A stretch of 64,000 nt of DNA from Longimicrobiales bacterium. GTDB taxonomy: Bacteria > Gemmatimonadota > Gemmatimonadetes > Longimicrobiales > Gaopeijiaceae. The notes under the pieces are model-generated. The model had not been told where the DNA came from. It searched no databases and saw only the letters and a list, made by a program, of their open reading frames with translations. The stretch spans positions 1-64,000 of the forward strand of contig JANQNV010000114.1 of NCBI GenBank assembly GCA_028279425.1, in the 5' to 3' direction. Positions within the stretch are counted from its first letter, which is position 1. The number at the start of each line of letters is the position of its first letter. Below, one piece after another: positions 1 through 64,000 of this stretch. Both the position numbers and the translations under genes were made by a program.

Positions 1-1
1 C

Positions 2-286
2 GAGGTCGAGGGGCGCGCCTATGGCGCCACGCTCGACCTCGGCCATCCCCGCAACGTGATGAACCCACCCGCGGCCCACACGACGGGGGTCGCCCCCGAC
101 GGCCTTGGGACCGTCGACTTTGCGGGAACCACCCGATCTCTGGTCTTCGAGGTAGCCGATACGCCGATTCTCTCGCGCTGGGACCCCGACGGGGTCGGCT
201 TCGTCGCGTTCGGTGCCGCGATCGCCGCGGACTGTGCGCTCGCGCTCAGTTGGTTTCACCAGGAAATGCGGATGTGCGCGCGATGA
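2..286 (+). CDS. C-terminal end of an unidentified gene (cut by window start)
   Basis: An open frame runs from the first bases of the window to a TGA at 284-286 without an internal stop, so this is the 3' end of a gene that begins outside. The visible 94 residues contain no motif I recognise. The stop overlaps the ATG of the following padR gene (ATGA at 283-286), which suggests that the two genes are co-transcribed and translationally coupled. GTG and ATG codons near 56-61 could in principle start a short protein, but the frame is open further upstream, which favours a truncated longer gene. Confidence 0.5.
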   Translation, partial: EVEGRAYGATLDLGHPRNVMNPPAAHTTGVAPDGLGTVDFAGTTRSLVFEVADTPILSRWDPDGVGFVAFGAAIAADCALALSWFHQEMRMCAR

Positions 287-618
287 GCCAGGACTACCTC
301 GGAGAGTTCGAGCAGATGATCCTGCTCTGCATCGTGCGCCTGGGTGATACCGCATACGGGCTGGCCATCCGCAACGAACTCGAAGAGGTCGCGGGCCGAC
401 GGCCGTCGAGCGGCTCCCTCTACACGACCCTCGACCGACTCGAGCAGAAGGGGCTCCTGCGCTCCGAAGCCGGCAACGCGGAGGGTCGACGCGGCGGCCG
501 TCGGCGCCGATACGTGACACTGACCCCCGAGGGCCACAGTCAACTGCGAGCGGCCAGACACCGACTGCTCGCGTTGTGGGACGGTATCGAGGGCACCCTG
601 GATCGAGGCCTCGGGTGA
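283..618 (+). CDS. PadR family transcriptional regulator
   Basis: The 111-residue protein is a winged-helix regulator of the PadR family. After MSQDYLGEFEQMILLCIVRLGD it shows the family core, including GLAIRNEL, the SSGSLYTTLDRLEQKGLL recognition helix region, and a basic wing RRGGRRRRYVTLTPEG. I chose the ATG at 283 because it gives the canonical N-terminus and overlaps the preceding stop as ATGA. Its own TGA (616-618) overlaps the GTG of the ADOP permease gene, forming the PadR-ADOP pairing seen four times in this window. In such pairs PadR is expected to repress its own operon; the ligand is unknown. Confidence 0.9.
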   Translation: MSQDYLGEFEQMILLCIVRLGDTAYGLAIRNELEEVAGRRPSSGSLYTTLDRLEQKGLLRSEAGNAEGRRGGRRRRYVTLTPEGHSQLRAARHRLLALWDGIEGTLDRGLG

Positions 619-3218
619 CCGTCGGCCCCTGGCGCTGGCTCGAGCGCCTGCTGACGCGAATCCTCCCCGAAGGCCTGTCGGGTGAGAGCACCCTCGGCGA
701 CCTGGCCGAGGAGTTCGATCGCCGCGCCGCCACGTCGCTCACGCTGGCGCACGCCTGGTATGCCGGCCAGGCGCTGTCGCTGATGGCCTACGCAGTCGTG
801 GCGGGCAACGGCACGCACAGCGGGACGCCCCAGGCCGCCGTGCTCGACCTGCGCTGGACCTTGCGGTCGATGGCGCGCCACCCGGGCTTCACCCTCGGCA
901 TCGCCGCCGTGCTCGGCCTCGGCTTCGGGTCCAACGTGGCCGTCTTCTCGGTGATCGACGGCACCTTGCAGAACTCGTCGGAGTGGAGCAAACCGGGACG
1001 TACGTACCGCGTCTGGCCCGAGCGCAACTGGTCGTTCGGTAACCTCGAGTTGTTTCGTGAAGACCAGACCGCCTATCGCACGCTCGGTGAGTACATGGAG
1101 GTCGCCGTCGCCCTCGCAGACGCCGAGGGCGGCAGCCGTAGCGTGAACGCCGTGCGCATGACCCCCGACCTCTTCGGTGAGCTCGATAGCCAGCCCATCC
1201 TCGGCCGCGGACTGGAAGACGACGACGGCTTCTTCGGTGGCGAGCGGGTCGTCGTCATCGGAGCCGGTCTTTGGACCCGGGCCTACGGTGCCGACCCCAG
1301 CATCGTGGGCTCGACGCTGATGGTGAACGGCGCCCCGACCCGGGTCGTGGGGATCCAGGCGCCCGCCGGTCGCGCACCCGGCGGGCGGGCCGAACTCTGG
1401 CTGCCCCTCTCCATGGACCCACGCGACGACGACTACTTCAAAGCCGTCGACAAGGTCATGATCGGGGTGACGCGCGATGGTGCTGGCCCACTCGACGCAC
1501 AGGCCGACCTCGATACGTTCACGGCCAGACTTTCGGGCATGTTTCCGACCTTCTACCCCGCCGACTGGGCGGAGGGGGCGAGGGTCGAGCGAGCGAACGC
1601 GGCGTTACGCCGGCAGATCGAGGCGCCGCTGTGGCTGCTGCTGGCCGGAACGGGCCTGCTGGTCGTTCTCACGGCCTTGAACGTCGGCAATTTGCTACTC
1701 GGCCGCTCCATCGATCGCCGCCGGGAGTTGGCGATCCGGCGATCGCTGGGCGCGGGTCGCGGACGAATCGTGCGGCAGCTCCTCGTCGAGGGAGGTGTGC
1801 TCACCGCTCTCGGCCTCGGTGTGGGTCTGGCGGTGGCCGGCGGAGGCAGCCGGTCGCTCGCTCGCCTCTTCGTCGACGAGCCGATCGTGGCGGCGGCGGG
1901 CGTCACCTCGCCCCGTGTGCTCCTCTTCGGCATCGCCCTCGCGGGGGTGGCGGGGCTGGTCCTGAACGCCGTGCCGGTCCTGCACTTCTTGCGCACCACC
2001 GCAGGGGCCGGCGCCGGGGGTACGCCCGGTGGATCCGGGCTGCGGATGCAGCGCGGGCTCGTGACTGGTCAGGCCGCAGTGGCCACCGCCCTCCTGGTGT
2101 CGGCCACGCTGTTCGTAGCGACCGTCGACCGGCTTCGCAGCGTGCCTCTCGGCTTCGAAGCCGGGGGTATCACGGTCGTGGAGCTGTCGCCTCCTGCCGA
2201 CCGCGTCGCTTCGACCGAAGCCGCGCGGGCGTGGACGGAACGCCTCGTCGAACGAGCGCGGGCCCTGCCCGAGGTGCGAGACGCCGGTCTCGTCTCGAGG
2301 GTTCCCCTGCGCCATGCGCCGCGCCGGGTCGGCATCAATCCCGAGGCCAACCCCGAGGATCCCCGTGAGGCCCTGCGCGCCGAAATGCACGTCGTTGATC
2401 CGGGCTTCTTCGACGTCTTCCAGGTCGATGTGGTCGAGGGACGAGCCATCGACCCGCGCGATGTGGCACTCGACTCGCCCAGCGTGGTGGTGATCAATCG
2501 TGCGATGGCGGACGCCTACTGGCCCGACGGTGACGCGATCGGCCAGCGGATCGCCGTGGACCCCCACGCCTGGTCGCGCTTCGTACCGATCGTCGGAATC
2601 GTCGAAGATGTGCGCGCCGGCGACCTGAGCGGCCCGATGAGCCCCGCCTTCTACGTGTCTCTCGCCGAACAGCCGTCGCCGGACATCAGCCTGATCGTGC
2701 GAGCCGAAGACACCGCCGCTCGTCTCGCTCCCGCTCTCGGCGCCGTGGTTCGGTCGGTCGACCCCCTCGTCGCCGTGCGCGGCGTGGCTTCGATGACCGA
2801 CGTCGTGCGGGCCGCGTACTCCACCTCGTGGGTGTTGATGGGGCTGCTCGGGCTGCTCGCGGCGCTCGCCACCGTCCTCGGGGCACTCGGCATGTACGCC
2901 GTGCTCGCGCACCACGTCTCGTCGAACTCCCGGGCGATCGGAGTGCGCATGGCATTGGGAGCTCCTCGCGAGGCCGTCATCGCGGGCATCGTGCGCTCCG
3001 GGCTGCGCTCGGTGGGTCTGGGCGTCGCGCTCGGCTGCATCGCGACCCTCGCCGCCGGGCGCCTACTCGAGTCCGTCGTGGTAGGGGCGGCGCCTCTGGC
3101 CCCGAGCACCTTCGTCATGCCGGTCGTGGCGCTACTCGGCGCCGCAACGGCCGCGGCCTGGATACCCGCGGCGAGGGCCGGTCGACTCGCCCCCGCAGAG
3201 GTGCTTCGCAGCGACTGA
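615..3218 (+). CDS. ADOP-type ABC transporter permease (MacB/FtsX family)
   Basis: This 867-residue membrane protein belongs to the duplicated orphan permeases with two FtsX/MacB_PCD units. A short N-terminal segment (GLSGESTLGDLAEEFDRRA) is followed by a first transmembrane helix near HPGFTLGIAAVLGLGFGSNVAVFSVIDG, a large extracytoplasmic domain, a three-helix FtsX block (about residues 335-450), a second extracytoplasmic domain and a C-terminal FtsX block ending AGRLAPAEVLRSD. No ATPase is encoded beside it, as is usual for the family. The start is taken as the GTG at 615, which overlaps the padR stop as GTGA. The substrate is unknown; the relatives are MacB-type tripartite or mechanotransmission permeases. 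Confidence 0.9.
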   Translation: MTVGPWRWLERLLTRILPEGLSGESTLGDLAEEFDRRAATSLTLAHAWYAGQALSLMAYAVVAGNGTHSGTPQAAVLDLRWTLRSMARHPGFTLGIAAVLGLGFGSNVAVFSVIDGTLQNSSEWSKPGRTYRVWPERNWSFGNLELFREDQTAYRTLGEYMEVAVALADAEGGSRSVNAVRMTPDLFGELDSQPILGRGLEDDDGFFGGERVVVIGAGLWTRAYGADPSIVGSTLMVNGAPTRVVGIQAPAGRAPGGRAELWLPLSMDPRDDDYFKAVDKVMIGVTRDGAGPLDAQADLDTFTARLSGMFPTFYPADWAEGARVERANAALRRQIEAPLWLLLAGTGLLVVLTALNVGNLLLGRSIDRRRELAIRRSLGAGRGRIVRQLLVEGGVLTALGLGVGLAVAGGGSRSLARLFVDEPIVAAAGVTSPRVLLFGIALAGVAGLVLNAVPVLHFLRTTAGAGAGGTPGGSGLRMQRGLVTGQAAVATALLVSATLFVATVDRLRSVPLGFEAGGITVVELSPPADRVASTEAARAWTERLVERARALPEVRDAGLVSRVPLRHAPRRVGINPEANPEDPREALRAEMHVVDPGFFDVFQVDVVEGRAIDPRDVALDSPSVVVINRAMADAYWPDGDAIGQRIAVDPHAWSRFVPIVGIVEDVRAGDLSGPMSPAFYVSLAEQPSPDISLIVRAEDTAARLAPALGAVVRSVDPLVAVRGVASMTDVVRAAYSTSWVLMGLLGLLAALATVLGALGMYAVLAHHVSSNSRAIGVRMALGAPREAVIAGIVRSGLRSVGLGVALGCIATLAAGRLLESVVVGAAPLAPSTFVMPVVALLGAATAAAWIPAARAGRLAPAEVLRSD

Positions 3219-3240
3219 GCGCGCCCCAAAGCCGTCCGCC

Positions 3241-3984
3241 TCAGCCCGCCGGCACCGAGGGGAAGAGCTCGTCGAGGTAGGTCAGCACCATGTTGCGCCA
3301 AAGGGGCCAATCGTGCTTCCAGTCGGGACCCCACGAGTCGACCCGATTGGGCACCCCCTTGTCACCGAGCAGCCGAGCCACATTCCACGACTGACCGATG
3401 TTTTCGGCCTCGCCTTCCCCGGACGCCAGCAACACCCAGCGGCTCCGCAGGATCTCCAGATGGTGACCGTCGAGCCGAGGGATGTAGTCGAGAGGCGAAG
3501 CGGCGAGGTAGTCCCCGTTGGGAGCCGCCTGGAGAAACCGGATCAGGTCGTAGGTCCCGCTCATGCACAACGCCTTCGAGAAGACGTCGGGGTAGCGCGT
3601 CACCGACGCGAGCGCCTGGAAGGCCCCGATCGACGCGCCCGCGGCCGCGATCGGGATATCGTCGCTGTCGCAGTCCGAACGGATCGCGGCGACGACCTCG
3701 TGGCGCACGTACTCCTGGTACTGGTTCATGACCCACATGCGGTGCTGCGGCGAGCCTTCTTCCGTCAGAATGGCTCGCCCCGCCACGCTGTCACACGAGT
3801 AGATCTTGATGCGACCCTCGCGGATGGGCTGGGCGAGGGTGCTGATGATGTGGAAGCGCTCGATCTCCTCCGCGTCGCCGCCGGCCGTCGGGAAGAACAG
3901 GAAAGGCATCCCGTACGTGCCCCAGCGCACCATGGTCACATCGCGTTGCAACCGCTCCGAATACCACGTATCGCGTTTCTTCAA
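3241..3984 (-). CDS. alpha/beta-hydrolase (esterase D/Fes-like family)
   Basis: The 247-residue protein has an esterase-family alpha/beta-hydrolase core. The nucleophile elbow is GASIGA (about residues 118-123), and the end of the protein carries HDWPLWR, where the catalytic His is expected. There is no signal peptide, so it should be cytoplasmic. I place the start at a TTG at 3984 because its TTGA overlaps the stop of the upstream ATP-grasp gene and a GGAGGG sits six bases before it; an ATG at 4017 is an alternative. It is the last gene of a five-gene operon with two ATP-grasp ligases, which suggests that it cleaves an ester or amide made by them. The substrate is unknown. Confidence 0.8.
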   Translation of the reverse strand: MKKRDTWYSERLQRDVTMVRWGTYGMPFLFFPTAGGDAEEIERFHIISTLAQPIREGRIKIYSCDSVAGRAILTEEGSPQHRMWVMNQYQEYVRHEVVAAIRSDCDSDDIPIAAAGASIGAFQALASVTRYPDVFSKALCMSGTYDLIRFLQAAPNGDYLAASPLDYIPRLDGHHLEILRSRWVLLASGEGEAENIGQSWNVARLLGDKGVPNRVDSWGPDWKHDWPLWRNMVLTYLDELFPSVPAG

Positions 3985-5231
3985 GACTCGCCCTCCACCG
4001 GATTGTGCTCTCTCCACGTCTGGATCCGCCCGAAGAAGATCTCCGTGAACTCGTCGACTTCGTGCGGGGGGAACACCGCGGCCACCTTGCGACGCACCGC
4101 CTCACGCGCCGCGTCGGTTCCGAACCACTCATGGGTGACCGCGTGCAGGTGCGGCAAGTGCCGTTCGCAGAACTCGCCGAAGGCGTCGGTATCGAAGCGG
4201 GCGTGCACGGACGGCATCAGCGCGTCGATCCGCTCCAGCAGCGTCATCTCGGGATCCACCTTCAGGATGTACTCGTCCCAGTCGATCCGCTTGACCCGAC
4301 GCCCCGTTGCCGCGGCGAACAGCGCCCACCGCACATTGGCCTCGATCACCCACGGAAAGTGGTAGTGCAGCGACGACACCTGCGAGTCGGGACAGGGGTT
4401 CGCGAAATCGATCGGGTACCAGGTCCCCTCCTGGTACAGCAGTTCGCACGAGTTGAAGTCCCAACCGAAGAACGCGTTGATGATCAGCGTCGTGCCCTCG
4501 ATGATCGAGGCGTCGTCGCCCTTCAGGAACTCGTGGGGCCGAGCCTGCGTGTAGCGGTCGTGATGCGGGGCCTTCGGGTCGTAGCGCACCACGCGGGTTT
4601 GCGGCCCGAGCCCGACGCAACGGACGAAGTGGTCGAAGGGCTCGACCGACTCCTGGAGCGTCATCACCAGCTTGCCACTCTGGTCGTACGTGTCGCGCAG
4701 CCCCGCTTCGTCTTCGAGCCGCGACACGGCGCGCCACCCGCCTCCGTCGTAGGGCTTCATGTACATCGGATACCCGAGTTCGCGGCCGATCGCGCCGAGG
4801 TCGAAGTGGCGGGCGTAGCTCTGCAGAGTGATCTCGAGGTCGTCGGTCGGCTCGTACGAATGGGGCGGCACCAGCCAGGTGCGCGGAATCGGGAAGCCCA
4901 GGCGGATCATTCCGGCATAGGCCGAGAGCTTTTCGACCGACTGAACCGACCACGGGTTGTTGAACACGTAGACGTCGTCGATGAGGACCGCCTTCTTGAT
5001 CCACTCGCGGCGTGTGTGGTACCAATGCGTCAGTCGGTCGACCACCACGTCGTACTTCTTCGGCTCGCGAAGATCGAAGGGATCGATCGTCATCCGTTCC
5101 ACTTCGAACCGCATCGTATCGCCGTCGATCGGTAGTGCGAGATCGAGACGATCGAGAATCTCGGTGAAGGCGATCGGCCAGCAGATGTCGGCCCCCAGCG
5201 AGAGCCCGATCCTCTTCGTCACATCGGCCAT
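3981..5231 (-). CDS. ATP-grasp ligase, RimK/glutathione-synthetase-like
   Basis: This 416-residue protein has an ATP-grasp fold of the RimK-like type. YPMYMKPYDGGGWRAV (about residues 165-180) resembles the ATP-binding lysine and glycine-rich loop, and IDFANPCPD (about 298-306) resembles the metal-binding end of the active site. ATP-grasp enzymes usually join a carboxylate to an amine through an acyl phosphate. The ATG at 5231 is chosen because GAGGAA precedes it and it lies seven bases after the upstream esterase stop. It differs clearly from the other three ATP-grasp proteins in the window, so the operon holds two kinds of ligase. Function and substrates are unknown to me. Confidence 0.8.
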   Translation of the reverse strand: MADVTKRIGLSLGADICWPIAFTEILDRLDLALPIDGDTMRFEVERMTIDPFDLREPKKYDVVVDRLTHWYHTRREWIKKAVLIDDVYVFNNPWSVQSVEKLSAYAGMIRLGFPIPRTWLVPPHSYEPTDDLEITLQSYARHFDLGAIGRELGYPMYMKPYDGGGWRAVSRLEDEAGLRDTYDQSGKLVMTLQESVEPFDHFVRCVGLGPQTRVVRYDPKAPHHDRYTQARPHEFLKGDDASIIEGTTLIINAFFGWDFNSCELLYQEGTWYPIDFANPCPDSQVSSLHYHFPWVIEANVRWALFAAATGRRVKRIDWDEYILKVDPEMTLLERIDALMPSVHARFDTDAFGEFCERHLPHLHAVTHEWFGTDAAREAVRRKVAAVFPPHEVDEFTEIFFGRIQTWREHNPVEGES

Positions 5232-5238
5232 GCGTTCC

Positions 5239-6435
5239 TCAGTCGTAGACGAGCCAGAGGGGACCCGGAAGCAGCCACGCCAGCGCCTCCCGTAGACGGT
5301 CCCGCCAGTTTTCCCAGTTGTGTCCATCGCGCGCCTCGACGAAGCGCACCTCCATCCCGGTCTTCCGCAACACCGGAACGAGCGATCGGTTCTCGTAGAT
5401 CAGCGACTCGTACATGCCGCAGGTGACGAACACCCGTTCGGCCACCGCGGTCGGTTCGCGGCGGTACTCGTTCACGAAGTCGGCGATCGGGTCGAAGATG
5501 GGCCCACGGCCGTGTTCGCCGATGTCGGAGAAGGCGAAGGAGCCGGACTGCAGGAGCAGACGCCCGAAGGTGTCGGGGTAGCGCACCGCGGTCGACAGCG
5601 TTGCCACCCCTCCCAGACTCGCCCCCATCAGGCAGCGCCCGGCCGGCTTGCCGGTCAGCGGAAGCGAGCGCTCGAGTTCGGGAATCAACTCCTCGACGAG
5701 ATAGCGGGAGTGGGCCTCGGACCCGCGATACTGCTCCATGCGGTCCGGCGGGTGCATCAGCCCGGCGATGACGCCGGGGATCTCCAGGCGGTGGATCAGG
5801 TTGTCGAGCACGGTCTGGAGTCCCGCGTACTTCAGGTAGTCGCCCCCGTCGTGGACGAGCAGGAGTGGGTACCTGCGCGTAGGTCGAAACCGCGCCGGCC
5901 GGTAGAGGGTGACGCGACGCGAGCCACCCAGGGCACGCGATCGGAAGACCCGATCTTCGAGGGTCCCGCTCGGCACGTTCGGGTCGGGAATCGTCCACTC
6001 CGGCTGCTCGTAGCCGAACCCGTACGCCACCGAGTTGGCCCCGAACGGGTCTCGGGCGAGGTGCGGGTTGAGCGGGTCCTGGACCCACTCGGTGTGCGCG
6101 CCCCGCACGACCTCGAGCTTGTACTCCACCCGCGAGCCCTCGGGAAGATCGAGCACGTCGTACCAGAGGTCCGTGCCGCGAATCCGGTGGAGAGAGCCCG
6201 TGGTGGTGAGGCCGAAGATCCAGTGCCTCAAACGCACGGCGTCGGCCTCTCCGCGATACAAGAAGGTGACCCGGGGCCCCTCGGCGAGGGGGACTTCGTG
6301 TCGCCCGAGGAAGTCGTCGATCGCACCGGGGGAAGGCGGGGTCCCTGCTTCGGCAGCCCCAACGAGCTCGGCAATGGCGAGGCCATCGATATCGGGAGGA
6401 GTCGCCCCGACCTCGGTGTCCGGCACCCACTTCAT
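5239..6435 (-). CDS. Fes-like esterase with N-terminal E-set/CBM48-like domain
   Basis: This 398-residue protein resembles enterochelin-esterase-like enzymes. An N-terminal beta-sandwich type region (about residues 40-155, with LRHWIFGL and LPEGSRVEYKLEV) is followed by an alpha/beta-hydrolase domain with the nucleophile elbow GASLGG and the C-terminal histidine in RDGHNWENW. No signal peptide is visible. The ATG at 6435 has a GGAGG eight bases upstream and overlaps the preceding stop as ATGA. Fes-type enzymes hydrolyse ester bonds of trilactone siderophores, but nothing else here indicates a siderophore, so its role is more likely to be linked to the neighbouring ATP-grasp ligases. Confidence 0.85.
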   Translation of the reverse strand: MKWVPDTEVGATPPDIDGLAIAELVGAAEAGTPPSPGAIDDFLGRHEVPLAEGPRVTFLYRGEADAVRLRHWIFGLTTTGSLHRIRGTDLWYDVLDLPEGSRVEYKLEVVRGAHTEWVQDPLNPHLARDPFGANSVAYGFGYEQPEWTIPDPNVPSGTLEDRVFRSRALGGSRRVTLYRPARFRPTRRYPLLLVHDGGDYLKYAGLQTVLDNLIHRLEIPGVIAGLMHPPDRMEQYRGSEAHSRYLVEELIPELERSLPLTGKPAGRCLMGASLGGVATLSTAVRYPDTFGRLLLQSGSFAFSDIGEHGRGPIFDPIADFVNEYRREPTAVAERVFVTCGMYESLIYENRSLVPVLRKTGMEVRFVEARDGHNWENWRDRLREALAWLLPGPLWLVYD

Positions 6436-7361
6436 GCGACCGACCTCCACGGCCCCACGCTACCCTCCTCGTCGAGTCGACCACCCCGGACGTCGACCCA
6501 CCCCGACCCGTCCCACTCCGCTCGAGTCCCGGGGTCCAACACGACACACGCCGCGGGCGCGAAGCGCCGAGCCATACGGGCGACCCGCCCCGGATCGTCG
6601 AGACGCAGCCGCTGACCGGCGTGGGGCAGCGCGACGATCTCGCGGCAGAGCCCCATCCCGGTCTCTCCGACCTCGGCGTGACCCGGACCCCAGGGGGGGC
6701 TGTCGTGAAAGAGGACGACCCGCGGCGTCAGCACCATCGCGCCGCCCGACCAGGCCACGACCGGCCGCCCCCCCAGGAGCGGTCCGAGGTGGAAGAGGCG
6801 CAGGCGATTGAGCAGCGAGGCGACGTGTCCCCCGGCAACGACCACGACGGACGCATCGCGCGTCGCCTCGGCGATCTGATGGCGGTGGTGCGCAACGACG
6901 TCGCGTTCCCCGGGATGCCACCGCGCCTCGAAGTCGGCGCGCAGCCCCTCGATCCGACGAAGATGGTGGGCGTCGAGTCGGCGCACCTGTTCGAGGGCGA
7001 AGCGACGCTCCGGATCGAGCACCTCGGCGTCGCCCTCCATGACCTCGAGATCGATCCACGCGTTCATTTGATGCGCGAGTCGCTGATTGTAGGTCCGACG
7101 CAAGAGCCGAACGCGGCTCTGCAGCTCCCGGTGTGCCCGCGCGAACTCGGGGTCGTGCCGCCACACCTCTTCGGCGCGACCGTAGAGGCCAAGATTGACC
7201 ACGTCGCCGCCCAACTCGCGGCGAACCCAGTCGTCGTCCCCCTCCCACTCCTGCCAACCGGCGGTGATCAGGGCGACCCGCCCTCCATCGCGCACGGACG
7301 ACACCTCGTGGCCGAGTGTGCGCGACTCCCGTTGTGGGCCCAGCAGGACCACGCGACTCAT
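6432..7361 (-). CDS. peptidase S51-like (PepE/cyanophycinase fold) protein
   Basis: The 309-residue protein shows the hallmarks of the class-I-glutaminase-like S51 fold. VVVAGGHVASLLNRL (about residues 180-194) matches the PepE glycine loop, and VAWSGGAM (about 208-215) matches the nucleophile-serine motif, which in peptidase E is close to GWSAGAN. An LFHDSP segment follows. Known S51 members are aspartyl dipeptidase and cyanophycinase, the enzyme that degrades the ATP-grasp-made polymer cyanophycin. The ATG at 7361 overlaps the upstream ATP-grasp stop (ATGA), and its own stop overlaps the next gene. A peptidase or peptide amidase acting on the product of the linked ligases is a reasonable guess, not shown. 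Confidence 0.7.
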   Translation of the reverse strand: MSRVVLLGPQRESRTLGHEVSSVRDGGRVALITAGWQEWEGDDDWVRRELGGDVVNLGLYGRAEEVWRHDPEFARAHRELQSRVRLLRRTYNQRLAHQMNAWIDLEVMEGDAEVLDPERRFALEQVRRLDAHHLRRIEGLRADFEARWHPGERDVVAHHRHQIAEATRDASVVVVAGGHVASLLNRLRLFHLGPLLGGRPVVAWSGGAMVLTPRVVLFHDSPPWGPGHAEVGETGMGLCREIVALPHAGQRLRLDDPGRVARMARRFAPAACVVLDPGTRAEWDGSGWVDVRGGRLDEEGSVGPWRSVA

Positions 7362-8581
7362 CGCGCCCTCAGTTGAGTGATCTGCCCGATCGCATCGAGC
7401 ATGGAGCGGAGTTCGTCGTAGTCGGGATGGCGCAATCGAAGCCATGCGTTGGCCATGAAGCCGTCTTCGACGCCCTGGGTGGGCGTGCCTTCGGGCGGGA
7501 TCCGGGCATCGAGCACCCAGCGGCCATACCGGCGATAGACCTCGTCGAGGCCCTCGCAGTGCGTGATCGTCCCATCGCGGTCGGGCCGTAGGGCGATCAA
7601 ACCCGCAGAGTAGTTCCTCGACGGCGCCGTCGAGACGCGCCCGTGGACCACCGCACACGCCCACTCGAAGTAGAGATCGAAGTCGTTGGCGGCCGAATAG
7701 AGGTCCCACGTGCGTACCCCCGGCGGTCGACAACCGATCTCGGAGAAACGTAGCCCCTTGGGACCGAAGAACCACTCCATGTGGGTGGCGCTCGTACCGA
7801 TCCCGAGAAGGTCGTTGACCCGCTGCCCGAGCGCCCTCACCTCGCCGTAATGCTCTCCCGAGTCGATGCGGTTGGTCGTGACGATCTGGGGCGAAATCCA
7901 CCGCGCCCGCATACCTTCGAGCACGTTGGGGTAGTAGTGGCTCACGAAGTCGTGGGCGATCCGGCCGCCGATGGAGAGGGTGTCGTAGAAGCCTTCGTGC
8001 CCCTCGACGAATTCCTCGACCGCGACGCTCCCCCCCTGCCCCACGCCGGCCCGCGCCAGCGCCCCCCGCAGTTCGTCGTCGGAATCCACCCGGTCGGTGC
8101 CCGAGGCTCCCGCCGCCGACCGGGGCTTGACGATGAGCGGGTAGCCGACGCGGTGCGCGAAGTCGACCAGCGGCTCCACTTCGTCACCTCCGATCGATGA
8201 AGCGGTTGCGACGCCGCCTTCGCGGAGCACCTCCTTCATGGCCGGCTTGTCGCGGCACAACCAGGCCGTGCGGACCGACGTCCCCTCGATCCCGAGCGCC
8301 TCGCGCACCTGTGCGGCCGCCATCACATGGGCCTCGATCGTCGCCTCGAGCCGATCCACATGCTTGCGACGCGATATCCACTCCACGGTACGGGCGAGGT
8401 GTCCGGCGTCCACGACGGTCGGCACCTGCTCATAGTGCAACATCCAGCGGCGCAGGTCGTCGTCGAGCGCGTCCTTCGGGCGCTCTCCGATACCGGTGAT
8501 CGTGGCGCCCGCGTGATGCAGGGCGCGAACGAACTCCTTCTGGTTGGCCGGAAAGCAGGGTTCGATGAAGACGACGTGCAT
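7358..8581 (-). CDS. ATP-grasp carboxylate-amine ligase (paralogue A)
   Basis: The 407-residue protein starts with a Rossmann-like strand (HVVFIEPCFPANQ), then an ATP-grasp domain with YPLIVKPRSAAGASG (about residues 166-180), a THMEWF motif and the terminal EIGCRPPG loop. The same HMEW and ExGxRPPG motifs occur in the two plus-strand paralogues at 11728 and 13016, so the three are one family. I use the ATG at 8581 because it aligns with the paralogues' N-termini; an ATG at 8614 is also possible. The family resembles L-amino-acid ligase type ATP-grasp enzymes. It is the first gene of a tightly overlapping five-gene operon divergent from the ADOP gene at 8739. Confidence 0.8.
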   Translation of the reverse strand: MHVVFIEPCFPANQKEFVRALHHAGATITGIGERPKDALDDDLRRWMLHYEQVPTVVDAGHLARTVEWISRRKHVDRLEATIEAHVMAAAQVREALGIEGTSVRTAWLCRDKPAMKEVLREGGVATASSIGGDEVEPLVDFAHRVGYPLIVKPRSAAGASGTDRVDSDDELRGALARAGVGQGGSVAVEEFVEGHEGFYDTLSIGGRIAHDFVSHYYPNVLEGMRARWISPQIVTTNRIDSGEHYGEVRALGQRVNDLLGIGTSATHMEWFFGPKGLRFSEIGCRPPGVRTWDLYSAANDFDLYFEWACAVVHGRVSTAPSRNYSAGLIALRPDRDGTITHCEGLDEVYRRYGRWVLDARIPPEGTPTQGVEDGFMANAWLRLRHPDYDELRSMLDAIGQITQLRAR

Positions 8582-8738
8582 ACGGTGGGGATCGGGAGGG
8601 AGCGCGGACGTCATCCGGAGGGGAATCGGCGAGGACAGGCAATCTATCGAATACCGGCCGCACCGCGAGCCGAAACCCACGAGGGCATCCCTCCGTCATT
8701 TCCTGTACATTGAACACATCCTTCACCCAGGCGCTCCG

Positions 8739-11336
8739 ATGTCCCGACACGATCACGACGCACTGCCCTACCCGGCCGCCCTGGCCGCCCGCCTGCTCCA
8801 GTGGGCGTGGAGGGAAGACGGGCCGGCGGTGATCGGTGATCTGGCGGAGGCACTCCGGCGCTCGCGGCGGAGCGGGTGGAGACGCTGGTCGTGGGGGTGG
8901 AGTCAGGTCGTAAGGGGAGCCGTGCACGGCGTCTGGTCGGAGCTCACGCGGCGGCGCACCCGCCTGCGCCCGGGGTTGGCGCTCCGTCTCGCCTTTCGCG
9001 GATTGGTGCGGGACCCTGGCACCAGCATCGCGGCCAGCGGGATCCTGGCCCTCGGCCTCGCATCGGCCGCGACGTTCTTCGCGATTCTCCACGGTCTCGA
9101 TCGCCCCCTCCCCGTGCCCGAGGGAGACCGGATCGTCCGCCTCGACGTCGTGCAGCCCAGTCGCGACGGGCGTTCGGTCGCGGTGACGGGAGCCGACCTC
9201 GGGCGGTGGCGCGAGACTCCGGCGCTCGCCGGCATCGGTGGCTCGCGGAGCTTTCCTGCGACGCTCCGCGACCCGGAGCGCTGGGTGTCTCGCGCCCTGG
9301 TGGCCGCCATCACGCCGGGCGCCCTCGATCTACTCGAAGTGTCGCCGGTGGCGGGCCGGTTGCCGAGCGGGGCCGACGCCGAGGGCGCCATCCTCCTGCG
9401 CTCCGATCTGGTCGAGGCCCTCTTCGGCGATGGCGACGACGTGCTGGGGCGCACCCTCGACGTCGACGGCCGACCCGGGGTGGTGAGCGCCATCCTGCCG
9501 GAGACATTCGGCTTCCCCACACGTCACTCGGCGTGGGTGGTGGAGGCACCGGCTCGGCACCCCGCCGCCGTCTACGAACCGGTCGCGCGGTTGGCCGACG
9601 GAGCCTCCGAGGCGGGAGCCACCGCGCAGCTTCAACCCCGATGGTCGGCCTACGATACGTACAGGAGCCGAGACGACGCGGCCGGCGTCGTGAGGGTGCG
9701 AGGCTACACCGAGGGACGAGGCGAGTCGGGCGAACTCGTGCTGTTCGCGGGCCTCGTCCTGATCGGCGTAGCCCTCCTTCTGATCGCCTGCGCGAACGCC
9801 GCCAGCCTGCTGATGGTGCGCGCCACCGAACGCATCCACCTCCTCGGGGTGCAGGCGGCCCTCGGGGCGAGCCGTGCGCAACTCGCCTCGCAGCTCCTGT
9901 TCGAGTCGCTCGGGCTGGCCCTCGTAGGCGGGGTGGCGGGTCTCGGGGTGGCGGCGCTGATGGCCGACTACGTGCAGCGCACCATGGGACCGGAGAACTT
10001 CGGGTACTATTGGACGCGTGTGGCCGTCGACGGCCCCGTCATCGGGTTCACCGCATCGCTGGTCGTCGGCGCGGCACTTCTGGCTGGCATCGCGCCCGTC
10101 GTCCGGGTATTGCGCCGCGACCTTCACGGCGTGCTGAAGTCGGGGCGGGGCAGCGACGGCAACCGTCGAGGCCTCGTGGGGCGCCTCTTCGTCGGAGCGC
10201 AGTTGGCGCTGTCTTGCGCGGCGCTCGCGGCGGCCGGGCTGACGGCCAAGTCGATGTCGGCCGCACGCGATTTCGGGCGCGCCCTCGACGGCGATGGGGT
10301 CCTGCTCGGGACCGTGGCGCTCGCGGCCGACGAGGCGGAGGGGCGCCGCATCCAACGCGCCGATGTGATCGCCGCCGCGGGCGCCGTCTCCGGCGCCCGC
10401 ATGGCGACCGTTGCGCTGGGCGCCCCCGGGTTCGGTGAGACCTTTTCGCCGCTCGAGGTCGACGGCGCAGAAGCCGGGCCCGACGCGCCTCGACTCGGCG
10501 TCGCGGTCAATGTGGTCGAGCCGACCTGGTTCGAGCTGTTCGACCTCGCCCTGCTCTCCGGGAGGACCTTCTCGGAAGCGGACGGTGCCGACGGCGAACC
10601 GGTGGCGATCGTCAATGCAGCGTTCGTCACCCGGCACTGGCCCGCGGGGTCACCCCTCGGGCGCCGCGTGCGGGTCGCCGGCGTTTCCGATGTGTGGGCA
10701 CGGGTGGTCGGAGTCGTCGAAGGCGCCCGTCTGGGCGACGGTCCCCAGCTGCGCAACGACCGCGTGTACCGACCGCTCGCGCAGGTCGACCTCGAGACGG
10801 TCATGGTGCTCGCCGCCGCGGCGGACGGCGACGGCCAGGCCCTGGCCGGCTCGCTGCGCGCCGCCCTCGCCGAAGCCGCTCCCGACCTCCCCCTGGCCGA
10901 TGTGCGCACGCTCGCGAGTGCGCACGCCTTCATGACCCGCGCGCAGGGCACCTTCAGCATGCTCGCCATGTCGGGCGGCGCCGCGGGGCTGTTCGTGGCT
11001 GTGGTCGGCCTCTACGCCCTGCTCGCCTTCCGGGTCCGCCAACGCCGTCGCGAGCTCGGGGTACGCAAGGCGCTGGGTGCCGACCGCGGTACGTTGATCC
11101 GTGGCCTCCTTCTCCAGGCCCTTCGCCAGATCGTGCCGGCCACCGCAGTCGGGCTCGGCGTAGCCTGGGTCGCGGCACCACTGCTCTCCGCGATCCTTCT
11201 CGGGGGCGATCCGAGGTCGCCCGCCGTCTTCGCCGGCACCGCCCTGGTCTTCGTGGGTTCCGGCCTCGCCGCCGCACTGCTCCCCGCCCTGCGCGCCGGA
11301 CGGGTGGAGCCCGCGACCGTACTTCGCTCGGAGTGA
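8739..11336 (+). CDS. ADOP-type ABC transporter permease (MacB/FtsX family)
   Basis: This 865-residue duplicated permease has the ADOP layout. It has an amphipathic N-terminal segment (LLQWAWREDGPAVIGDLAEALRR), TM1 after VRDPGTSIAASGILALGLASAATFF, a periplasmic domain, an FtsX block around ELVLFAGLVLIGVALLLIACANAASLL, a second periplasmic domain, and a final FtsX block ending AGRVEPATVLRSE. The start is the ATG at 8739; open frame exists further upstream but lies antisense to the ATP-grasp gene. A padR gene follows after a three-base gap, the reverse order of the other PadR-ADOP pairs here. It lies between the two groups of ATP-grasp genes, so exporting or sensing their product is conceivable, but this is only positional evidence. 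Confidence 0.88.
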   Translation: MSRHDHDALPYPAALAARLLQWAWREDGPAVIGDLAEALRRSRRSGWRRWSWGWSQVVRGAVHGVWSELTRRRTRLRPGLALRLAFRGLVRDPGTSIAASGILALGLASAATFFAILHGLDRPLPVPEGDRIVRLDVVQPSRDGRSVAVTGADLGRWRETPALAGIGGSRSFPATLRDPERWVSRALVAAITPGALDLLEVSPVAGRLPSGADAEGAILLRSDLVEALFGDGDDVLGRTLDVDGRPGVVSAILPETFGFPTRHSAWVVEAPARHPAAVYEPVARLADGASEAGATAQLQPRWSAYDTYRSRDDAAGVVRVRGYTEGRGESGELVLFAGLVLIGVALLLIACANAASLLMVRATERIHLLGVQAALGASRAQLASQLLFESLGLALVGGVAGLGVAALMADYVQRTMGPENFGYYWTRVAVDGPVIGFTASLVVGAALLAGIAPVVRVLRRDLHGVLKSGRGSDGNRRGLVGRLFVGAQLALSCAALAAAGLTAKSMSAARDFGRALDGDGVLLGTVALAADEAEGRRIQRADVIAAAGAVSGARMATVALGAPGFGETFSPLEVDGAEAGPDAPRLGVAVNVVEPTWFELFDLALLSGRTFSEADGADGEPVAIVNAAFVTRHWPAGSPLGRRVRVAGVSDVWARVVGVVEGARLGDGPQLRNDRVYRPLAQVDLETVMVLAAAADGDGQALAGSLRAALAEAAPDLPLADVRTLASAHAFMTRAQGTFSMLAMSGGAAGLFVAVVGLYALLAFRVRQRRRELGVRKALGADRGTLIRGLLLQALRQIVPATAVGLGVAWVAAPLLSAILLGGDPRSPAVFAGTALVFVGSGLAAALLPALRAGRVEPATVLRSE

Positions 11337-11339
11337 TCC

Positions 11340-11672
11340 ATGGCCAGAGACGATTCTCTCGGGGAGTTCGAGCACCTGGTGCTCCTGGCCGTCCTTCGGC
11401 TGGGCGACGGGACGTACGGGGTGCCCATCCGCGACGAAATCGTCGAGCGGGCCGGCCGTGACGTGTCGTTCGGCGCCGTATACTCCACGCTTCGCCGTCT
11501 CGAGTCGAAGGGGTGGATCGAGACGTGGATGAGCACCCCCACACCGGTCAAGGGCGGACGGTCGCGCAAACGGGTGCGCCTCACCCCCGCGGGCCTCGAA
11601 ACGGTGCAGCGAGCGCAGGAACGCCTGGCCCGAATGACGGAGGGGCTGGGCGGAGTCCTCGGGCAGCCGTAG
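11340..11672 (+). CDS. PadR family transcriptional regulator
   Basis: The 110-residue protein is a PadR winged-helix regulator. It begins MARDDSLGEFEHLVLLAVLRLGDG, continues with GVPIRDEI and FGAVYSTLRRLESKGWI, and has a basic wing (GGRSRKRVRLTPAG). It starts three bases after the ADOP permease stop, so both genes form one unit in which PadR presumably controls its own operon. It is closely similar in layout to the PadR at 283. The following ATP-grasp gene starts 55 bases downstream and may be co-transcribed. Confidence 0.9.
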   Translation: MARDDSLGEFEHLVLLAVLRLGDGTYGVPIRDEIVERAGRDVSFGAVYSTLRRLESKGWIETWMSTPTPVKGGRSRKRVRLTPAGLETVQRAQERLARMTEGLGGVLGQP

Positions 11673-11727
11673 TCTTGGGTGGCGGAGCCGGACTCCGCCC
11701 GGCCCACCACCCCTCCCACGCACCCCC

Positions 11728-12948
11728 ATGCCCGACGTCACCTTCGTCGCCCCGTTCTTCGCCGAGACCACGTTGCGCTTCATCGGCGCCGTGGCCGGCC
11801 TCGAGGGCGTGCGCACGAGCGTGATCAGCCAGGACCCGTCCGACCGCATTCCCGACGGCCTGCGCCATCGGCTCACCGACCATGTGCGTGTCTCCGACGG
11901 CCTCGACGCCGTTCAGATCCTCCGGGCCGTGCGCCAGCTGCGAGGGCGAGGGCAGAAGGTCGAGGTGTTGCTGGGCACGTTCGAGGAGCTCCAGGTGCCG
12001 CTCGGCCAGGTACGCGACGCTCTGGGGATTCCGGGGATGGGGGCCGAGACCGCCGAGAACTTCCGCGACAAATCCCGGATGAAGCGGGTGTTGCAGGCCC
12101 ACGGACTCCCGTGCGCGCGCCATACCCTCGCCACCTCACCGGTCGCCGCCGGCGTCTTCGCGGGCGAGGTCGGGTACCCGCTGATCGCGAAGCCGCCCGC
12201 CGGATCGGGCGCTCGCGGCACACATCGGATCAACAGCGGAATCGAGCTCGCGAGCCTCCTGACGCAGATGCCTCCATCGGCCGAGAGGCCGCTCCTTCTC
12301 GAGGAGTTCGTGGTCGGAGACGAACACTCGTTCGACTCGATGAGCCTCGACGGTCGCATGGTGTGGCACTCGATCAACCACTACCTGCCCGCTGCACTCG
12401 AGGTCGTGCGCGAACCGTGGATCCAGTGGTGTGTGCTTCTACCTCGCGAAGCCGACGATCCTCAGTACGCCGGGATCCGTGACGTCGCCGGCCCTGCCCT
12501 CCGGGTCCTCGGCATGGACCGGGGCCTGAGTCACATGGAGTGGTTCCGTCGCGGCGATGGAACCGTGGCGATCTCGGAGGTCGGCGCCCGCCCCCCGGGG
12601 GCTCGATTCATGAATCTCATGTCGTGGGCGCACGACTTCGATCTCTTCCGCGGGTGGGCCGAGGCGATGGTGTTCGGGCGTTTCGAGCCCCGGCCACGTC
12701 CGTACGCGGCCGGCGCCGCCTACCTTCGAGCGCACGGGACGGGTACGGTAGCCGGTATCGAAGGTCTGGCGACCCTCGCCGAAGAGCTCGGACCGTTGGT
12801 CGTCGAGTCCCGCCTGCCGCGACCGGGGCAACCCACCTCGGGCTCGTACGAGGGCGACGGCTTCATCATCGTGCGCGACCCCGATACCCGAGTGGTGAAG
12901 GACGCCTTGTGGAAGATCGTCACCCGCCTTCGGGTCGCGCTCGCCTGA
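11728..12948 (+). CDS. ATP-grasp carboxylate-amine ligase (paralogue B)
   Basis: The 406-residue protein belongs to the same family as the ligases at 7358 and 13016. It has an N-terminal alpha/beta domain (DVTFVAPFFAETTLRFIG), a linker with FRDKSRMKRVLQAHGLP, the ATP-grasp segment YPLIAKPPAGSGARGTHRI (about residues 150-168), then LSHMEWFRRGDG and SEVGARPPGARF, the presumed metal/ATP site. A C-terminal domain of about 100 residues follows. No signal peptide is seen. It lies 55 bases after padR and 67 bases before the next ligase gene, so an operon is plausible. The product is probably an amide or peptide; the substrates are unknown. Confidence 0.8.
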   Translation: MPDVTFVAPFFAETTLRFIGAVAGLEGVRTSVISQDPSDRIPDGLRHRLTDHVRVSDGLDAVQILRAVRQLRGRGQKVEVLLGTFEELQVPLGQVRDALGIPGMGAETAENFRDKSRMKRVLQAHGLPCARHTLATSPVAAGVFAGEVGYPLIAKPPAGSGARGTHRINSGIELASLLTQMPPSAERPLLLEEFVVGDEHSFDSMSLDGRMVWHSINHYLPAALEVVREPWIQWCVLLPREADDPQYAGIRDVAGPALRVLGMDRGLSHMEWFRRGDGTVAISEVGARPPGARFMNLMSWAHDFDLFRGWAEAMVFGRFEPRPRPYAAGAAYLRAHGTGTVAGIEGLATLAEELGPLVVESRLPRPGQPTSGSYEGDGFIIVRDPDTRVVKDALWKIVTRLRVALA

Positions 12949-13015
12949 CCCCACGGCGTGGGCCGGTCGGCTGCACCCCGATACGAATGCACGGATCGCC
13001 GACCCGCGGTCCCCA

Positions 13016-14245
13016 ATGGAGACGGTGGTTTTGAACGTATTGATGATTTCGCCCGGCTTCCCCAAGGAGATGAAGTTCTTCACGCGGGGGCTCGCAGCGA
13101 ACGGTGCGAAGGTGATCGGGCTGGGTGATCAGTCCCAGGATCAGATGCCGCCGATGGCCGCCCAGGCGCTGTCGGCCCACCTGCACGTCTCGTTCGGCGA
13201 CGAGCAGGCGATCGTCGACCGTGTCGCCGAGTTCGCCGGCCGCGTCCCGATCCATCGCGTCGAGTGCCTGTGGGAGCCGTACATGATCTTGGGCGCCCGC
13301 ATCCGCGAACGGCTGGGGCTGCCGGGCATGACGGTCGAGCAGACCGTCCCCTACCGCGACAAGGAGGTCATGAAGCGGGTGCTCGACGCCGCCGGGATCC
13401 GGACTCCTCACCACTACAGCGCGACCACTCGCACGGGGGTGATCGAAGCCGCCGAAACCATCGGGTTTCCCGTCATCGTCAAACCGATCGCCGGGGCCGG
13501 CTCAGAGAACACCTACAAGGTCGCCAACCGGCAGGAGTTGGATGCCGTGTTGCCTGCCCTGCGGGCGATCCCCGAGGTGAGCGTCGAAGAATTCGTCGAG
13601 GGCGACGACATGACCTTCGACACGCTCTGCGTGAACGGTCAGGTGCAACACTACAGCATCGCCACCTACATCCCGCGCGCGCTGTTCATGAAGGAAAACG
13701 AGTGGGTCAGCCCGATCACCCTCGTGGTGCGTGACCCCGACGCCCCGGAGTGGGCGGCCGGAAAGGAGATGGGATACCAGGTGCTGGCGGCGCTCGGCTT
13801 CCAGACCGGCTACACGCACATGGAGTGGTACCGCACGCGCTCGGGCGAAGCAGTCTTCGGAGAGATCGGGGCGCGTCCGCCCGGGGCCGGGCTGGTCGAC
13901 CTGATCAACTACGCCTCCGACATCGACACCTACTCGGGGTGGGCGGAATGTGTGGTGCATCAGCGGTTCACCCAACCGGTCGAGCGGCGGTACTCCGCAG
14001 CCTGGATCTACAAGCGCGCCCGCGGCCACGGCGTGATCCGCCGGTACGAGGGGCTCGAGGCGATTCTCACCGAATTCGGATCGCACATCGTCGACATCGA
14101 CCTCAATCCGATCGGATCGCCCCGCCGCGACTGGAGGAGCGTGCTGGTAGGCGACGGACTCGTGGTTCTGAGGCACCCCGACGAGGCCACGGCCCGGCGG
14201 ATGGCCGAACACGTCGCCGCGCACCTCCACATCGTCGCCGGCTGA
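13016..14245 (+). CDS. ATP-grasp carboxylate-amine ligase (paralogue C)
   Basis: This 409-residue ATP-grasp ligase is a paralogue of the genes at 7358 and 11728. It shares the N-terminal strand (LNVLMISPGFPKEMKFF), YRDKEVMKRVLDAAGI, FPVIVKPIAGAGSENT (about residues 149-164), YTHMEWYRTRSG and GEIGARPPGAG. The start is uncertain: the ATG at 13016 is used, but TTG or ATG codons at 13031-13045 would keep the first strand and would use the GGAG at 13018-13021. The next gene, an mtnA homologue, begins 11 bases after the stop. Two adjacent ligases of one family suggest successive additions to one product, which is inference. Confidence 0.78.
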   Translation: METVVLNVLMISPGFPKEMKFFTRGLAANGAKVIGLGDQSQDQMPPMAAQALSAHLHVSFGDEQAIVDRVAEFAGRVPIHRVECLWEPYMILGARIRERLGLPGMTVEQTVPYRDKEVMKRVLDAAGIRTPHHYSATTRTGVIEAAETIGFPVIVKPIAGAGSENTYKVANRQELDAVLPALRAIPEVSVEEFVEGDDMTFDTLCVNGQVQHYSIATYIPRALFMKENEWVSPITLVVRDPDAPEWAAGKEMGYQVLAALGFQTGYTHMEWYRTRSGEAVFGEIGARPPGAGLVDLINYASDIDTYSGWAECVVHQRFTQPVERRYSAAWIYKRARGHGVIRRYEGLEAILTEFGSHIVDIDLNPIGSPRRDWRSVLVGDGLVVLRHPDEATARRMAEHVAAHLHIVAG

Positions 14246-14256
14246 GGGCGTAGGCG

Positions 14257-15301
<1,045 letters not shown>

Positions 15302-15321
<20 letters not shown>

Positions 15322-16333
15322 GAGCCTCGAGCTGCTCGTCGGTCGACTCGGGCAGCAGGAGGTTGTCGGCGATACCGGCGATCTCCTCGGCCTCCTCCCA
15401 GGCCCGCTCGAGCCGCCACAGCTCGCCCTGAAGCGCCCGCATCTCCTGCTCTTCGTGGAGCGCCATCTCGATCGCCAGGCGCGTCGGAACCGGAAGATGG
15501 ATGAGCGGCGCAGGTCCCGACTTCTTCCACGACCGCGCGGGGGCTTCGGTGGGTGCCCGCCGCAGGAAGTCTTCCGGGTGGCCAGCGTCTTCGAGCACGC
15601 GCACCGCGCGCTGGACGTCGTCGGCCTTTCCGCCCATCGCGTTCACCGCGGGGATCACGACCGAGGCGGCTTTGCGAGCCTCCTCACCGTGCAGCACCAG
15701 CGGCTCAAGGGTCTTCCCCCACTTCCGCGATTTCGGCTTGGGGCGAACCAGGAGCGACCACCCCTGCTCGGAGTCGTCTTCGAGGATCTGCATCTGCTGG
15801 AGCTGGGGCGTCTTGATCTTCATCACCTCTCCGTCGTCCATCTTCAACCGGGCCCGCACCCGCGTGTGGTTCCAGAGATTGATGAAGTTGCCGCTCTGTC
15901 CGAGAAGCACGCTGCTCAGGACCCCGGTGGCGACTCCTCCGATGACGACGCCCCCGATCACCACCCCGACTCCGGTGGCGAGCAGCAGGCGCTTCCGGCG
16001 ACGGCGTCCGAACTGGTCACCGTACCGCCACGCCGCGAATTCCTCGCGTAGCGGATCGCCGATGCGTACCAGCTCGAGACCTTCGCGGTGTCGCGCGAGC
16101 CCCACATGTTCGGTCTGGGCGCGGAGCCGAGTCTCACGAAAGAGACGCTCGCACGCCTCGACGGCCTCCCACCGCTCCTCGAGGGGCGTGAGGTTCCAAC
16201 GCTCGCAGTGTTTGCAGACCACCCAGAGCCGCCCGCGCGCCGCGTCGAAGGCGAGACGCCTCCCGACTGGAAAGCTCTCGATCAGCTCGTTTCGTCCGAG
16301 ATCTTTCTTGCAGAACATGCACGTGGTGTACAC
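15302..16333 (-). CDS. zinc-ribbon membrane protein of unknown function
   Basis: The 343-residue protein starts with a probable treble-clef or zinc-ribbon made of CMFC (residues 5-8) and CKHC (about 40-43). A charged segment and RRRRKRLLL then lead into a glycine- and valine-rich hydrophobic stretch (about residues 118-145) that may be a membrane hairpin. The remainder is soluble, with a charged helical C-terminus (EEQEMRALQGELWRLERAWEEAEEIAG). I associate this architecture with Gemmatimonadota genomes but know no function. It converges with mtnA. The divergent foldase gene starts 87 bases upstream at 16421. Confidence 0.75.
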
Positions 16334-16420
16334 CGTTTCTTCCTCTTCCCGCGACGGCCGCCTTCAACTGTTTTCGACTACGTGCGAACCCTGAGACGTG
16401 TTCTTGGTTCTCTTCGAGGA

Positions 16421-17662
16421 ATGCGAAGGGTGGGATCGGCCTCCGCCGCGCTCGCTGGGATGGTGGCCCTCGGCGCATGCCAGGCGGAGTCGCCCCCGGT
16501 CGTCTCCGTGGGCGATGTGGCCTACACCTCCGACGAACTGGTGGGTCTGACCGACGATCGACGCCTTCTGCTCGGGGAGCTCACGGCCTTCGCGATCGCG
16601 GTGGCCGACTCGGCCCTCCACGAGCCCGGGGCACCCTGGATCGAGGCCACAGTCACCGATCTGCTTTGGGAGCGCCTGCGAGCCCAGGAGGCGCTCGATT
16701 CGGCGGGGGTCGGCGACGAGGTGCTCGAGGCGCGCTACCGGATGGAGCCGGACCTCGAACTGACCGTGCGCCACCTGCTCGTGTTTTCGGCGCGCTACGA
16801 GACGGAACCGACCCGAGCGGCTGCCCGGGCCAAGGCCGAAGCGGCGCTGGATCGGATCCGAGCCGGAGAACCGTTCGGAGTGGTCGCGGCCGAGGTGAGT
16901 GAAGAGCCTGGGGCGGAGAGCCGTGAGGGCCTGCTCACCCCTGGCCGTGAGGGGTCGTGGGTCGACGAGTTCTGGGCCGCCGCGACCGCGCTGGCCCCCG
17001 GGGAAGTCAGTCCCGTGACCGAGACGCAATACGGCTTCCACGTGCTTCGCCTCGAAGCGCGCGATACCGTCGCCTTCGAGGAGGCCCGTCCGGGCGTCGC
17101 CCGCGAGGTGGCCTCGCTCATGGGGATCCGAATCGACGGAGTGGAGGGTGTGCCCCTCCCCGACCCCCTCCCCCTCGTTCCCGACGCCGCCGCCTTCCGG
17201 GCCTCCGACGACGAGACGGCGAGCATCGCCGAGGGCTCCACGGTCGCGGGTGATTGGGTCGTTCGGGCGAGCGATCTCCACGACGCCGCGGCACTACTCC
17301 CCTATGCCGAGTGGCGCCGACTCGACGACGACCCCGCAGTGCGTCAGGCCACCTTCGAGCGGGCGATACGTCGCGCAATCGTGCGTACGGCGGCCCGCTC
17401 AGCTGGCATCGGGCTGTCGGACGGGGCCCGGGCAGCGATCGAGCGGGAGTGGACTGCGCGGGGCGAGCAGTGGGCCCTGCAGTTGGGGATGCCCGCCGGC
17501 ATGCCACCGACCCAGATCCGCGACGCCGCATTGGAAGCGCTCGCGAGGTCGGGGCAAAACGCCTCGATCGCGAGAAACGAGTTGCGCAGCGCCTGGGGCG
17601 GCGCCCTGCACCGCTGGTCGACGATCGAGGTCGAGGAAACTCGCCCCGCCTCGAGTCCGTAG
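16421..17662 (+). CDS. peptidyl-prolyl isomerase (parvulin/PpiC) lipoprotein
   Basis: The 413-residue protein begins with a lipoprotein signal (MRRVGSASAALAGMVALGAC). A helical SurA/PrsA-like region follows, then a PpiC rotamase domain at about residues 115-215, with LTVRHLLVFSA, FGVVAAEVSEEPGAESREG and VSPVTETQYGFHVLRL. The C-terminal part is again helical, as in chaperone-type foldases. It should sit on the periplasmic face of a membrane and help fold exported proteins. The ATG at 16421 has GAGGA directly against it; a GTG at 16430 has better spacing and keeps most of the signal. The next gene starts 8 bases after the stop. Confidence 0.82.
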   Translation: MRRVGSASAALAGMVALGACQAESPPVVSVGDVAYTSDELVGLTDDRRLLLGELTAFAIAVADSALHEPGAPWIEATVTDLLWERLRAQEALDSAGVGDEVLEARYRMEPDLELTVRHLLVFSARYETEPTRAAARAKAEAALDRIRAGEPFGVVAAEVSEEPGAESREGLLTPGREGSWVDEFWAAATALAPGEVSPVTETQYGFHVLRLEARDTVAFEEARPGVAREVASLMGIRIDGVEGVPLPDPLPLVPDAAAFRASDDETASIAEGSTVAGDWVVRASDLHDAAALLPYAEWRRLDDDPAVRQATFERAIRRAIVRTAARSAGIGLSDGARAAIEREWTARGEQWALQLGMPAGMPPTQIRDAALEALARSGQNASIARNELRSAWGGALHRWSTIEVEETRPASSP

Positions 17663-17670
17663 TACACGGC

Positions 17671-18342
17671 ATGGCCACGCAATCTCGACGTCGACTGAAC
17701 TTCATACTGGGCTTCAGCTTGTATTTCGTCGCGGTGTGGTACCTCTGGTACACACCGGTGATCTACCCGCTGAAGATCTTCGTCGTGCTGCTGCACGAAG
17801 CCAGTCATGCCCTCGCAATGTTGGCGACGGGTGGCACGGTGAGCCACATCACCCTCGATCCCAACCAGGGCGGGCTCATGGTCGGGGCGGGTGGCTGGGC
17901 CTTCCTGACGCTGTCGGCCGGGTACCTCGGCAGCTTGGCGCTCGGCGCCCTTCTCGTGAAGGCCTCGCAGTGGAAGCGGGTGGCGCCCGGCACCTTGCTC
18001 GCGCTGGTCGGCGGGGTGGTGCTGGCCCTCACTCTGATCTACGTACGCAATGCCTTCGGGCTATTCTTCGGCTTCGCCTTCGGAGCCTCGCTCGTGGTGT
18101 CCGGCCGAAAGCTCTCGCCCGACTGGAGCCGGCGACTGATGATGGGCATCGGCCTCACCTCGGTGCTCTACGCGATCCTCGACATCAAGAGCGATATCCT
18201 GGACCGACCCCACCTTCGGTCCGACGCCGCGATGCTGGCCGAGCTCACGGGCATCCCGACGGTCGCCTGGGGGATCATCTGGATCACGATCGCCGTGGTC
18301 GCGGCAGGTCTACTACTCCGCTCCGCCTACCGCTCGGCCTGA
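17671..18342 (+). CDS. M50B-like integral membrane metallopeptidase family protein
   Basis: The 223-residue protein is strongly hydrophobic with about six membrane segments and an HEASH motif (HExxH, residues 42-46) at the cytoplasmic edge of the second helix. That motif is the zinc site of site-2 protease-like M50B family members. The family's second metal ligand is not obvious to me, so catalytic activity is uncertain. The ATG at 17671 lies 8 bases after the foldase stop, and the two are probably co-transcribed. It could take part in membrane protein processing. Confidence 0.72.
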   Translation: MATQSRRRLNFILGFSLYFVAVWYLWYTPVIYPLKIFVVLLHEASHALAMLATGGTVSHITLDPNQGGLMVGAGGWAFLTLSAGYLGSLALGALLVKASQWKRVAPGTLLALVGGVVLALTLIYVRNAFGLFFGFAFGASLVVSGRKLSPDWSRRLMMGIGLTSVLYAILDIKSDILDRPHLRSDAAMLAELTGIPTVAWGIIWITIAVVAAGLLLRSAYRSA

Positions 18343-18413
18343 ACTCCGGTCGCAGGGAGGCTTCCGCGGTTCGCCACCCGGGCGCCGCGGCGCCGCCGCA
18401 TGACGCCATCGGG

Positions 18414-18443
18414 TTGAACGTTCCGGGGCAGAACGTGTAGGTT
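18414..18443 (+). promoter_or_regulatory. candidate sigma-70-type promoter for a short transcript
   Basis: TTGAAC (18414-18419) and TAGGTT (18438-18443) are separated by 18 bases. They sit upstream of the small reading frame with an unusually strong ribosome-binding site and of the terminator at 18647. This would give an independent transcript of about 230 bases. The match is by eye only. Confidence 0.35.
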
Positions 18444-18496
18444 GCCGTCGGGAACCACCCCGGTGGTTCACGGAAGGCCCGCAGTTTCCCCGAATG

Positions 18497-18510
18497 AAGG
18501 AGGTGATCCC
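18497..18510 (+). promoter_or_regulatory. near-perfect Shine-Dalgarno sequence
   Basis: AAGGAGGTGATCCC is complementary over 13 bases to the universal 3' end of 16S rRNA (GGATCACCTCCTT). The core is seven bases from a TTG codon at 18511, which is ideal spacing. The six-codon frame starting at ATG 18494 ends in a TGA overlapping that TTG. The same sequence could instead be a ribosome-docking or regulatory element. Confidence 0.55.
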
Positions 18511-18573
18511 TTGACTAGTCCGAGTATTCCGTCCGACCTGGCACGGGCAAGCGGTCGCCGATACGGCAACTGA
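18511..18573 (+). CDS. putative 20-residue small protein (sORF)
   Basis: From TTG 18511 the frame encodes MTSPSIPSDLARASGRRYGN and ends at TGA 18571-18573. Support comes from its context: a near-perfect Shine-Dalgarno sequence at the right distance, a plausible promoter 70 bases upstream, a downstream hairpin and a strong terminator that give it its own transcript. The peptide has no transmembrane segment and resembles nothing I know. Immediately upstream, ATG 18494 opens a six-codon frame (MKEVIP) whose TGA overlaps the TTG, which could couple the two. The RNA might instead be a non-coding regulator. I see nothing else in the 350-base gap between 18343 and 18693. Confidence 0.4.
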   Translation: MTSPSIPSDLARASGRRYGN

Positions 18574-18580
18574 AGTCGTA

Positions 18581-18599
18581 AACAGCGATTCACGCTGTT
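18581..18599 (+). other. inverted repeat within the short transcript
   Basis: AACAGCG and CGCTGTT form a seven-base-pair stem around a five-base loop, eight bases after the stop of the small frame. It has no T-run, so it is more likely an RNA structural element than a terminator. Confidence 0.35.
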
Positions 18600-18646
18600 C
18601 GCGCCGAGATTGGCCATCGCGCCAGGATCGGACCGCGAATGAAGAG

Positions 18647-18676
18647 CGCCGTCAGGGGAGTCCCCTGGCGGCGTTT
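18647..18676 (+). terminator. rho-independent terminator
   Basis: A stem of about 12 base pairs with one G-T pair (left arm 18647-18658, right arm 18662-18673) is followed by TTTCTT. It would end the short transcript that carries the 20-residue frame. It also lies beyond the stop of the convergent thioredoxin-like gene. Confidence 0.7.
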
Positions 18677-18693
18677 CTTCGTGGGGGGTGGGG

Positions 18694-19278
18694 TCAGGTC
18701 GCGTAGTAGTCCGGCGCGGCACCCGGCTTCCACTTGATGTTGCACCCGAGCGATGGCGTCTGCTCCTCGAGCGAGCCTCCCCCGTCGAGCATGTGGTCGA
18801 CGGCACGGCGGAGATCCCGACCCGTCACCTCCACGCCGTTCCCCGGGCGACTCCCGTCGAACTGGCCGCGGTAGACCAGTGTTCCACCTCGATCGAAGAG
18901 ATAGAGGTCGGGCGTGCATGCGGCCCGAAAGGCCTTTGCCACCTCCTGCGTCTCATCGTAGAGGTAGGGGAACCCGTACCCTGCGGCCTCGGCGAGCGCC
19001 GCCATCGCGGCCGGGCCGTCCTGCGGATAGGCCTCGACGTCGTTCGACGAGATCGCCACCACCTCTACCCCACGTGCCGCCACGTCGGCGGCAAACGCGA
19101 CGAATCCCTCCTCGATGTGCTTCACGAACGGGCAGTGATTGCACCAGAAGGCGACGACTACGCCGCCGGCGCCGTCGAGCGACGTCGACGACACCCGTTC
19201 ACCGGAGCGGGGATCCGGTAGGTCGAAGGACGGGAGTGCGGTGCCCAGCGGAAGCATCGTCGAAGGGGTACGGGCCAT
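18694..19278 (-). CDS. thioredoxin-like AhpC/TSA family protein
   Basis: The 194-residue protein has a redoxin fold. The active-site region is FWCNHCPFVKH with cysteines at residues 46 and 49, followed by the family's VAISSNDVEAYPQDGP segment, the cis-proline region TPDLYLFD and GCNIKW near the C-terminus. There is no signal peptide, so it should be cytoplasmic. Members of this subgroup are often annotated simply as thioredoxin family proteins, and their partners are undefined. The start ATG at 19278 is divergent from the TetR gene at 19382, and the 103-base gap holds a palindrome that could regulate both. Confidence 0.88.
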   Translation of the reverse strand: MARTPSTMLPLGTALPSFDLPDPRSGERVSSTSLDGAGGVVVAFWCNHCPFVKHIEEGFVAFAADVAARGVEVVAISSNDVEAYPQDGPAAMAALAEAAGYGFPYLYDETQEVAKAFRAACTPDLYLFDRGGTLVYRGQFDGSRPGNGVEVTGRDLRRAVDHMLDGGGSLEEQTPSLGCNIKWKPGAAPDYYAT

Positions 19279-19368
19279 GGGTCCAGGGGGTTGAGACGCG
19301 CGCGTATCTGCCGAGACGAAGATACACCCCCTCGGTACCCCGGGGTTGCGTCCGCTGGAGATTTGTGC

Positions 19369-19386
19369 TTAATACGAACGTATGAA
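19369..19386. promoter_or_regulatory. palindromic operator candidate at the tetR start
   Basis: TTAATACG-AA-CGTATGAA forms an inverted repeat with eight-base arms and one mismatch (perfect core ATACG/CGTAT). It overlaps the ATG at 19382 of the TetR gene heading the efflux operon. TetR regulators commonly bind palindromes at their own promoter, so this is a candidate autoregulatory site. Confidence 0.5.
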
Positions 19387-20023
19387 TTACTCCGATCCGA
19401 TTCCGATTCCATCCTCCGACGACACGCGCACCGCCCTCCTCGCGGCAGCACGCGAGCTATTTGCCGAACAGGGGTACGACGGTGCCTCGGTTCGCGCGAT
19501 CACGAGCCGCGCCGGAGCGAACCTCGGCGCCATCACGTATCACTTCGGCTCGAAGGAAGAGCTCTACCTCGATCTCCTGACGAGCCTGGTCCGGCCTCTT
19601 CGAGACCGGATCATCGAAACCACCTCTCGCCCGGTTCCCCCACTCGATCGTCTCGGCGACGTCGTCGACGCCTACTTCGAACACCTGGCCGAGCACCCGG
19701 ACCTGCCCCGGTTTCTTCTCGAGCGCATCGCATCGGGGCAGCCGCCGCCCGCTCCGGTCGCCGCCGTCATGGGCGCCATCCTGCAGTCGCTCTCCAGTGT
19801 CGTGGCGGAGGGTCAGGCCGACGGGTCGATCCGCCCCGGCAACCCCATCCTGCAATCGCTCAGCCTGATCGCGCAGCCGATCTATCTGACTCTGGTGCAG
19901 ACGCCGCTCCGACACTTCCTCGGCCTCGACCTCTCCTCGGGCGAACCCCGGCAACGTCTGGTGGCCCACGCGCGTGAGTTCGTACGGGCGGGTCTCGCTG
20001 CCGACCTGCCGGAGCCACCGTGA
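19382..20023 (+). CDS. TetR family regulator of efflux operon (CecR-like)
   Basis: The 213-residue protein has a TetR N-terminal helix-turn-helix domain: TRTALLAAARELFAEQGYDGASVRAITSRAGANLGAITYHFGSKEELY, about residues 15-62. Its ligand domain contains a C-terminal segment like that of CecR-type members. It is the first gene of a seven-gene operon with stop/start overlaps that encodes a TolC, HlyD, two ATPases and two ABC-2 permeases. In E. coli, CecR (YbiH) controls the equivalent ybhGFSR genes, so this protein probably represses its own drug-efflux operon. The candidate operator overlaps its start codon. Confidence 0.85.
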   Translation: MNYSDPIPIPSSDDTRTALLAAARELFAEQGYDGASVRAITSRAGANLGAITYHFGSKEELYLDLLTSLVRPLRDRIIETTSRPVPPLDRLGDVVDAYFEHLAEHPDLPRFLLERIASGQPPPAPVAAVMGAILQSLSSVVAEGQADGSIRPGNPILQSLSLIAQPIYLTLVQTPLRHFLGLDLSSGEPRQRLVAHAREFVRAGLAADLPEPP

Positions 20024-21453
20024 TGGGGCGACGGAACGGTCCCCCGTCCACGGCGGTCAGGCGCCCCACCCGAGGGGGCTGTGAGCCCGCGAGGCCCGGC
20101 GATCGAACCCGAGCGATGGTGGGGCTCGCCGCCGCAATGGTAGCGTGGGCGACACCACTCCACGGCCAGGGTGCGGCCCCGACCTCCCTCCGCGACGCGC
20201 TGGTCCGTGCGCTGGAGACACACCCCTCGATCGAAGCGGCCCACGCGGCGGTCGAGTCGGCCGAGGCGCTGCTGGCGTCGGCTCGCTCCGGCTACCTCCC
20301 GTCGGTGTCGGTCGACGGGAGCGTCACCCGCTTCCAGGAACCGATGCTCGTCGCGCCGCTGCACGGCTTCGACCCGGCAGCCACGCCGGACTTCGACCCC
20401 ACGCTGGTACGGGGACTCCTGGGGGCGCGGTACACGCTCTTCGACGGGGGCGCGCGGCGCGCCGGCTCGGACCGCGCCGACGCGATGGTCGCCGCCTCGC
20501 GCGAAGACCGACGCGACACCGAGGCCCGCCTGATCGAAACGACCGCCGAAGCCTACCTGAGTGTACTGGCGGCCCGGGACGTCGTAGCGGCCCAGGAACG
20601 CCGTGAGGTCGCTCTGGAAGACGAGGTGGCGCGAGCCGCCCGGCTACTCGACGAAGGCGCCGCGGCCCCCCTCGTCCTGCTTCGAGCAGAAGCCGAACTC
20701 GCCTCCGCTCAGGCAGACGGCGAAGGCGCACGCCAAGGGCTCGAACTCGCCCTCACCTCGTTGGCCCGGCTGATCGACACCTCCCCCGCCGAGCTCCGGA
20801 GCGTCTCGCTCGACGATCCGGGCCTGCCGACCGACGATCCTCCCGCGTTTCTGGCCCCCGACTCCTCGGTCGTCGACGTCCTGGGGGACGCTCCGGCGCT
20901 CGCACGGGCGCAGTCCATGGTAGATGTCGCCGAGGCCGATCTGCGCCAGGCCCGCGCGGCTTGGCTCCCCTCGGTCGAGGCGGCACTGGGCTACAACCTC
21001 TTCGCCGGCGGGTCGACCGACCCGGTAGCCGAGTGGCAAGCGGGTCTTCAGCTGCGATATCCGATCTTCACCGGAGGCGCCCGCCGGGGCGCCACGGACC
21101 GGGCCGCTGCAGAGGCCCAGCGTGCCCGAGCCCGGGCACGCGTGGTCACCGAGCAGCTCGCGCAGGCCGCCGACCGGGCGCGTACGGCAGAGCGGGAGGC
21201 CCGCCGCCGCGTGATCGCGCTCGAAGCCGCCGTGACACGGTACACCGAGTTGGCACGGGTCGAGCGCCTCGCGCTGGACGAAGGCGCGGGCATGCAGAGC
21301 GACTGGCTGCGCGCCGAGGCCGGGCTCTTCCAGGCACGTGCGCTGCTGACCGACGCCCGCTTCGCGGTACTGCGCGCTCGCCTCGCCTGGGGTCGGGCGA
21401 TCGGACACCTCGATCTCGACTGGGTCGACACCCTCACGGAGACGAACCCATGA
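20023..21453 (+). CDS. TolC-family outer membrane efflux protein
   Basis: The 476-residue protein is an outer membrane efflux duct of the TolC/OEP type. After a signal region (AMVGLAAAMVAWATPLHGQ) it shows the duplicated helical-hairpin architecture, with LRDALVRALETHPSIEAAHAAVESAEALLASARSGYLPSVSVDGS and the second repeat ADLRQARAAWLPSVEAALGYNLF. Long alanine-rich coiled coils form the periplasmic tunnel. The ATG at 20023 overlaps the tetR stop; the GTG at 20020 is an equal alternative. It supplies the outer membrane exit for the HlyD/ABC system encoded downstream. Confidence 0.88.
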   Translation: MGRRNGPPSTAVRRPTRGGCEPARPGDRTRAMVGLAAAMVAWATPLHGQGAAPTSLRDALVRALETHPSIEAAHAAVESAEALLASARSGYLPSVSVDGSVTRFQEPMLVAPLHGFDPAATPDFDPTLVRGLLGARYTLFDGGARRAGSDRADAMVAASREDRRDTEARLIETTAEAYLSVLAARDVVAAQERREVALEDEVARAARLLDEGAAAPLVLLRAEAELASAQADGEGARQGLELALTSLARLIDTSPAELRSVSLDDPGLPTDDPPAFLAPDSSVVDVLGDAPALARAQSMVDVAEADLRQARAAWLPSVEAALGYNLFAGGSTDPVAEWQAGLQLRYPIFTGGARRGATDRAAAEAQRARARARVVTEQLAQAADRARTAEREARRRVIALEAAVTRYTELARVERLALDEGAGMQSDWLRAEAGLFQARALLTDARFAVLRARLAWGRAIGHLDLDWVDTLTETNP

Positions 21454-22427
21454 AGCGACTCCCCTTCGTCGTATTGCTCGCGAATCTCGCCCTGGCCGCA
21501 TGCGGCCGCACCGCGACGACCGTCATCGAGGCGTCGGGCACCGTAGAGGCCACGGAGGCCGACCTCGGCTTCCAGATTCCCGGTCGACTCGTCGCCGTCG
21601 ACGTACTCGAGGGAGCCACTGTCGCCGCGGGCGACACCCTCGCCCGCCTGGACTCCGCCGAACTCGAGGCGGCGGTGGCCGCGGCCGTCGCGAGCGTCGC
21701 GGCACAGCGCGCTCGACTCGATGAACTGGAGGGCGGTCCGCGGCCCCAGGAGCGGACCAGCGCCCGAGCTGCCGTCGCCGCCGCCATCGAGGCGGAGGAA
21801 CAGGCCCGCCGAGAAGCAGATCGGGCGCGGCGACTCCACGAGGGCGGCGCCCTGTCGGATCAGGCAACGGAACAGGCACGCACCCGCCTCGAGGCAGCGA
21901 CGGCCGCGCGCATCCAGGCCGAACAGGCTGCCACCCTCGTCGAAGAGGGCCCGCGCCGGGAAACCCTCCAGGCGCAACGCGCCCTCGTCGAACAGGCCCA
22001 GGCCTCGCTCGCGCGGAGTCGTTCGCTCCTCGCCAACGCGTCGCTCGTGGCTCCACAGCCAGGCCTCGTCACCGTGCGGCACCGCGAGCCCGGAGAGATT
22101 CTCGCAGCGGGCCTTCCGCTCGTCACTGTCATGAGCCCCGACGACCGCTGGGTGCGCATCTACGTGCGGGGCGACCGCGTCGGCCGGGTGTCGCTCGGAC
22201 AAGCGGCCGTCATCACCGTCGACGCCTACGCCGACCGCAGCTTCGAGGGTGTGGTCGCCTTCATCGGCAGCGAGGCCGAGTTCACTCCGCGCAACGTCCA
22301 GACCCCCGACGAGCGCACCCAACTGGTCTACCCGGTCAAGGTGCGCATCGTGGGCGACGAAGAACTCGCCTTGAAACCAGGGCTCCCGGCCGACGTCGTG
22401 CTCGGCGACACCGAGGACTCCGGGTGA
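21450..22427 (+). CDS. HlyD family periplasmic adaptor (YbhG-like), lipoprotein
   Basis: The 325-residue membrane-fusion protein has a lipoprotein-like signal (VVLLANLALAAC), a biotinyl-lipoyl domain around FQIPGRLVAVDVLEGATVAAGDTLARLD, a long alpha-helical hairpin (about residues 75-190, rich in Ala, Arg and Glu) and a beta-barrel domain (RHREPGEILAAGLPLVTVM). It bridges the inner-membrane ABC transporter and the TolC-like duct. Its ATG overlaps the TolC stop as ATGA, and its stop overlaps the ATPase GTG. Confidence 0.88.
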   Translation: MKRLPFVVLLANLALAACGRTATTVIEASGTVEATEADLGFQIPGRLVAVDVLEGATVAAGDTLARLDSAELEAAVAAAVASVAAQRARLDELEGGPRPQERTSARAAVAAAIEAEEQARREADRARRLHEGGALSDQATEQARTRLEAATAARIQAEQAATLVEEGPRRETLQAQRALVEQAQASLARSRSLLANASLVAPQPGLVTVRHREPGEILAAGLPLVTVMSPDDRWVRIYVRGDRVGRVSLGQAAVITVDAYADRSFEGVVAFIGSEAEFTPRNVQTPDERTQLVYPVKVRIVGDEELALKPGLPADVVLGDTEDSG

Positions 22428-23431
22428 CCGCGGTATCGCCCGTCGTCGAGGGCTCGGTGCACCTCGAGGCGCTGACCCGTCGTTTCGGGCACGACACTGC
22501 GGTCGATGGCCTGACCTTCTCGGTCGACGCGGGGGAACTGTTCGGCCTCGTGGGCCCCGACGGGGCCGGTAAGACCACGACGCTGCGGATGCTCGCCGGC
22601 GTGCTCCGCCCCTCGTCGGGCGACGCCCAGGTTGCCGGCGTGTCGATGGCCACCGACCCCGAGGCGGCGAAGCCCCACCTCGCCTACATGGCCCAGCGCT
22701 TCGGCCTCTACGAAGACCTCACGGTCGCTGAGAATCTCGCCTTCTACGCCGATCTCTTCCGCGTGCCCCGAGGGGAGCGGGCGGGGCGCCTCGAACGGCT
22801 GTACGCATTCTCCCGCCTCGACGAATTCGAAGACCGCCTCGCCGGAGCACTCTCCGGCGGAATGAAGCAGAAGCTCGCCCTTTCCTGCGCACTCATTCAC
22901 CAGCCGGCGATCCTGCTGCTCGACGAACCGACCTTCGGCGTCGACCCGATCTCACGGCGCGAACTCTGGCAGATCCTCGGTGAGATGGTGCGCCAGGGCA
23001 CGACTGTGCTCGTGTCGACGTCGTACATGGACGAAGCCGAGAAGTGTGACCGCGTCGCCCTTCTCAACGACGGGCGGTTGATCGCACTCGACACACCCGA
23101 GACCCTGCGCGCCTCCTTGCCCGGGACTCTGTTGCAGGTCGAGGCACCCGACCCGCGCCGGGTACGCGATCGACTCCGCGCCGACCCACGCGTCGCTGGA
23201 GCGGCCCTCTTCGGCGACCTCCTGCACGTCGTGATCCACGACGGCCACCGGTGGTACGATCTCGCCCGCGATCTCGCCGCAGCCGGCCTCACCGTTGCAG
23301 GGGCGCACCCGGCTCCCCCCTCGATGGAAGACGTCTTCATCCACCGAGTGGGTCGCGCCGACACCCCCGCCGGATCCGACGCCGATGGGACCCGGCCGCC
23401 CCCCGTCGACCGTCGAGGCCGGGATGGATGA
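22424..23431 (+). CDS. ABC transporter ATP-binding protein (YbhF N-half-like)
   Basis: The 335-residue ATPase has a Walker A GPDGAGKTT (residues 44-52), where Asp replaces the usual Asn, a Q-loop region (AYMAQRFGLYEDLTV), the signature LSGGMKQK and a Walker B ILLLDEPTFGVDP. The C-terminal extension (about residues 230-335) is typical of ABC-2 drug-export ATPases. In E. coli YbhF two such ATPase modules are fused; here they are two genes. The GTG at 22424 overlaps the HlyD stop. The last codons lie in a 31-base tandem repeat. Confidence 0.88.
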   Translation: MTAVSPVVEGSVHLEALTRRFGHDTAVDGLTFSVDAGELFGLVGPDGAGKTTTLRMLAGVLRPSSGDAQVAGVSMATDPEAAKPHLAYMAQRFGLYEDLTVAENLAFYADLFRVPRGERAGRLERLYAFSRLDEFEDRLAGALSGGMKQKLALSCALIHQPAILLLDEPTFGVDPISRRELWQILGEMVRQGTTVLVSTSYMDEAEKCDRVALLNDGRLIALDTPETLRASLPGTLLQVEAPDPRRVRDRLRADPRVAGAALFGDLLHVVIHDGHRWYDLARDLAAAGLTVAGAHPAPPSMEDVFIHRVGRADTPAGSDADGTRPPPVDRRGRDG

Positions 23432-23500
23432 GCGTGTCGACCGTCGAGGCCGGGGTGGGTGAGCGTGCAGACCGTCGAGGCCGGGGTGGGTGAGCGTGCA
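23408..23500 (+). repeat. 31-bp tandem repeat x3 spanning an ATPase gene junction
   Basis: Three copies of a 31-base unit (starting GACCGTCGAGGCCGGG at 23408, 23439 and 23470) cover the end of the first ATPase gene and the start of the second. Because 31 is not a multiple of three, each copy shifts frame. The ATG at 23428 in the first copy, which would give a normal ATGA overlap, runs into a stop at 23493, whereas the equivalent GTG in the second copy (23459) opens the real gene. Confidence 0.9.
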
Positions 23501-24280
23501 GACGTACCCGTGCGGGTGGCCGAGCTGACGAGGCGATTCGGTGACTTCGTCGCCGTCGACCGGGTCACCTTCGAAGTCCAGCGCGGCGAGATCTTCGGCT
23601 TCCTGGGGCCCAACGGCGCCGGCAAGACCACCACCATCAAGATGCTTACCGGCCTGCTCGAACCGACCGGGGGGCGTGGCTGGGTCGCCTCGCTCGACGT
23701 ACGCAGCCAGCGCCCGGCGATTCGGCGCCGGATCGGCTATATGTCGCAGAAGTTCTCATTGTACCCGGACCTCACGGTCGACGAGAATATCGAACTCTTC
23801 GCCGGGCTCTACGGCGTCACCGGTGGCCGCTACCGAGAGCGTCGAAGTTGGATCCTCGAGATGGCGGATCTCGTCGATCAGGCCGATCGCGTGACGGGGG
23901 CGCTCCCGCTCGGCTTCAAGCAGCGGCTCGCCCTGGGCACCGCCGTCATTCACGAACCGCCGATCCTGTTTCTCGATGAACCGACCTCCGGCGTGGATCC
24001 GATGGCGCGGCGACGTTTCTGGGACCTCATCGACGATCTCGCCGCGCATGGCCGTACGATCTTCGTCTCGACGCACTACATGGAGGAGGCCGAGTACTGC
24101 CATCGGCTGGCTCTGATGAACCGGGGAAAGCTGATCGCCCTCGACACGCCACGGGCGCTGCGGGAGGCTGAGTCGCAACGCAGCGACGCGACCGCTCGGG
24201 ATCGCGCCGCTGAACTCCCGTCGCTCGAAGACGTCTTCGTGCAACGCGTGGCGCGCGAGGGCGGGGCCCGAGTCGGATGA
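23459..24280 (+). CDS. ABC transporter ATP-binding protein (YbhF C-half-like)
   Basis: The 273-residue ATPase has a Walker A GPNGAGKTT (about residues 49-57) and a Walker B ILFLDEPTSGVDP. At the signature position it has a divergent LGFKQRLAL instead of LSGGMKQ. It pairs with the preceding ATPase to drive the two permeases. The start lies inside the second copy of the 31-base repeat, a GTG 27 bases after the upstream stop, unlike the overlapping starts in the rest of the operon. The C-terminus ends with LPSLEDVFVQRV, typical of these exporters. Confidence 0.87.
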   Translation: MSVQTVEAGVGERADVPVRVAELTRRFGDFVAVDRVTFEVQRGEIFGFLGPNGAGKTTTIKMLTGLLEPTGGRGWVASLDVRSQRPAIRRRIGYMSQKFSLYPDLTVDENIELFAGLYGVTGGRYRERRSWILEMADLVDQADRVTGALPLGFKQRLALGTAVIHEPPILFLDEPTSGVDPMARRRFWDLIDDLAAHGRTIFVSTHYMEEAEYCHRLALMNRGKLIALDTPRALREAESQRSDATARDRAAELPSLEDVFVQRVAREGGARVG

Positions 24281-25416
24281 GGAACCGACCGGCCTCCCTG
24301 AGCCCGACGCGCCTGCGCGCCATCTCCCGCAAGGAGTGGATTCAGCTGAAGCGCGATCCGAGGAGCATGATCCTCGCGTTCGCCCTGCCCCTCCTCCTGC
24401 TCGTCTTCTTCGGCTATGCCATCACCTGGGATGTCGAAGAGATCCGGCTCGCGCTCGTCGATCACGACCGCACGTCCACGAGCCGCCAGCTCGTGGAGGC
24501 ACTCGAGGCGAGCAACCTCTTTCGGGTCACCGCGCGACCCGCGAGTGAATCCGAGGCCGACGTGCTCCTCACCCGCTCCGAGGTTCGGGCCATCCTCATC
24601 GTGCCGAGAGGCTTCACCTCGCACCTGCGGGGCTCGGAGACGGCGACGCTCCAGGTACTGGTCGACGGGAGTGATGCGAACACCGCCACCATCGCCCTCA
24701 ACTACGCCGAGGCCGTCGTCGGGGGCTTCTCGAGCCGCATCACCTCCAGGGGAGGGGGTCGGGCGCCGCCCGTCGCCGCGGAAACCCGCGTGTGGTACAA
24801 CCCGACGCTCGCGTCGCGCAACATGATCGTGCCCGGCCTGATCGCGGTGATCATGTCGATCATCGCGGCCATGCTCACCGCCCTCACCATCGCGCGGGAA
24901 TGGGAGCGGGGAACGATGGAGCAGTTGGCATCCACACCGGTGGGCCGGGCCGAGGTCGTGCTCGGCAAGCTGCTCCCCTACCTGCTGATCGGGCTGTTCG
25001 ACGTCGCCCTGACCGTCGTGGTCGGGATGTGGATGTTCGGGACCCCGCTCAACGGCAGCATCGTCGAGCTCGCACTCCTCACCCTGCTCTTTCTGACTGG
25101 CGCACTCGGGCTCGGCATCTTCATCTCGGCAGCCGTCAAATCACAGGTCCTCGCCACCCAGGTCGCCATGGTCGCGACCTATTTGCCGGCGGTCCTGCTC
25201 TCCGGGTTCCTCTTCGACATCGCGTCCATGCCGGGCCCGCTCCGAGCGGTGACGTTCCTGATCCCCGCACGATACTTCGTGACGGTCACACGAGGCATCT
25301 TCCTCAAGGGAGTGGGGCTGGAGGTGCTCTGGCCACAGGCGCTCTTCATGGCGGCCTTCGCGGTCGTCGGGCTGTCGCTCGCCACGCGGTCCTTCCGCAA
25401 GGAGCTCGACGTATGA
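24277..25416 (+). CDS. ABC-2 type permease (YbhS/YhhJ-like)
   Basis: The 379-residue ABC-2 permease begins with a cytoplasmic RKEWIQLKRDPRSMILAFALPLLLLVFFGYAI segment. An extracytoplasmic loop of about 120 residues follows, then five membrane helices from MIVPGLIAVIMSIIAAMLTALTIAREWERGTMEQL to the end. The REWERGTMEQL motif is typical of drug-exporting ABC-2 permeases. The ATG overlaps the ATPase stop (ATGA). It probably forms a heterodimer with the next gene's product. Confidence 0.9.
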   Translation: MRNRPASLSPTRLRAISRKEWIQLKRDPRSMILAFALPLLLLVFFGYAITWDVEEIRLALVDHDRTSTSRQLVEALEASNLFRVTARPASESEADVLLTRSEVRAILIVPRGFTSHLRGSETATLQVLVDGSDANTATIALNYAEAVVGGFSSRITSRGGGRAPPVAAETRVWYNPTLASRNMIVPGLIAVIMSIIAAMLTALTIAREWERGTMEQLASTPVGRAEVVLGKLLPYLLIGLFDVALTVVVGMWMFGTPLNGSIVELALLTLLFLTGALGLGIFISAAVKSQVLATQVAMVATYLPAVLLSGFLFDIASMPGPLRAVTFLIPARYFVTVTRGIFLKGVGLEVLWPQALFMAAFAVVGLSLATRSFRKELDV

Positions 25417-26594
25417 GCGACCACGGCACCGAATCCGGGCGCGGAGCGACCCCGAAGACGCGCTGGGCAGCCCTCCGGACACGCGGATCGCGTGTGCGCG
25501 CCTTGATTCGCAAGGAACTGCGCCAGCTCTTTCGCGATCCCAAGACCAAGCGAGTCATCTTCGTCTCGCCGATCATCCAGCTCGTCCTTTTCGGATACGC
25601 GGTCAACACCGACGTTCGCAACGTTCCGACCGCCCTCGTCGACCACGACCGCTCGGCTCTGTCGCGGGCGTTGGTCGACGCATTCACCGCGTCGAGCTAC
25701 TTCCGCATCGTCACCACCAGCGACGACCCTTCCGCACTTCGGCGTTCGCTCGATCGCGGCGATGCGGTGGTTGGCCTCCACATCCCTCCGGGCTTCAGCG
25801 CCGACACCCGGGCGGGCCGAGTGGGCCGCATCCAGGTCCTGCTCGACGGCGGCAACTCGAATACTGCGACGGTCGCCCAGGGGTACGCCCAGCGGATCGT
25901 GCAGCAGTTCGCCCTCGAGCAGGCCGCCACCGCGGGCGCCGTACCTCCGGGCCGCGTCGATCTCCGAGCCCGTGCGTGGTTCAACCCCTCGCTCGAGAGT
26001 CGCGTCTACAACGTGCCTGCGGTGTGCGGGGTCATCGTACTCCTGATGTCCCTCCTGCTGACCGCGATGGGGGTCGTGCGCGAGCGCGAAATGGGAACGC
26101 TCGATCAGCTCCTCGTCTCCCCTCTCGCTCCCGGTGAGCTCATGCTCGGGAAAACGATCCCTGTCGCGGCCGTGGCGATGGCACAGCTCGCGATCGTCGT
26201 GGCCGTCGCGCTCCTGTGGTTCGACATCCCCCTGCGCGGCTCGGCCATCCTGCTCCTCGCCGCCTCCGCCCTGTTCATCCTGGCCGGTCTCTCGGTGGGC
26301 CTGTGGATTTCCACGGTGAGCCGCACGCAACAGGAAGCCTTCCTCACGATGTTCCTGTTCATCCTGCCCGCGATCATCCTCTCCGGCTTTCTATACCCCG
26401 TCGACACGATGCCCGAGCTCTTCCAGCATCTGACCATGGCCAACCCCCTTCGGCACTACCTCGAGATCGTTCGGGGACTGTTCCTCAAGGGCTCCGCCGC
26501 CGCCGACCTGGTCGAACAGTTGGCGATCCTCGGCGCCATGGCGATCGTCGGCTTGTCGACCGCTTCGTGGCGCTTCCGGCGTATGCTCGCCTAG
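25413..26594 (+). CDS. ABC-2 type permease (YbhR-like)
   Basis: The 393-residue protein is a second ABC-2 permease with the same layout: IRKELRQLFRDPKTKRVIFVSPIIQLVLFGYAV, an extracytoplasmic loop, then VVREREMGTLDQLLVSPLAPGELMLGKTIPVA and further helices. It is homologous to the preceding gene, and the pair matches YbhS and YbhR. The ATG at 25413 overlaps the previous stop (ATGA). It is the last gene of the efflux operon and converges with the ADOP gene at 26604, leaving only nine bases between their stops. Confidence 0.9.
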   Translation: MSDHGTESGRGATPKTRWAALRTRGSRVRALIRKELRQLFRDPKTKRVIFVSPIIQLVLFGYAVNTDVRNVPTALVDHDRSALSRALVDAFTASSYFRIVTTSDDPSALRRSLDRGDAVVGLHIPPGFSADTRAGRVGRIQVLLDGGNSNTATVAQGYAQRIVQQFALEQAATAGAVPPGRVDLRARAWFNPSLESRVYNVPAVCGVIVLLMSLLLTAMGVVREREMGTLDQLLVSPLAPGELMLGKTIPVAAVAMAQLAIVVAVALLWFDIPLRGSAILLLAASALFILAGLSVGLWISTVSRTQQEAFLTMFLFILPAIILSGFLYPVDTMPELFQHLTMANPLRHYLEIVRGLFLKGSAAADLVEQLAILGAMAIVGLSTASWRFRRMLA

Positions 26595-26603
26595 CGCCCC
26601 CCC

Positions 26604-29258
26604 TCACTCCTCGCGCAGCACCACGATCGGATCGACCCGCGTCGCGCGCAGCGCCGGGATCCACGACGCGGTGACGGCCACCCCGAGCAAGAGGAGTGGC
26701 ACGACCACGAAGGTCACGGGATCGCGCGCAGCGATCCCGAACAGCAGCGACTCCATGAGTCCCGTGAGCCACCACGCTCCGGCCAGGCCGATCACCAGAC
26801 CGATCCCCGCGACGGCGAGGCCGCGCCCCAGCACAAGGCGCCGCACGGTAGATGCCTCCGCCCCCAGCGCCATGCGGATCCCCATCTCGCGTGCACGCTG
26901 CGCGACGGCGTACGACATCACGCCGTAGGTGCCGACCGCCGCCAGCATCAAGGCGAGACCGGCGAAGGCCCCGAGGAGCGTCGTGAGGAAGCGCGGCCGA
27001 GCTCGGGCGCCTGCAAGCACGTCGTCGATCGTGCGGAGACCGGCGATCGGCAGGGTCGCATCCAGCTCGGCAACGACCCTGCGCACCTGCGGCATCAGCG
27101 TCTCGGGCGGCACGGCCGCCCGGACGACCACGTGCATCGATCGCTGCACCATCCCGTAGACGTCGGCCACCTGTTCGCCGACGAGATAGAGCTCGGTCCC
27201 CGCGGGAGCGTCCAGCCCCCCCTGCTTCACATCGGCGACCACACCCACCACCTCGAACCAGTCCTCCCCCCCACAGCACGGGCGGATGCGTCGGCCCACT
27301 ACCTCTTCGCCCGGATAGAAGACCCGCGCGAGCGTCTCGTTGACGAGCGCCACCGGCAGGGTTCCCGCTCGGTCCCCTGGCTCGAAGGCGCGTCCCCGGA
27401 CGACCTGTATGCCCATGGTCTCGAGATAGGGGCCCTGCACCGTCTGGTAGTAGTCGACGTTGTGCGCCGGCCCCTCCGGCAACCGCTCCACACCCTCGAA
27501 CTCGGTGTCGTTGGCATTCAGGTCTCGCAGGGGAGGCAGGCCGTTCATCGCGGCCACCGACACCACCCCGGGTAGCGCGCCCAGTCGCTCCCGAAGCCGT
27601 TGGTGGAAACCCGGCCCGTCCATCGCGTCGGGGTACGACTCCGCCGGCAGGAAAAGCTCGAAGGTCAGAAGTCCATCGGCCTGGAAGCCCGGATCGACCG
27701 AGGTGAGCTCGGCGAAGCTCCGGATCAGCAACCCCGATCCGAGTGTGAGAATCAGCGCCAGAGCCACCTCCGAGATCACGAGCAGCGCCCGGAGGCGAAC
27801 GCGCCGCCCGCCCGATGTAGTGCGCATACCGCCGTCGCGAAGTGTGCCGGCCGCGGCTCCCGTCGAGACGTGTCGCGCGGGTGCGAGTCCGAAGAGAACC
27901 CCCGTGAATACGGCGATCCCGACGGCGAACAAGAGCACGACCGGATCGAGGTCGACTTCGTTCAGACGAGGCAACTCCCCGGGTCCCAGCGCTCGCAAGG
28001 CCCGCAGGGAACCCCACGCGACGGCCAGGCCGACCGCGGTCCCGAGTGTGGCCAGCACGACCCCTTCGGTCAGGAACTGCCGTAGGAGCCGGCCCCGCCC
28101 CGCGCCGAGGGCCACCCGCACCGACACCTCCTTCTGCCGAGCCTCGGCCCGGGCGAGGAGCAAATTGGCCACGTTGGCGCAGGCGATGAGCAGCACCAGC
28201 CCGACCGCCCCGAGGAGCACGAACAGCGGGGTGCGTACATCGCTGACCACGACGTCCTGAAGGGGCGTCATCGACATCGGGTGGTTGTCGGGCGTGGGCA
28301 CGTGCCCGTCTCCGGGGTTCGCCTCGCTCCACCCCGCCACCAACTCGGCCAGCTCGGCCTGGGCCGCCTCGACGGCTACGCCGTCGTTGAGTCGTCCCAC
28401 GAGATTCAGAAAATGCGACCCGCGCGACCCCGGGTCCGACGGATCGAGTGCGAGGGGACGCCAGAGCTCGATGCCCTCGTCGTTCAGATCGAAGCCCGCG
28501 GGCATCACACCGACGACCGTCGTGCGCACCCCGTCGAGGTCGATGTCGGCCCCTACGACGGCCGGATCGCCCCCGAAGGTGCGCTGCCAGAGCTCGTGCG
28601 AAAGAACGGCGACCGGTGCGGCGCCGGCGATGTCTTCATCTCGCGTGTAGACGCGACCGAGGGCGGCCGGCACGTCGAGCGCCTCGAAGACCTCGGCGGT
28701 CGCGTAGGCGCCCGGAACCCGCTCCGGCCTCTCGCCCCCTCCGACGCTCGCCTCCGACCCACGATAGGCCCCGATCGTCTCGAATGACCGGGCGCGCTCC
28801 GACAGCTCCAGGTACTCGGGAGGAGACACCCAGAAGGTCTCGAAGCCCATCGACGGAAACGCCGACGAAATCGACGCCAGTTCGTGCGAATCGGGATACG
28901 GGAGTGGCTCGAGCACCACCCCGCGCACCACGCTGAAGATGGCGGTATTCGCCCCGATCCCGAGTCCCAGGGTGACCACCGCAACCGCCGTGAACCCCGG
29001 CTGACGCAGCAGTCCCCGAATCGCATGCCGCACTTCCCTCGCCCATCCGTCCATCATGGCCCCCTCGAATCCAATGGAACCCGCCGTCGTCCACACACCC
29101 CACACCCACAGCAGTCCACCGCCCAGACCCATCCCGCGTCGGCGCAGGTCGTGAAGGTCGGCTTGCCACTCTTCGGTCCAGCGTTCCCGCTCGTCCGGGG
29201 GCACCATGATCCGACCCACCGCGAGCAGGAGCTGCAGGAGGTGGTCAACCACCTGCGC
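26604..29258 (-). CDS. ADOP-type ABC transporter permease (MacB/FtsX family)
   Basis: This 884-residue duplicated permease has an N-terminal ADOP segment (VPPDERERWTEEWQADLHDLRRRG), TM1 at QPGFTAVAVVTLGLGIGANTAIFSVV, a periplasmic domain, an FtsX block containing LFVLLGAVGLVLLIACANVANLLLARAEARQKEVSVRVALGA, a second periplasmic domain and a C-terminal FtsX block ending ATRVDPIVVLREE. The start is uncertain: the GTG at 29258 overlaps the padR end closely, and an in-frame ATG at 29309 gives 17 extra residues without hydrophobic character. It is co-transcribed with the PadR gene upstream. Two direct-repeat operator candidates precede the pair. Confidence 0.88.
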   Translation of the reverse strand, partial: AQVVDHLLQLLLAVGRIMVPPDERERWTEEWQADLHDLRRRGMGLGGGLLWVWGVWTTAGSIGFEGAMMDGWAREVRHAIRGLLRQPGFTAVAVVTLGLGIGANTAIFSVVRGVVLEPLPYPDSHELASISSAFPSMGFETFWVSPPEYLELSERARSFETIGAYRGSEASVGGGERPERVPGAYATAEVFEALDVPAALGRVYTRDEDIAGAAPVAVLSHELWQRTFGGDPAVVGADIDLDGVRTTVVGVMPAGFDLNDEGIELWRPLALDPSDPGSRGSHFLNLVGRLNDGVAVEAAQAELAELVAGWSEANPGDGHVPTPDNHPMSMTPLQDVVVSDVRTPLFVLLGAVGLVLLIACANVANLLLARAEARQKEVSVRVALGAGRGRLLRQFLTEGVVLATLGTAVGLAVAWGSLRALRALGPGELPRLNEVDLDPVVLLFAVGIAVFTGVLFGLAPARHVSTGAAAGTLRDGGMRTTSGGRRVRLRALLVISEVALALILTLGSGLLIRSFAELTSVDPGFQADGLLTFELFLPAESYPDAMDGPGFHQRLRERLGALPGVVSVAAMNGLPPLRDLNANDTEFEGVERLPEGPAHNVDYYQTVQGPYLETMGIQVVRGRAFEPGDRAGTLPVALVNETLARVFYPGEEVVGRRIRPCCGGEDWFEVVGVVADVKQGGLDAPAGTELYLVGEQVADVYGMVQRSMHVVVRAAVPPETLMPQVRRVVAELDATLPIAGLRTIDDVLAGARARPRFLTTLLGAFAGLALMLAAVGTYGVMSYAVAQRAREMGIRMALGAEASTVRRLVLGRGLAVAGIGLVIGLAGAWWLTGLMESLLFGIAARDPVTFVVVPLLLLGVAVTASWIPALRATRVDPIVVLREE

Positions 29259-29577
29259 CACCCCCGGCCGGGTCCCACCCGGACTCACCCGCGAGGAACC
29301 GCCTCGCATCAGCGAGACGCTCGGCCGCCCGCGCCGCCAGCGTCCGGCCCGACTCGGTCAGGCGATACGTGCGGCGTCGAGGCCGGCCCTCACGGTGGGC
29401 CGCCTGCTCGTCCTCCCACTCCGAGGTGAGGTGCCCGTTGCGCTCGAGTCGGCGCAGCGCCGGATAGACCGTGCCCGAGGGCAACCCCGAGATCTCCATC
29501 ACCTCGAAGCCGTGGCGGCTTCCGCTGGCGAGTACGCACAGGATCAGAGAGGTTGCGTGCGTCAATCGAACGGTCAT
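29245..29577 (-). CDS. PadR family transcriptional regulator
   Basis: The 110-residue PadR-type winged-helix protein has MTVRLTHATSLILCVLASGSRHGFEVMEISGLPSGTVYPALRRLERNGHLTS and the wing RPRRRTYRLTESGR. It belongs to the same subtype as the PadR at 56462 (both have GLPSGTVYPALRRLE or IPDGTVYPALRRLE) and differs from those at 283 and 11340. The matching operators in front of these two genes fit that grouping. It probably autoregulates the padR-ADOP operon. Confidence 0.9.
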   Translation of the reverse strand: MTVRLTHATSLILCVLASGSRHGFEVMEISGLPSGTVYPALRRLERNGHLTSEWEDEQAAHREGRPRRRTYRLTESGRTLAARAAERLADARRFLAGESGWDPAGGGAGG

Positions 29578-29605
29578 GGTCGGTCACCGGCCCGAGAGGG
29601 ATGAT

Positions 29606-29643
29606 CGTCTTCTACATAGGGTAGGACGTCTTCTACATAGGGT
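29606..29643 (-). promoter_or_regulatory. two direct-repeat operator candidates before padR-ADOP
   Basis: A 17-base sequence is repeated exactly at 29606-29622 and 29627-29643, 21 bases apart, or two helical turns. Read towards padR (minus strand) each copy contains CTATGTAGAAGACG, whose CTATGTAG core is nearly palindromic. The other PadR-ADOP operon of the same subtype has CTATATAGATTTCG twice at 22-base spacing in the same orientation (56253-56288). The repeats also lie upstream of the divergent gene at 29672. Confidence 0.65.
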
Positions 29644-29671
29644 CTGTTTCACTCGTGCGCCAGTACGTCGT

Positions 29672-30481
29672 ATGAATCATCCGCGTCGCGTCGTGTCTCT
29701 GGCGTGTTCGAACACCGAGATCGTGGCCGCTCTCGGCTGTGCCGACCGGCTCGTCGGCGTCGACGACCACTCCGACTATCCCGTCGAGGTGGTCGCGCCT
29801 CTGCCGAAGGTGGGACCCGATCTCGACATCGATGTCGACCGTGTGGCCGCGCTGAGGCCGGACCTCGTCCTGGCCACCCTGACGGTGCCCGGACACGAAC
29901 GTGTGGTGGAGCGGCTCGAGGCGGCCGGCCTCCCGTTCATCGCCCCTGAACCCGTCTCACTCCTCGATGTCTATCGAGACGTCCGTGACATCGGAGCTCG
30001 ATTGGGTGTCGCCGAGCGGGCCGAGAAGTTGGTCCGGGAGATGCAGCGGAGGATCCACGACGTGGACCGCCCGTCCGAGGCGCGCCACGCGCGTCCGATC
30101 ATCGTCGTGCAATGGTGGCCCAAGCCGACCATCACTCCGGGACGACGGAGTTGGATCACCGATCTGATCCACGAGGCGGGAGGACGTGCCCTCCTCGCCG
30201 ACGAAGACGTGAAGAGCCGCCCCGTCGCCGACGAGGAACTGGCGGAGCGCGCGCCCGACGCGATCGTGATTTCCTGGTGTGGGGTCGAGCCGAGCAAGTA
30301 CCGACCCGATGTGGTGCTCCGAAACCCCGCACTCGCCGCAACGCCGGCGGTACGAAACGGGCACGTCATCCCGATCCCCGAAGGATGGATGGGCCGCCCC
30401 GGGCCGAGGCTCGTGGAAGGCTTCGACGCCCTGCGCGAAGTGGTACGAGCCGTGAATAGGGCGCGCGACGGGTCGAACTGA
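29672..30481 (+). CDS. BtuF-like periplasmic-binding-fold protein (cobalamin-binding type)
   Basis: The 269-residue protein has the helical-backbone substrate-binding fold of the BtuF/FecB family. MNHPRRVVSLACSNTEIVAALGCADRLVGVDDHSDYP is followed by PDLDIDVDRVAALRPDLVLATLTVPGHERVVERLEAAGLP and a conserved HVIPIPEGWMGRPGPRLVEGFDALREV ending. There is no signal peptide, which is common in the subgroup annotated as cobalamin-binding proteins; such a protein would stay in the cytoplasm or use an unrecognised exit. No permease or ATPase for cobalamin is nearby. The ligand is uncertain. Confidence 0.8.
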   Translation: MNHPRRVVSLACSNTEIVAALGCADRLVGVDDHSDYPVEVVAPLPKVGPDLDIDVDRVAALRPDLVLATLTVPGHERVVERLEAAGLPFIAPEPVSLLDVYRDVRDIGARLGVAERAEKLVREMQRRIHDVDRPSEARHARPIIVVQWWPKPTITPGRRSWITDLIHEAGGRALLADEDVKSRPVADEELAERAPDAIVISWCGVEPSKYRPDVVLRNPALAATPAVRNGHVIPIPEGWMGRPGPRLVEGFDALREVVRAVNRARDGSN

Positions 30482-30580
30482 TCGTGTCCGCCGTGTTGCG
30501 TGCCCTCGCCCGGCGACGCACCCTAGTCCGTTCTCACCCGGCCTTCATCGGTACCTACCCCGAGCCCCAGGAGTCCCAGC

Positions 30581-31603
30581 ATGCGCCCTCGTCATCGTTT
30601 CGCGATCCTGACCGCCGCCCTCGCGGCCGGCACGATGTGGACGACGGCCTGCGGCGGGGCCGACACCGCCGACGGTGAGGCCGAAGCCGATGAGATGGCG
30701 TCTGCCCTGGAGGACGGCGCTCGGCTGAACCCGCTCATCGCGCTTCACGAAGCCGACGAGCCGGTCTTTGGGCTTTACGCGCCGCGACCCGGCGGCGGAC
30801 CCGCTCGGGGCGATGCGCCGCCTCCGCCGGTCAAGACACCCTCGGAGCGCGCGGCCGAGACGCTCGGCTACACCGAAAGCGACTACGTCTTCGATGGCAG
30901 CATGGAAGGCGGATTCGAAGAGGCGTTGCCGGCCTTCGTGGAGTTCGCCGAGGCGCTGATGGACGCGGGGGCCACGGCGAGCACGAACCCTCTCGTCGTG
31001 AAGATGGCCAAGATCGACGACTACGAGCAGGCCGCGCTCGAGGTCGCCGCACAACTCGACGCCGGCGTCAGCGGCATCATGTTCGTCGAGGTGGAGAGCG
31101 CCGAAGAGGCGCAGGCGGGTCTCGACGCGATGCGCTTCGAGAGCCAGGGCGGTACGCGCCCCGACGGCGAGGTCGGCATGGGTCCCGAATACTGGGGCAT
31201 CGATGAGGACGAGTACCTCGAGCGCGCCGATCTCTGGCCGGTCAATCCCGAGGGCGAGCTGATCAGCTGGGTCATCGTAGAGAGTGCCGAAGGGCTCGAA
31301 AACGTTCGGGAGATCGCCGCGGTGCCTGGCATCGGCGTGCTCTGGCCCGGCGCAGGTACGCTGCGAGGCCTCTTCACCACCACCGACGCCGACGGAGAGC
31401 GCGTCTTCGATGAGGAGGGGTGGGAAGGGGCCATCCAGAGCGTCCTGTCGGCCTGTCAGGAGTTCGACGTGCCGTGCGGATTCCCGGCGAATGCGTCCGA
31501 CATCGAGATGCGAATGGAGCAGGGCTTCAGCGTGTTCGTGATGGGGTGGGGAGACGCCGGCTTCGAGACGATCGACATGGGACGGAGCCTCTCCGGTCGC
31601 TGA
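30581..31603 (+). CDS. HpcH/HpaI aldolase-like lipoprotein (exported)
   Basis: The 340-residue protein has a lipoprotein-like signal (LTAALAAGTMWTTACGG), an acidic linker, and then a TIM-barrel region resembling HpcH/HpaI aldolases. Recognisable parts are VSGIMFVEVESAEEAQAGLDAMRFESQGGTRPDG, WVIVESAEGLENVREIAAVPGIGVLWPGAGTL and the final QGFSVFVMGWGDAGFETIDMGR. In HpaI-type enzymes the metal is held by a Glu (here probably in VESAEG) and an Asp in a GPSDL-type motif; this protein has GAGTL at that position, so the second ligand seems lost. Aldolases of this family are normally cytoplasmic, so an exported form is unusual. AGGAG precedes the ATG. Confidence 0.65.
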   Translation: MRPRHRFAILTAALAAGTMWTTACGGADTADGEAEADEMASALEDGARLNPLIALHEADEPVFGLYAPRPGGGPARGDAPPPPVKTPSERAAETLGYTESDYVFDGSMEGGFEEALPAFVEFAEALMDAGATASTNPLVVKMAKIDDYEQAALEVAAQLDAGVSGIMFVEVESAEEAQAGLDAMRFESQGGTRPDGEVGMGPEYWGIDEDEYLERADLWPVNPEGELISWVIVESAEGLENVREIAAVPGIGVLWPGAGTLRGLFTTTDADGERVFDEEGWEGAIQSVLSACQEFDVPCGFPANASDIEMRMEQGFSVFVMGWGDAGFETIDMGRSLSGR

Positions 31604-31643
31604 CCTGCCGACGATACCTCCTCCCCCTCACCGCGAGGTGCAC

Positions 31644-32345
31644 GTGCGCATCGCTCCCCTGGCTCTGCTCGCCCCCCTCGTTTTCGCTGCGGCCTGCGGC
31701 GACGACGATCCCATCGAACCCGCGACCGGCGAGTTGATCGTGCAAGCCCGCTCGGTGACGGATCTCGAACCGGTGGGTCCGGCCGCGACCGCCGCCGCCC
31801 TCCAGGAACGGGGCGACCCCACCAGCTACGTCGTGGGCTTCTACCGCTTCTACCTCGCGTCGAACGCCGACTGCTCGTCGCCGGTGCTGCTGGGTTCCAA
31901 CCCCGGCATCCGCGAGCTCGACCTTCTGACCGACCCCGTCCTGTTCACCGTCTCGGGTACGCCCGGCGACTACGATTGCATCGTGATGCGGATCTCCGAC
32001 GTGTTCTCGTTCGTCCCGGAAACGAGCTTCGGCCCCTGCACGGCTGGCGTCACCTACCAGGTCGACACCTACTACGACGGCGAGAGCGACTTTCGCGACG
32101 TGGACGGGAACCCGATCGCGGGTAACGGAAGCGACTCGGCGCCCGTCGACGACCAGATCGACGTCTTCTTCACCACCAACCCGTCGGCCGTGATTGGTCG
32201 TGGATACTCTCCGAACCAGGTGGTGCCCCTCGAACGGGGTGCCACGCTCCCGGGCACGTCGACCTTCGTCTACGACGTGCGTGGGCAGGTCAGCAACCAG
32301 AACGGCGAATGCCGATCCGCCGGCGGCACCTACACGTTCCGCTAG
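31644..32345 (+). CDS. putative lipoprotein of unknown function
   Basis: The 233-residue protein has a lipoprotein signal (RIAPLALLAPLVFAAACGDDD) and a mature part that looks like a beta-rich exported domain with paired cysteines (ADCSSP, DYDCIV, GPCTAG, GECRSAG). I do not recognise the family. The GTG at 31644 is preferred to the one at 31638 because GAGG lies five to eight bases upstream of it. The gene follows the HpcH-like lipoprotein by 40 bases and may be co-transcribed. Its TAG stop lies inside a 69-base palindromic element. Confidence 0.6.
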   Translation: MRIAPLALLAPLVFAAACGDDDPIEPATGELIVQARSVTDLEPVGPAATAAALQERGDPTSYVVGFYRFYLASNADCSSPVLLGSNPGIRELDLLTDPVLFTVSGTPGDYDCIVMRISDVFSFVPETSFGPCTAGVTYQVDTYYDGESDFRDVDGNPIAGNGSDSAPVDDQIDVFFTTNPSAVIGRGYSPNQVVPLERGATLPGTSTFVYDVRGQVSNQNGECRSAGGTYTFR

Positions 32346-32409
32346 TGTCCCGTTTGAGAAGTCCGGTGCGTCTCCTCGACCATAGGGACTTTTCTAACGG
32401 GACACTAGC
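32341..32409. repeat. 69-bp palindromic element (MITE-like or terminator hairpin)
   Basis: Two 24-base arms match at 22 positions. The outer 14 bases (GCTAGTGTCCCGTT and its complement at 32396-32409) are perfect and flank a centre of about 20 bases. The ends carry CTAG, compatible with a TA-targeting insertion. It directly follows a stop codon, so it could also act as a terminator, but there is no clean T-run. Confidence 0.6.
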
Positions 32410-32466
32410 CATGGGTCGCGACCACGTCTGGCCGGCTTCGCTGGCCGTCGGCCGCTGAACGAGGCC

Positions 32467-33654
32467 ATGGCCGAGGAGGATTGGGGCGCGGCGTTCGCGT
32501 CGGCGGTCCAGAGCGGCGACGCCCAGGCCGTGCGACGCATCGCCGCCGAATGGCAGGGGCTACGAGACATCATCGACGAGGCCCGTTTTGCGTTTGCCGC
32601 GCCGGCCCTCGTGTTCGCTGCCGGACAGCGCAATCGCGCCCTCGTCGACGCCCTCCTCGATGCCGGAGCCGATCCCGACGCTCGCTCCGAGTGGGATGCT
32701 GGCCCCTACAGCGCACTGCACAGCTGTGTCGATGGACCGAGCCCCGAGAGTCTCGCGCTGGCCCGGCACCTGGTGGAGCGAGGCGCGACCCTCGACCTGC
32801 ACGCCGCCGCCGGGCTGGATCGCACAGACATCGTGGAGGCCTGTCTCGACGTCGAGGCGGCTCGGGTCAACGAGCCCGGGCCCGACGGAGCCGCCCCCCT
32901 CCACCTCGCGGCCTCTCCAACGATGGTCGCTCTGCTCGTCGCCCGTGGCGCCGACCTCGAACAGCGCTGCGTGGACCACCGCAGCACCCCGATCATGTGG
33001 TCGGTCGACGGACGAGCGTCCGTCACGCGGGCGCTGCTCGAAGCGGGCGCCCGCCCAGACCTGTTCATCGCCGCGTTCCTCGACGAGCCCGCCCTGGTCG
33101 ACACGATCGTCGCGGCCGACCCCGACGCCATCGACGTGACCGTGCGGCCCGGCCGCTCCCACTCCCACCTCGGGGGCGGTGACAAGTATGTCTGGGCGCT
33201 CGACTTCGCCGATACGCCCCACGAGGTCGCCCGGCGGCGAGGCCATGCCTCGACCTACGACGCCCTGATCGAGCACAGCCGTCCGCCCCGGAGACTCGTC
33301 GCGGCCTCCCGCCGCGGAGATGTGGACGAGGTGGCACGAATCATCCGCGCCCATCCGGAGCTCGCCACCGCTCTCGATGCGTTCGACGCACGGGAGGCAC
33401 TCCTGGGCGACGCCACCGCCGCAGCCGTGCTTCTCGACGCTGGGATGGATCCCGACCGACTCGACCACGGCGGCAGTACCGCCCTGCACCACGCCGCATG
33501 GCGGGGCGAGATCGACCTGGTCGGCACACTACTGGCGCACGGGGCCCGTACCGACATCGTCGACGCGACCCACCAGTCGACCCCGATCGGATGGGCCGAC
33601 TACAACGGGAAGGCCGAGGTGGTGCGGATGCTCCGCGACCACGCCCGGCCGTAG
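32467..33654 (+). CDS. ankyrin repeat protein
   Basis: The 395-residue protein consists of ankyrin-type helical repeats. Clear copies include LVFAAGQRNRALVDALLDAGADPDA, GAAPLHLAASPTMVALLVARGADLEQ, TPIMWSVDGRASVTRALLEAGARPD and STALHHAAWRGEIDLVGTLLAHGARTDIVD, with a less regular middle (about residues 190-290). There is no signal peptide or membrane segment. Such proteins mediate protein-protein contacts and no function can be assigned. It follows the palindromic element and converges with the DUF3179 gene, 13 bases separating the stops. Confidence 0.82.
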   Translation: MAEEDWGAAFASAVQSGDAQAVRRIAAEWQGLRDIIDEARFAFAAPALVFAAGQRNRALVDALLDAGADPDARSEWDAGPYSALHSCVDGPSPESLALARHLVERGATLDLHAAAGLDRTDIVEACLDVEAARVNEPGPDGAAPLHLAASPTMVALLVARGADLEQRCVDHRSTPIMWSVDGRASVTRALLEAGARPDLFIAAFLDEPALVDTIVAADPDAIDVTVRPGRSHSHLGGGDKYVWALDFADTPHEVARRRGHASTYDALIEHSRPPRRLVAASRRGDVDEVARIIRAHPELATALDAFDAREALLGDATAAAVLLDAGMDPDRLDHGGSTALHHAAWRGEIDLVGTLLAHGARTDIVDATHQSTPIGWADYNGKAEVVRMLRDHARP

Positions 33655-33667
33655 CGAAACGGCGCGA

Positions 33668-34750
33668 TCAGCCGCCGCCGTAAATCGGCACGCCGGGGAA
33701 TGTGAGGCTGAAACCGTACCAACGCGTGAAGACCTGCAACGGTCTCCGATCCGTGGCACGCCCCCCGCCCGCCGTGTAGAGCACACCGCCCTCGATTCTC
33801 TCGCCGTCGTTCAGCCGGAGCACGTTGTCGTCCCACTCGAAGCCGTCGGCCTCGGTGAAGTAGGCCGCGAGCGCACGGGCCGTAGGATCGAGATACACGA
33901 GGATGCCTCGCCCGTCGTAGCGCCCGAGGATCGCATTCCCTTCGGCCAGCACGGTGTCGTAGGGATAGTAGATCGCCTGGTCGCCTCCCCAGACCCCGAG
34001 TCCGAGATCCATCGTGGGACGACGGTCGTCCTCCCGTTCGATCGTGGCCGAGAAGAACTGCGACAGGCCGCCCCGCACACGCGCCAACAAGCCATCGAGC
34101 TTCAGGTTGTCTTCTTCCCACAGCTCCCTGTCCGAGAGCGCCACGACCGCGTCGGAATCCTGAAGTAGCGCCTGGGCCACGGTCGTTTGTTGAAGCGCGG
34201 TGACGTCGAGCGACGTGCCCACCATGGGTCCGTACACGGCCTCTCCCGTCATGTGATCCCAGAACGTGCCCGACTCTTCGTCTCGCATGAGGAAGAGACC
34301 GTCATACAGGCCGTGCTCCGAGAAAAGGTGCACGTCGCCGGCGATGCTCGGAGCCATCCTGGCTCCCGAATTACACACCACTCAGAACGTCACCATCCAG
34401 GGTTCACCCGCCATGTCGCCCTGCGCCACGTGGTGGTACGACATCTGGCTCGTGACCAACGCGAGGGTCTGCCCCCCGGCCTCGAACACGAGCACGGGAG
34501 TGTCGTTCGAGACGTCTCCACGTCGCAGAACCGACCGCAGCGGTTCGAAGTCCGGATCGCGAAGGGGGGTGAAGATCGGCTCGGAACCGAGAAACGCTCG
34601 CTCGGCATCGAAGCCCTCCTTGCGAGGCAAGTCCGGATCGACCGTAAGCTCGGGCGGGGCGGTCTGGGCCGAGAGGCCAGGTGCGACGAGCAGTCCGAGA
34701 AGGGCGGCGCCCCCCCAGCGGAGGGCTGGCGCGCGACGTGTGGTGGCCAT
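33668..34750 (-). CDS. DUF3179 protein with in-frame UGA, probable selenoprotein
   Basis: One frame of 361 codons is interrupted only by a UGA at 34384-34382. Upstream are 122 residues with a Sec-type signal peptide (ALRWGGAALLGLLVAPGLSA) and the first half of a DUF3179 domain (DTPVLVFEAGG, GEPWMVTF). Directly downstream in the same frame are VVCNSGAR, GLYDGLFLMRDEESGTFWDHMTGEAVYGPM and the rest of the domain. DUF3179 proteins have a CxxC at this place (VTFCxxCN type); here the first Cys is UGA, giving UxxC (residues 123-126), the classic selenocysteine pattern. A SECIS-like hairpin follows. AGGAG lies seven bases before the ATG. The alternatives are a nonsense mutation or two genes, but nothing else in the frame has decayed. 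The role is unknown, probably redox or metal binding outside the cytoplasm. Confidence 0.78.
34347..34370 (-). other. SECIS-like hairpin after the UGA of the DUF3179 gene
   Basis: Counting from the UGA, bases 16-21 (GGAGCC) pair with 27-32 (GGCUCC), and a three-pair extension below them has one bulged G. The apical loop is AGGAU, with G at its second position, 21 bases after the UGA. Bacterial SECIS elements are hairpins immediately downstream of UGA with a G near the start of the apical loop at about this distance, so the fit is good by eye. Confidence 0.65.
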
Positions 34751-34950
34751 GGACGGACTCCTGGGATTCGAGGTCGGCTCATCGTACGAATCGATGGCCC
34801 GGATGGACAGTTCCGCGGCTTGCAGCCCGCGCTGGACGAAGCTTCGCAGCCTTCACGGCTCTCCGGGGTGGCGAGCCCTCGGGGTCATCGATATCGTCCG
34901 CGCTGGTTCCTGGGCCCTCCCCCCCTCAGAAACTAGAGGTTCGAGACTCC

Positions 34951-35643
34951 GTGAGCCCGCTTTCACGTGAAGCTCGCATTCCCGGCCGCGTCGTCATCTC
35001 GTGGACGATGTCGGGTGGGATCCTGTTCGGCATGGTCGGAACCGTGATGACCATGACGCAGCAGCTTCCCGGTTACGACTTCTTCATGACGCTATCGGGC
35101 GCCTTCGTGGTCGGCTCGCTGGTCGGACTCGGGCACGGCTTCGTGCTCGCCCTCTTCTCGAAAGACCGCGGCACGCCCTTTTCCGAGTCGTTTCGACACT
35201 CGCTGACCGGCCTGCTGTATTCGCTCCTGGCCGTACCGGTGGCGTTTCTCGTAACCCTCTGGATCGGCTTCGCCTTCTACTTCCAGATGGATCCCACCAC
35301 GAGCCGACTCCTGGGAGCCATCATCGGCGGGTGGATCGGCCTCTCGGTCCTGATGTGGACTGCCTGGGAGACCTGGAGGGCGCTCCGGGTGATTCTCGCC
35401 GCGTGGCCCGACTTCGGGACCGCCATCGGCGTCGTGTCGGTGGTGTTTCTCGTGCTCGTCTGGTTCTTCAGCTCATTCTACCCCTACATCTTCCAGGGGG
35501 CGTATAGCCTGCGACAAGCGATCTTCGTATCGGGGGGGATCGCGGTCTTGATCGTCGGGCCCCTCGCCACGCTCGCGCTCGTGGGGCTCCGCAAGGTGAT
35601 CAAGATCCAGAAGCTGATCCGGCGCCTCGAAGAGGGCTCGTAG
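34951..35643 (+). CDS. multi-pass membrane protein of unknown function
   Basis: The 230-residue protein has about five hydrophobic segments: ISWTMSGGILFGMVGTVMTM, LSGAFVVGSLVGLGHGFVLALF, LTGLLYSLLAVPVAFLVTLWIGFAFYF, IGVVSVVFLVLVWFFSSFYPYIF and VSGGIAVLIVGPLATLALVGL. It ends in a short basic tail (KVIKIQKLIRRLEEGS). I know no family. The start is taken at GTG 34951; the frame is open further upstream, but that part is antisense to the DUF3179 gene. It converges with the response regulator gene. Confidence 0.6.
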   Translation: MSPLSREARIPGRVVISWTMSGGILFGMVGTVMTMTQQLPGYDFFMTLSGAFVVGSLVGLGHGFVLALFSKDRGTPFSESFRHSLTGLLYSLLAVPVAFLVTLWIGFAFYFQMDPTTSRLLGAIIGGWIGLSVLMWTAWETWRALRVILAAWPDFGTAIGVVSVVFLVLVWFFSSFYPYIFQGAYSLRQAIFVSGGIAVLIVGPLATLALVGLRKVIKIQKLIRRLEEGS

Positions 35644-35661
35644 CGGGCCGAGGCGCTGCCG

Positions 35662-36099
35662 TCAGTGCAGGGTCGAGGGCAGGACGTCGTTGACGATCTC
35701 GACGAGGGTGGCCACCTGGATCGGCTTCGAGAGGACGCGGGCGATTCCGGCGGCTCGCGCCAGCCGCTCCGCCTCGGCATCGATCCATCCAGAGAGGAGG
35801 ACGACGGGCATCGTGGCTCCCGCGGCGCTCGCGCTCCGCGCCAGCTCGATTCCGGAGATGCCCGGCATGGTCATGTCGGTCACCATGACGTCGAAGCCCT
35901 GCGGGTTCGCCTCGATCTCGGCGAGCGCGGCCTTGGATTCGGTGTGCACCGTCACGTCGAAGCCCGCCCGCGTAAGCAGGCGCGCGATGACCCGCACCAC
36001 CATGGCCTCGTCGTCGACGAGGAGCACGCGGCGGTGATGTCGAGCATCGGCTCCGGAAGGAGGAGCCGGCGACGGGGTTGAATCGGGGGTGGACGTCAT
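35662..36099 (-). CDS. single-domain response regulator (CheY-like)
   Basis: The 145-residue protein is a receiver domain preceded by about 23 low-complexity residues. VLLVDDEAMVVRVIARLL has the acidic pair, VMVTDMTMPGISGIEL has the phospho-acceptor Asp (about residue 72), VVLLSGW has the Ser/Thr position and VLSKPIQVATLVEIV has the conserved Lys. There is no output domain, so it acts through protein interaction. No histidine kinase is adjacent. It lies 140 bases downstream of the symporter gene on the same strand and could be transcribed with it. Confidence 0.87.
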   Translation of the reverse strand: MTSTPDSTPSPAPPSGADARHHRRVLLVDDEAMVVRVIARLLTRAGFDVTVHTESKAALAEIEANPQGFDVMVTDMTMPGISGIELARSASAAGATMPVVLLSGWIDAEAERLARAAGIARVLSKPIQVATLVEIVNDVLPSTLH

Positions 36100-36239
36100 G
36101 ACGGAGTCGAGTACGGATCGTGCGGAAACGCTTCCGCTGCTGCGTTGGAATATCGGCGCTGCTGCGGGTTCCTGTAGAGATGACGTTTGTGCCGAGAACG
36201 TCACGATCCGCTTCGCTCGGCTCGGCGGATCGGCCGGCT

Positions 36240-37961
36240 TCAGGCGTGGATCTCGTGCGCCTTTCCGGCCCCCTTCGGCACCCGGATCTTGTCGAGCATG
36301 ATCTGCACGGGCTCCGGCGGCGGGGGCGTCACTCGCGATACCACCCAGGACACCGCGAAGTTCAACAGCATCCCGACCGCGCCGATCCCCTCGGGCGAAA
36401 TCCCCCACCACCAGTACTCGGCGGTGTCGGCCGCAGGGTTCACGAAGCTGAAGTAGACAATGTAGCTCGCGGTGAAGGTGAGTCCCGTTACCATCCCCGC
36501 GATGGCGCCTTCCTTGTTCATGCGGCGCGAGAAGATCCCGAGCAAGATCACCGGAAAGAAGCTCGAGGCGGCGAGGCCGAAGGCGAAGGCCACGACCTCG
36601 GCCACGAAGGCTGGAGGATTCACCCCGAGCCATCCGGCCACGATCACCGCGACCCCGGCGCTCACCCGCGCCGCGACCAATTCGCCCCGCTCGCTGATGT
36701 CCGGCATCAACCCGCGCTTCAGCAGGTCGTGGCTGACGGCCGACGAGACCACGAGCAGGAGTCCTGCCGCCGTCGAGAGGGCAGCGGCGAGCCCCCCCGC
36801 CGCCACCAGGCCGATGACCCATGGGGGCAGATCGGCGATCTCGGGATTGGCGAGCACCATGATGTCGTTGTCGATCCTCAGTTCGTTCTGAACCGGGGCC
36901 CCGGCCGCATCGGTCGCGAAGGGCCCGACGTACTGGATCACCCCGTCTTCATTCCGATCGTCGAAGGTGATGAGGCCCACGCCCTCCCAGGTGGAGAACC
37001 ACTCGGGCGCCTCGGCGTAGGGTCGCTCCGAGACGGTGGTGAGGAGATTGGTGCGGGCGAACGCGGCAACGGCCGGCGCCGTCGTGTAGAGGAACGCGAT
37101 GAACAGCAGCGCCCACCCCGCCGAGATGCGCGCATCCCGCACGCGCGGCACAGTGTAGAACCGGATGATCACGTGGGGAAGCCCCGCCGTGCCCACCATG
37201 AGAGCGGCCGTGATGAAGAAGACGTCGATGGTCGACTTCGTCCCGTCGGTGTACGCCGCGAACCCCAATTCGGCGTGGAGCCCGTCGAGGCGCTCGAGCA
37301 GCGGCAGACCGCTGGCGAGGTCGGCCCCTCCGAGGCCGAACTGAGGCACGACGTTGCCGGTGATGAGCATCGACAAGAAGATAGCGGGCACCAGATAGGC
37401 GAAGATCAGGACGCAGTACTGCGCCACCTGCGTGTAGGTGATCCCCTTCATTCCCCCGAGGACGGCGTAGAAGAAGACGATCCCCATGCCGATCACGACG
37501 CCGATCCCGACGTCGACTTCGAGGAAGCGCCCGAACACGATCCCCACGCCCCGCATCTGGCCCGCGACGTACGTGAACGACACGAAGAGGGCACATACGA
37601 CCGCGACGAACCGGGCGAGCTGCGAGTAGTAGCGGTCGCCAACGAAGTCCGGCACCGTGAAGGCGCCATACTTGCGCAAGTAGGGAGCCAGCAGAAGCGC
37701 AAGAAGCACATAGCCGCCGGTCCACCCCATGAGATAGACCGAACCATCGTAGCCCTGGAACGAGATCAGCCCGGCCATCGACAGAAACGACGCCGCCGAC
37801 ATCCAGTCGGCCGCGGTGGCCATGCCGTTGGCGAGCGGCGACACACCGGCCCCCGCGACGTAGAAGTCCTTCGTGGACTGCGCCCGCGACCAGATCGCCA
37901 CGCCGATGTAGAGGGCGAAGGTCACGCCGACCAGGGCGAAGGTCCACGCCTGAACCGTCAC
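36240..37961 (-). CDS. sodium:solute symporter (SSS family, VC_2705-like large subunit)
   Basis: The 573-residue protein has about 13 membrane helices and SSS-family motifs such as FYVAGAGVSPLANGMATAADWMSAASFLSMAGLISFQGYDG, GGMKGITYTQVAQYCVLI and AGGLAAALSTAAGLLLVVSSAVSHDLL. An extracytoplasmic insert (about residues 320-375, FDDRNEDGVIQYVG) is characteristic of the large symporters that pair with a DUF4212 subunit. Its GTG start overlaps the DUF4212 stop (GTGA). Relatives transport acetate, propionate or other small carboxylates with sodium; the substrate here is not defined. Confidence 0.9.
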   Translation of the reverse strand: MTVQAWTFALVGVTFALYIGVAIWSRAQSTKDFYVAGAGVSPLANGMATAADWMSAASFLSMAGLISFQGYDGSVYLMGWTGGYVLLALLLAPYLRKYGAFTVPDFVGDRYYSQLARFVAVVCALFVSFTYVAGQMRGVGIVFGRFLEVDVGIGVVIGMGIVFFYAVLGGMKGITYTQVAQYCVLIFAYLVPAIFLSMLITGNVVPQFGLGGADLASGLPLLERLDGLHAELGFAAYTDGTKSTIDVFFITAALMVGTAGLPHVIIRFYTVPRVRDARISAGWALLFIAFLYTTAPAVAAFARTNLLTTVSERPYAEAPEWFSTWEGVGLITFDDRNEDGVIQYVGPFATDAAGAPVQNELRIDNDIMVLANPEIADLPPWVIGLVAAGGLAAALSTAAGLLLVVSSAVSHDLLKRGLMPDISERGELVAARVSAGVAVIVAGWLGVNPPAFVAEVVAFAFGLAASSFFPVILLGIFSRRMNKEGAIAGMVTGLTFTASYIVYFSFVNPAADTAEYWWWGISPEGIGAVGMLLNFAVSWVVSRVTPPPPEPVQIMLDKIRVPKGAGKAHEIHA

Positions 37962-38236
37962 GGAGCGTCACCCTCGTCGACACCGAAGCGCCGATCCATA
38001 CGGTTCATGAGCACCACATAGACGAAGATCAGCGCCACGAAAACGTAGATGCTGCCCTGCTGCGCGAACCAGAACCCGAGAGGCACGCCCGTTCCGGGGA
38101 GCATCACCCGATCGAGCACGTCGACGAAGAGGATGCCGGCGCCGAACGAGACGGCGAACCACACGAAGAGGAGAATCAGGACGAGGCGCACGTTGGCGCG
38201 CCAGTAGGCCTCGTTCGAGGACGTCCGATCAGCCAC
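37958..38236 (-). CDS. DUF4212 small subunit of sodium:solute symporter
   Basis: The 92-residue protein has two membrane helices (VRLVLILLFVWFAVSFGAGILFVDVLD and FWFAQQGSIYVFVALIFVYVVLMNRMD) joined by a short loop, the form of DUF4212 proteins. These occur immediately upstream of VC_2705-type symporters, as here, where the stop and start codons overlap. It probably assists assembly or function of the transporter. It overlaps the oxidoreductase gene upstream by eight bases, so all three are probably one operon. Confidence 0.9.
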   Translation of the reverse strand: MADRTSSNEAYWRANVRLVLILLFVWFAVSFGAGILFVDVLDRVMLPGTGVPLGFWFAQQGSIYVFVALIFVYVVLMNRMDRRFGVDEGDAP

Positions 38237-39545
38237 CGGGGTCTTCGTCGTACGTCTCCTCGGGGATGCGGAAGCCCTCCGCCAGTTCGGGCTCGAGGTC
38301 GTCGTCGAGGATCCGGTGGGCGATGTAGTCCCCTAGAACCGGCCCCTGCTTGAAGGCCTCGGCGGAGCCGGACCCGGTGATCCAGGAGTTCTGCCAGTCC
38401 GGATGCAGATCGATCACGAAGTTGCGGCTGGGCCCGCTTTCGTAATGGCAGGCGCGGGTCTCCAGGATGGGCTGATCGGCGAGAGCCGGGAACCGCTCCT
38501 TCACGAAGTCGAGCCCGCGCTGGAACCCTTCCTCCGGGATCATCGCCCTCGACGAAACGTCCGGATCCTCCGGAGAACGCCCCCCCGTGCGCACGCGGAA
38601 ACCCCGATGATCGGGCGGAAGCGCCGGCCACCCGGTGCACCCCGGCACCCCGTAGCTCGGAAAGTTGGGCCAGTTGAAGGAGCTGTCGCCGGGCGGCGTC
38701 CCGAAATAGAAGACGTGGCCCATCGGGATGCGCAGGCGGTTGCCCATGGGGTTGGGCAACACCTTGCCCAACCAGGGACCGCAGGCCCACTGGAAGACGT
38801 CGGCCGAAATCGGGTCCCCGCCATCGACCGTGATGTCGAGCAGGCGGCCGGCCTCCACCCGTCCCGGGGCCGCTCGGCCGATGGTGATCGTGCCCCCCTC
38901 TCGCTCGAAGACGTGCGCCACCGACTCGATCGATCGTCGCGCGCGCACGACCCCCGCCTGCGGTTCGTAGAGCGCGACCGTCATATCGTCGGAGCGAATC
39001 TGGGGGAATTCGCGAGCCACCACGTCCATCGACGGCTCCTCGTACTCGATCCCGAGCTCGTCCCAGAGCGCTTTGGTGCGATCGAGGTAGGGCTGGGGCT
39101 CCGCGCGGAGGATCAGGTCTCCGGTGGTGTAGAAGAAGGGAGCCACCCCACCGCCCGCGTTTTCCTCGTCCCACTGCTTCCAGCGCTTGATCGCCTCGTT
39201 CGCCCAGCGGGCCCACTGTATGCCGTGCGGACGATCGCCGTAACTCGTGCGGACACCCCTGGTCTCGCCGCCCGACGTCGCGCGGGAGTTGCCGGGACCG
39301 TAGAGGTCGACGACCTGCACCGAAGCGCCGAGGCGCTGGAGGTACAGCGCCGTCCACATGCCGAAGACGCCGGCCCCGATCACACACACGTCCGGCGCCT
39401 GACCCGAGCGCACGAAGGGGGCCCGGCGAGGTGTGGGCGTCGGCTCGGCACCGTGCGATTCCGCCGGCGTAACGACTCCCGCGAGCACCGCCCCGGTGCC
39501 CGCGCCGGACAACTCCAGAAACCGCCGACGATCGATCTTCGACAT
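38229..39545 (-). CDS. Tat-exported FAD-dependent oxidoreductase (DAO family)
   Basis: The 438-residue protein starts with a twin-arginine signal (KIDRRRFLELSGAGTGAVLAG). A FAD-binding Rossmann motif DVCVIGAGVFGMWTALYLQRLGASVQVVD lies at about residues 52-80, the DAO-family segment GGETRGVRTSYGD follows, and the C-terminal SWITGSGSAEAFKQGPVLGDYIA region is where family members bind flavin. Relatives are sarcosine and amino-acid oxidases. The Tat signal puts the folded flavoprotein in the periplasm, next to the cytochrome c lipoprotein encoded just upstream, so electron transfer from amine oxidation to the cytochrome is plausible. The symporter downstream may import a related compound. Confidence 0.87.
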   Translation of the reverse strand: MSKIDRRRFLELSGAGTGAVLAGVVTPAESHGAEPTPTPRRAPFVRSGQAPDVCVIGAGVFGMWTALYLQRLGASVQVVDLYGPGNSRATSGGETRGVRTSYGDRPHGIQWARWANEAIKRWKQWDEENAGGGVAPFFYTTGDLILRAEPQPYLDRTKALWDELGIEYEEPSMDVVAREFPQIRSDDMTVALYEPQAGVVRARRSIESVAHVFEREGGTITIGRAAPGRVEAGRLLDITVDGGDPISADVFQWACGPWLGKVLPNPMGNRLRIPMGHVFYFGTPPGDSSFNWPNFPSYGVPGCTGWPALPPDHRGFRVRTGGRSPEDPDVSSRAMIPEEGFQRGLDFVKERFPALADQPILETRACHYESGPSRNFVIDLHPDWQNSWITGSGSAEAFKQGPVLGDYIAHRILDDDLEPELAEGFRIPEETYDEDPGG

Positions 39546-39548
39546 CGC

Positions 39549-39650
39549 TCAGTACCCCTCGGGCAGCGCAAGCGCCACCAGTTGGGCCGGCTCACCCGGG
39601 CCGGCGCAGGACAGCAGGATGTATGGACGGCTCTCGTGCACGTCGGTCAT
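39549..39650 (-). CDS. possible 33-residue small protein upstream of the oxidoreductase
   Basis: The frame begins MTDVHESRPYILLSCAGPGE and ends ALALPEGY three bases before the oxidoreductase ATG. Third codon positions are strongly GC-biased, as in the neighbouring genes, and the position suggests coupling. The frame is open further upstream without a clear start or ribosome-binding site, so it may be the tail of a decayed gene or chance. The rest of the gap to the cytochrome gene (39651-39768) shows nothing. Confidence 0.25.
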   Translation of the reverse strand: MTDVHESRPYILLSCAGPGEPAQLVALALPEGY

Positions 39651-39768
39651 CGGCGCCGCGCGGGTCGGCACCGGAGGGTCGATGATGGGTGGCTCCTCGC
39701 CGGCGGAGCAGAGGCGCTCACCTCGGCGAGGGTGAATCGGCGGATCGGCCGGCTCGGGTCGGACGACC

Positions 39769-40296
39769 TCACGGGGTCGGCGCGGACGCGGGCACAGGTG
39801 CGCCGGAGGGCTTCTCGATCAGCAGCCCCGAGAGAATCTCGTCGTCTTCCGGGAGGGAAACGGAGCCCGCCGGGAATCCATTGAGGTCGAGCACGTAGGC
39901 GGTAATCGCCACGACCTGCTCCCGAGGGAGTGTGCCCGGATTGTCGTCGGGCATGGTCTCCTGGACGAGCCGTACGAAACGACCGACCGTCGAACCCTCC
40001 CACTCGAAGAAGAAGTCGGAACCCCGGAACTCGAAGGTGTCGTGACACTCCGCGCACACCTGCCGGAACGCCTGCCGCCCCGCCGTCGCCTGCTCGGCCG
40101 TGAAGGCGCCATCCGAGAGCGACATTGCGGAAGCCGCCGGAGCCGGAGCGGACGGCGCCTCGGCGGCGGGGGCGGGCGGAGCGGCCGCCGGGGAGGGACT
40201 GCCGGAGGGAGAAGCCGAAGGAGCGCAGGCCGAGAGAGGCAGGAGCGCGGCGGCCATCGCGAGGGGCGAGCGTAGGGAGCGTAGATCCAAGTGCAT
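39769..40296 (-). CDS. cytochrome c lipoprotein
   Basis: The 175-residue protein has a lipoprotein signal with the lipidated Cys at about residue 24 (LLPLSAC). A flexible Ala/Pro/Ser linker of about 35 residues precedes one class I cytochrome c domain with the heme motif CAECH (residues 81-85) and a probable axial Met in ETMPDDNPGTL. VVAITAYVLDLNG is the usual C-terminal helix. It should be anchored outside the cytoplasm and carry single electrons. It lies on the same strand upstream of the Tat-exported flavoprotein and is a likely electron acceptor for it. Confidence 0.9.
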   Translation of the reverse strand: MHLDLRSLRSPLAMAAALLPLSACAPSASPSGSPSPAAAPPAPAAEAPSAPAPAASAMSLSDGAFTAEQATAGRQAFRQVCAECHDTFEFRGSDFFFEWEGSTVGRFVRLVQETMPDDNPGTLPREQVVAITAYVLDLNGFPAGSVSLPEDDEILSGLLIEKPSGAPVPASAPTP

Positions 40297-40442
40297 GACA
40301 CTGAGGGTTCGGGCGAGATCGTCTCGGTGACGTCACGCCAACCGAGGGCCCAAGATGTGGACCGCCTGGTGCCGCGGGCAAGAACCCGGCTCGGCTGGCT
40401 CGAAACGCACCGGGCGCATCGAAACCGGCGAGGCGGATCGAC

Positions 40443-41156
40443 TCAACTCGGATCGGCGACCCCGTCGGCGTCCTGATCGGTAAACGCCTCGAGGGATCCC
40501 CGGATCCTCGACTCCACCCGTGCCGCCACCACGGGATCGGTATCGGCACCGGCGGGATCGATCAGCGAGCCGTCGTCTGCGCGGAACCACGACGCCGGGT
40601 CGAGGAGCAAGGTGACGTTGCGCGTGCGGCCCGGCAGGAGATCGAGCCCGCGCAGATCGACGGCTCGGTATTCGTCGAGTCGTCGCTCGAACACGAAGGC
40701 GACGTCGTCCCACCAGCCCTCGACCCGAACCGAGACTCCATCGAAGCCCGGATGCGACGCAAGAAAGACGTCGTCGGGGGGGGTCCCAGGTACGGGGGCG
40801 TGGAAGGTCAGGCTCAGTTCGTCGTAGCGGCCGGGCTCGACCACACTGGCCACGAGGGACCGCACCGAGCCGTCGAGGGGCGCCTCGAGAAGCGCCGGGC
40901 CGGACTCGAGAAGCTCGGCGTCACCGAGCATGATGTCGCCCACCACGAGAGCGACCCGATCGAACCGCAGCTGATGGTTTCCGTCGACCACCGTGGTCGA
41001 CGACACTCCCGTCGCCGCGACGGAGAGACTCACGGCGGCTGTGGCGGCGGGTTCGACACCGTTCTCCGCACATGCGACGAGCGCGACGCACGCCGAGGCC
41101 ACGACACCACCTCGGAGGCGCGAAAACGACCTGGCTCGATGGGCAGAGGGAAGCAT
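40443..41156 (-). CDS. putative lipoprotein of unknown function
   Basis: The 237-residue protein has a lipoprotein signal (LRGGVVASACVALVACAEN) and a beta-rich mature part. LRFDRVALVVGDIMLGD, EPGRYDELSLTFHAPV and GRTRNVTLLLDPASWF look like a single exported sandwich domain, and the C-terminus ends in an acidic DQDADGVADPS segment resembling a calcium-binding turn. I do not recognise the family. The ATG at 41156 is preferred to 41189 because it leaves a normal n-region. It is divergent from the mhqO-like gene. Confidence 0.6.
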   Translation of the reverse strand: MLPSAHRARSFSRLRGGVVASACVALVACAENGVEPAATAAVSLSVAATGVSSTTVVDGNHQLRFDRVALVVGDIMLGDAELLESGPALLEAPLDGSVRSLVASVVEPGRYDELSLTFHAPVPGTPPDDVFLASHPGFDGVSVRVEGWWDDVAFVFERRLDEYRAVDLRGLDLLPGRTRNVTLLLDPASWFRADDGSLIDPAGADTDPVVAARVESRIRGSLEAFTDQDADGVADPS

Positions 41157-41235
41157 ACGGATCCAGGACAGCGACGAAGGGCACGCCACGGGAAGTGCAG
41201 CTTCCGTGCCATCCGGGGGAGCCCTGGGGCGCCCC

Positions 41236-41265
41236 TTGACGACATATATTTCAAGATTAAACTAT
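41236..41265 (+). promoter_or_regulatory. AT-rich promoter/operator region of the mhqO-like gene
   Basis: TTGACG at 41236 is followed after 16 bases by TAAACT (or after 18 bases by AACTAT). The 25 bases between 41243 and 41267 are almost free of G and C in an otherwise GC-rich segment and include TTTCAAGATTAAA. This is a plausible promoter with room for a MarR-type (MhqR-like) operator. No regulator gene is adjacent. Confidence 0.4.
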
Positions 41266-41293
41266 TTGGACGTTCCACCTTCTTCTGGACCCG

Positions 41294-42376
41294 ATGATGA
41301 ACGATCTCGCCACCTCCGGTTTCCACCACATCACGATGGTGTCGACCGATGCGACTCGAACCCTCCGCTTCTACCGCGACCTGCTCGGGATGGACCTCGT
41401 CAAGAAGACCGTCAACTTCGACGATCCGTCTGCCTATCACCTCTACTTCGGACGGGGTCTCGGGGACCCGGGAACGATTCTGACCTTCTTCGAATGGCCG
41501 CGTAGCCGGCGCGGACATTGGGGAGTGGGCGGCGTGCACCACCTCGCCCTGGGGGTCGCCGACGCAGACGCCCAGCTGAAGTGGAAGCGCCGTCTCACCG
41601 ATGCAGGGGTGGCGGTGAGTGGACCGCTCGATCGAGGCTACTTCTCGTCGATCTACTTCGCCGATCCCGACGGTCAGGTGCTCGAGATCGCGACGCACGG
41701 CCCCGGCTACGACATCGACGAACCGGCCGACGCTCTGGGCCAGCGCCTGGTCACCCCACCCGCCGAGCGGCTCCCCGAAGGACGCGACGCAGGCGGCATC
41801 GCCGAAGCGTCGTGGCCCGAACCGGTCGACACGATCACCGACGACATGGTGTTGTCCGGCATCCACCACATCACCGGAATCACCGACGACCTCGAGCGCG
41901 CCCACGACTTCTACACCGAGGCCCTGGGACTGCGCCTCGTGAAGCGAACCCTCAACCAGGACGATGCAAAGACCGAGCACTGGTTCTGGGCGCACTACGA
42001 CGGATCGGAGGTGTCGCCACGATCGTCGTACACGCTCTTCGGCTGGCCGGGGTCGAGCTACATCGCCCGTCCCGGCGCCGGCCAGACCCATCACATCGCG
42101 TTCCGGGCACGCGACGCCGACGAGCAGCTCGCGTGGCAGGACCACTTGCGCTCGTTGGGCGTCGACGTGACGCCCGTGCAGGAACGGTCGTACTTCCAGA
42201 GCATCTACTTCCGAGCGCCGGACGGCCAACTGCTCGAGATCGCCACCGATGGACCCGGCTTCGCCCTCGACGAACCGTCCGACGGCCTGGGTCGTGACCT
42301 CATGCTGCCGCCGTGGCTGGAAGTGTCGCGCTCGGCGATCGAGACGAGCCTGACGAAGCTCCCGACCCGAGGTTAA
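41294..42376 (+). CDS. mhqO: ring-cleaving dioxygenase, MhqO-like (two VOC domains)
   Basis: The 360-residue protein consists of two vicinal-oxygen-chelate modules. The first starts GFHHITMVSTDATRTLRFYRDLLGMDLVKKTVNFDD, and the second starts SGIHHITGITDDLERAHDFYTEALGLRLVKRTLNQDD. Metal ligands are expected in the HH pairs and in DPDGQVLEIATHGPG and APDGQLLEIATDGPG. In Bacillus, MhqO is a hydroquinone-responsive ring-cleaving dioxygenase encoded with a phospholipase/carboxylesterase, as it is here. The start could equally be the second ATG at 41297. It probably helps detoxify quinones; the real substrate is unknown. Confidence 0.85.
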   Translation: MMNDLATSGFHHITMVSTDATRTLRFYRDLLGMDLVKKTVNFDDPSAYHLYFGRGLGDPGTILTFFEWPRSRRGHWGVGGVHHLALGVADADAQLKWKRRLTDAGVAVSGPLDRGYFSSIYFADPDGQVLEIATHGPGYDIDEPADALGQRLVTPPAERLPEGRDAGGIAEASWPEPVDTITDDMVLSGIHHITGITDDLERAHDFYTEALGLRLVKRTLNQDDAKTEHWFWAHYDGSEVSPRSSYTLFGWPGSSYIARPGAGQTHHIAFRARDADEQLAWQDHLRSLGVDVTPVQERSYFQSIYFRAPDGQLLEIATDGPGFALDEPSDGLGRDLMLPPWLEVSRSAIETSLTKLPTRG

Positions 42377-42384
42377 ACTTCGAC

Positions 42385-43059
42385 ATGGACGCTCATCCGC
42401 CATTGCGATTCGAAATCGAGGGGGGCGACTCCGCTCGCGACGGATCGACGGCGCTGGTCCTCTTGCACGGGCGAGGCGCCGACCGGCACGACTTGCGCGG
42501 GGTGTACCCCGCCCTTCCGACCGGCACCGTGCTCGTCACGCCGGAAGCGCCCCACCCAGGAGCCCCGTGGGGGTACGGCCCCGGGTGGGCGTGGTATCGC
42601 TACGTGGCCGACGACCGCGTGGTGCCCGCCACGCTCACGCGGTCGCTCGAGTCGCTGGACGCCTTCCTGGGAGACCTCCCCTCGACGCTCGGCTTCGAGC
42701 CGGCCCGGGTCGTCCTGGGTGGCTTCAGCCAGGGAGGGACGACGTCGCTGGCGTACGCACTGACCCGCCCCGGTGCCGCGGCTGGAGTCGTCATGTTGTC
42801 GGGGTTCCTCGTCGATGCCCCCGAGGCCGTGCCCGTGCGGCCCGGGGCGCTCGACGGAGTGCCCGTCTTCTGGGGACACGGCACGCACGACCCGGCGATC
42901 CCCCTGACGCTCGGCCTGCGCGGGCGAACCTCACTCGGCGAGATCGGAGCCGACGTCACACCCCACGACTACCCGATGGGACACCAGATCAGTACGCGCG
43001 AGCTGGCTGACCTCGCCGACTGGCTTCGAATCAGGGTCGACGGTCGAGAAGAAGCCTGA
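42385..43059 (+). CDS. mhqD: phospholipase/carboxylesterase, MhqD-like
   Basis: The 224-residue alpha/beta-hydrolase has ALVLLHGRGADRHDL (oxyanion region), the nucleophile elbow GGFSQGG (about residues 111-117), GHGTHDP with the Asp and GHQIS with the catalytic His. There is no signal peptide. In Bacillus the related MhqD is induced with MhqO by quinones, and the two genes are adjacent here with only eight bases between them. The 3' end overlaps the convergent gene at 43031 by 29 bases. Confidence 0.85.
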   Translation: MDAHPPLRFEIEGGDSARDGSTALVLLHGRGADRHDLRGVYPALPTGTVLVTPEAPHPGAPWGYGPGWAWYRYVADDRVVPATLTRSLESLDAFLGDLPSTLGFEPARVVLGGFSQGGTTSLAYALTRPGAAAGVVMLSGFLVDAPEAVPVRPGALDGVPVFWGHGTHDPAIPLTLGLRGRTSLGEIGADVTPHDYPMGHQISTRELADLADWLRIRVDGREEA

Positions 43060-43627
43060 CCCCGACGCGCAACCCGGCGTGGAGGGCGTACCCGCCCGAC
43101 CCGTCGGTATCGAGCGTCGAACCGACGACGTCGCCGTACCAGATCCACGCGCCCTCCACGGCGCCGAGGAGCGACAGGCGCTCGTCGATCGGGTAGGCCA
43201 CCCCGACCTCGGGCCCCAGCAGGAGGCCGACCTGGCGGACGCCGTTCGCTTCACTCGTGCCCAGTAGGGCGTGCAGGCCAGCACGAGCCTGAATGTGCGG
43301 CGTCCACTGCCCACGGGACTCGAACTGGACTCGGCCAGCCAGGCGGACGCCCGCCTCGGCGACCGCGGTGCCCTCGACCCGCGGGTTGAAGCGTCCGTAG
43401 TGGGCTTCGACGATCAGGTGACGGCCTTCCGCGACCTCGGCCGTACCGGCGGCCATGACACGCCACCCTGGGCGTAGGACGTCCGACTGCCGCCCCACCC
43501 AGGAGAGCCCGCCCAACCAGAGCTCCCCAGCGTCGAAGGCATCGAATTGGGCGCGCAGGCCATCGGGTCTCACGAGCGAGCCGACGAGGAGCGCCGAAGC
43601 CACCACGGGCACCGAAAACACACGCAT
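43031..43627 (-). CDS. exported outer-membrane-beta-barrel-like protein
   Basis: The 198-residue protein has a signal peptide (MRVFSVPVVASALLVGSLVRPDGLRA). The remainder consists of alternating amphipathic strands ending in RVGVRLLL, consistent with a small eight-stranded outer membrane barrel. No family is recognised. The ATG at 43627 is preferred because it begins the signal sequence; longer frames upstream are antisense to the PPK2 gene. The 230-base gap to the PPK2 gene on the other strand holds no other gene. Confidence 0.6.
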   Translation of the reverse strand: MRVFSVPVVASALLVGSLVRPDGLRAQFDAFDAGELWLGGLSWVGRQSDVLRPGWRVMAAGTAEVAEGRHLIVEAHYGRFNPRVEGTAVAEAGVRLAGRVQFESRGQWTPHIQARAGLHALLGTSEANGVRQVGLLLGPEVGVAYPIDERLSLLGAVEGAWIWYGDVVGSTLDTDGSGGYALHAGLRVGVRLLLDRRP

Positions 43628-43860
43628 GCGGAACAGGATGGGCCTCGCCTCCCCTTCGCGCACCCCCCGCTCACGCCCCACCCGACCGGCCGGCGACCCA
43701 CCCGCGATCAGGTGGATCGAAGGCGATCTGGCCAAACTCGCGCACGAGGGGTACGGCGCCTCGATCTGGTCCACCGCGCGAGGCGTGCCGAAACTCTGTA
43801 TCGTACGCCCCCCCGCGTTCGTCGTCGGGGGCGCACACCCCTCCAACAGAAGGCCCACCG

Positions 43861-44646
43861 GTGCTCGAAAACCTCGATCTCGACGTCTCGATCGAAAAGA
43901 AGGAGGGCGACGCCCGCATCTCGCGTGCACGGTCGTGGCTGCTCCGTCTCCAGCGCACCTGCTGGCGCGAGGGGGTCTCGGCGCTGATCGCCTTCGAGGG
44001 GTGGGACGCCTCGGGTAAGGGCAGCTCGATCCGAGCACTGACGCGCCGGCTGGAGCCACGCGGTTTCGAGATCCACCCCATCCGCGAGCCTCGCACGCTC
44101 GAGCGGCAGATGCCGTGGCTGTGGCGCTTCTGGCTGAAGGTACCGACGTACGGTTCGTGGGGAATCTTCGATCGAAGCTGGTACGGGCGCGTCCTCGTGG
44201 GGCGGGTCGAGGGCCTCGTCGACGAGAACTGGGCGAAGACCTATCGGCAGATCAACAACTTCGAGCGTCTGCTCGCCGACGATCGGTACGCCGTCATCAA
44301 GTTCTTCCTTCACATCGATGCCGACGAACAGAAACGTCGCTTCGACAGTTTGAGTGCCGACCCGCTCACGGCGTGGGAGGTCGAAGCCGAAGACTGGGCG
44401 CGGCACGAGCGCTACGAAGAGTACCTCGAGGCCAAAGAAGAGATGCTGGCGGCCACGGAAACGGAGTGGGCGCCGTGGAGACTCATCGCGGCGACCGATC
44501 GCCGGTGGACCCGCGTTCAGGTTTTGGAAACCGTCGTCGAGCGGGTCGAGGAGCAGCTGACGCGACTCGGCGTCGACCTCCCCTCGAAGGAGGCGCTGGA
44601 GCCGGTCGACGAGAATGGGTACGACGACGAGGATGTTTCACGATGA
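43861..44646 (+). CDS. polyphosphate kinase 2 family protein
   Basis: The 261-residue protein is a single-domain PPK2. ALIAFEGWDASGKGSSIRALTRRL (Walker A, about residues 41-64), the IFDRSWYGRVLVGRVEGL Walker B/lid region and HIDADEQKRRF are family signatures. PPK2 enzymes transfer phosphate between polyphosphate and nucleotides, usually making NTP or NDP from polyphosphate. It begins with GTG at 43861, and its stop overlaps the second PPK2 gene (ATGA). The acidic tail after residue 240 is not part of the core. The nucleotide preference cannot be read from the sequence. Confidence 0.88.
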   Translation: MLENLDLDVSIEKKEGDARISRARSWLLRLQRTCWREGVSALIAFEGWDASGKGSSIRALTRRLEPRGFEIHPIREPRTLERQMPWLWRFWLKVPTYGSWGIFDRSWYGRVLVGRVEGLVDENWAKTYRQINNFERLLADDRYAVIKFFLHIDADEQKRRFDSLSADPLTAWEVEAEDWARHERYEEYLEAKEEMLAATETEWAPWRLIAATDRRWTRVQVLETVVERVEEQLTRLGVDLPSKEALEPVDENGYDDEDVSR

Positions 44647-45347
44647 GTGACTACAAGAGCGCGCTCATCGACGCACAGTTGCGCCTCCGCCAGCACGCAC
44701 GCCGCCTCTACGAACGACGTCGATCGTTGGTCATCGTGTTCGAGGGGTCCGACGCCGCGGGCAAAGGCGGCGTGATCCGACGTCTGACGGCACGGCTCGA
44801 CCCGCGCGGGTATCACGTGTACGCCATTGCCGCCCCGAACGGCGACGACGGCAACACCCACTACCTGTGGCGGTTCTGGCGACGGCTCCGCCCGCCCGAG
44901 GAGAAGCAGATCATCGTCTTCGACCGTTCGTGGTACGGCCGCGTATTGGTCGAGCGCGTCGAAGGCTTCGCCGCCGAACGGGAGTGGAAGCGTGCGTTCC
45001 GAGAGATCAACTCGTTCGAGCGAATGCTCGTCGAGGGAGGAGTCGTGTTGATCAAGTTCTGGCTCGCGATCGACCCCGACGAGCAGCTGCGGCGGTTCAA
45101 GGCGCGAGAAGAGACGCCGCACAAACGTTGGAAGCTGACCGACGAAGACTGGCGGAACCGCGAAAAGGCCGCCGAATACGAGGTGGCGGTCGACCAGATG
45201 TTGCTGAAGACGAGCACGCCCCCCGCCCCCTGGTACGTCATCGACGCAAACGACAAGCGCGCCGCCCGGCTGGCGGTGCTCGAGCGCGTGGTCGGCGTGC
45301 TGGACGACACCCTGAACGAGGGCGCCGACGCCCCGACGGAGAGCTGA
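44643..45347 (+). CDS. polyphosphate kinase 2 family protein (second copy)
   Basis: The 234-residue PPK2 has LVIVFEGSDAAGKGGVIRRLTARLDPRGYHVYAI with Walker A near residues 34-42, then NTHYLWRFWRRLRPPEEKQIIVFDRSWYGRVLVERVEGF and DPDEQLRRFKAREETPHKRWKLTDEDW. It is homologous to the preceding gene but clearly diverged, so the two probably have different nucleotide or chain preferences. It overlaps the upstream stop, and ppk1 follows after one base. Confidence 0.88.
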   Translation: MSDYKSALIDAQLRLRQHARRLYERRRSLVIVFEGSDAAGKGGVIRRLTARLDPRGYHVYAIAAPNGDDGNTHYLWRFWRRLRPPEEKQIIVFDRSWYGRVLVERVEGFAAEREWKRAFREINSFERMLVEGGVVLIKFWLAIDPDEQLRRFKAREETPHKRWKLTDEDWRNREKAAEYEVAVDQMLLKTSTPPAPWYVIDANDKRAARLAVLERVVGVLDDTLNEGADAPTES

Positions 45348-45348
45348 A

Positions 45349-47535
45349 GTGAGGACCCCCGCCGACGCCGTCCCCATTCCCGAACCGTCGGCCGAAGGCT
45401 CCTTCGACCTGTCCGACCCGGCGCTCTACCTGAACCGCGAGCTCACCTGGCTCAACTTCAACTTCCGTGTCCTCAACGAAGCGCGCGACGAGCGCACGCC
45501 GCTCCTGGAGCGCGTCAAGTTCATCGCGATCGTCGGTAGCAACCTCGACGAGTTCTTCATGAAGCGGATCGGCGGACTCAAGCAGCTCGTGTCGGCGCGA
45601 ATCCAGGACGTCACCGTCGACGGACGCACTCCGGAACAGCAAATGGCCGACGCTCTGGCGATGGTCGCCGAGCTCGAGGGGCAACTACGGCAGACGTTCG
45701 AAGAGTTGCTCCCCGACCTCGAGGAGGAGGGCTTCGCGGTGCGCCGCTTCGACGAGTTGACGGCCGAACAGCAAGACGAGGTCAGAACCGACTACGTCGA
45801 CAACATCTACCCCCTCGTGACGCCGCAGGCGACGGACTCGGCCCATCCCTTCCCCTTCGTCTCCAACCTGTCGCTGAATCTGCTGGTCACGCTCCGGCAC
45901 CCGGGCGATACGCAGGAGCATCTGGCCCGGGTGAAGATCCCGATCAGCCCCGGCGTGAATCGTTTTCTGACCACCGGCGAGGGACGGGTCTTCGTGCCCC
46001 TCGAGAGCGTGATGGCCGCCAACCTCGACCTGCTCTTCCCGGGCATGGAGGTCGTCGCCTGCGAGCTCTTCCGCGCGACCCGGAACGCCAACACCGAAAA
46101 GGACGAGGAGTCGGCCGACGACCTGGTCGAGCTGATCGAGTCGGAGCTGCGTGAGCGCAGGCTCGCCCCGATCGTGCGGGTGGCGATCAGCAGCGACATG
46201 GACGCCGTGCGCAAGGGGATGCTCGCCGCCGAACTCGGCCTCGACGAAGCGGCCGACGTGTTCGAGGTGGGAGGCCTGCTCGGCATGCGCGACGTCATGG
46301 AGCTCACACGGATCGACCGCCCCGACCTCAAGGACGCCCCTCACCATCCCGTCGATCATCCCGACCTCACGACCGACGGTTCGATCTTCTATACGATTCG
46401 CGAAAAGGGGTCGCTCCTGCTGCGGCACCCGTACCAGTCGTTCTCGACCTCGGTCGAGCGCTTCCTCGAAGAGGCCTCGCACGACCCGAAGGTGCGCGCG
46501 ATCAAGATGACCTTCTATCGCACCTCGGAGGATTCCAACGCCGTGCGCCACCTCAAGGCGGCCGCTCGCAACGGCAAGCAGGTGGCCGTCGTCATGGAGA
46601 TCAAGGCCCGTTTCGACGAAGAGGCCAACCTGCGCTGGGCCAACGACCTGGCCAGCGTCGGCATCCACGTCACCTACGGGGTGGTGGGTCTCAAGACGCA
46701 TTGCAAGGCGATCCTCGTGGTCCGACAGGACTACGACGGGGTGCGCCGCTATGCGCACATCGCCACCGGCAACTACCACGCCGGTACCGCCCGGCTGTAC
46801 TGCGACGTGGGACTCCTGACGTGCTCGAAGAAGATCGGGGCCGATCTGACGGAGCTCTTCAACTACCTGACGACGGGCTACAAGCCGCGACGCAAGTACA
46901 AGCGCGTGCTCACAGCCCCGAAGGGATTGAAGGCGGCGATTCTCGCCAAGATCGACCGGGAGATCGAACACCACGCGGAGGGACGCGGGGGGTCGATTCA
47001 ATTCAAGATGAACGCCCTCGAAGACGTCGACGTCTGCCGGGCGCTCTACCACGCCTCCCAGGCCGGCGTCCGCGTCGACCTCATCGTGCGCGACACCTGC
47101 CGCGTGCGACCCGGCCTCGAGGGGTTGAGTGATTCGATGCAGGTCGTCTCGATCGTGGGACGATTCCTCGAGCACGGCCGGATCTACTACTTCGCAAACG
47201 GGGGCGAGGAGGAGTACTACATCGGCTCGGCCGACGCGATGCGCCGTAACCTCAAGAGTCGAGTGGAGGTCCTCACCCCGGTGGAACGACCCGAATTGCG
47301 GGAGGAACTCCGCTTCATCATCGACGCGCAGCTGGCCGACCAGCGAGCCGGATGGCTGATGCAGCCCGACGGGAGCTACCTCCAGCGACAACCCGAGTCG
47401 CCGGATCACGTGGACTCGCACACCGCGCAGATCCACCGCGCCGAGGAGCAGCATCGCGAAGCCACCCGGCTGAAGCGCCGTATGGTGCGCAGTGTGCAGG
47501 AGGGCGCCTTGCCTGTGGGTCCGGAGCTCGATTGA
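45349..47535 (+). CDS. ppk1: polyphosphate kinase 1
   Basis: The 728-residue protein has the four-domain PPK1 architecture. The N-domain has LYLNRELTWLNFNFRVLNEARDERTPLLERVKF, then comes the head domain, and two phospholipase-D-like catalytic domains follow. Key sites are LLRHPYQSF, VRAIKMTFYRTSEDSNAV, and RRYAHIATGNYHAGTARLYCDVGLLT, which carries the autophosphorylated His (about residue 470). PPK1 makes polyphosphate from ATP. It follows the two PPK2 genes immediately (GTG 45349, one base after the stop), giving a synthesis-plus-use operon. Confidence 0.95.
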   Translation: MRTPADAVPIPEPSAEGSFDLSDPALYLNRELTWLNFNFRVLNEARDERTPLLERVKFIAIVGSNLDEFFMKRIGGLKQLVSARIQDVTVDGRTPEQQMADALAMVAELEGQLRQTFEELLPDLEEEGFAVRRFDELTAEQQDEVRTDYVDNIYPLVTPQATDSAHPFPFVSNLSLNLLVTLRHPGDTQEHLARVKIPISPGVNRFLTTGEGRVFVPLESVMAANLDLLFPGMEVVACELFRATRNANTEKDEESADDLVELIESELRERRLAPIVRVAISSDMDAVRKGMLAAELGLDEAADVFEVGGLLGMRDVMELTRIDRPDLKDAPHHPVDHPDLTTDGSIFYTIREKGSLLLRHPYQSFSTSVERFLEEASHDPKVRAIKMTFYRTSEDSNAVRHLKAAARNGKQVAVVMEIKARFDEEANLRWANDLASVGIHVTYGVVGLKTHCKAILVVRQDYDGVRRYAHIATGNYHAGTARLYCDVGLLTCSKKIGADLTELFNYLTTGYKPRRKYKRVLTAPKGLKAAILAKIDREIEHHAEGRGGSIQFKMNALEDVDVCRALYHASQAGVRVDLIVRDTCRVRPGLEGLSDSMQVVSIVGRFLEHGRIYYFANGGEEEYYIGSADAMRRNLKSRVEVLTPVERPELREELRFIIDAQLADQRAGWLMQPDGSYLQRQPESPDHVDSHTAQIHRAEEQHREATRLKRRMVRSVQEGALPVGPELD

Positions 47536-47614
47536 GCGCCGCAGTGTGGCGCAAACCTCTCCGACCTGTCAGGTTAGGCGACTTTGCGTCCATCCCTCCG
47601 TTCGGATCCTCCAC

Positions 47615-50600
47615 GTGCGCCTGCCACGCATCGTACCCTCCCTCGCCCTCTTCGCCGCCGCGCTGGCCCTCGCACCGGAGTTGGCCGCCCAGTCTCGCAC
47701 GACATCGGCGATCCGCGGCCGGGTGACCGGTATCGACGGAGCGGCCCAGATCGCGGCCACCGTCATCGTCGCCCATCAGGAAACGGGGGCGAACCGCAGC
47801 GCCATCACCAACGAGCGCGGCGACTTCCTGATTCTACTCCTGCAGCCCGGTGGCCCCTACGAGGTCACCGTGCAGGCGCTGGGGTTCGCCGAGGAGCGCC
47901 GCGAGGGGCTGACCTTACAGGTCGGTGAGGTCACGACCCTCAACTTCGTGTTGGCGCCCCAGGCCGTCGACATCGAGGGGGTCGACGTCGAGGTACGACG
48001 CGACGAGATCTTCAATCCGGCACAGGTCGGACCGGCCACCCTCCTCAACGAGCGCATCGTCGAGTCCATGCCGGTCCTGTCGCGTGACATCACCGAGCTG
48101 GCGCTCCTGAGCCCACTCGTGAAGACGACCGAGTCGGGCGGCTTCTCGGTCGCAGGACAAAACGACCGCTACAACTCGCTCCTGATCGACGGCGTGCTCA
48201 ACAAGGACATGTTCGGGCTGACGTCGGGGGGAGTCCCGGGTGGACAAGCGGGCGCCAAGCTGCTGCCCCTCGACGCCGTGACGCAGTACGAGGTGCTCGT
48301 GGCCCCCTTCGACGTGCGCCTCTCGGGGTTCACCGGGGGCGTCATGAACGCCGTGACCCGCTCGGGCACGAACGACTGGCGGTTCCGCGGGGCCGCCGTG
48401 GCCCGGACCGAGTCGCTGATGGGCGATCTCGTGCTGCCCACCGGGCCCGTAGAGGCATCGGGCGTCGACCGGTCGCTGATCGCTCTGTCGGCAGGTGGTC
48501 CGGTGAAGCTGAACAAGGGGCACTTCTTCGTATCGGGCGAGTTCGAGACCCGAAATCGCCCCCCCTCGGGATACAACCTCTTTCGCGACGCACCCTCCGT
48601 CGTGAGGATCAGCCCCGAGTCGCTGACCTCGCTCCAGACCGAGGTCGAGAATCAGTTCGGCATCGATACGGGTACCGGCGAGGTGTTTCCGCTCGGCCAG
48701 GAGCTGTCGAACGTCTTCGGGCGGCTGGACTGGAACTTCGACGGGGGCACGCGCCTCACGGTGCGCAACATCTTCTCGCTGACGAGCAACGACGAAAGCC
48801 CCAACCGAACGGCCTTCGAGGCCTACGAACTGTCGTCCAACGCGGTCATGCGGCGCTCGCTCTCCAACACCACCTCGTTTCAGCTCTTCTCACCCATCGG
48901 CAACTCGCTCGCGAACCAGTTGGACCTGAGCGTGCAACGGGTGAGCGACGAAACGACACCCGTCAGCCGGGTGCCTCAGATCGACGTCGACCTGCTGAGT
49001 TCGATCGACGGCGCATCCTTCGTACGGCCGGTGCGGTTCGGAGGCGATTTCTTCGGGCAGGAGAACAACCTCGAGCAGACCACCCTCCGGCTGACCAACG
49101 CACTCGACATCACCCGCGGCGACGACGTGCTGACGCTGGGGGTCACCGCGGCCTACTACGACATCGCCCACACCTTCCTGCCCGGGGCGGGCGGCGAATA
49201 CTTCTTCGCCCGCGCCGCAGACGTCGCGACCAACGCTCCGCAGCGCTTCCAGGTGACCCGCACCGCCGAGGGCTTCGACCCGACGGCCGACTTCGGCGTG
49301 CTCGAGTGGGGCGGCTTCGTCCAGCACCAGCTCAACGCCGGCCAGGGGTTGAGCATGCGGTTCGGACTCCGCTTCGACGTGCCGCACGTGCTCGGCTCCC
49401 CCGACACCAACTTCGAGGTGCTCGACTTCTTCGGGTACGACACGGGAAATCTGCCGTCGGGCAACCTGCTCATCTCGCCGCGCTGGGGCTTCAACTGGCA
49501 GAGTGAGGGCGAAAGGCGCTGGCAGGTGAGGGCCGGCGCCGGGATGTTCGCCGGCCAGCTCCCCTACGTCTGGTTGGCCAACGCCTTCCACAACGACGGG
49601 GCCCGGTCGGTGACGCAGATTTGCGAGGGCCGCCGCACCGACGAACCGCCCACCGGCAACGGCGTGCCCGCCTACGTGCCCGGGAGCCTGCCGACGTCGT
49701 GCGAATTCGGTGCATTCACCGAAACCAACTCCGTGGTGGTGCTCCCGGGCGACTTCCGCTACCCCCAGGATCTGAAGTTCTCGGTCAGCGGAGATCGCGA
49801 AATCAGCGATCGCCTCAGCGCGACCGTCGGTGTGCTCTTCAGCAAGGCGATCAACCAGATCGGGGTCCAGGAGCTCAACATCGAGGGTGGCGCCCCCGCA
49901 CCGGGCTACAGCGAGCTCGGCGGCTTCGAACGCCAGTTCTACCGGCCCCTCAACCCCAGCTTCGGGCAGGTCCTGGCCATCACGAACGACGGTGAGGACT
50001 GGGCGGCTACCTTCAGCGCCGAGGCGCGCGGTCAGGTCACCGACCGGCTCAACCTGCAGGTGGGCTACGCGTACTCGCGCTCCTGGGATCGGATGAGCCT
50101 GATGTTTGCCGACATGGCGTCCAACTTCGGGTTCAACCCCGTCGAAAACGCCGCAAACGACCCGGGGCTGACGCGCTCCAACTTCGACCGTCCGCACAAG
50201 TTCGTGGTGGCCCTCTTCGGCACCCCGTTCCCCGGACTCGATGACACCGAGCTTTCCCTGCTGTACACCGGTCAGTCGGGGCTCCCCTTCTCGTACGTCT
50301 ACGCCGCCGATGCGAACGGCGACGGGTATCCCGGAAACGGAGGCGCCTTCGATCGGTTCAACGACCTGCTGCACGTGCCGTCCGACGCCTTCGACCTCCC
50401 GGCGCCGCTGGGATCGCAGCAGCTGATGGCGGCCGCGATGCGACAAGATCCCTGCATCGCGGAGTACATCGGCGAAATCATGGACCGCAACGCCTGCCGC
50501 GCCCCCTGGCAGAACAACCTCGACCTCCGCCTGGCGCAGACCTTCCGCCTCGGCGCCACCGAGGTGCGGCTGGAGGGGGATGTCGTCAACGTGCTCAACC

Positions 50601-50830
50601 TCGTGAATGGACAGTGGGGCCGGATCGAATCCATCCGACCGATCGCGCCGGTCCTCGAGGAGTGCATCGATTGTGGTAGTCGGGTGGTCCGGTGGGGCGG
50701 CGCGGTGCTCCCACAGCGGGGCGACGACGGTGAGCTGCGCGTCGACGAACCATGGAACGTTCTCTCGCCGGAGTCGCAGTGGCAGATCCAGGTGGGGGCC
50801 CGCGTCACCTTCGGCGGAGCGGTCCGATGA
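47615..50830 (+). CDS. TonB-dependent receptor with carboxypeptidase-like N-terminal domain
   Basis: The 1071-residue protein has a signal peptide (MRLPRIVPSLALFAAALALAPELAAQ) and a carboxypeptidase-regulatory-like beta sandwich (about residues 28-115, TSAIRGRVTGIDGAAQIAATVIVAHQETGA). A plug domain contains SRDITELALLSPLV and YNSLLIDGVLNKDMFG, and a long outer-membrane barrel ends in VGARVTFGGAVR. This is the OmpA-binding/TonB receptor type common in Bacteroidota, Acidobacteriota and Gemmatimonadota. The ligand is unknown. The GTG at 47615 gives the only sensible signal peptide. Its stop overlaps the next lipoprotein gene. Confidence 0.88.
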   Translation: MRLPRIVPSLALFAAALALAPELAAQSRTTSAIRGRVTGIDGAAQIAATVIVAHQETGANRSAITNERGDFLILLLQPGGPYEVTVQALGFAEERREGLTLQVGEVTTLNFVLAPQAVDIEGVDVEVRRDEIFNPAQVGPATLLNERIVESMPVLSRDITELALLSPLVKTTESGGFSVAGQNDRYNSLLIDGVLNKDMFGLTSGGVPGGQAGAKLLPLDAVTQYEVLVAPFDVRLSGFTGGVMNAVTRSGTNDWRFRGAAVARTESLMGDLVLPTGPVEASGVDRSLIALSAGGPVKLNKGHFFVSGEFETRNRPPSGYNLFRDAPSVVRISPESLTSLQTEVENQFGIDTGTGEVFPLGQELSNVFGRLDWNFDGGTRLTVRNIFSLTSNDESPNRTAFEAYELSSNAVMRRSLSNTTSFQLFSPIGNSLANQLDLSVQRVSDETTPVSRVPQIDVDLLSSIDGASFVRPVRFGGDFFGQENNLEQTTLRLTNALDITRGDDVLTLGVTAAYYDIAHTFLPGAGGEYFFARAADVATNAPQRFQVTRTAEGFDPTADFGVLEWGGFVQHQLNAGQGLSMRFGLRFDVPHVLGSPDTNFEVLDFFGYDTGNLPSGNLLISPRWGFNWQSEGERRWQVRAGAGMFAGQLPYVWLANAFHNDGARSVTQICEGRRTDEPPTGNGVPAYVPGSLPTSCEFGAFTETNSVVVLPGDFRYPQDLKFSVSGDREISDRLSATVGVLFSKAINQIGVQELNIEGGAPAPGYSELGGFERQFYRPLNPSFGQVLAITNDGEDWAATFSAEARGQVTDRLNLQVGYAYSRSWDRMSLMFADMASNFGFNPVENAANDPGLTRSNFDRPHKFVVALFGTPFPGLDDTELSLLYTGQSGLPFSYVYAADANGDGYPGNGGAFDRFNDLLHVPSDAFDLPAPLGSQQLMAAAMRQDPCIAEYIGEIMDRNACRAPWQNNLDLRLAQTFRLGATEVRLEGDVVNVLNLVNGQWGRIESIRPIAPVLEECIDCGSRVVRWGGAVLPQRGDDGELRVDEPWNVLSPESQWQIQVGARVTFGGAVR

Positions 50831-51594
50831 GCCGGCGCAGCACCCCCGCTCGGACGGCCCGGCGCGGCATCACCGATCGGAGCGCTGGGCGCGGCACCAC
50901 CGCTCGGACGGTCGGGCGCAGCGCCCCCGATCGGACGGCCCGGCGCGGCACCCCCGATCGGAGCGCCCGGCGCCGCGACTCGCGTATCGCCCGTCTTTCG
51001 TCCATCGCCATGGTGGTCTTGTCCGGCGCGGCGTGCGAGAGCTTCCAGCCGGAATGGGTGGAGACGCTGTCGCTGCGCCCGGACTCACTGCACATCTCGA
51101 TCGGAGAGACCGCCTCGTTCGAGGCCATCCCCCTGAGCGAGCGCGGTGATGAACTGCTCGATCGGGCCGCCCGCACCGAGTGGACGCTGACCGGTGGCTC
51201 CGTCGCCTCGCTCGATGCCCAGGGCGCGACGGGCCAGGTGACCGCGACGGCACTCGGCTCCGCCCGCGTGACGGCGCGTCTCGGGCGGGGCGAGGTCCGG
51301 GGCAACGTCTACGTCCAACCCTCGGGTCTCGACCGCATCGCCATCGTGCCCGACCGGATCGAGATCGCGCCGGGTCAGCGCCCCCGGGTCGAAGCGCAGC
51401 TGTTCGATGCCTCCGGGGCGCTGCTGTCGCCCGAGGGCTTTCGTATCTCGTGGAAGTTCGTCGACACCTCGATCGGTTTCGTGGGCACTCCCATCGGTCC
51501 GAGCGCCGACCTGCTCGGTCGCCGGACGGGGACCACGGAGCTGCGCCTCATCGTCGGGGACCGCTCAACGGGAATCCCCTTCATCGTGCGTTGA
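50827..51594 (+). CDS. Ig-like lipoprotein with Arg-rich repeat extension
   Basis: The 255-residue protein overlaps the receptor stop (ATGA, with GGAG seven bases before the ATG). Residues 2-46 are five imperfect copies of a nine-residue unit close to ARRGTPDRS. Only after that does a lipoprotein-like signal appear (IARLSSIAMVVLSGAAC). The mature part has a bacterial Ig-like (BIG2-type) domain (LSLRPDSLHISIGETASFEAIPL with ATALGSARVTARLGRGEVRGNVYV) and a second beta domain. A start closer to the signal exists only at ATG 51010, leaving no basic residues. It is probably a surface partner of the TonB-dependent receptor. Confidence 0.6.
   Translation: MSRRSTPARTARRGITDRSAGRGTTARTVGRSAPDRTARRGTPDRSARRRDSRIARLSSIAMVVLSGAACESFQPEWVETLSLRPDSLHISIGETASFEAIPLSERGDELLDRAARTEWTLTGGSVASLDAQGATGQVTATALGSARVTARLGRGEVRGNVYVQPSGLDRIAIVPDRIEIAPGQRPRVEAQLFDASGALLSPEGFRISWKFVDTSIGFVGTPIGPSADLLGRRTGTTELRLIVGDRSTGIPFIVR
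50830..50964 (+). repeat. 27-bp tandem repeat x5 at the 5' end of the lipoprotein gene
   Basis: Five imperfect 27-base units start at 50830, 50857, 50884, 50911 and 50938, sharing the core CGGCGCGGCACC...GATCGGA. Each encodes nine residues, so copy number can change without shifting frame. Confidence 0.8.
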
Positions 51595-51680
51595 GGCCGG
51601 CCACCGCCGGTCGGCCGGCCACTGCCGGTCGGTCGGCCCCTGCCGGTCGGTCGGCCACCGCCGGTCGGTCGGCCCCACGG
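51594..51680 (+). repeat. 18-bp tandem repeat, intergenic
   Basis: Four full copies and one partial copy of an 18-base unit (CGGTCGGCCACCGCCGGT type) begin exactly at the stop codon of the lipoprotein gene and run towards the convergent VPS10-like gene. No hairpin with a T-run is seen, so it is not an obvious terminator. Confidence 0.75.
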
Positions 51681-51726
51681 CGCAAAGACCAGCCCCCAGC
51701 CGTGAGGCCGGCCACCACCCCTCCGA

Positions 51727-54700
51727 TCAGGAGATGATCGGAATCCCGCGGGCGCGGAGCTGGGCGTTGAGCGCCGGCAGATCGACTTCGAGCAGCTCGG
51801 TCATCTGTTCCTGGGCGTCGATGAAGCGCGCCTTGAGCACATCGTACACCTCCGACTGCTGCGCCGTGGGCGCGAAGTCGGCCGAATAGCGCCCCACATC
51901 GCTCCCGAGCGCCGACATGCGCCCGTAGAGCTTCATGGGGCCTCGGAAGGCGTCCTCACGAGCTCCCGACAGATCGAGGTCGAACAGCTGCGACTCCACC
52001 TCCAGCAGCTTGTCGCGGAACTGGCTGGCCGCTTCGGCGACGGCCTCGGCATCGGCTTCGACGCGGGTCAGATCCTGCAGATCCTCGACCTGCTCGCGAA
52101 TCCACTCGAGTCGATTGATCATGCGACCCATCTCCTGCAGGTCGTCGCGCAACGCCAGTGAGAGGGCCACCTGCGCCCGGATCTCGTCGAGACTCCCGGT
52201 CGACGTGGGATCCTTGAGCACCTCGACCGGCACCTCGAAACGGGCACCCCCCGCCTCGATCCGGGCCGTGTAGGTGCCGGGCACGGCGAGCGGGCCTCGC
52301 TGCCCGCCGGTGAGGTCGAGGTCCCAGGTGCGGAGACGCCGGGTGCCTTCGTCTTCCATGGCGATCCAGGGCATGTCGGGTGGCGGCGTACGTAGCCGTG
52401 GAGCGGTGGGAGAGGTGTGCCGCAGGTCCCACTGAACCCGGTTCAGACCCGGAGAGCCGGCGGTGCGCAACGACCGGACGACCTGCCCTTCGGCGTCGAC
52501 GATGTCGGTGACGATCGGGCCCGCAACCCCGGCACCCAACCATACGTCGATCGAGGCGCCGTACCGGGGATTGCGACCGGAGACGTGCCCCGGCGAACTC
52601 TTGCGTCCCTGGATCGACTGGAAGCGGTAGGCCGGAAGCGGATCGACCACCGACACCTGCTGCGCCATCCTCTCGGCGTCGAGCGCCCGCAGCCCCGTGA
52701 TGTTGTCCAGGATCCAGAAACCCCGGCCGTAGGTGCCGACCACGAGGTCGTGGAAGTGCGGTTGGACCGTGAGCCAGTATACGGGGGCCGCGGGTAGTCC
52801 GTTGCGAAGCCGGGTCCAGGAGCCACCGTCGTCGAGCGAGAACCAGACGCCGTTGTCCGTGCCAGCAAACAGCATCCCGCGACGCACCGGATCCTCGCGC
52901 ACCACGTGGACGAACGACGACGGCCCTCGTTCGATCCCCGCATCGATGCGTGACCAGGATGCCCCATAGTCGCGCGTGACGTAGATGAACGGATCGAAGT
53001 TGCCCATTTGGTGAAAGTCGACCGCCGCGTAGGCCGTTGCGGCGTCGAAGCGCGAGGGTTCGATGTTGGAGAACTGACCGTATTCGGGAAGTGCCGGCAG
53101 GTTGGCCGACACATTCGACCAGTTCTCGCCGCCGTCGCGGCTGATCTGGATCTGTCCATCGTTGCTGCCCGCCCAGAGGAGACCCTCCTCGACGGGGGAC
53201 TCGGCGAGGGCGTAGAGCACCGAGCCGTCGAAGGTCATGAGATTGTCGGTGGTCATCCCACCGGAATCCTGCTGCTTGGACTTGTCGTTCAGCGTCAGGT
53301 CGGGCGAGACGACCTCCCAACTCGCCCCCTTGTCACGGGTCCGGTGCACATGCTGGCTTCCCACGTAGACGGTGTTGTTGTCGTGGGGAGAGATGACCAC
53401 GGGAAAGGTCCAGTGCCAGCGGTAGCGCAGGTCAGCGGGACGCCACCCGTAGGCGGCCTCGGGCCAGACGCGCACGTTGCGCACGTGCCCCGTCGCGGGA
53501 TCGAAGTATTCCAGGCCGCCATCGTAGCACCCCGACCACACCTCGTTGTTGGCCGCGGTGTCGGGGATCGCGAATCCCGACTCGCATCCCCCCACCCCCG
53601 TCCAGTGGCCGACCGTGATCGATCCCGACCGTGAGTTCGACGGGCCCTTGTACGACCAGCCGTCCTGGCGATTCCCGTAGAGGTTGTAGGGCACCTCGTT
53701 GTCGGTGAAGACGTGGTACATCTGAGCGATCGGGAGCACGATGCGCTCGAACGACTTGCCTCGATTGAGCGTGATCGTCGCCCCGGCGTCGTCTGCCACC
53801 ATGAACCGATCCGGGTCGGTCGGATCGATCCAGATGTCGTGGGTGTCGCCGCCGCCCCGGGGCGGATTCGGTACGAGCGTGCGCCCGCCGTCCTGACTCA
53901 TCCCGAAGCGGACCGAGAGAAAGTACAGTCGGTCGGGATCCACCGGATCGACACGGAAGCGGGTGTAGTACGAGGCCCTCTCGGCAAGGTCGTGGTCACG
54001 GCTCATCAGGCGCCACGTGCGCCCCCCATTGTCGCTCCGATAGAGCGTGGGGTGGTCCAGTTCGAGCAGGGCGTAGACGCGGTCCGGATCCGAAGGGGCG
54101 ATGTCGACCGCGACCTTCCCGACGAGTTCACCCGGCCCGGGGAGCCCCCGGCCGGCGATCTTCGTCCACGCGTCTCCGCCGTCGCGCGAGACGTACACCC
54201 CGCCACCCGTCCCCCCGGAGTGAAGACCCCAGGGGTCGACCCGGAGCGACCACATCCCCGCGAAGAGGATGTCGGGGCGCTCGGGATCGATCGCCAGATC
54301 GGCGCAGCCGGTCCCCGGATCGACGAACAGCACGTGCTCCCAGCTTTCTCCACCGTCGGTCGTCCGGTAGACACCGCGATCCGCCTGGTCGTCATACGCG
54401 TGTCCGAGCGCGCAGGCGAAGACCACGTCGTTGTCTCGAGGATGCACGACGATTCGCCCGATGCGGCCGGTCGCACGAAGGCCGCGGTGCTGCCAGGTTT
54501 CCCCTCCATCGAGGGACTTGTAGACGCCGTCTCCCATGGCGAGAGCGGGGCGGATGATGAAGGTCTCGCCGGTACCGGCCCACACCTCGTTGGGTGCCGT
54601 GGGTGCGATCGCCAACGACCCGATCGATTGCACGTCCTGATCGTCGAAGGTGGGCCGCCAACTCGCGCCGCCGTCTTCCGTCTTCCACACCCCTCCCGAC

Positions 54701-54915
54701 GCCGCCCCGATGAGCGCAATCATCGGATCGCCCGGGACACCTGCAACGGCGATCGTGCGGTTCCCCTCGGGTCCGACGTGTCGGAATCGGATGCCGTCGA
54801 CCCAGGTGGGGTCGACCTGTTGAGCGGCCACGGCGGCGGCGTCGATGGGGGCGAGAGGCACCACGACCGTCGCGAAGAGGGTCGCGCACAGGGCGCCGAA
54901 CAGGATAGAGCGCAT
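51727..54915 (-). CDS. exported VPS10/sortilin-like BNR-repeat protein
   Basis: The 1062-residue protein has a signal peptide (MRSILFGALCATLFATVVVPLAPIDAAAVAA). Two beta-propeller regions are built from Asp-box repeats, for example VYKSLDGGETWQHRG, VYRTTDGGESWEHV, VYVSRDGGDAWTKIAG, IQISRDGGENWSNVS and VWFSLDDGGSWTRL. A C-terminal Fn3/Ig-like segment (PGTYTARIEAGGARFEVPVEVLKDP) and an alpha-helical tail complete it. Proteins of this type are often labelled glycosyl hydrolase on the basis of BNR repeats, but I see no catalytic residues that justify that. It should be exported and may bind proteins or glycans. ATG 54915 gives the signal peptide. Confidence 0.85.
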   Translation of the reverse strand: MRSILFGALCATLFATVVVPLAPIDAAAVAAQQVDPTWVDGIRFRHVGPEGNRTIAVAGVPGDPMIALIGAASGGVWKTEDGGASWRPTFDDQDVQSIGSLAIAPTAPNEVWAGTGETFIIRPALAMGDGVYKSLDGGETWQHRGLRATGRIGRIVVHPRDNDVVFACALGHAYDDQADRGVYRTTDGGESWEHVLFVDPGTGCADLAIDPERPDILFAGMWSLRVDPWGLHSGGTGGGVYVSRDGGDAWTKIAGRGLPGPGELVGKVAVDIAPSDPDRVYALLELDHPTLYRSDNGGRTWRLMSRDHDLAERASYYTRFRVDPVDPDRLYFLSVRFGMSQDGGRTLVPNPPRGGGDTHDIWIDPTDPDRFMVADDAGATITLNRGKSFERIVLPIAQMYHVFTDNEVPYNLYGNRQDGWSYKGPSNSRSGSITVGHWTGVGGCESGFAIPDTAANNEVWSGCYDGGLEYFDPATGHVRNVRVWPEAAYGWRPADLRYRWHWTFPVVISPHDNNTVYVGSQHVHRTRDKGASWEVVSPDLTLNDKSKQQDSGGMTTDNLMTFDGSVLYALAESPVEEGLLWAGSNDGQIQISRDGGENWSNVSANLPALPEYGQFSNIEPSRFDAATAYAAVDFHQMGNFDPFIYVTRDYGASWSRIDAGIERGPSSFVHVVREDPVRRGMLFAGTDNGVWFSLDDGGSWTRLRNGLPAAPVYWLTVQPHFHDLVVGTYGRGFWILDNITGLRALDAERMAQQVSVVDPLPAYRFQSIQGRKSSPGHVSGRNPRYGASIDVWLGAGVAGPIVTDIVDAEGQVVRSLRTAGSPGLNRVQWDLRHTSPTAPRLRTPPPDMPWIAMEDEGTRRLRTWDLDLTGGQRGPLAVPGTYTARIEAGGARFEVPVEVLKDPTSTGSLDEIRAQVALSLALRDDLQEMGRMINRLEWIREQVEDLQDLTRVEADAEAVAEAASQFRDKLLEVESQLFDLDLSGAREDAFRGPMKLYGRMSALGSDVGRYSADFAPTAQQSEVYDVLKARFIDAQEQMTELLEVDLPALNAQLRARGIPIIS

Positions 54916-55248
54916 CGGGGTCGTCGTTCGAGAGTACGGAGTCGGGTGACGCAACCTCCCCGAGGTCGCGACGCGGGGCAAGGCGCCCGACCCTGCCGTC
55001 GCGTCTGGTGTGGCCGTCCCCGCGCAAGCGTTCGATACTGGGCTTCCGACCGGCCCTCACCTGTGACCCCGCCACCGCATGCGCACCTCCGCGACCTCTG
55101 CGATCCTCGCGACTGAGACGCCTCCGGCGACCTCTGCGCCCCTCGTGGCCTCGACGCCGCCCGCGACCTCGGCCACCCGTGCGACCTGTGCCGCGTCTGC
55201 CCCCACCCGCAGCGTCTTCTCGATCGACCCCGACGCGGGGGCGGCGTG
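54916..55248 (+). other. low-complexity region before the PNPOx-like gene
   Basis: From about 55079 the plus strand carries degenerate repeats of GCGACCTCTGCG and similar words. An Ala/Thr/Ser-rich frame of 56 codons (ATG 55079 to TGA 55247-55249) overlaps the next start as TGATG. Its composition suggests repeat expansion rather than a selected protein, so I do not call it as a gene. A promoter for the VPS10-like gene probably also lies here. Confidence 0.4.
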
Positions 55249-55728
55249 ATGTCGATCCTGACGGCGGAGGTACGCGAGGCCCTCGAGCGTGCCGTACTCT
55301 GCTGGTTCGCATCGGTCGACCGGGAGGGAGCCCCGAACGTCTCGCCCAAGGAGGTCTTCGCGGCCCTGGACGATCGGCGGATCGCGGTGGCGAACATCGC
55401 CTCGCCCCGGACAGCGAGAAATGTGCGAGCAGATGGGCGCGTGTGCGTCAGCTTCGTGGACGTCTTCGTGCAGCGAGGCTTCAAGCTCACCGGCGCCGCA
55501 TCCCTCGTGCAGCCCGGCGACGCCGAGTTCGAGACCATCCGCGCCCCCCTTCGCGCGATCGCCGGCGATCGCTTCCACTTCATCAACGTCATCGTGGTCG
55601 AGGTGTCGAAGGTCGAGCCGATCGTCGCCCCGAGCTACCGCTTCTTCCCCGATACCGCCGAGGCCGACCAGGTCCGCGCCGCTATGGACCGCTACGGTGT
55701 GCGACCGCGCGACGAACGTTCCCGGTAG
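55249..55728 (+). CDS. pyridoxamine 5'-phosphate oxidase family protein
   Basis: The 159-residue protein has the split-barrel FMN-binding fold of PNPOx-like proteins. AVLCWFASVDREGAPNVSPKEVFAALDDRRIAVANI is followed by RNVRADGRVCVSFVDVFVQRGFKLTGAASLV. Members bind FMN, F420 or heme and act as oxidoreductases or stress proteins; this short single-domain form is not the vitamin B6 enzyme PdxH. The start may be ATG 55249 or GTG 55246. Repeat arrays follow it. Confidence 0.85.
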   Translation: MSILTAEVREALERAVLCWFASVDREGAPNVSPKEVFAALDDRRIAVANIASPRTARNVRADGRVCVSFVDVFVQRGFKLTGAASLVQPGDAEFETIRAPLRAIAGDRFHFINVIVVEVSKVEPIVAPSYRFFPDTAEADQVRAAMDRYGVRPRDERSR

Positions 55729-55782
55729 GGAGCACTGGCTTCGAAGGGTGGCGGTCGCGACGGACCGGATGGGGGCGGGGGC

Positions 55783-55907
55783 AGCGGATGGGGCGCAGGG
55801 CGCGGGCGGCGGATGGGTCGCAGGGCGCTGGTGGCGGATGGGTCGCAGGGCGCGGGCGGCGGATGGGTCGCAGGGCACGGGTGGCGGATGGGTCGCAGGG
55901 CGCGGGC
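55783..55907 (+). repeat. 25-bp tandem repeat x5, intergenic
   Basis: Five consecutive 25-base units start at 55783, 55808, 55833, 55858 and 55883 and share GGCGGATGGGTCGCAGGGC. They have no spacers, so this is not a CRISPR array. No gene is supported in the gap 55729-56461 outside the repeat arrays and the operator described below. Confidence 0.9.
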
Positions 55908-56000
55908 GCGGCGCAGAAGGCGGCGGATGGCGGGCGCGGCCGTGGAAGGCGCGGACAGCGACACGGGGTGCCGGGCGCCGCACAGCGAGCCTACCGCACG

Positions 56001-56182
56001 TTCACGCCACCATAGGCCCCCGCGACAGCATCGTGGAGCTTTTTGGTCGTATAGCGACACCTTCACGCCACCATCGCGCTCCGCGGCAACATGGTGGAGC
56101 CTTTTGGTCGTATAGCGACACCTTCGCGCCACCATCGCCCCCGGCGGCGAATGGTGGAGCCTTTTGGTCGTTCGGCGCCCCC
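56001..56182 (+). repeat. 61-bp tandem repeat x3 with internal hairpins
   Basis: Three units begin at 56001, 56062 and 56123, sharing TTCRCGCCACCAT at the start and TTTTGGTCGTATAGCGACAC at the end; the last unit diverges at its 3' end. In the second and third units CCACCAT pairs with ATGGTGG to form a seven-base-pair stem. The array lies 70 bases upstream of the PadR operator repeats. It may be structural DNA or derive from a REP-like element. Confidence 0.85.
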
Positions 56183-56252
56183 CTCGACGCGCCCCCCTCG
56201 ACGCACCCCCACCCCACCCCCTGCCTGGCGACCGGTTGCGCGGCCGAGGCGG

Positions 56253-56288
56253 CTATATAGATTTCGGGGGACACCTATATAGATTTCG
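56253..56288 (+). promoter_or_regulatory. two direct-repeat operator candidates before padR-ADOP
   Basis: CTATATAGATTTCG occurs at 56253-56266 and 56275-56288, 22 bases apart. The CTATATAG core is a perfect palindrome. The same layout, with CTATGTAGAAGACG at 21-base spacing and the same orientation, precedes the padR gene at 29577. This lies about 175 bases upstream of the padR start at 56462 and probably marks its promoter. Confidence 0.65.
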
Positions 56289-56461
56289 TGACAGCGTCCG
56301 TCGAGCGCCGGCCGAAGAGGCTGGAAGCGGACCGGACCCGCGGCCGCCCGAACGGCCGGCGCCGAGGCGAGCCGAACCGGGCGAGCCGGACCGAGCGCGC
56401 GCCGAAAGGCCGGCGCCCGGCCGGCACCGAAGGCGGACCGGCGGAGGGGAGGAGCGAGGGG

Positions 56462-56770
56462 ATGAGGCTGACGTATCTCACGGGCGTCGTACTGGCGGCC
56501 ATCCGGGCAGGACACCGCTACGGTTTCGACATCATGGACGCGACCGGAATCCCGGACGGCACCGTTTACCCGGCACTCCGTCGTCTCGAGGCGGCCGGCT
56601 GCCTGGAGGCGCACTGGGAAGACCGCGAGAACGCGGCCTCCAATCACCGCCCGGCCCGCCGCTACTACCGCCTCACTGCCGACGGTCACGCACTGCTCGC
56701 TCGGGCTCAAGAGCGGTTCCCGGGCGTCGCTCGGATCTTTCCCGACCCGGAGCCCGAGAGGGGCACGTGA
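56462..56770 (+). CDS. PadR family transcriptional regulator
   Basis: The 102-residue PadR protein (MRLTYLTGVVLAAIRAGHRYGFDIMDATGIPDGTVYPALRRLEAAGCLEAHWED, wing RPARRYYRLTADGHALL) is of the same subtype as the one at 29245. I chose ATG 56462 because a strong purine-rich ribosome-binding site (GGAGGGGAGGAG) precedes it. The frame is open upstream to 56288 but encodes only a low-complexity Arg-rich stretch. Its stop overlaps the ADOP start. Confidence 0.9.
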   Translation: MRLTYLTGVVLAAIRAGHRYGFDIMDATGIPDGTVYPALRRLEAAGCLEAHWEDRENAASNHRPARRYYRLTADGHALLARAQERFPGVARIFPDPEPERGT

Positions 56771-59415
56771 GGCATCCTCGGCGTGCGCTCACACACATGA
56801 TCGCCGCCTGGTTCGTACGAATGGCCACCACCCTCGTGCCCGCCGCGCGTCGCCACGACTTCCGACAGGAGTGGGAGAGCGAGTTGGCGTGGGGTTTCGA
56901 GCCTGATCCGCCCCGGCCACCGCCCGGTCTCACCCAGCGCCTCCGCCTCGTCCGACGCTCGATCTGGGCGCTGGTCGACGCCTCGTACCTCCGGCTCCAG
57001 GAGCTGACCTTGGACTCCATCGCCCGCGATCTACGTCTGGCCATCCGCACGTTTGCCCGGCGCCCGGCATTCACCTTCCTCGCCCTCGCGACGATCGGCC
57101 TCGGGATCGGCGCCAACACCGCCATCTTCACGGTGGTCAACGCCGTGTTGCTGCGTCCCCTGCCCTATCCCAACCCCGATGCGCTGGCACTGGTCTGGGA
57201 GCAGGACCGCGAGCGGGGGTGGGATCGGGTCCCCGCGTCGGCCGAGGATTTCCTCACCTGGCGCACCGACGTCGACGCCTTCTCCGCCCTGGCCGCGGGG
57301 TCGGGCAGCAGCTACGCCCTCACCGACGGCGACGGCCCGCCGGAGCAGGCCCCGGGCATGGCGGTCACCGCCGACTTCTGGGAGGTATTCGGTGTCCAAC
57401 CGGCCCTCGGACGAACCTTCGACGCATCGGCCAACGTGGCCGGCGCGCACCGTGTGGCCGTGTTGTCGCACGCCCTCTGGGAGCGGCGTTACGGAGCCGA
57501 CCCCGGGCTCGTCGGCCGAACGATCCGCGTCAACGGCGAGTCGTTCCTGGTGTCGGCCGTGATGCCGCAAGGCTTCCAGTTCCCCAGCACGGCGCAGCTC
57601 TGGACACCACTCGTGATCCAGCAGGCCCAGCTCGACGACCGCAACTGGCACTTCCTCACGACCGTGGGCCGCCTCGCACCGGGGTCGACACTCGACGCGG
57701 CCAAGACCGAGATGACGGCGATGGCCGACCGTCTGGCGGCCGACTGGCCGGAGTCGAACGCGGGGTGGGGCGCCGATGTGAGGCCGCTTCACGCGGAGAT
57801 GACCCAGGCGGTGCGCGGCATGCTCTGGGTGCTTCTCGGCGCCGTCGGTTTCGTGCTCCTGATCGCCTGCGCCAACGTGGCCAACCTGCTGCTGGTACGC
57901 GCGGCCGGTCGTACCCGCGAGATGTCGCTGCGGGCCGCCCTCGGAGCAGGCCGCGCCCGCCTCGCACGTCAGCTCCTCACCGAGAGCGTGGTGCTCGCCG
58001 GTGGAGGGGCGCTCGTGGGGGTGTTGCTCGCACGGTGGGGTCTGGATGCACTGCTCGCCCTCGGCCCGGTCGGCGTGCCCGGGGGCGGGGAGATCGCCAT
58101 CGACCTACCGGTGCTCGGGGTTACCGCGCTCGCCGCGCTCGCCACGGGCATCGTGTTCGGGGCGGCCCCCGCGGTGTCGGTGTGGCGGACGGATCTACAG
58201 AGCTCGCTCCGGGAGGGCGGACGCAGCAACACCGCCGCGGGCGGCCACCGTCTTCGGTCCGCGCTCGTCGTCGCCGAGCTGGCCCTGGCCCTCGTTCTGG
58301 TGACCGGGGCGGGGCTCATGTTGCAGACGGTGCAACGGCTTCTGGCCGTCGATGTGGGCGTCGCCACCGAACGAAGGCTGGTGACGCAGTTCTCCCTCCC
58401 GGCGGCGAGCTATCCTACGCTCGATGATCAGGCGCGCTTCTACGACGCCCTGGTCGACCGCGTCGGCCAGATCCAGGGCGTCCAGAGTGTGGCGCTCAAC
58501 CCCTTCCTCCCCCCCGCAGGTGGACCGCAAATCCACGTACGGATCGAGGGGGTCCACGACGCCTGGACGATGGATCTGCCGGTAGCCCGCCTGCGATTCG
58601 TGAACTCCAGTTACTTCGAAGCCATGGAGATCCCGATCGTTCGGGGGCGTGGGCTGACCGACGACGACCGCCGCGACACTCCCGGAGTGGTCGTCGTCGA
58701 CGAGGCCTTCGCCGACACCCACTTCCCTGGTGAGGATCCCATCGGGCGCCAGATCCGGACGCTGACCGATACGCCGCGCGAGATCGTCGGGGTCGCGGCC
58801 AACGTCGTGAACGCCGGGCTGGGCAACGCCGTCCAGCCGTCGGCCTACCTTCCGTACCGCCAGGCCGCCTTCGGCTCCGGGCAGACGCTGATCGTCGAGG
58901 CGGAGCGCGACCCGCTGGCCCTGATCCCCGCGGTGCGAACCGCCGTGAGCGAACTCGACCCCGAGCTGCCGCTGAACGGTCTCGCGACCCTCGAAGACCG
59001 GATCGGGGCCGCGGTCGCGCAACCTCGCTTCAACGCCACCTTGCTGGTCTTGTTCGCGGCCCTGGCCCTGGTGCTCGCCGCCGGCGGCATCTACGGGGTG
59101 ATGGCCTTCACCGTGAGTGAGCGCACCGCCGAAATCGGGCTTCGAATGGCGCTGGGCGCCTCGTCGGCGAGCGTGCGCGCCATGGTGGTGCGACGCGCCG
59201 TGGTCCTGACCGTGACGGGTATCGCCCTCGGGTTGCTCGCCTCCGTCGCCCTCACCCGTGTGATGGATAGCCTTCTCGCCGGAGTGGAAGCGGCCGACCC
59301 ACGGACTCTGGCGGTGGTGTCGGCGCTACTCTTCACCGTGGCCCTGGTGGCGAGCTACCTCCCGGCGCGCCGCGCCAGTCGGCTGGACCCCGTGGGGGCT
59401 CTGCGGTCGGAGTGA
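56767..59415 (+). CDS. ADOP-type ABC transporter permease (MacB/FtsX family)
   Basis: This 882-residue duplicated permease has an ADOP N-terminal segment (LVPAARRHDFRQEWESELAWGFE), TM1 at RPAFTFLALATIGLGIGANTAIFTVVNAVLL, a periplasmic domain, an FtsX block with MLWVLLGAVGFVLLIACANVANLLLVRAAGRTREMSLRAALGAGR, a second periplasmic domain and a last FtsX block ending ASRLDPVGALRSE. The start is the GTG at 56767, overlapping the padR stop; ATG 56797 is an alternative. The stop lies in a 39-base tandem duplication. Confidence 0.9.
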   Translation: MRHPRRALTHMIAAWFVRMATTLVPAARRHDFRQEWESELAWGFEPDPPRPPPGLTQRLRLVRRSIWALVDASYLRLQELTLDSIARDLRLAIRTFARRPAFTFLALATIGLGIGANTAIFTVVNAVLLRPLPYPNPDALALVWEQDRERGWDRVPASAEDFLTWRTDVDAFSALAAGSGSSYALTDGDGPPEQAPGMAVTADFWEVFGVQPALGRTFDASANVAGAHRVAVLSHALWERRYGADPGLVGRTIRVNGESFLVSAVMPQGFQFPSTAQLWTPLVIQQAQLDDRNWHFLTTVGRLAPGSTLDAAKTEMTAMADRLAADWPESNAGWGADVRPLHAEMTQAVRGMLWVLLGAVGFVLLIACANVANLLLVRAAGRTREMSLRAALGAGRARLARQLLTESVVLAGGGALVGVLLARWGLDALLALGPVGVPGGGEIAIDLPVLGVTALAALATGIVFGAAPAVSVWRTDLQSSLREGGRSNTAAGGHRLRSALVVAELALALVLVTGAGLMLQTVQRLLAVDVGVATERRLVTQFSLPAASYPTLDDQARFYDALVDRVGQIQGVQSVALNPFLPPAGGPQIHVRIEGVHDAWTMDLPVARLRFVNSSYFEAMEIPIVRGRGLTDDDRRDTPGVVVVDEAFADTHFPGEDPIGRQIRTLTDTPREIVGVAANVVNAGLGNAVQPSAYLPYRQAAFGSGQTLIVEAERDPLALIPAVRTAVSELDPELPLNGLATLEDRIGAAVAQPRFNATLLVLFAALALVLAAGGIYGVMAFTVSERTAEIGLRMALGASSASVRAMVVRRAVVLTVTGIALGLLASVALTRVMDSLLAGVEAADPRTLAVVSALLFTVALVASYLPARRASRLDPVGALRSE

Positions 59416-59490
59416 GCAGTCACCCCACCCCTGCGCGGCATCGGTTCGGCATGAGCAGTCACCCCACCCCTGCGCGGCATCGGTTCGGTA
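59413..59490 (+). repeat. 39-bp tandem duplication starting at the ADOP stop codon
   Basis: Two 39-base units (59413-59451 and 59452-59490) differ at one base. The first starts exactly at the TGA of the ADOP gene, so the gene itself is unaffected. The duplication overlaps the end of the sigma-factor remnant on the other strand. Confidence 0.9.
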
Positions 59491-59863
59491 GGGCCGCAGC
59501 GCCTCGGAGCCCGCGAGTTCGGCGGCCCGGCGCCACGCCGCCCGTGCCTCGTCGTCGGTACCGGCACGGGTGGGCAGGAAGGCTCGGGTCGCCTGATGCT
59601 CGCACCCGCGTCCCGGCGTTTCGGCCACCTCACCGAGTGCCGCAGGACCGGCCGCCGGACCCTGGTGCATGCCGAGCGCCGCGGCGCGATCCAGTCGCAC
59701 TATGTCCTACGGAGTTCATGGAGCAGATCGTCGTGCAACGCGAGAATGCGGTCCCACGCGGTGTGCTGCGGGCACGAGGGTACGCGTGAGCCAGGCCGCG
59801 ATCCGGCCGGCGCTCCGACGGAAGAGATCTTCCCACCAGAGCGCCGACCGCCGCGTCGGTCAT
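59488..59863 (-). pseudogene. decayed ECF sigma factor (DUF6596/SigJ-like type)
   Basis: Fragments of a YCII-associated ECF sigma factor are spread over different frames. The N-terminal MTDAAVGA is followed, after a frame change, by EDLFRRSAGRIAAWLTRTL. Another frame has AWDRILALHDDLLHELRR, and a third has RLDRAAALGMHQGPAAGPAALGEV and DDEARAAWRRAAELAGSEA, which match the C-terminal TPR-like end of the family. The normal length is near 400 residues, so most of the middle is deleted and at least two frameshifts are present. The ATG lies one base after the YCII stop, the usual gene order for this pair. Confidence 0.65.
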
Positions 59864-59864
59864 G

Positions 59865-60221
59865 TCAGACTTGCTCCATCACCTCGATCTGGCGGATCTC
59901 GATCGAGCCGAACTCGAGGTGGGGGCAGTCGCGCATGATCCCGACCGCCTCGTCGTAGTCGGCGCAGTTGGCGATCCAGAATCCGCCGACGACCTCCTTC
60001 ACCTCGGCGAAGGGTCCGTCCGTGACGCTCAGGTCGTCCCCGACTCCGCGGAGCACCTTGCCGGCGCTGTCGGTCAACTTCTCACCGGTCTCGAGTCGGC
60101 CGGCCGCCATGTGGTCGGCGGCCCAGGCGCCGTAGCGCATGATCACGGCCTGCATCTCGTCGGGCGACAGCGAGAGGAACTCCGAGGGCTCGTCGCGGGG
60201 CAGGATCAGGAAGCGGGGCAT
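59865..60221 (-). CDS. YCII/DGPF-domain protein
   Basis: The 118-residue protein has the YCII-related ferredoxin-like fold. MPRFLILPRDEPSEFLSLSPDEMQAVIMRYGAWAADHMAAGRLETGEKL is followed by the characteristic TDGPFAEVKEVVGGFWI and the C-terminal CPHLEFGSIEIRQIEVM. GGAG lies eight bases before the ATG at 60221. These proteins are usually encoded with an ECF sigma factor; that partner is present only as a remnant here, so this gene may have lost its regulatory role. It is divergent from the AraC gene. Confidence 0.88.
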   Translation of the reverse strand: MPRFLILPRDEPSEFLSLSPDEMQAVIMRYGAWAADHMAAGRLETGEKLTDSAGKVLRGVGDDLSVTDGPFAEVKEVVGGFWIANCADYDEAVGIMRDCPHLEFGSIEIRQIEVMEQV

Positions 60222-60366
60222 GGGCCATTCTCCGGTACGGGTCCGAGGCCGACGTTTTCGGCCTCTTCCCCCTTCTGACGAACGGCGATCGGGATTCTCG
60301 ACAGGGTCGTCGCAAGTGCGCAAACGGCGAACAGCCGAAAGGCTGGACCGCGACTAGATTTCCGGC

Positions 60367-61287
60367 ATGAAAGGCACGACCCGATCCTACTACCTCGAAG
60401 CCGTCCGGGCCGCAATCCAGCGCATCGTGGCACGGCTGGACGCCCCCGTCGAGTTCCGCGCCCTCGCCCGCGAGGCGGCGACCTCGCCGTTCCACTTCCA
60501 CCGCATCTTCCGCGGTCTGGTGGGCGAAACGCCGCTCGAGCTCCATCGGCGACTGCGCCTGGAGCGTGCGGCCTGGCAGCTCGCGACGGGCTCCGACACC
60601 GTGGCCACCATCGCTCTCCGGGCAGGCTTCGAAACCCACGCGGCCTTCTCGCGAGCCTTCTTGCAGGCATTCGGCGCCTCGCCCTCGGCCTACCGGAGGG
60701 GCGCGCAGGATCCGTCTCGGTGTGCGCCCGGAGACACCCGGTATCTGCTGACCTCGAGGTCCGGCGTGCACTACTCCCCCCAGGGAGTCCCGCCCGTATT
60801 CCATCCCAACGACGAGGACGACACCATGGACGTCGCCATCATCACCCTACCCGATCAACGCGTCGCCTTCATCGCCCACCAGGGCTCCTACCACCGCATC
60901 GGTGAGGCCTTCGGACGGCTTCACGCGATGGCGGGACCGGCTGGCCTCCTGCGATCCGACAGTCGGATGATCGGCATCTACCACGACGACCCGGAGACGA
61001 CGCCGGAAGCCGAGCTACGATCGGAAGCGGCGGTGTCGGTCGGGCTCGACGACACACTGCCCGAGCCCCTGCAAGAGCGCACGATCGCCGGGCGGCGGTT
61101 CGCCCGGACCGTCCACGTGGGCCCCTATCGCACGATCGGCGACGCATGGGCGCGCTTCATGGGCGGGTGGCTGCAGAGCAGCGGTGAGCGGCTGGCGGAC
61201 GACGTGTCGTTCGAGGTCTACCTGAATGGCCCGGCCGAGGTCGACGAGTCGGAGCTGCGCACCGAACTCTACATCCCTCTCGAGTGA
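60367..61287 (+). CDS. AraC family regulator with GyrI-like effector domain
   Basis: The 306-residue protein has an N-terminal AraC helix-turn-helix pair (about residues 10-110, EFRALAREAATSPFHFHRIFRGLVGETPLELHRRLRLERAAWQLATG and VATIALRAGFETHAAFSRAFLQAFGASPSAYRR). A C-terminal GyrI-like/SOUL-type ligand domain follows (about residues 155-306, IITLPDQRVAFIAHQGSYHRIGEAFGRL to ELRTELYIPLE). This Rob/SoxS-like combination senses small hydrophobic compounds through the GyrI domain. Targets are unknown; it may regulate itself or the divergent YCII gene. Confidence 0.9.
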   Translation: MKGTTRSYYLEAVRAAIQRIVARLDAPVEFRALAREAATSPFHFHRIFRGLVGETPLELHRRLRLERAAWQLATGSDTVATIALRAGFETHAAFSRAFLQAFGASPSAYRRGAQDPSRCAPGDTRYLLTSRSGVHYSPQGVPPVFHPNDEDDTMDVAIITLPDQRVAFIAHQGSYHRIGEAFGRLHAMAGPAGLLRSDSRMIGIYHDDPETTPEAELRSEAAVSVGLDDTLPEPLQERTIAGRRFARTVHVGPYRTIGDAWARFMGGWLQSSGERLADDVSFEVYLNGPAEVDESELRTELYIPLE

Positions 61288-61299
61288 GGAGACGGCGGC

Positions 61300-61863
61300 T
61301 CAGCGATACCAGTCCGTCTCGTCTCCCCTCGTACCGTTCGAGATCCGGAAACGGAGTCCCACGCCCATCGTCGTGTAGCCGACGCCGCGAAAGAAGTCCA
61401 GGCGACTGAAGGCCGTGGGCTGGAACGCGCCGAGCTTGACGCCGACGTGCACCCCGGTGCCCCCCGTGAAATCGGTGCGGATACGTGAATCCACACCCAC
61501 CTGGGTGACGAGCCGAGCGGTCCAGCGATCATTTTCGATGAACTGGAGCGCGGGCCCGACCGAGATCGTCCACCCGTCGGTGCGGCAGTCGGACTCCGAC
61601 CCGAAGGTGCCGACACAGTCGGACTCGAGCTGATACCGCTGGAACCACACGTTGGGACTCCACGAACCGATCTTCTGGAGCCCCACCATCACGCCGTACG
61701 CCTGGAAGCGTGCCTGAGGCAGCGGGGTGAAGGCCGCGTCCACGCTCCCCTGGAAGGTGGGCGCGACGTCGAGGATCTGTGCCGACGCACCACGCGCGAA
61801 GAGCGATGGCGCCGCGACGGTCGCGGTGAAGAGAGCGATCGAGCGTAGGGAACGAGACGTCAC
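61300..61863 (-). CDS. exported outer-membrane-beta-barrel-like protein
   Basis: The 187-residue protein has a signal peptide (SLRSIALFTATVAAPSLFARGASA) and then strands of alternating character (QIGVD, GVHVGVKLGAF) ending in VGYTTMGVGLRFRI, consistent with a small outer membrane barrel. Two cysteines (DCVGTF, DCRTDG) might form a disulfide. I chose the GTG at 61863 because GGAGG is seven bases upstream. No family is recognised. It converges with the AraC gene (12 bases between stops). Confidence 0.62.
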   Translation of the reverse strand: MTSRSLRSIALFTATVAAPSLFARGASAQILDVAPTFQGSVDAAFTPLPQARFQAYGVMVGLQKIGSWSPNVWFQRYQLESDCVGTFGSESDCRTDGWTISVGPALQFIENDRWTARLVTQVGVDSRIRTDFTGGTGVHVGVKLGAFQPTAFSRLDFFRGVGYTTMGVGLRFRISNGTRGDETDWYR

Positions 61864-62032
61864 GGGGCACCTCCGGAGTTCTACATGCACACCTCCAAAC
61901 TCCCAACAGCCTACCCGGAATTCAAGCTCGAGGTCGGCGCGGACCCGTTCGGCCGGCGTCCACCCCCTTGCCCCCGGCGACGTGTGGCGCAAGGCTCAGC
62001 GACCCTCTCCACCCTTCGACCCGGAGTCTGCG

Positions 62033-62377
62033 ATGCAGTTGGAATGGCGCTACCACCGCCCTGGCTGAACGAGTTGTGCCCGCACTCGAGAGTTTCTCGA
62101 GAAGAACGACATCACCGATGGAACCGTGCGACATGCCACGAAGGACCCCGTGGTGGGCGCCGAGGCGCTCACGCTGCTCGACGGGGTGACCGACCTGTAC
62201 GTGGCCAAGGGCAAGAAAACCCTCCATCTGAATCTCGATGCCCAACGGCCGAGTGACGACGAACTGCTCGGTCTCCTTCTGGGTCGCTCCGGCAAGCTGC
62301 GGGCACCCGCGCTGCGGACCGGCTCTCGCCTGATCATCGGCTACAACGCCGACATCCTCACGGAGCAGCTCGGCTAG
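62033..62377 (+). CDS. ArsC/Spx-like protein with in-frame UGA, probable selenoprotein
   Basis: The frame from ATG 62033 reads MQLEWRYHRPG, then UGA (62066-62068), then TSCARTREFLEKNDITDG and onward to TAG 62375-62377. Decoding UGA as selenocysteine gives a 114-residue thioredoxin-fold protein of the ArsC family with a UxxC motif at residues 12-15, where such proteins have CxxC or CxxS. The later segments LYVAKGKKTLHLNL and LRAPALRTGSRLIIGYN support ArsC-like identity. A SECIS-like hairpin follows the UGA. Starting instead at GTG 62126 would remove the active site and the first strand. The next gene starts seven bases after the stop. ArsC-like selenoproteins are, to my knowledge, an existing annotated group. 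Confidence 0.82.
62085..62101 (+). other. SECIS-like hairpin after the UGA of the ArsC-like gene
   Basis: CTCGAGA (62085-62091) pairs perfectly with TCTCGAG (62095-62101) around a GTT loop, 23 bases after the UGA. The G at the first loop position and the distance fit the general form of bacterial SECIS elements. The hairpin is within the coding sequence, as expected for bacteria. Confidence 0.65.
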
Positions 62378-62383
62378 GACGCG

Positions 62384-63166
62384 ATGCAGACGGTCTCCTT
62401 CCCCTTCGCTCGTGCATGCGACGAGTGCGGCGACCCCATCGACGGGCTCGCATCCGCGGCCGGGCGCCGCGTGTGCAACAAGCTGACATGTCTCGGGGCC
62501 GCCCAGCTCCGGGAGCGCCGTGCGCGCGAGCAGGCCCGGCTCGAAGCCGCTCGGCGCCAGCTGACGGTGATCGGAGTCGATCCGGAGGCGACGCCCTGGT
62601 CGCTCGTGCCCTCCAATCGGAATCCGGCCGTCCCCCTCAGCGCCGAGTCGCGGGCGGCGTTCATCGCAAATCTGAGCGAGTCCGTGGCGGCGGCTCGACG
62701 GGGAGACGGCTCCACGGAGGTCCCCGAGTGGCTTCGGGGTCGCCCCGTCGAAGAGGCAGAGGCCGAACCACTCCTGGCCGGCTGCATCGCCTGCCGCGGC
62801 TACTGTTGCCTCGCGGGCGGAACCAAGGCGTTCCTGTCGCCTTCCGCGATCCGCAGGGTGTGGCCCTCGGGCCCCGAGGCGGCGAACGAGGAGGAGATCA
62901 TCGAAACCTATCGACGCCATCTCCCCGACGAACACATCGAGGACGGGTGCGTCTTTCAAGGTGCCGAGGGGTGCGTCTTGCCACGCGACCTCCGGAGCCC
63001 GACGTGCAACCTGTTCTTGTGCCCCGACATGCGCGTGGCGCGCACGACCTGGCTGGAATCCGACTCCCCGGGCGCCCCCTACCACTTCGTATCGGTGCCC
63101 GAGTTGGGGGACCCGGAGGTGGCCGAGGTCGCCACCGTCCGGATCCCCGCTCTCGTCAATCCGTGA
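62384..63166 (+). CDS. YkgJ-like cysteine-rich (Zn/Fe-chelating) protein
   Basis: The 260-residue protein has an N-terminal cysteine pair region (ACDECGDPIDG and VCNKLTCLG, about residues 12-36), a charged helix and a C-terminal domain beginning GCIACRGYCCLAGG (CxxCxxxCC). DGCVFQGAEGCVLPRDLRSPTCNLFLC supplies four more cysteines. The second part fits the YkgJ-type CxxCxxCC zinc/iron-chelating family. It is cytoplasmic by sequence. The gene follows the ArsC-like selenoprotein gene by six bases and is probably co-transcribed with it, which hints at a shared redox or metal role. Confidence 0.75.
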   Translation: MQTVSFPFARACDECGDPIDGLASAAGRRVCNKLTCLGAAQLRERRAREQARLEAARRQLTVIGVDPEATPWSLVPSNRNPAVPLSAESRAAFIANLSESVAAARRGDGSTEVPEWLRGRPVEEAEAEPLLAGCIACRGYCCLAGGTKAFLSPSAIRRVWPSGPEAANEEEIIETYRRHLPDEHIEDGCVFQGAEGCVLPRDLRSPTCNLFLCPDMRVARTTWLESDSPGAPYHFVSVPELGDPEVAEVATVRIPALVNP

Positions 63167-64000
63167 TGTTGCGCCCGCGGGCGTGCTTCTTGAACCACTC
63201 CCGCAAGAACAGCTGGGTCCGCAAGAAGTTGGAGGGTGTGCGCGAGGTGCCGTGCCACTCGTTCCTGAAGCGGATCATGGCTGTCTCGACCCCCACCATC
63301 TTCAACGCCGCGTAGAACTCCTCGGTCTGCGGCATCGGTGTACGCAGATCGTTCTCACCGGTCATGAGCATCGTCGGCGTGGTGACGTTGCCGACGTACA
63401 TGAGCGACGAGCGCCGCAGGTGCTCGCTCGGATCCTCCCACGGGAGATGCTCGAAGTTGTTGTACCAGCCGATCCCATCGGTCGTACCCACGAACGAAAG
63501 CCAGTTGGTGACGGGGCAGTTGGCCGAGGCGGCGGCAAAGCGATCGGTGTGCCCGACGATCCACGAGGTGAGCACCCCTCCTCCCGAGCAGCCGTACACG
63601 AAGAGGTTCTCTTCGTCGATGTAGCCACGTGAGATCACTTCGTCGACTCCGTTCATCAGGTCGTCGAAGTCCTTGCCCGGATACGCATTCTTGATCTCGT
63701 TGGCGAAGGCGCTGCCGTAGCCGGTGCTGCCGCGCGGGTTCGTGTAGACCACGACGTATCCGTTCGCGGCGTGCTCCTGCCACCCGAAGTTGAACCCCGT
63801 CGTGTACATCGAGTGGGGGCCGCCGTGGATCGACAGCATCATCGGATACCGGCGCGACTCGTCGAAATCGGGCGGCTTCACGATCCACCCCTGCACGGGC
63901 AGGTCGTCGGTCGAGGTATACCAGAACTCCTCCACCTCGCCGAGCGTGACCCCGGCGAAGATGTCGTCGTTCACCCTCGTGATCTGCTGGATGCCCGCCG
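63156..64000 (-). CDS. S9 family prolyl-oligopeptidase-type peptidase (N-terminal part cut by window end)
   Basis: The C-terminal 281 residues of an S9 peptidase are visible, and the frame stays open to the window end, so the propeller domain and start lie outside. The catalytic domain includes YPMMLSIHGGPH (oxyanion region), VVVYTNPRGSTGYG, VYGCSGGGVLTSW with the nucleophile Ser (GxSxGG), MLMTGENDLRTPMPQ with the Asp and NEWHGTSR with the His. It resembles acylaminoacyl-peptidases/DPP-like enzymes. A GTG at 63974 is in frame but internal. Its end overlaps the YkgJ-like gene by 11 bases. Confidence 0.92.
   Translation of the reverse strand, partial: AGIQQITRVNDDIFAGVTLGEVEEFWYTSTDDLPVQGWIVKPPDFDESRRYPMMLSIHGGPHSMYTTGFNFGWQEHAANGYVVVYTNPRGSTGYGSAFANEIKNAYPGKDFDDLMNGVDEVISRGYIDEENLFVYGCSGGGVLTSWIVGHTDRFAAASANCPVTNWLSFVGTTDGIGWYNNFEHLPWEDPSEHLRRSSLMYVGNVTTPTMLMTGENDLRTPMPQTEEFYAALKMVGVETAMIRFRNEWHGTSRTPSNFLRTQLFLREWFKKHARGRNITD

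Follow-up and report, generated by a model that had tools for sequence, protein, structure and literature searches.

The DUF3179 gene and its in-frame UGA codon

The window, which is the whole stretch of 64,000 nucleotides from a Longimicrobiales bacterium analysed here, carries on its minus strand a gene of the DUF3179 family (PF11376) whose reading frame contains one internal UGA codon. The features of this gene, all predicted, are as follows:

33668..34750, minus strand: DUF3179 gene, predicted to encode a selenoprotein; runs from ATG to a closing TGA and has 360 codons, the in-frame UGA being codon 123
34664..34750, minus strand: probable signal peptide, residues about 1-29; a hydrophobic stretch followed by LSAQ, assigned by inspection
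34430..34435, minus strand: His106-His107, invariant in a 23-row alignment, 15 residues before the putative selenocysteine (Sec)
34382..34384, minus strand: UGA codon 123, read as selenocysteine by homologue comparison; first position of UxxC
34373..34375, minus strand: Cys126, second residue of UxxC, invariant in the 23-row alignment
34350..34366, minus strand: putative bacterial SECIS hairpin with a 6-bp stem and the 5-base loop AGGAU at 34360-34356, assigned from pairing and covariation

The gene encodes 360 residues and, apart from the terminal TGA at 33670-33668, holds a single in-frame TGA, codon 123. The preliminary description of this DNA, made from the letters alone, had proposed that two same-frame halves of one DUF3179 domain are split by this UGA and by nothing else, and both the arrangement (frame, coordinates, and position of the UGA) and the lack of any other break in the gene were borne out. 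When the joined read-through protein is compared with the PF11376 model, it scores 68 bits (curated cut-off 27), while the half downstream of the UGA alone scores 30.2 bits and the upstream half alone gives no match at E<=0.001. The same model matched all 23 proteins of the alignment at E<=0.1; in NCBIfam, no model matched the two proteins of this set that were given to it. The strand pattern of the structural model hinted at an internal repeat, and profile comparison did not support it.

The comparison of the window gene with five relatives gave dN/dS of 0.10-0.30 upstream of the UGA and 0.14-0.27 downstream, rough ratios since dS was 1.0-1.7, near saturation. The similarity of these values indicates that purifying selection acts on both sides of the UGA and that the downstream part is as protein-like as the upstream one. 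Taken with the homologue comparisons described below, this makes it highly probable that the locus encodes one exported 360-residue DUF3179 protein, with selenocysteine inserted at UGA 34384-34382; export itself is probable from the N-terminus, judged by inspection. One of the alternatives is that the UGA terminates a first protein and that the GTG (34381) immediately following serves as a new start, the point at which the ORF listing indeed begins the downstream ORF. However, such a start is not general, the codon after the UGA being CCC, ATC, GCT or GGC in some homologues, and the joined DUF3179 domain has a much higher score than either part, so that two separate proteins are considered very unlikely.

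Conservation of the UGA codon

The read-through protein was used as a query against 154 genomes of the window's order. All 24 spanning matches at E<=1e-40, the window included, have TGA at codon 123, and its place was read directly in all of them, also in the copy of genome G053. In 22 of the order's matches and in the window the context is GEPW(M/L)V(T/S/A)F-U-xxCN. Weaker matches, of about 23-32% identity, belong mostly to the canonical branch of the family and are stop-free; two of them hold a TGA, one on contig C368 of G053 and the other on contig C38 of genome G056. The latter (L073, about 7845-8360) is the remainder of a truncated second DUF3179 gene, which looks like a decayed copy and lies in a frame different from that of the channel-like ORF just before it. 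A comparison with sister strains, suggested earlier, turned out in favour of a conserved UGA: in three genomes of the same genus, among them G044 (4.1 Mb in a single contig), the site reads TGA, with neither another stop nor a frameshift. For two further genomes of this genus (G042 and G046) the order-wide search gave no close copy.

Across the phylum (395 genomes), 34 matches were obtained, with 27 genomes having a match at E<=1e-25. Exactly one TGA is present in each of the 29 nearly full-length matches (E<=5e-119); its place was read for 17 of them, those of the window's order, and the other 12 are from elsewhere. The remaining five matches are fragments or weak. No Cys copy of the Sec-rich branch was found among the nearly full-length matches in these 395 Gemmatimonadota genomes.

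When GTDB contigs were scanned with the 23-row alignment, 65 loci were obtained; TGA stands at the site in 63 of them and Cys in two, namely L106 (TGT) and L111 (TGC), both from Bacteroidota. The scan was seeded with two motifs of the Sec proteins upstream of the UGA, and it may under-sample Cys relatives having other motifs, because the seeds are Sec-derived. According to record titles and taxonomy, the TGA loci come from nine phyla: Gemmatimonadota, Acidobacteriota, Chloroflexota, Actinomycetota, Planctomycetota, Myxococcota, Thermodesulfobacteriota, Pseudomonadota, and Bacillota. Since all of these records are MAGs except those of Paraliomyxa miuraensis and Marinithermofilum abyssi, an individual label may be in error. 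The nearest named relatives of the window gene are Gemmatimonadota MAGs, some titled Gemmatimonadales or Longimicrobiales. On one Gemmatimonadota contig (L103) two tandem Sec-DUF3179 units stand in the same frame, with UGA at 6277 and 7459, each followed by a hairpin.

These data bear on the possibility that a nonsense mutation or a sequencing error split the gene. A single in-frame stop in a draft genome is what such an event would leave; however, the same TGA occurs in many separate assemblies from several phyla, the gene is otherwise unbroken, and purifying selection is seen both upstream and downstream of the UGA. We regard a pseudogene or an error as extremely improbable.

Which residue the UGA replaces can be read from the copies without it. 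The site holds Cys in 23 distinct rows (13 from the wide set and 12 from Thermoactinomycetaceae, with two in common), and the wider family has CPLCN there, so that the UGA does stand where the family has the first CxxC cysteine, as proposed from the window alone. Among positions of the cysteine type, the 23-row alignment has just two that never vary, 123 (Sec) and 126, both within UxxCN. Reading of the UGA as Trp or some other standard amino acid, through a code change or a suppressor, would leave the frame equally continuous. Against it stand the Cys in all these non-TGA rows and the gene's own terminator, which is TGA, so that TGA is also a stop here; the presence of TGA copies, moreover, follows that of tRNA-Sec, as described below. 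The chance of an ordinary amino acid at this codon is judged negligible, and read-through as selenocysteine is almost certain on the sequence comparisons.

The predicted SECIS hairpin

Bacterial SECIS elements, of which that of E. coli fdhF is an example, are hairpins recognized in the mRNA. The window hairpin resembles the fdhF type in standing just after the UGA and in carrying G within the first two bases of its loop, and differs from it in having its own sequence. Its 6-bp stem begins at a distance of 15 bases from the UGA and its AGGAU loop at 21, the distances given in the preliminary description. In relatives the pairs are kept by covariation. Folded alone, the hairpin has -10.7 kcal/mol. 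With its spacing of 21 it falls within the published bacterial rules (PMC13188914, section 5), which ask for a G at one of the first two bases of the loop and a spacing of 16-37. By itself the hairpin is weak, non-specific evidence, because 167 of the 1200 TGA triplets on both strands of the window are followed by hairpins of at least six pairs that meet these loose published rules, and because the folding z-score of the 48 bases from the UGA is only -2.25. A search of Rfam with 201 bases around the UGA gave no match.

It is the conservation of the pairs, at a constant distance from the UGA, that marks the hairpin as a real element. In the 23 aligned genes all six pairs are formed in every row (138/138 cells), four of them with changes on both sides; the covariation score was reached by 0/500 shuffles and the number of pair types by 31/500. 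In a wider set of 55 distinct rows, which left out L140 and ten shifted rows, 326/330 cells are paired, 23 two-sided changes were counted (shuffled mean 5.1), and the number of pairs with two-sided changes, four of six, was reached by 9/500 shuffles. The ten shifted rows were counted apart, in a loop register one base longer: 60/60 cells are paired, the covariation score was reached by 0/500 shuffles, and the number of pairs with two-sided changes by 177/500. L140, counted in neither set, is a TGA gene with a poor hairpin fit (3/6 pairs). The ten shifted rows (L129-L133, L135, L137-L139, and L141) form a sub-branch with U-xx-CSSG in place of U-xx-CN, and 10/10 of them share the longer SECIS loop.

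Selenocysteine machinery

The genome of the window is a 5.4 Mb draft in 339 contigs, 89.8% complete and 5.8% contaminated. The search for selA, selB, selC, and selD that had been proposed as a check found tRNA-Sec, selA, selB, and selD in it. The native tRNA-Sec, on contig C71, shares 91-93 of 97 positions with those of five genus mates; selA is present as two pieces at contig ends, and selB, near a contig end, matches 345 of 581 model positions. The selD gene (L047, C324:30571-31497) has one in-frame TGA, and SelD is thus probably also a selenoprotein in this genome. A second tRNA-Sec (L004, C127:3211-3305) is like the native one at 69 of 99 positions and is probably foreign, derived from a contaminating genome.

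In the order, 19 genomes have the Sec gene; tRNA-Sec was found in 16 of them and tRNA-Sec or selA in 18, compared with tRNA-Sec or selA in 95 of the other 135. This link is in keeping with the Sec reading but not a strong one, since most genomes of the order (113/154) have the machinery. Three of the 19 gene-bearing genomes are without tRNA-Sec, and one of them, G053, is also without selA. For the wider loci, the 44 host genomes of as many loci were searched; among the 21 loci left from the 65, 20 are assigned to genomes of the order, and L134 shares its assembly name with L125. A tRNA-Sec of at least 59 bits was found in 35/42 TGA hosts and 0/2 Cys hosts. This threshold stands above the Rfam cut-off of 47 and was chosen because ARAGORN called a 46-bit match tRNA-Ser; at the cut-off of the search tool the tally is 36/44. 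Clear tRNA-Sec is absent from seven of the 42 TGA hosts, but such absence is weak evidence, since all ten genomes of this kind (these seven and the three of the order) are draft assemblies.

By established biology, SelB carrying Sec-tRNA-Sec would bind the mRNA hairpin, and Sec would then be inserted at UGA 34384-34382.

Sec and Cys copies in Thermoactinomycetaceae and evolution of the branch

In ten genomes of Thermoactinomycetaceae the same branch gave 20 matches, 8 with TGA and 12 with Cys. The TGA copies are distributed among six genomes, all of which have tRNA-Sec at >=66 bits. Of the three genomes without strong tRNA-Sec (best 44-50 bits), G473 and G474 have Cys copies only and G478 has no match; one genome, G476, combines tRNA-Sec with a Cys copy. 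The whole hairpin is present in 8/8 distinct Sec copies vs 2/12 Cys copies (Fisher 7e-4, ignoring kinship), and the other ten Cys copies form 3-5 of its six pairs. That the whole hairpin accompanies TGA in this family and is mostly absent from Cys copies also argues against termination at the UGA followed by a restart, and agrees with insertion of Sec.

Sec and Cys paralogues occur together within one genome in Bacillota. In Marinithermofilum abyssi, three DUF3179 genes stand in tandem (L117:3964-6873) in the order Cys, Cys, Sec, and the first Cys copy (L117:3964-4851), one of the two Cys copies with a whole hairpin, has an AGUAU loop in it, after its TGC. This hairpin looks like a relict SECIS, and the reverse order of events is possible.

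The wide-set tree was built after 35 of 136 profile matches had been dropped for having no letter at the Sec column and duplicates had been merged, which left 81 rows, 68 with Sec and 13 with Cys. Nine canonical Cys rows served as the root; the 72 rows outside this group include all 68 Sec rows. The distribution of Sec and Cys needs four changes, at least three forced by starred branches, and in the Thermoactinomycetaceae tree there are again four changes with at least three forced; both are quick trees with several open forks. A single gain of Sec followed by several returns to Cys would fit these trees when Cys is taken as the outgroup state, although long branches, open forks, and a Sec-seeded search make this tentative. 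More broadly, it may be suggested, tentatively and at somewhat less than even likelihood, that the HH-x15-UxxC branch is old and widespread, that Sec is its ancestral and usual state, and that the Cys copies are later reversions, some with a relict SECIS. In the part of the 2026 review PMC13188914 that deals with it, the change from Sec to Cys is called rare in bacteria and documented mainly for FdhA and SelD.

Relation to known proteins and possible role

Whether Sec-containing DUF3179 proteins are already annotated had been left as a question, and the answer is yes: both PMC9312934 and PMC13188914 include in their selenoprotein tables a DUF3179 domain-containing selenoprotein (pfam11376, UxxC/T). 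The first credits it to Zhang and Gladyshev 2007, from a deltaproteobacterial symbiont of Olavius algarvensis, and reference 60 of the second is cited for the same symbiont. Compared by table entry, the window protein is of the same Pfam family and has Sec at the first UxxC position; the window gene is a new member of a published selenoprotein family. What is added here beyond the listed entries is a distinct, mostly Sec-containing branch in Gemmatimonadota and other phyla (nine by record titles), whose proteins are probably exported in Gemmatimonadota, judging by inspection of the N-terminus, the covariation of its SECIS, and sets of Sec and Cys paralogues in culturable Bacillota. None of these additions appears in the passages of PMC9312934 and PMC13188914 that treat the family. 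In the open-licence literature, nothing relevant on Gemmatimonadota selenoproteins was found by title and start of abstract, nor anything on selenocysteine in Marinithermofilum, nor a paper on selenoproteomes that also treats MAGs and Acidobacteriota. Genes like that of the window are easily annotated as two fragments or as pseudogenes, and for this reason most of a wide branch of selenoproteins may have escaped notice.

Concerning function, the protein would, with less certainty than for Sec insertion, be exported to the periplasm, where the selenol of Sec123 together with Cys126, in the UxxC motif and with His106-His107, could carry out redox chemistry on a partner. Such a periplasmic role is somewhat favoured, and it is weakened by the lack of a partner, of a conserved neighbour, and of a credible solved homologue. 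When ORFs of 67 stretches (the window, L078-L141, L065, and L071; a few places are doubled and many stop at contig ends) were clustered, excluding antisense ORFs and DUF3179 itself, one group of seven being its upstream half, no family recurred in more than five stretches. The sequence search for solved homologues returned three matches at E 0.25-0.5, none credible. It is also conceivable, if unlikely, that the Sec, once inserted, coordinates a metal jointly with Cys126 and His106/His107 and does not act as a redox nucleophile. Genomes of Thermoactinomycetaceae with Sec and Cys copies together, the isolate Marinithermofilum abyssi among them, offer a direct test of the benefit of Sec, and such copies side by side could yield the first function for DUF3179.

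Residues 92-201 of the window protein have weak fold similarity (VIA-align) to Rieske-type [2Fe-2S] proteins. It differs from them in that the CxH...CxxH cluster ligand motif is absent, the invariant cysteine-type positions being limited to 123 and 126. The Sec seems to precede the stretch that matches the Rieske cluster loops, an estimate from the aligned ranges and the ligand numbers of Rieske proteins.

The canonical Cys DUF3179 proteins of the same order (WHEIVND...VT(F/Y)CPLCN) share the Pfam family with the window protein and are about 23-32% identical to it. Their Cys is aligned to the Sec in 9/9 rows, they have HE where the window protein has HH, and at the position of the hairpin they form 1-3 of six pairs when the loop is taken as 5 bases long and 2-5 of six when it is taken as 6. 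The genome of the window has a second DUF3179 gene, on contig C22, which is stop-free.
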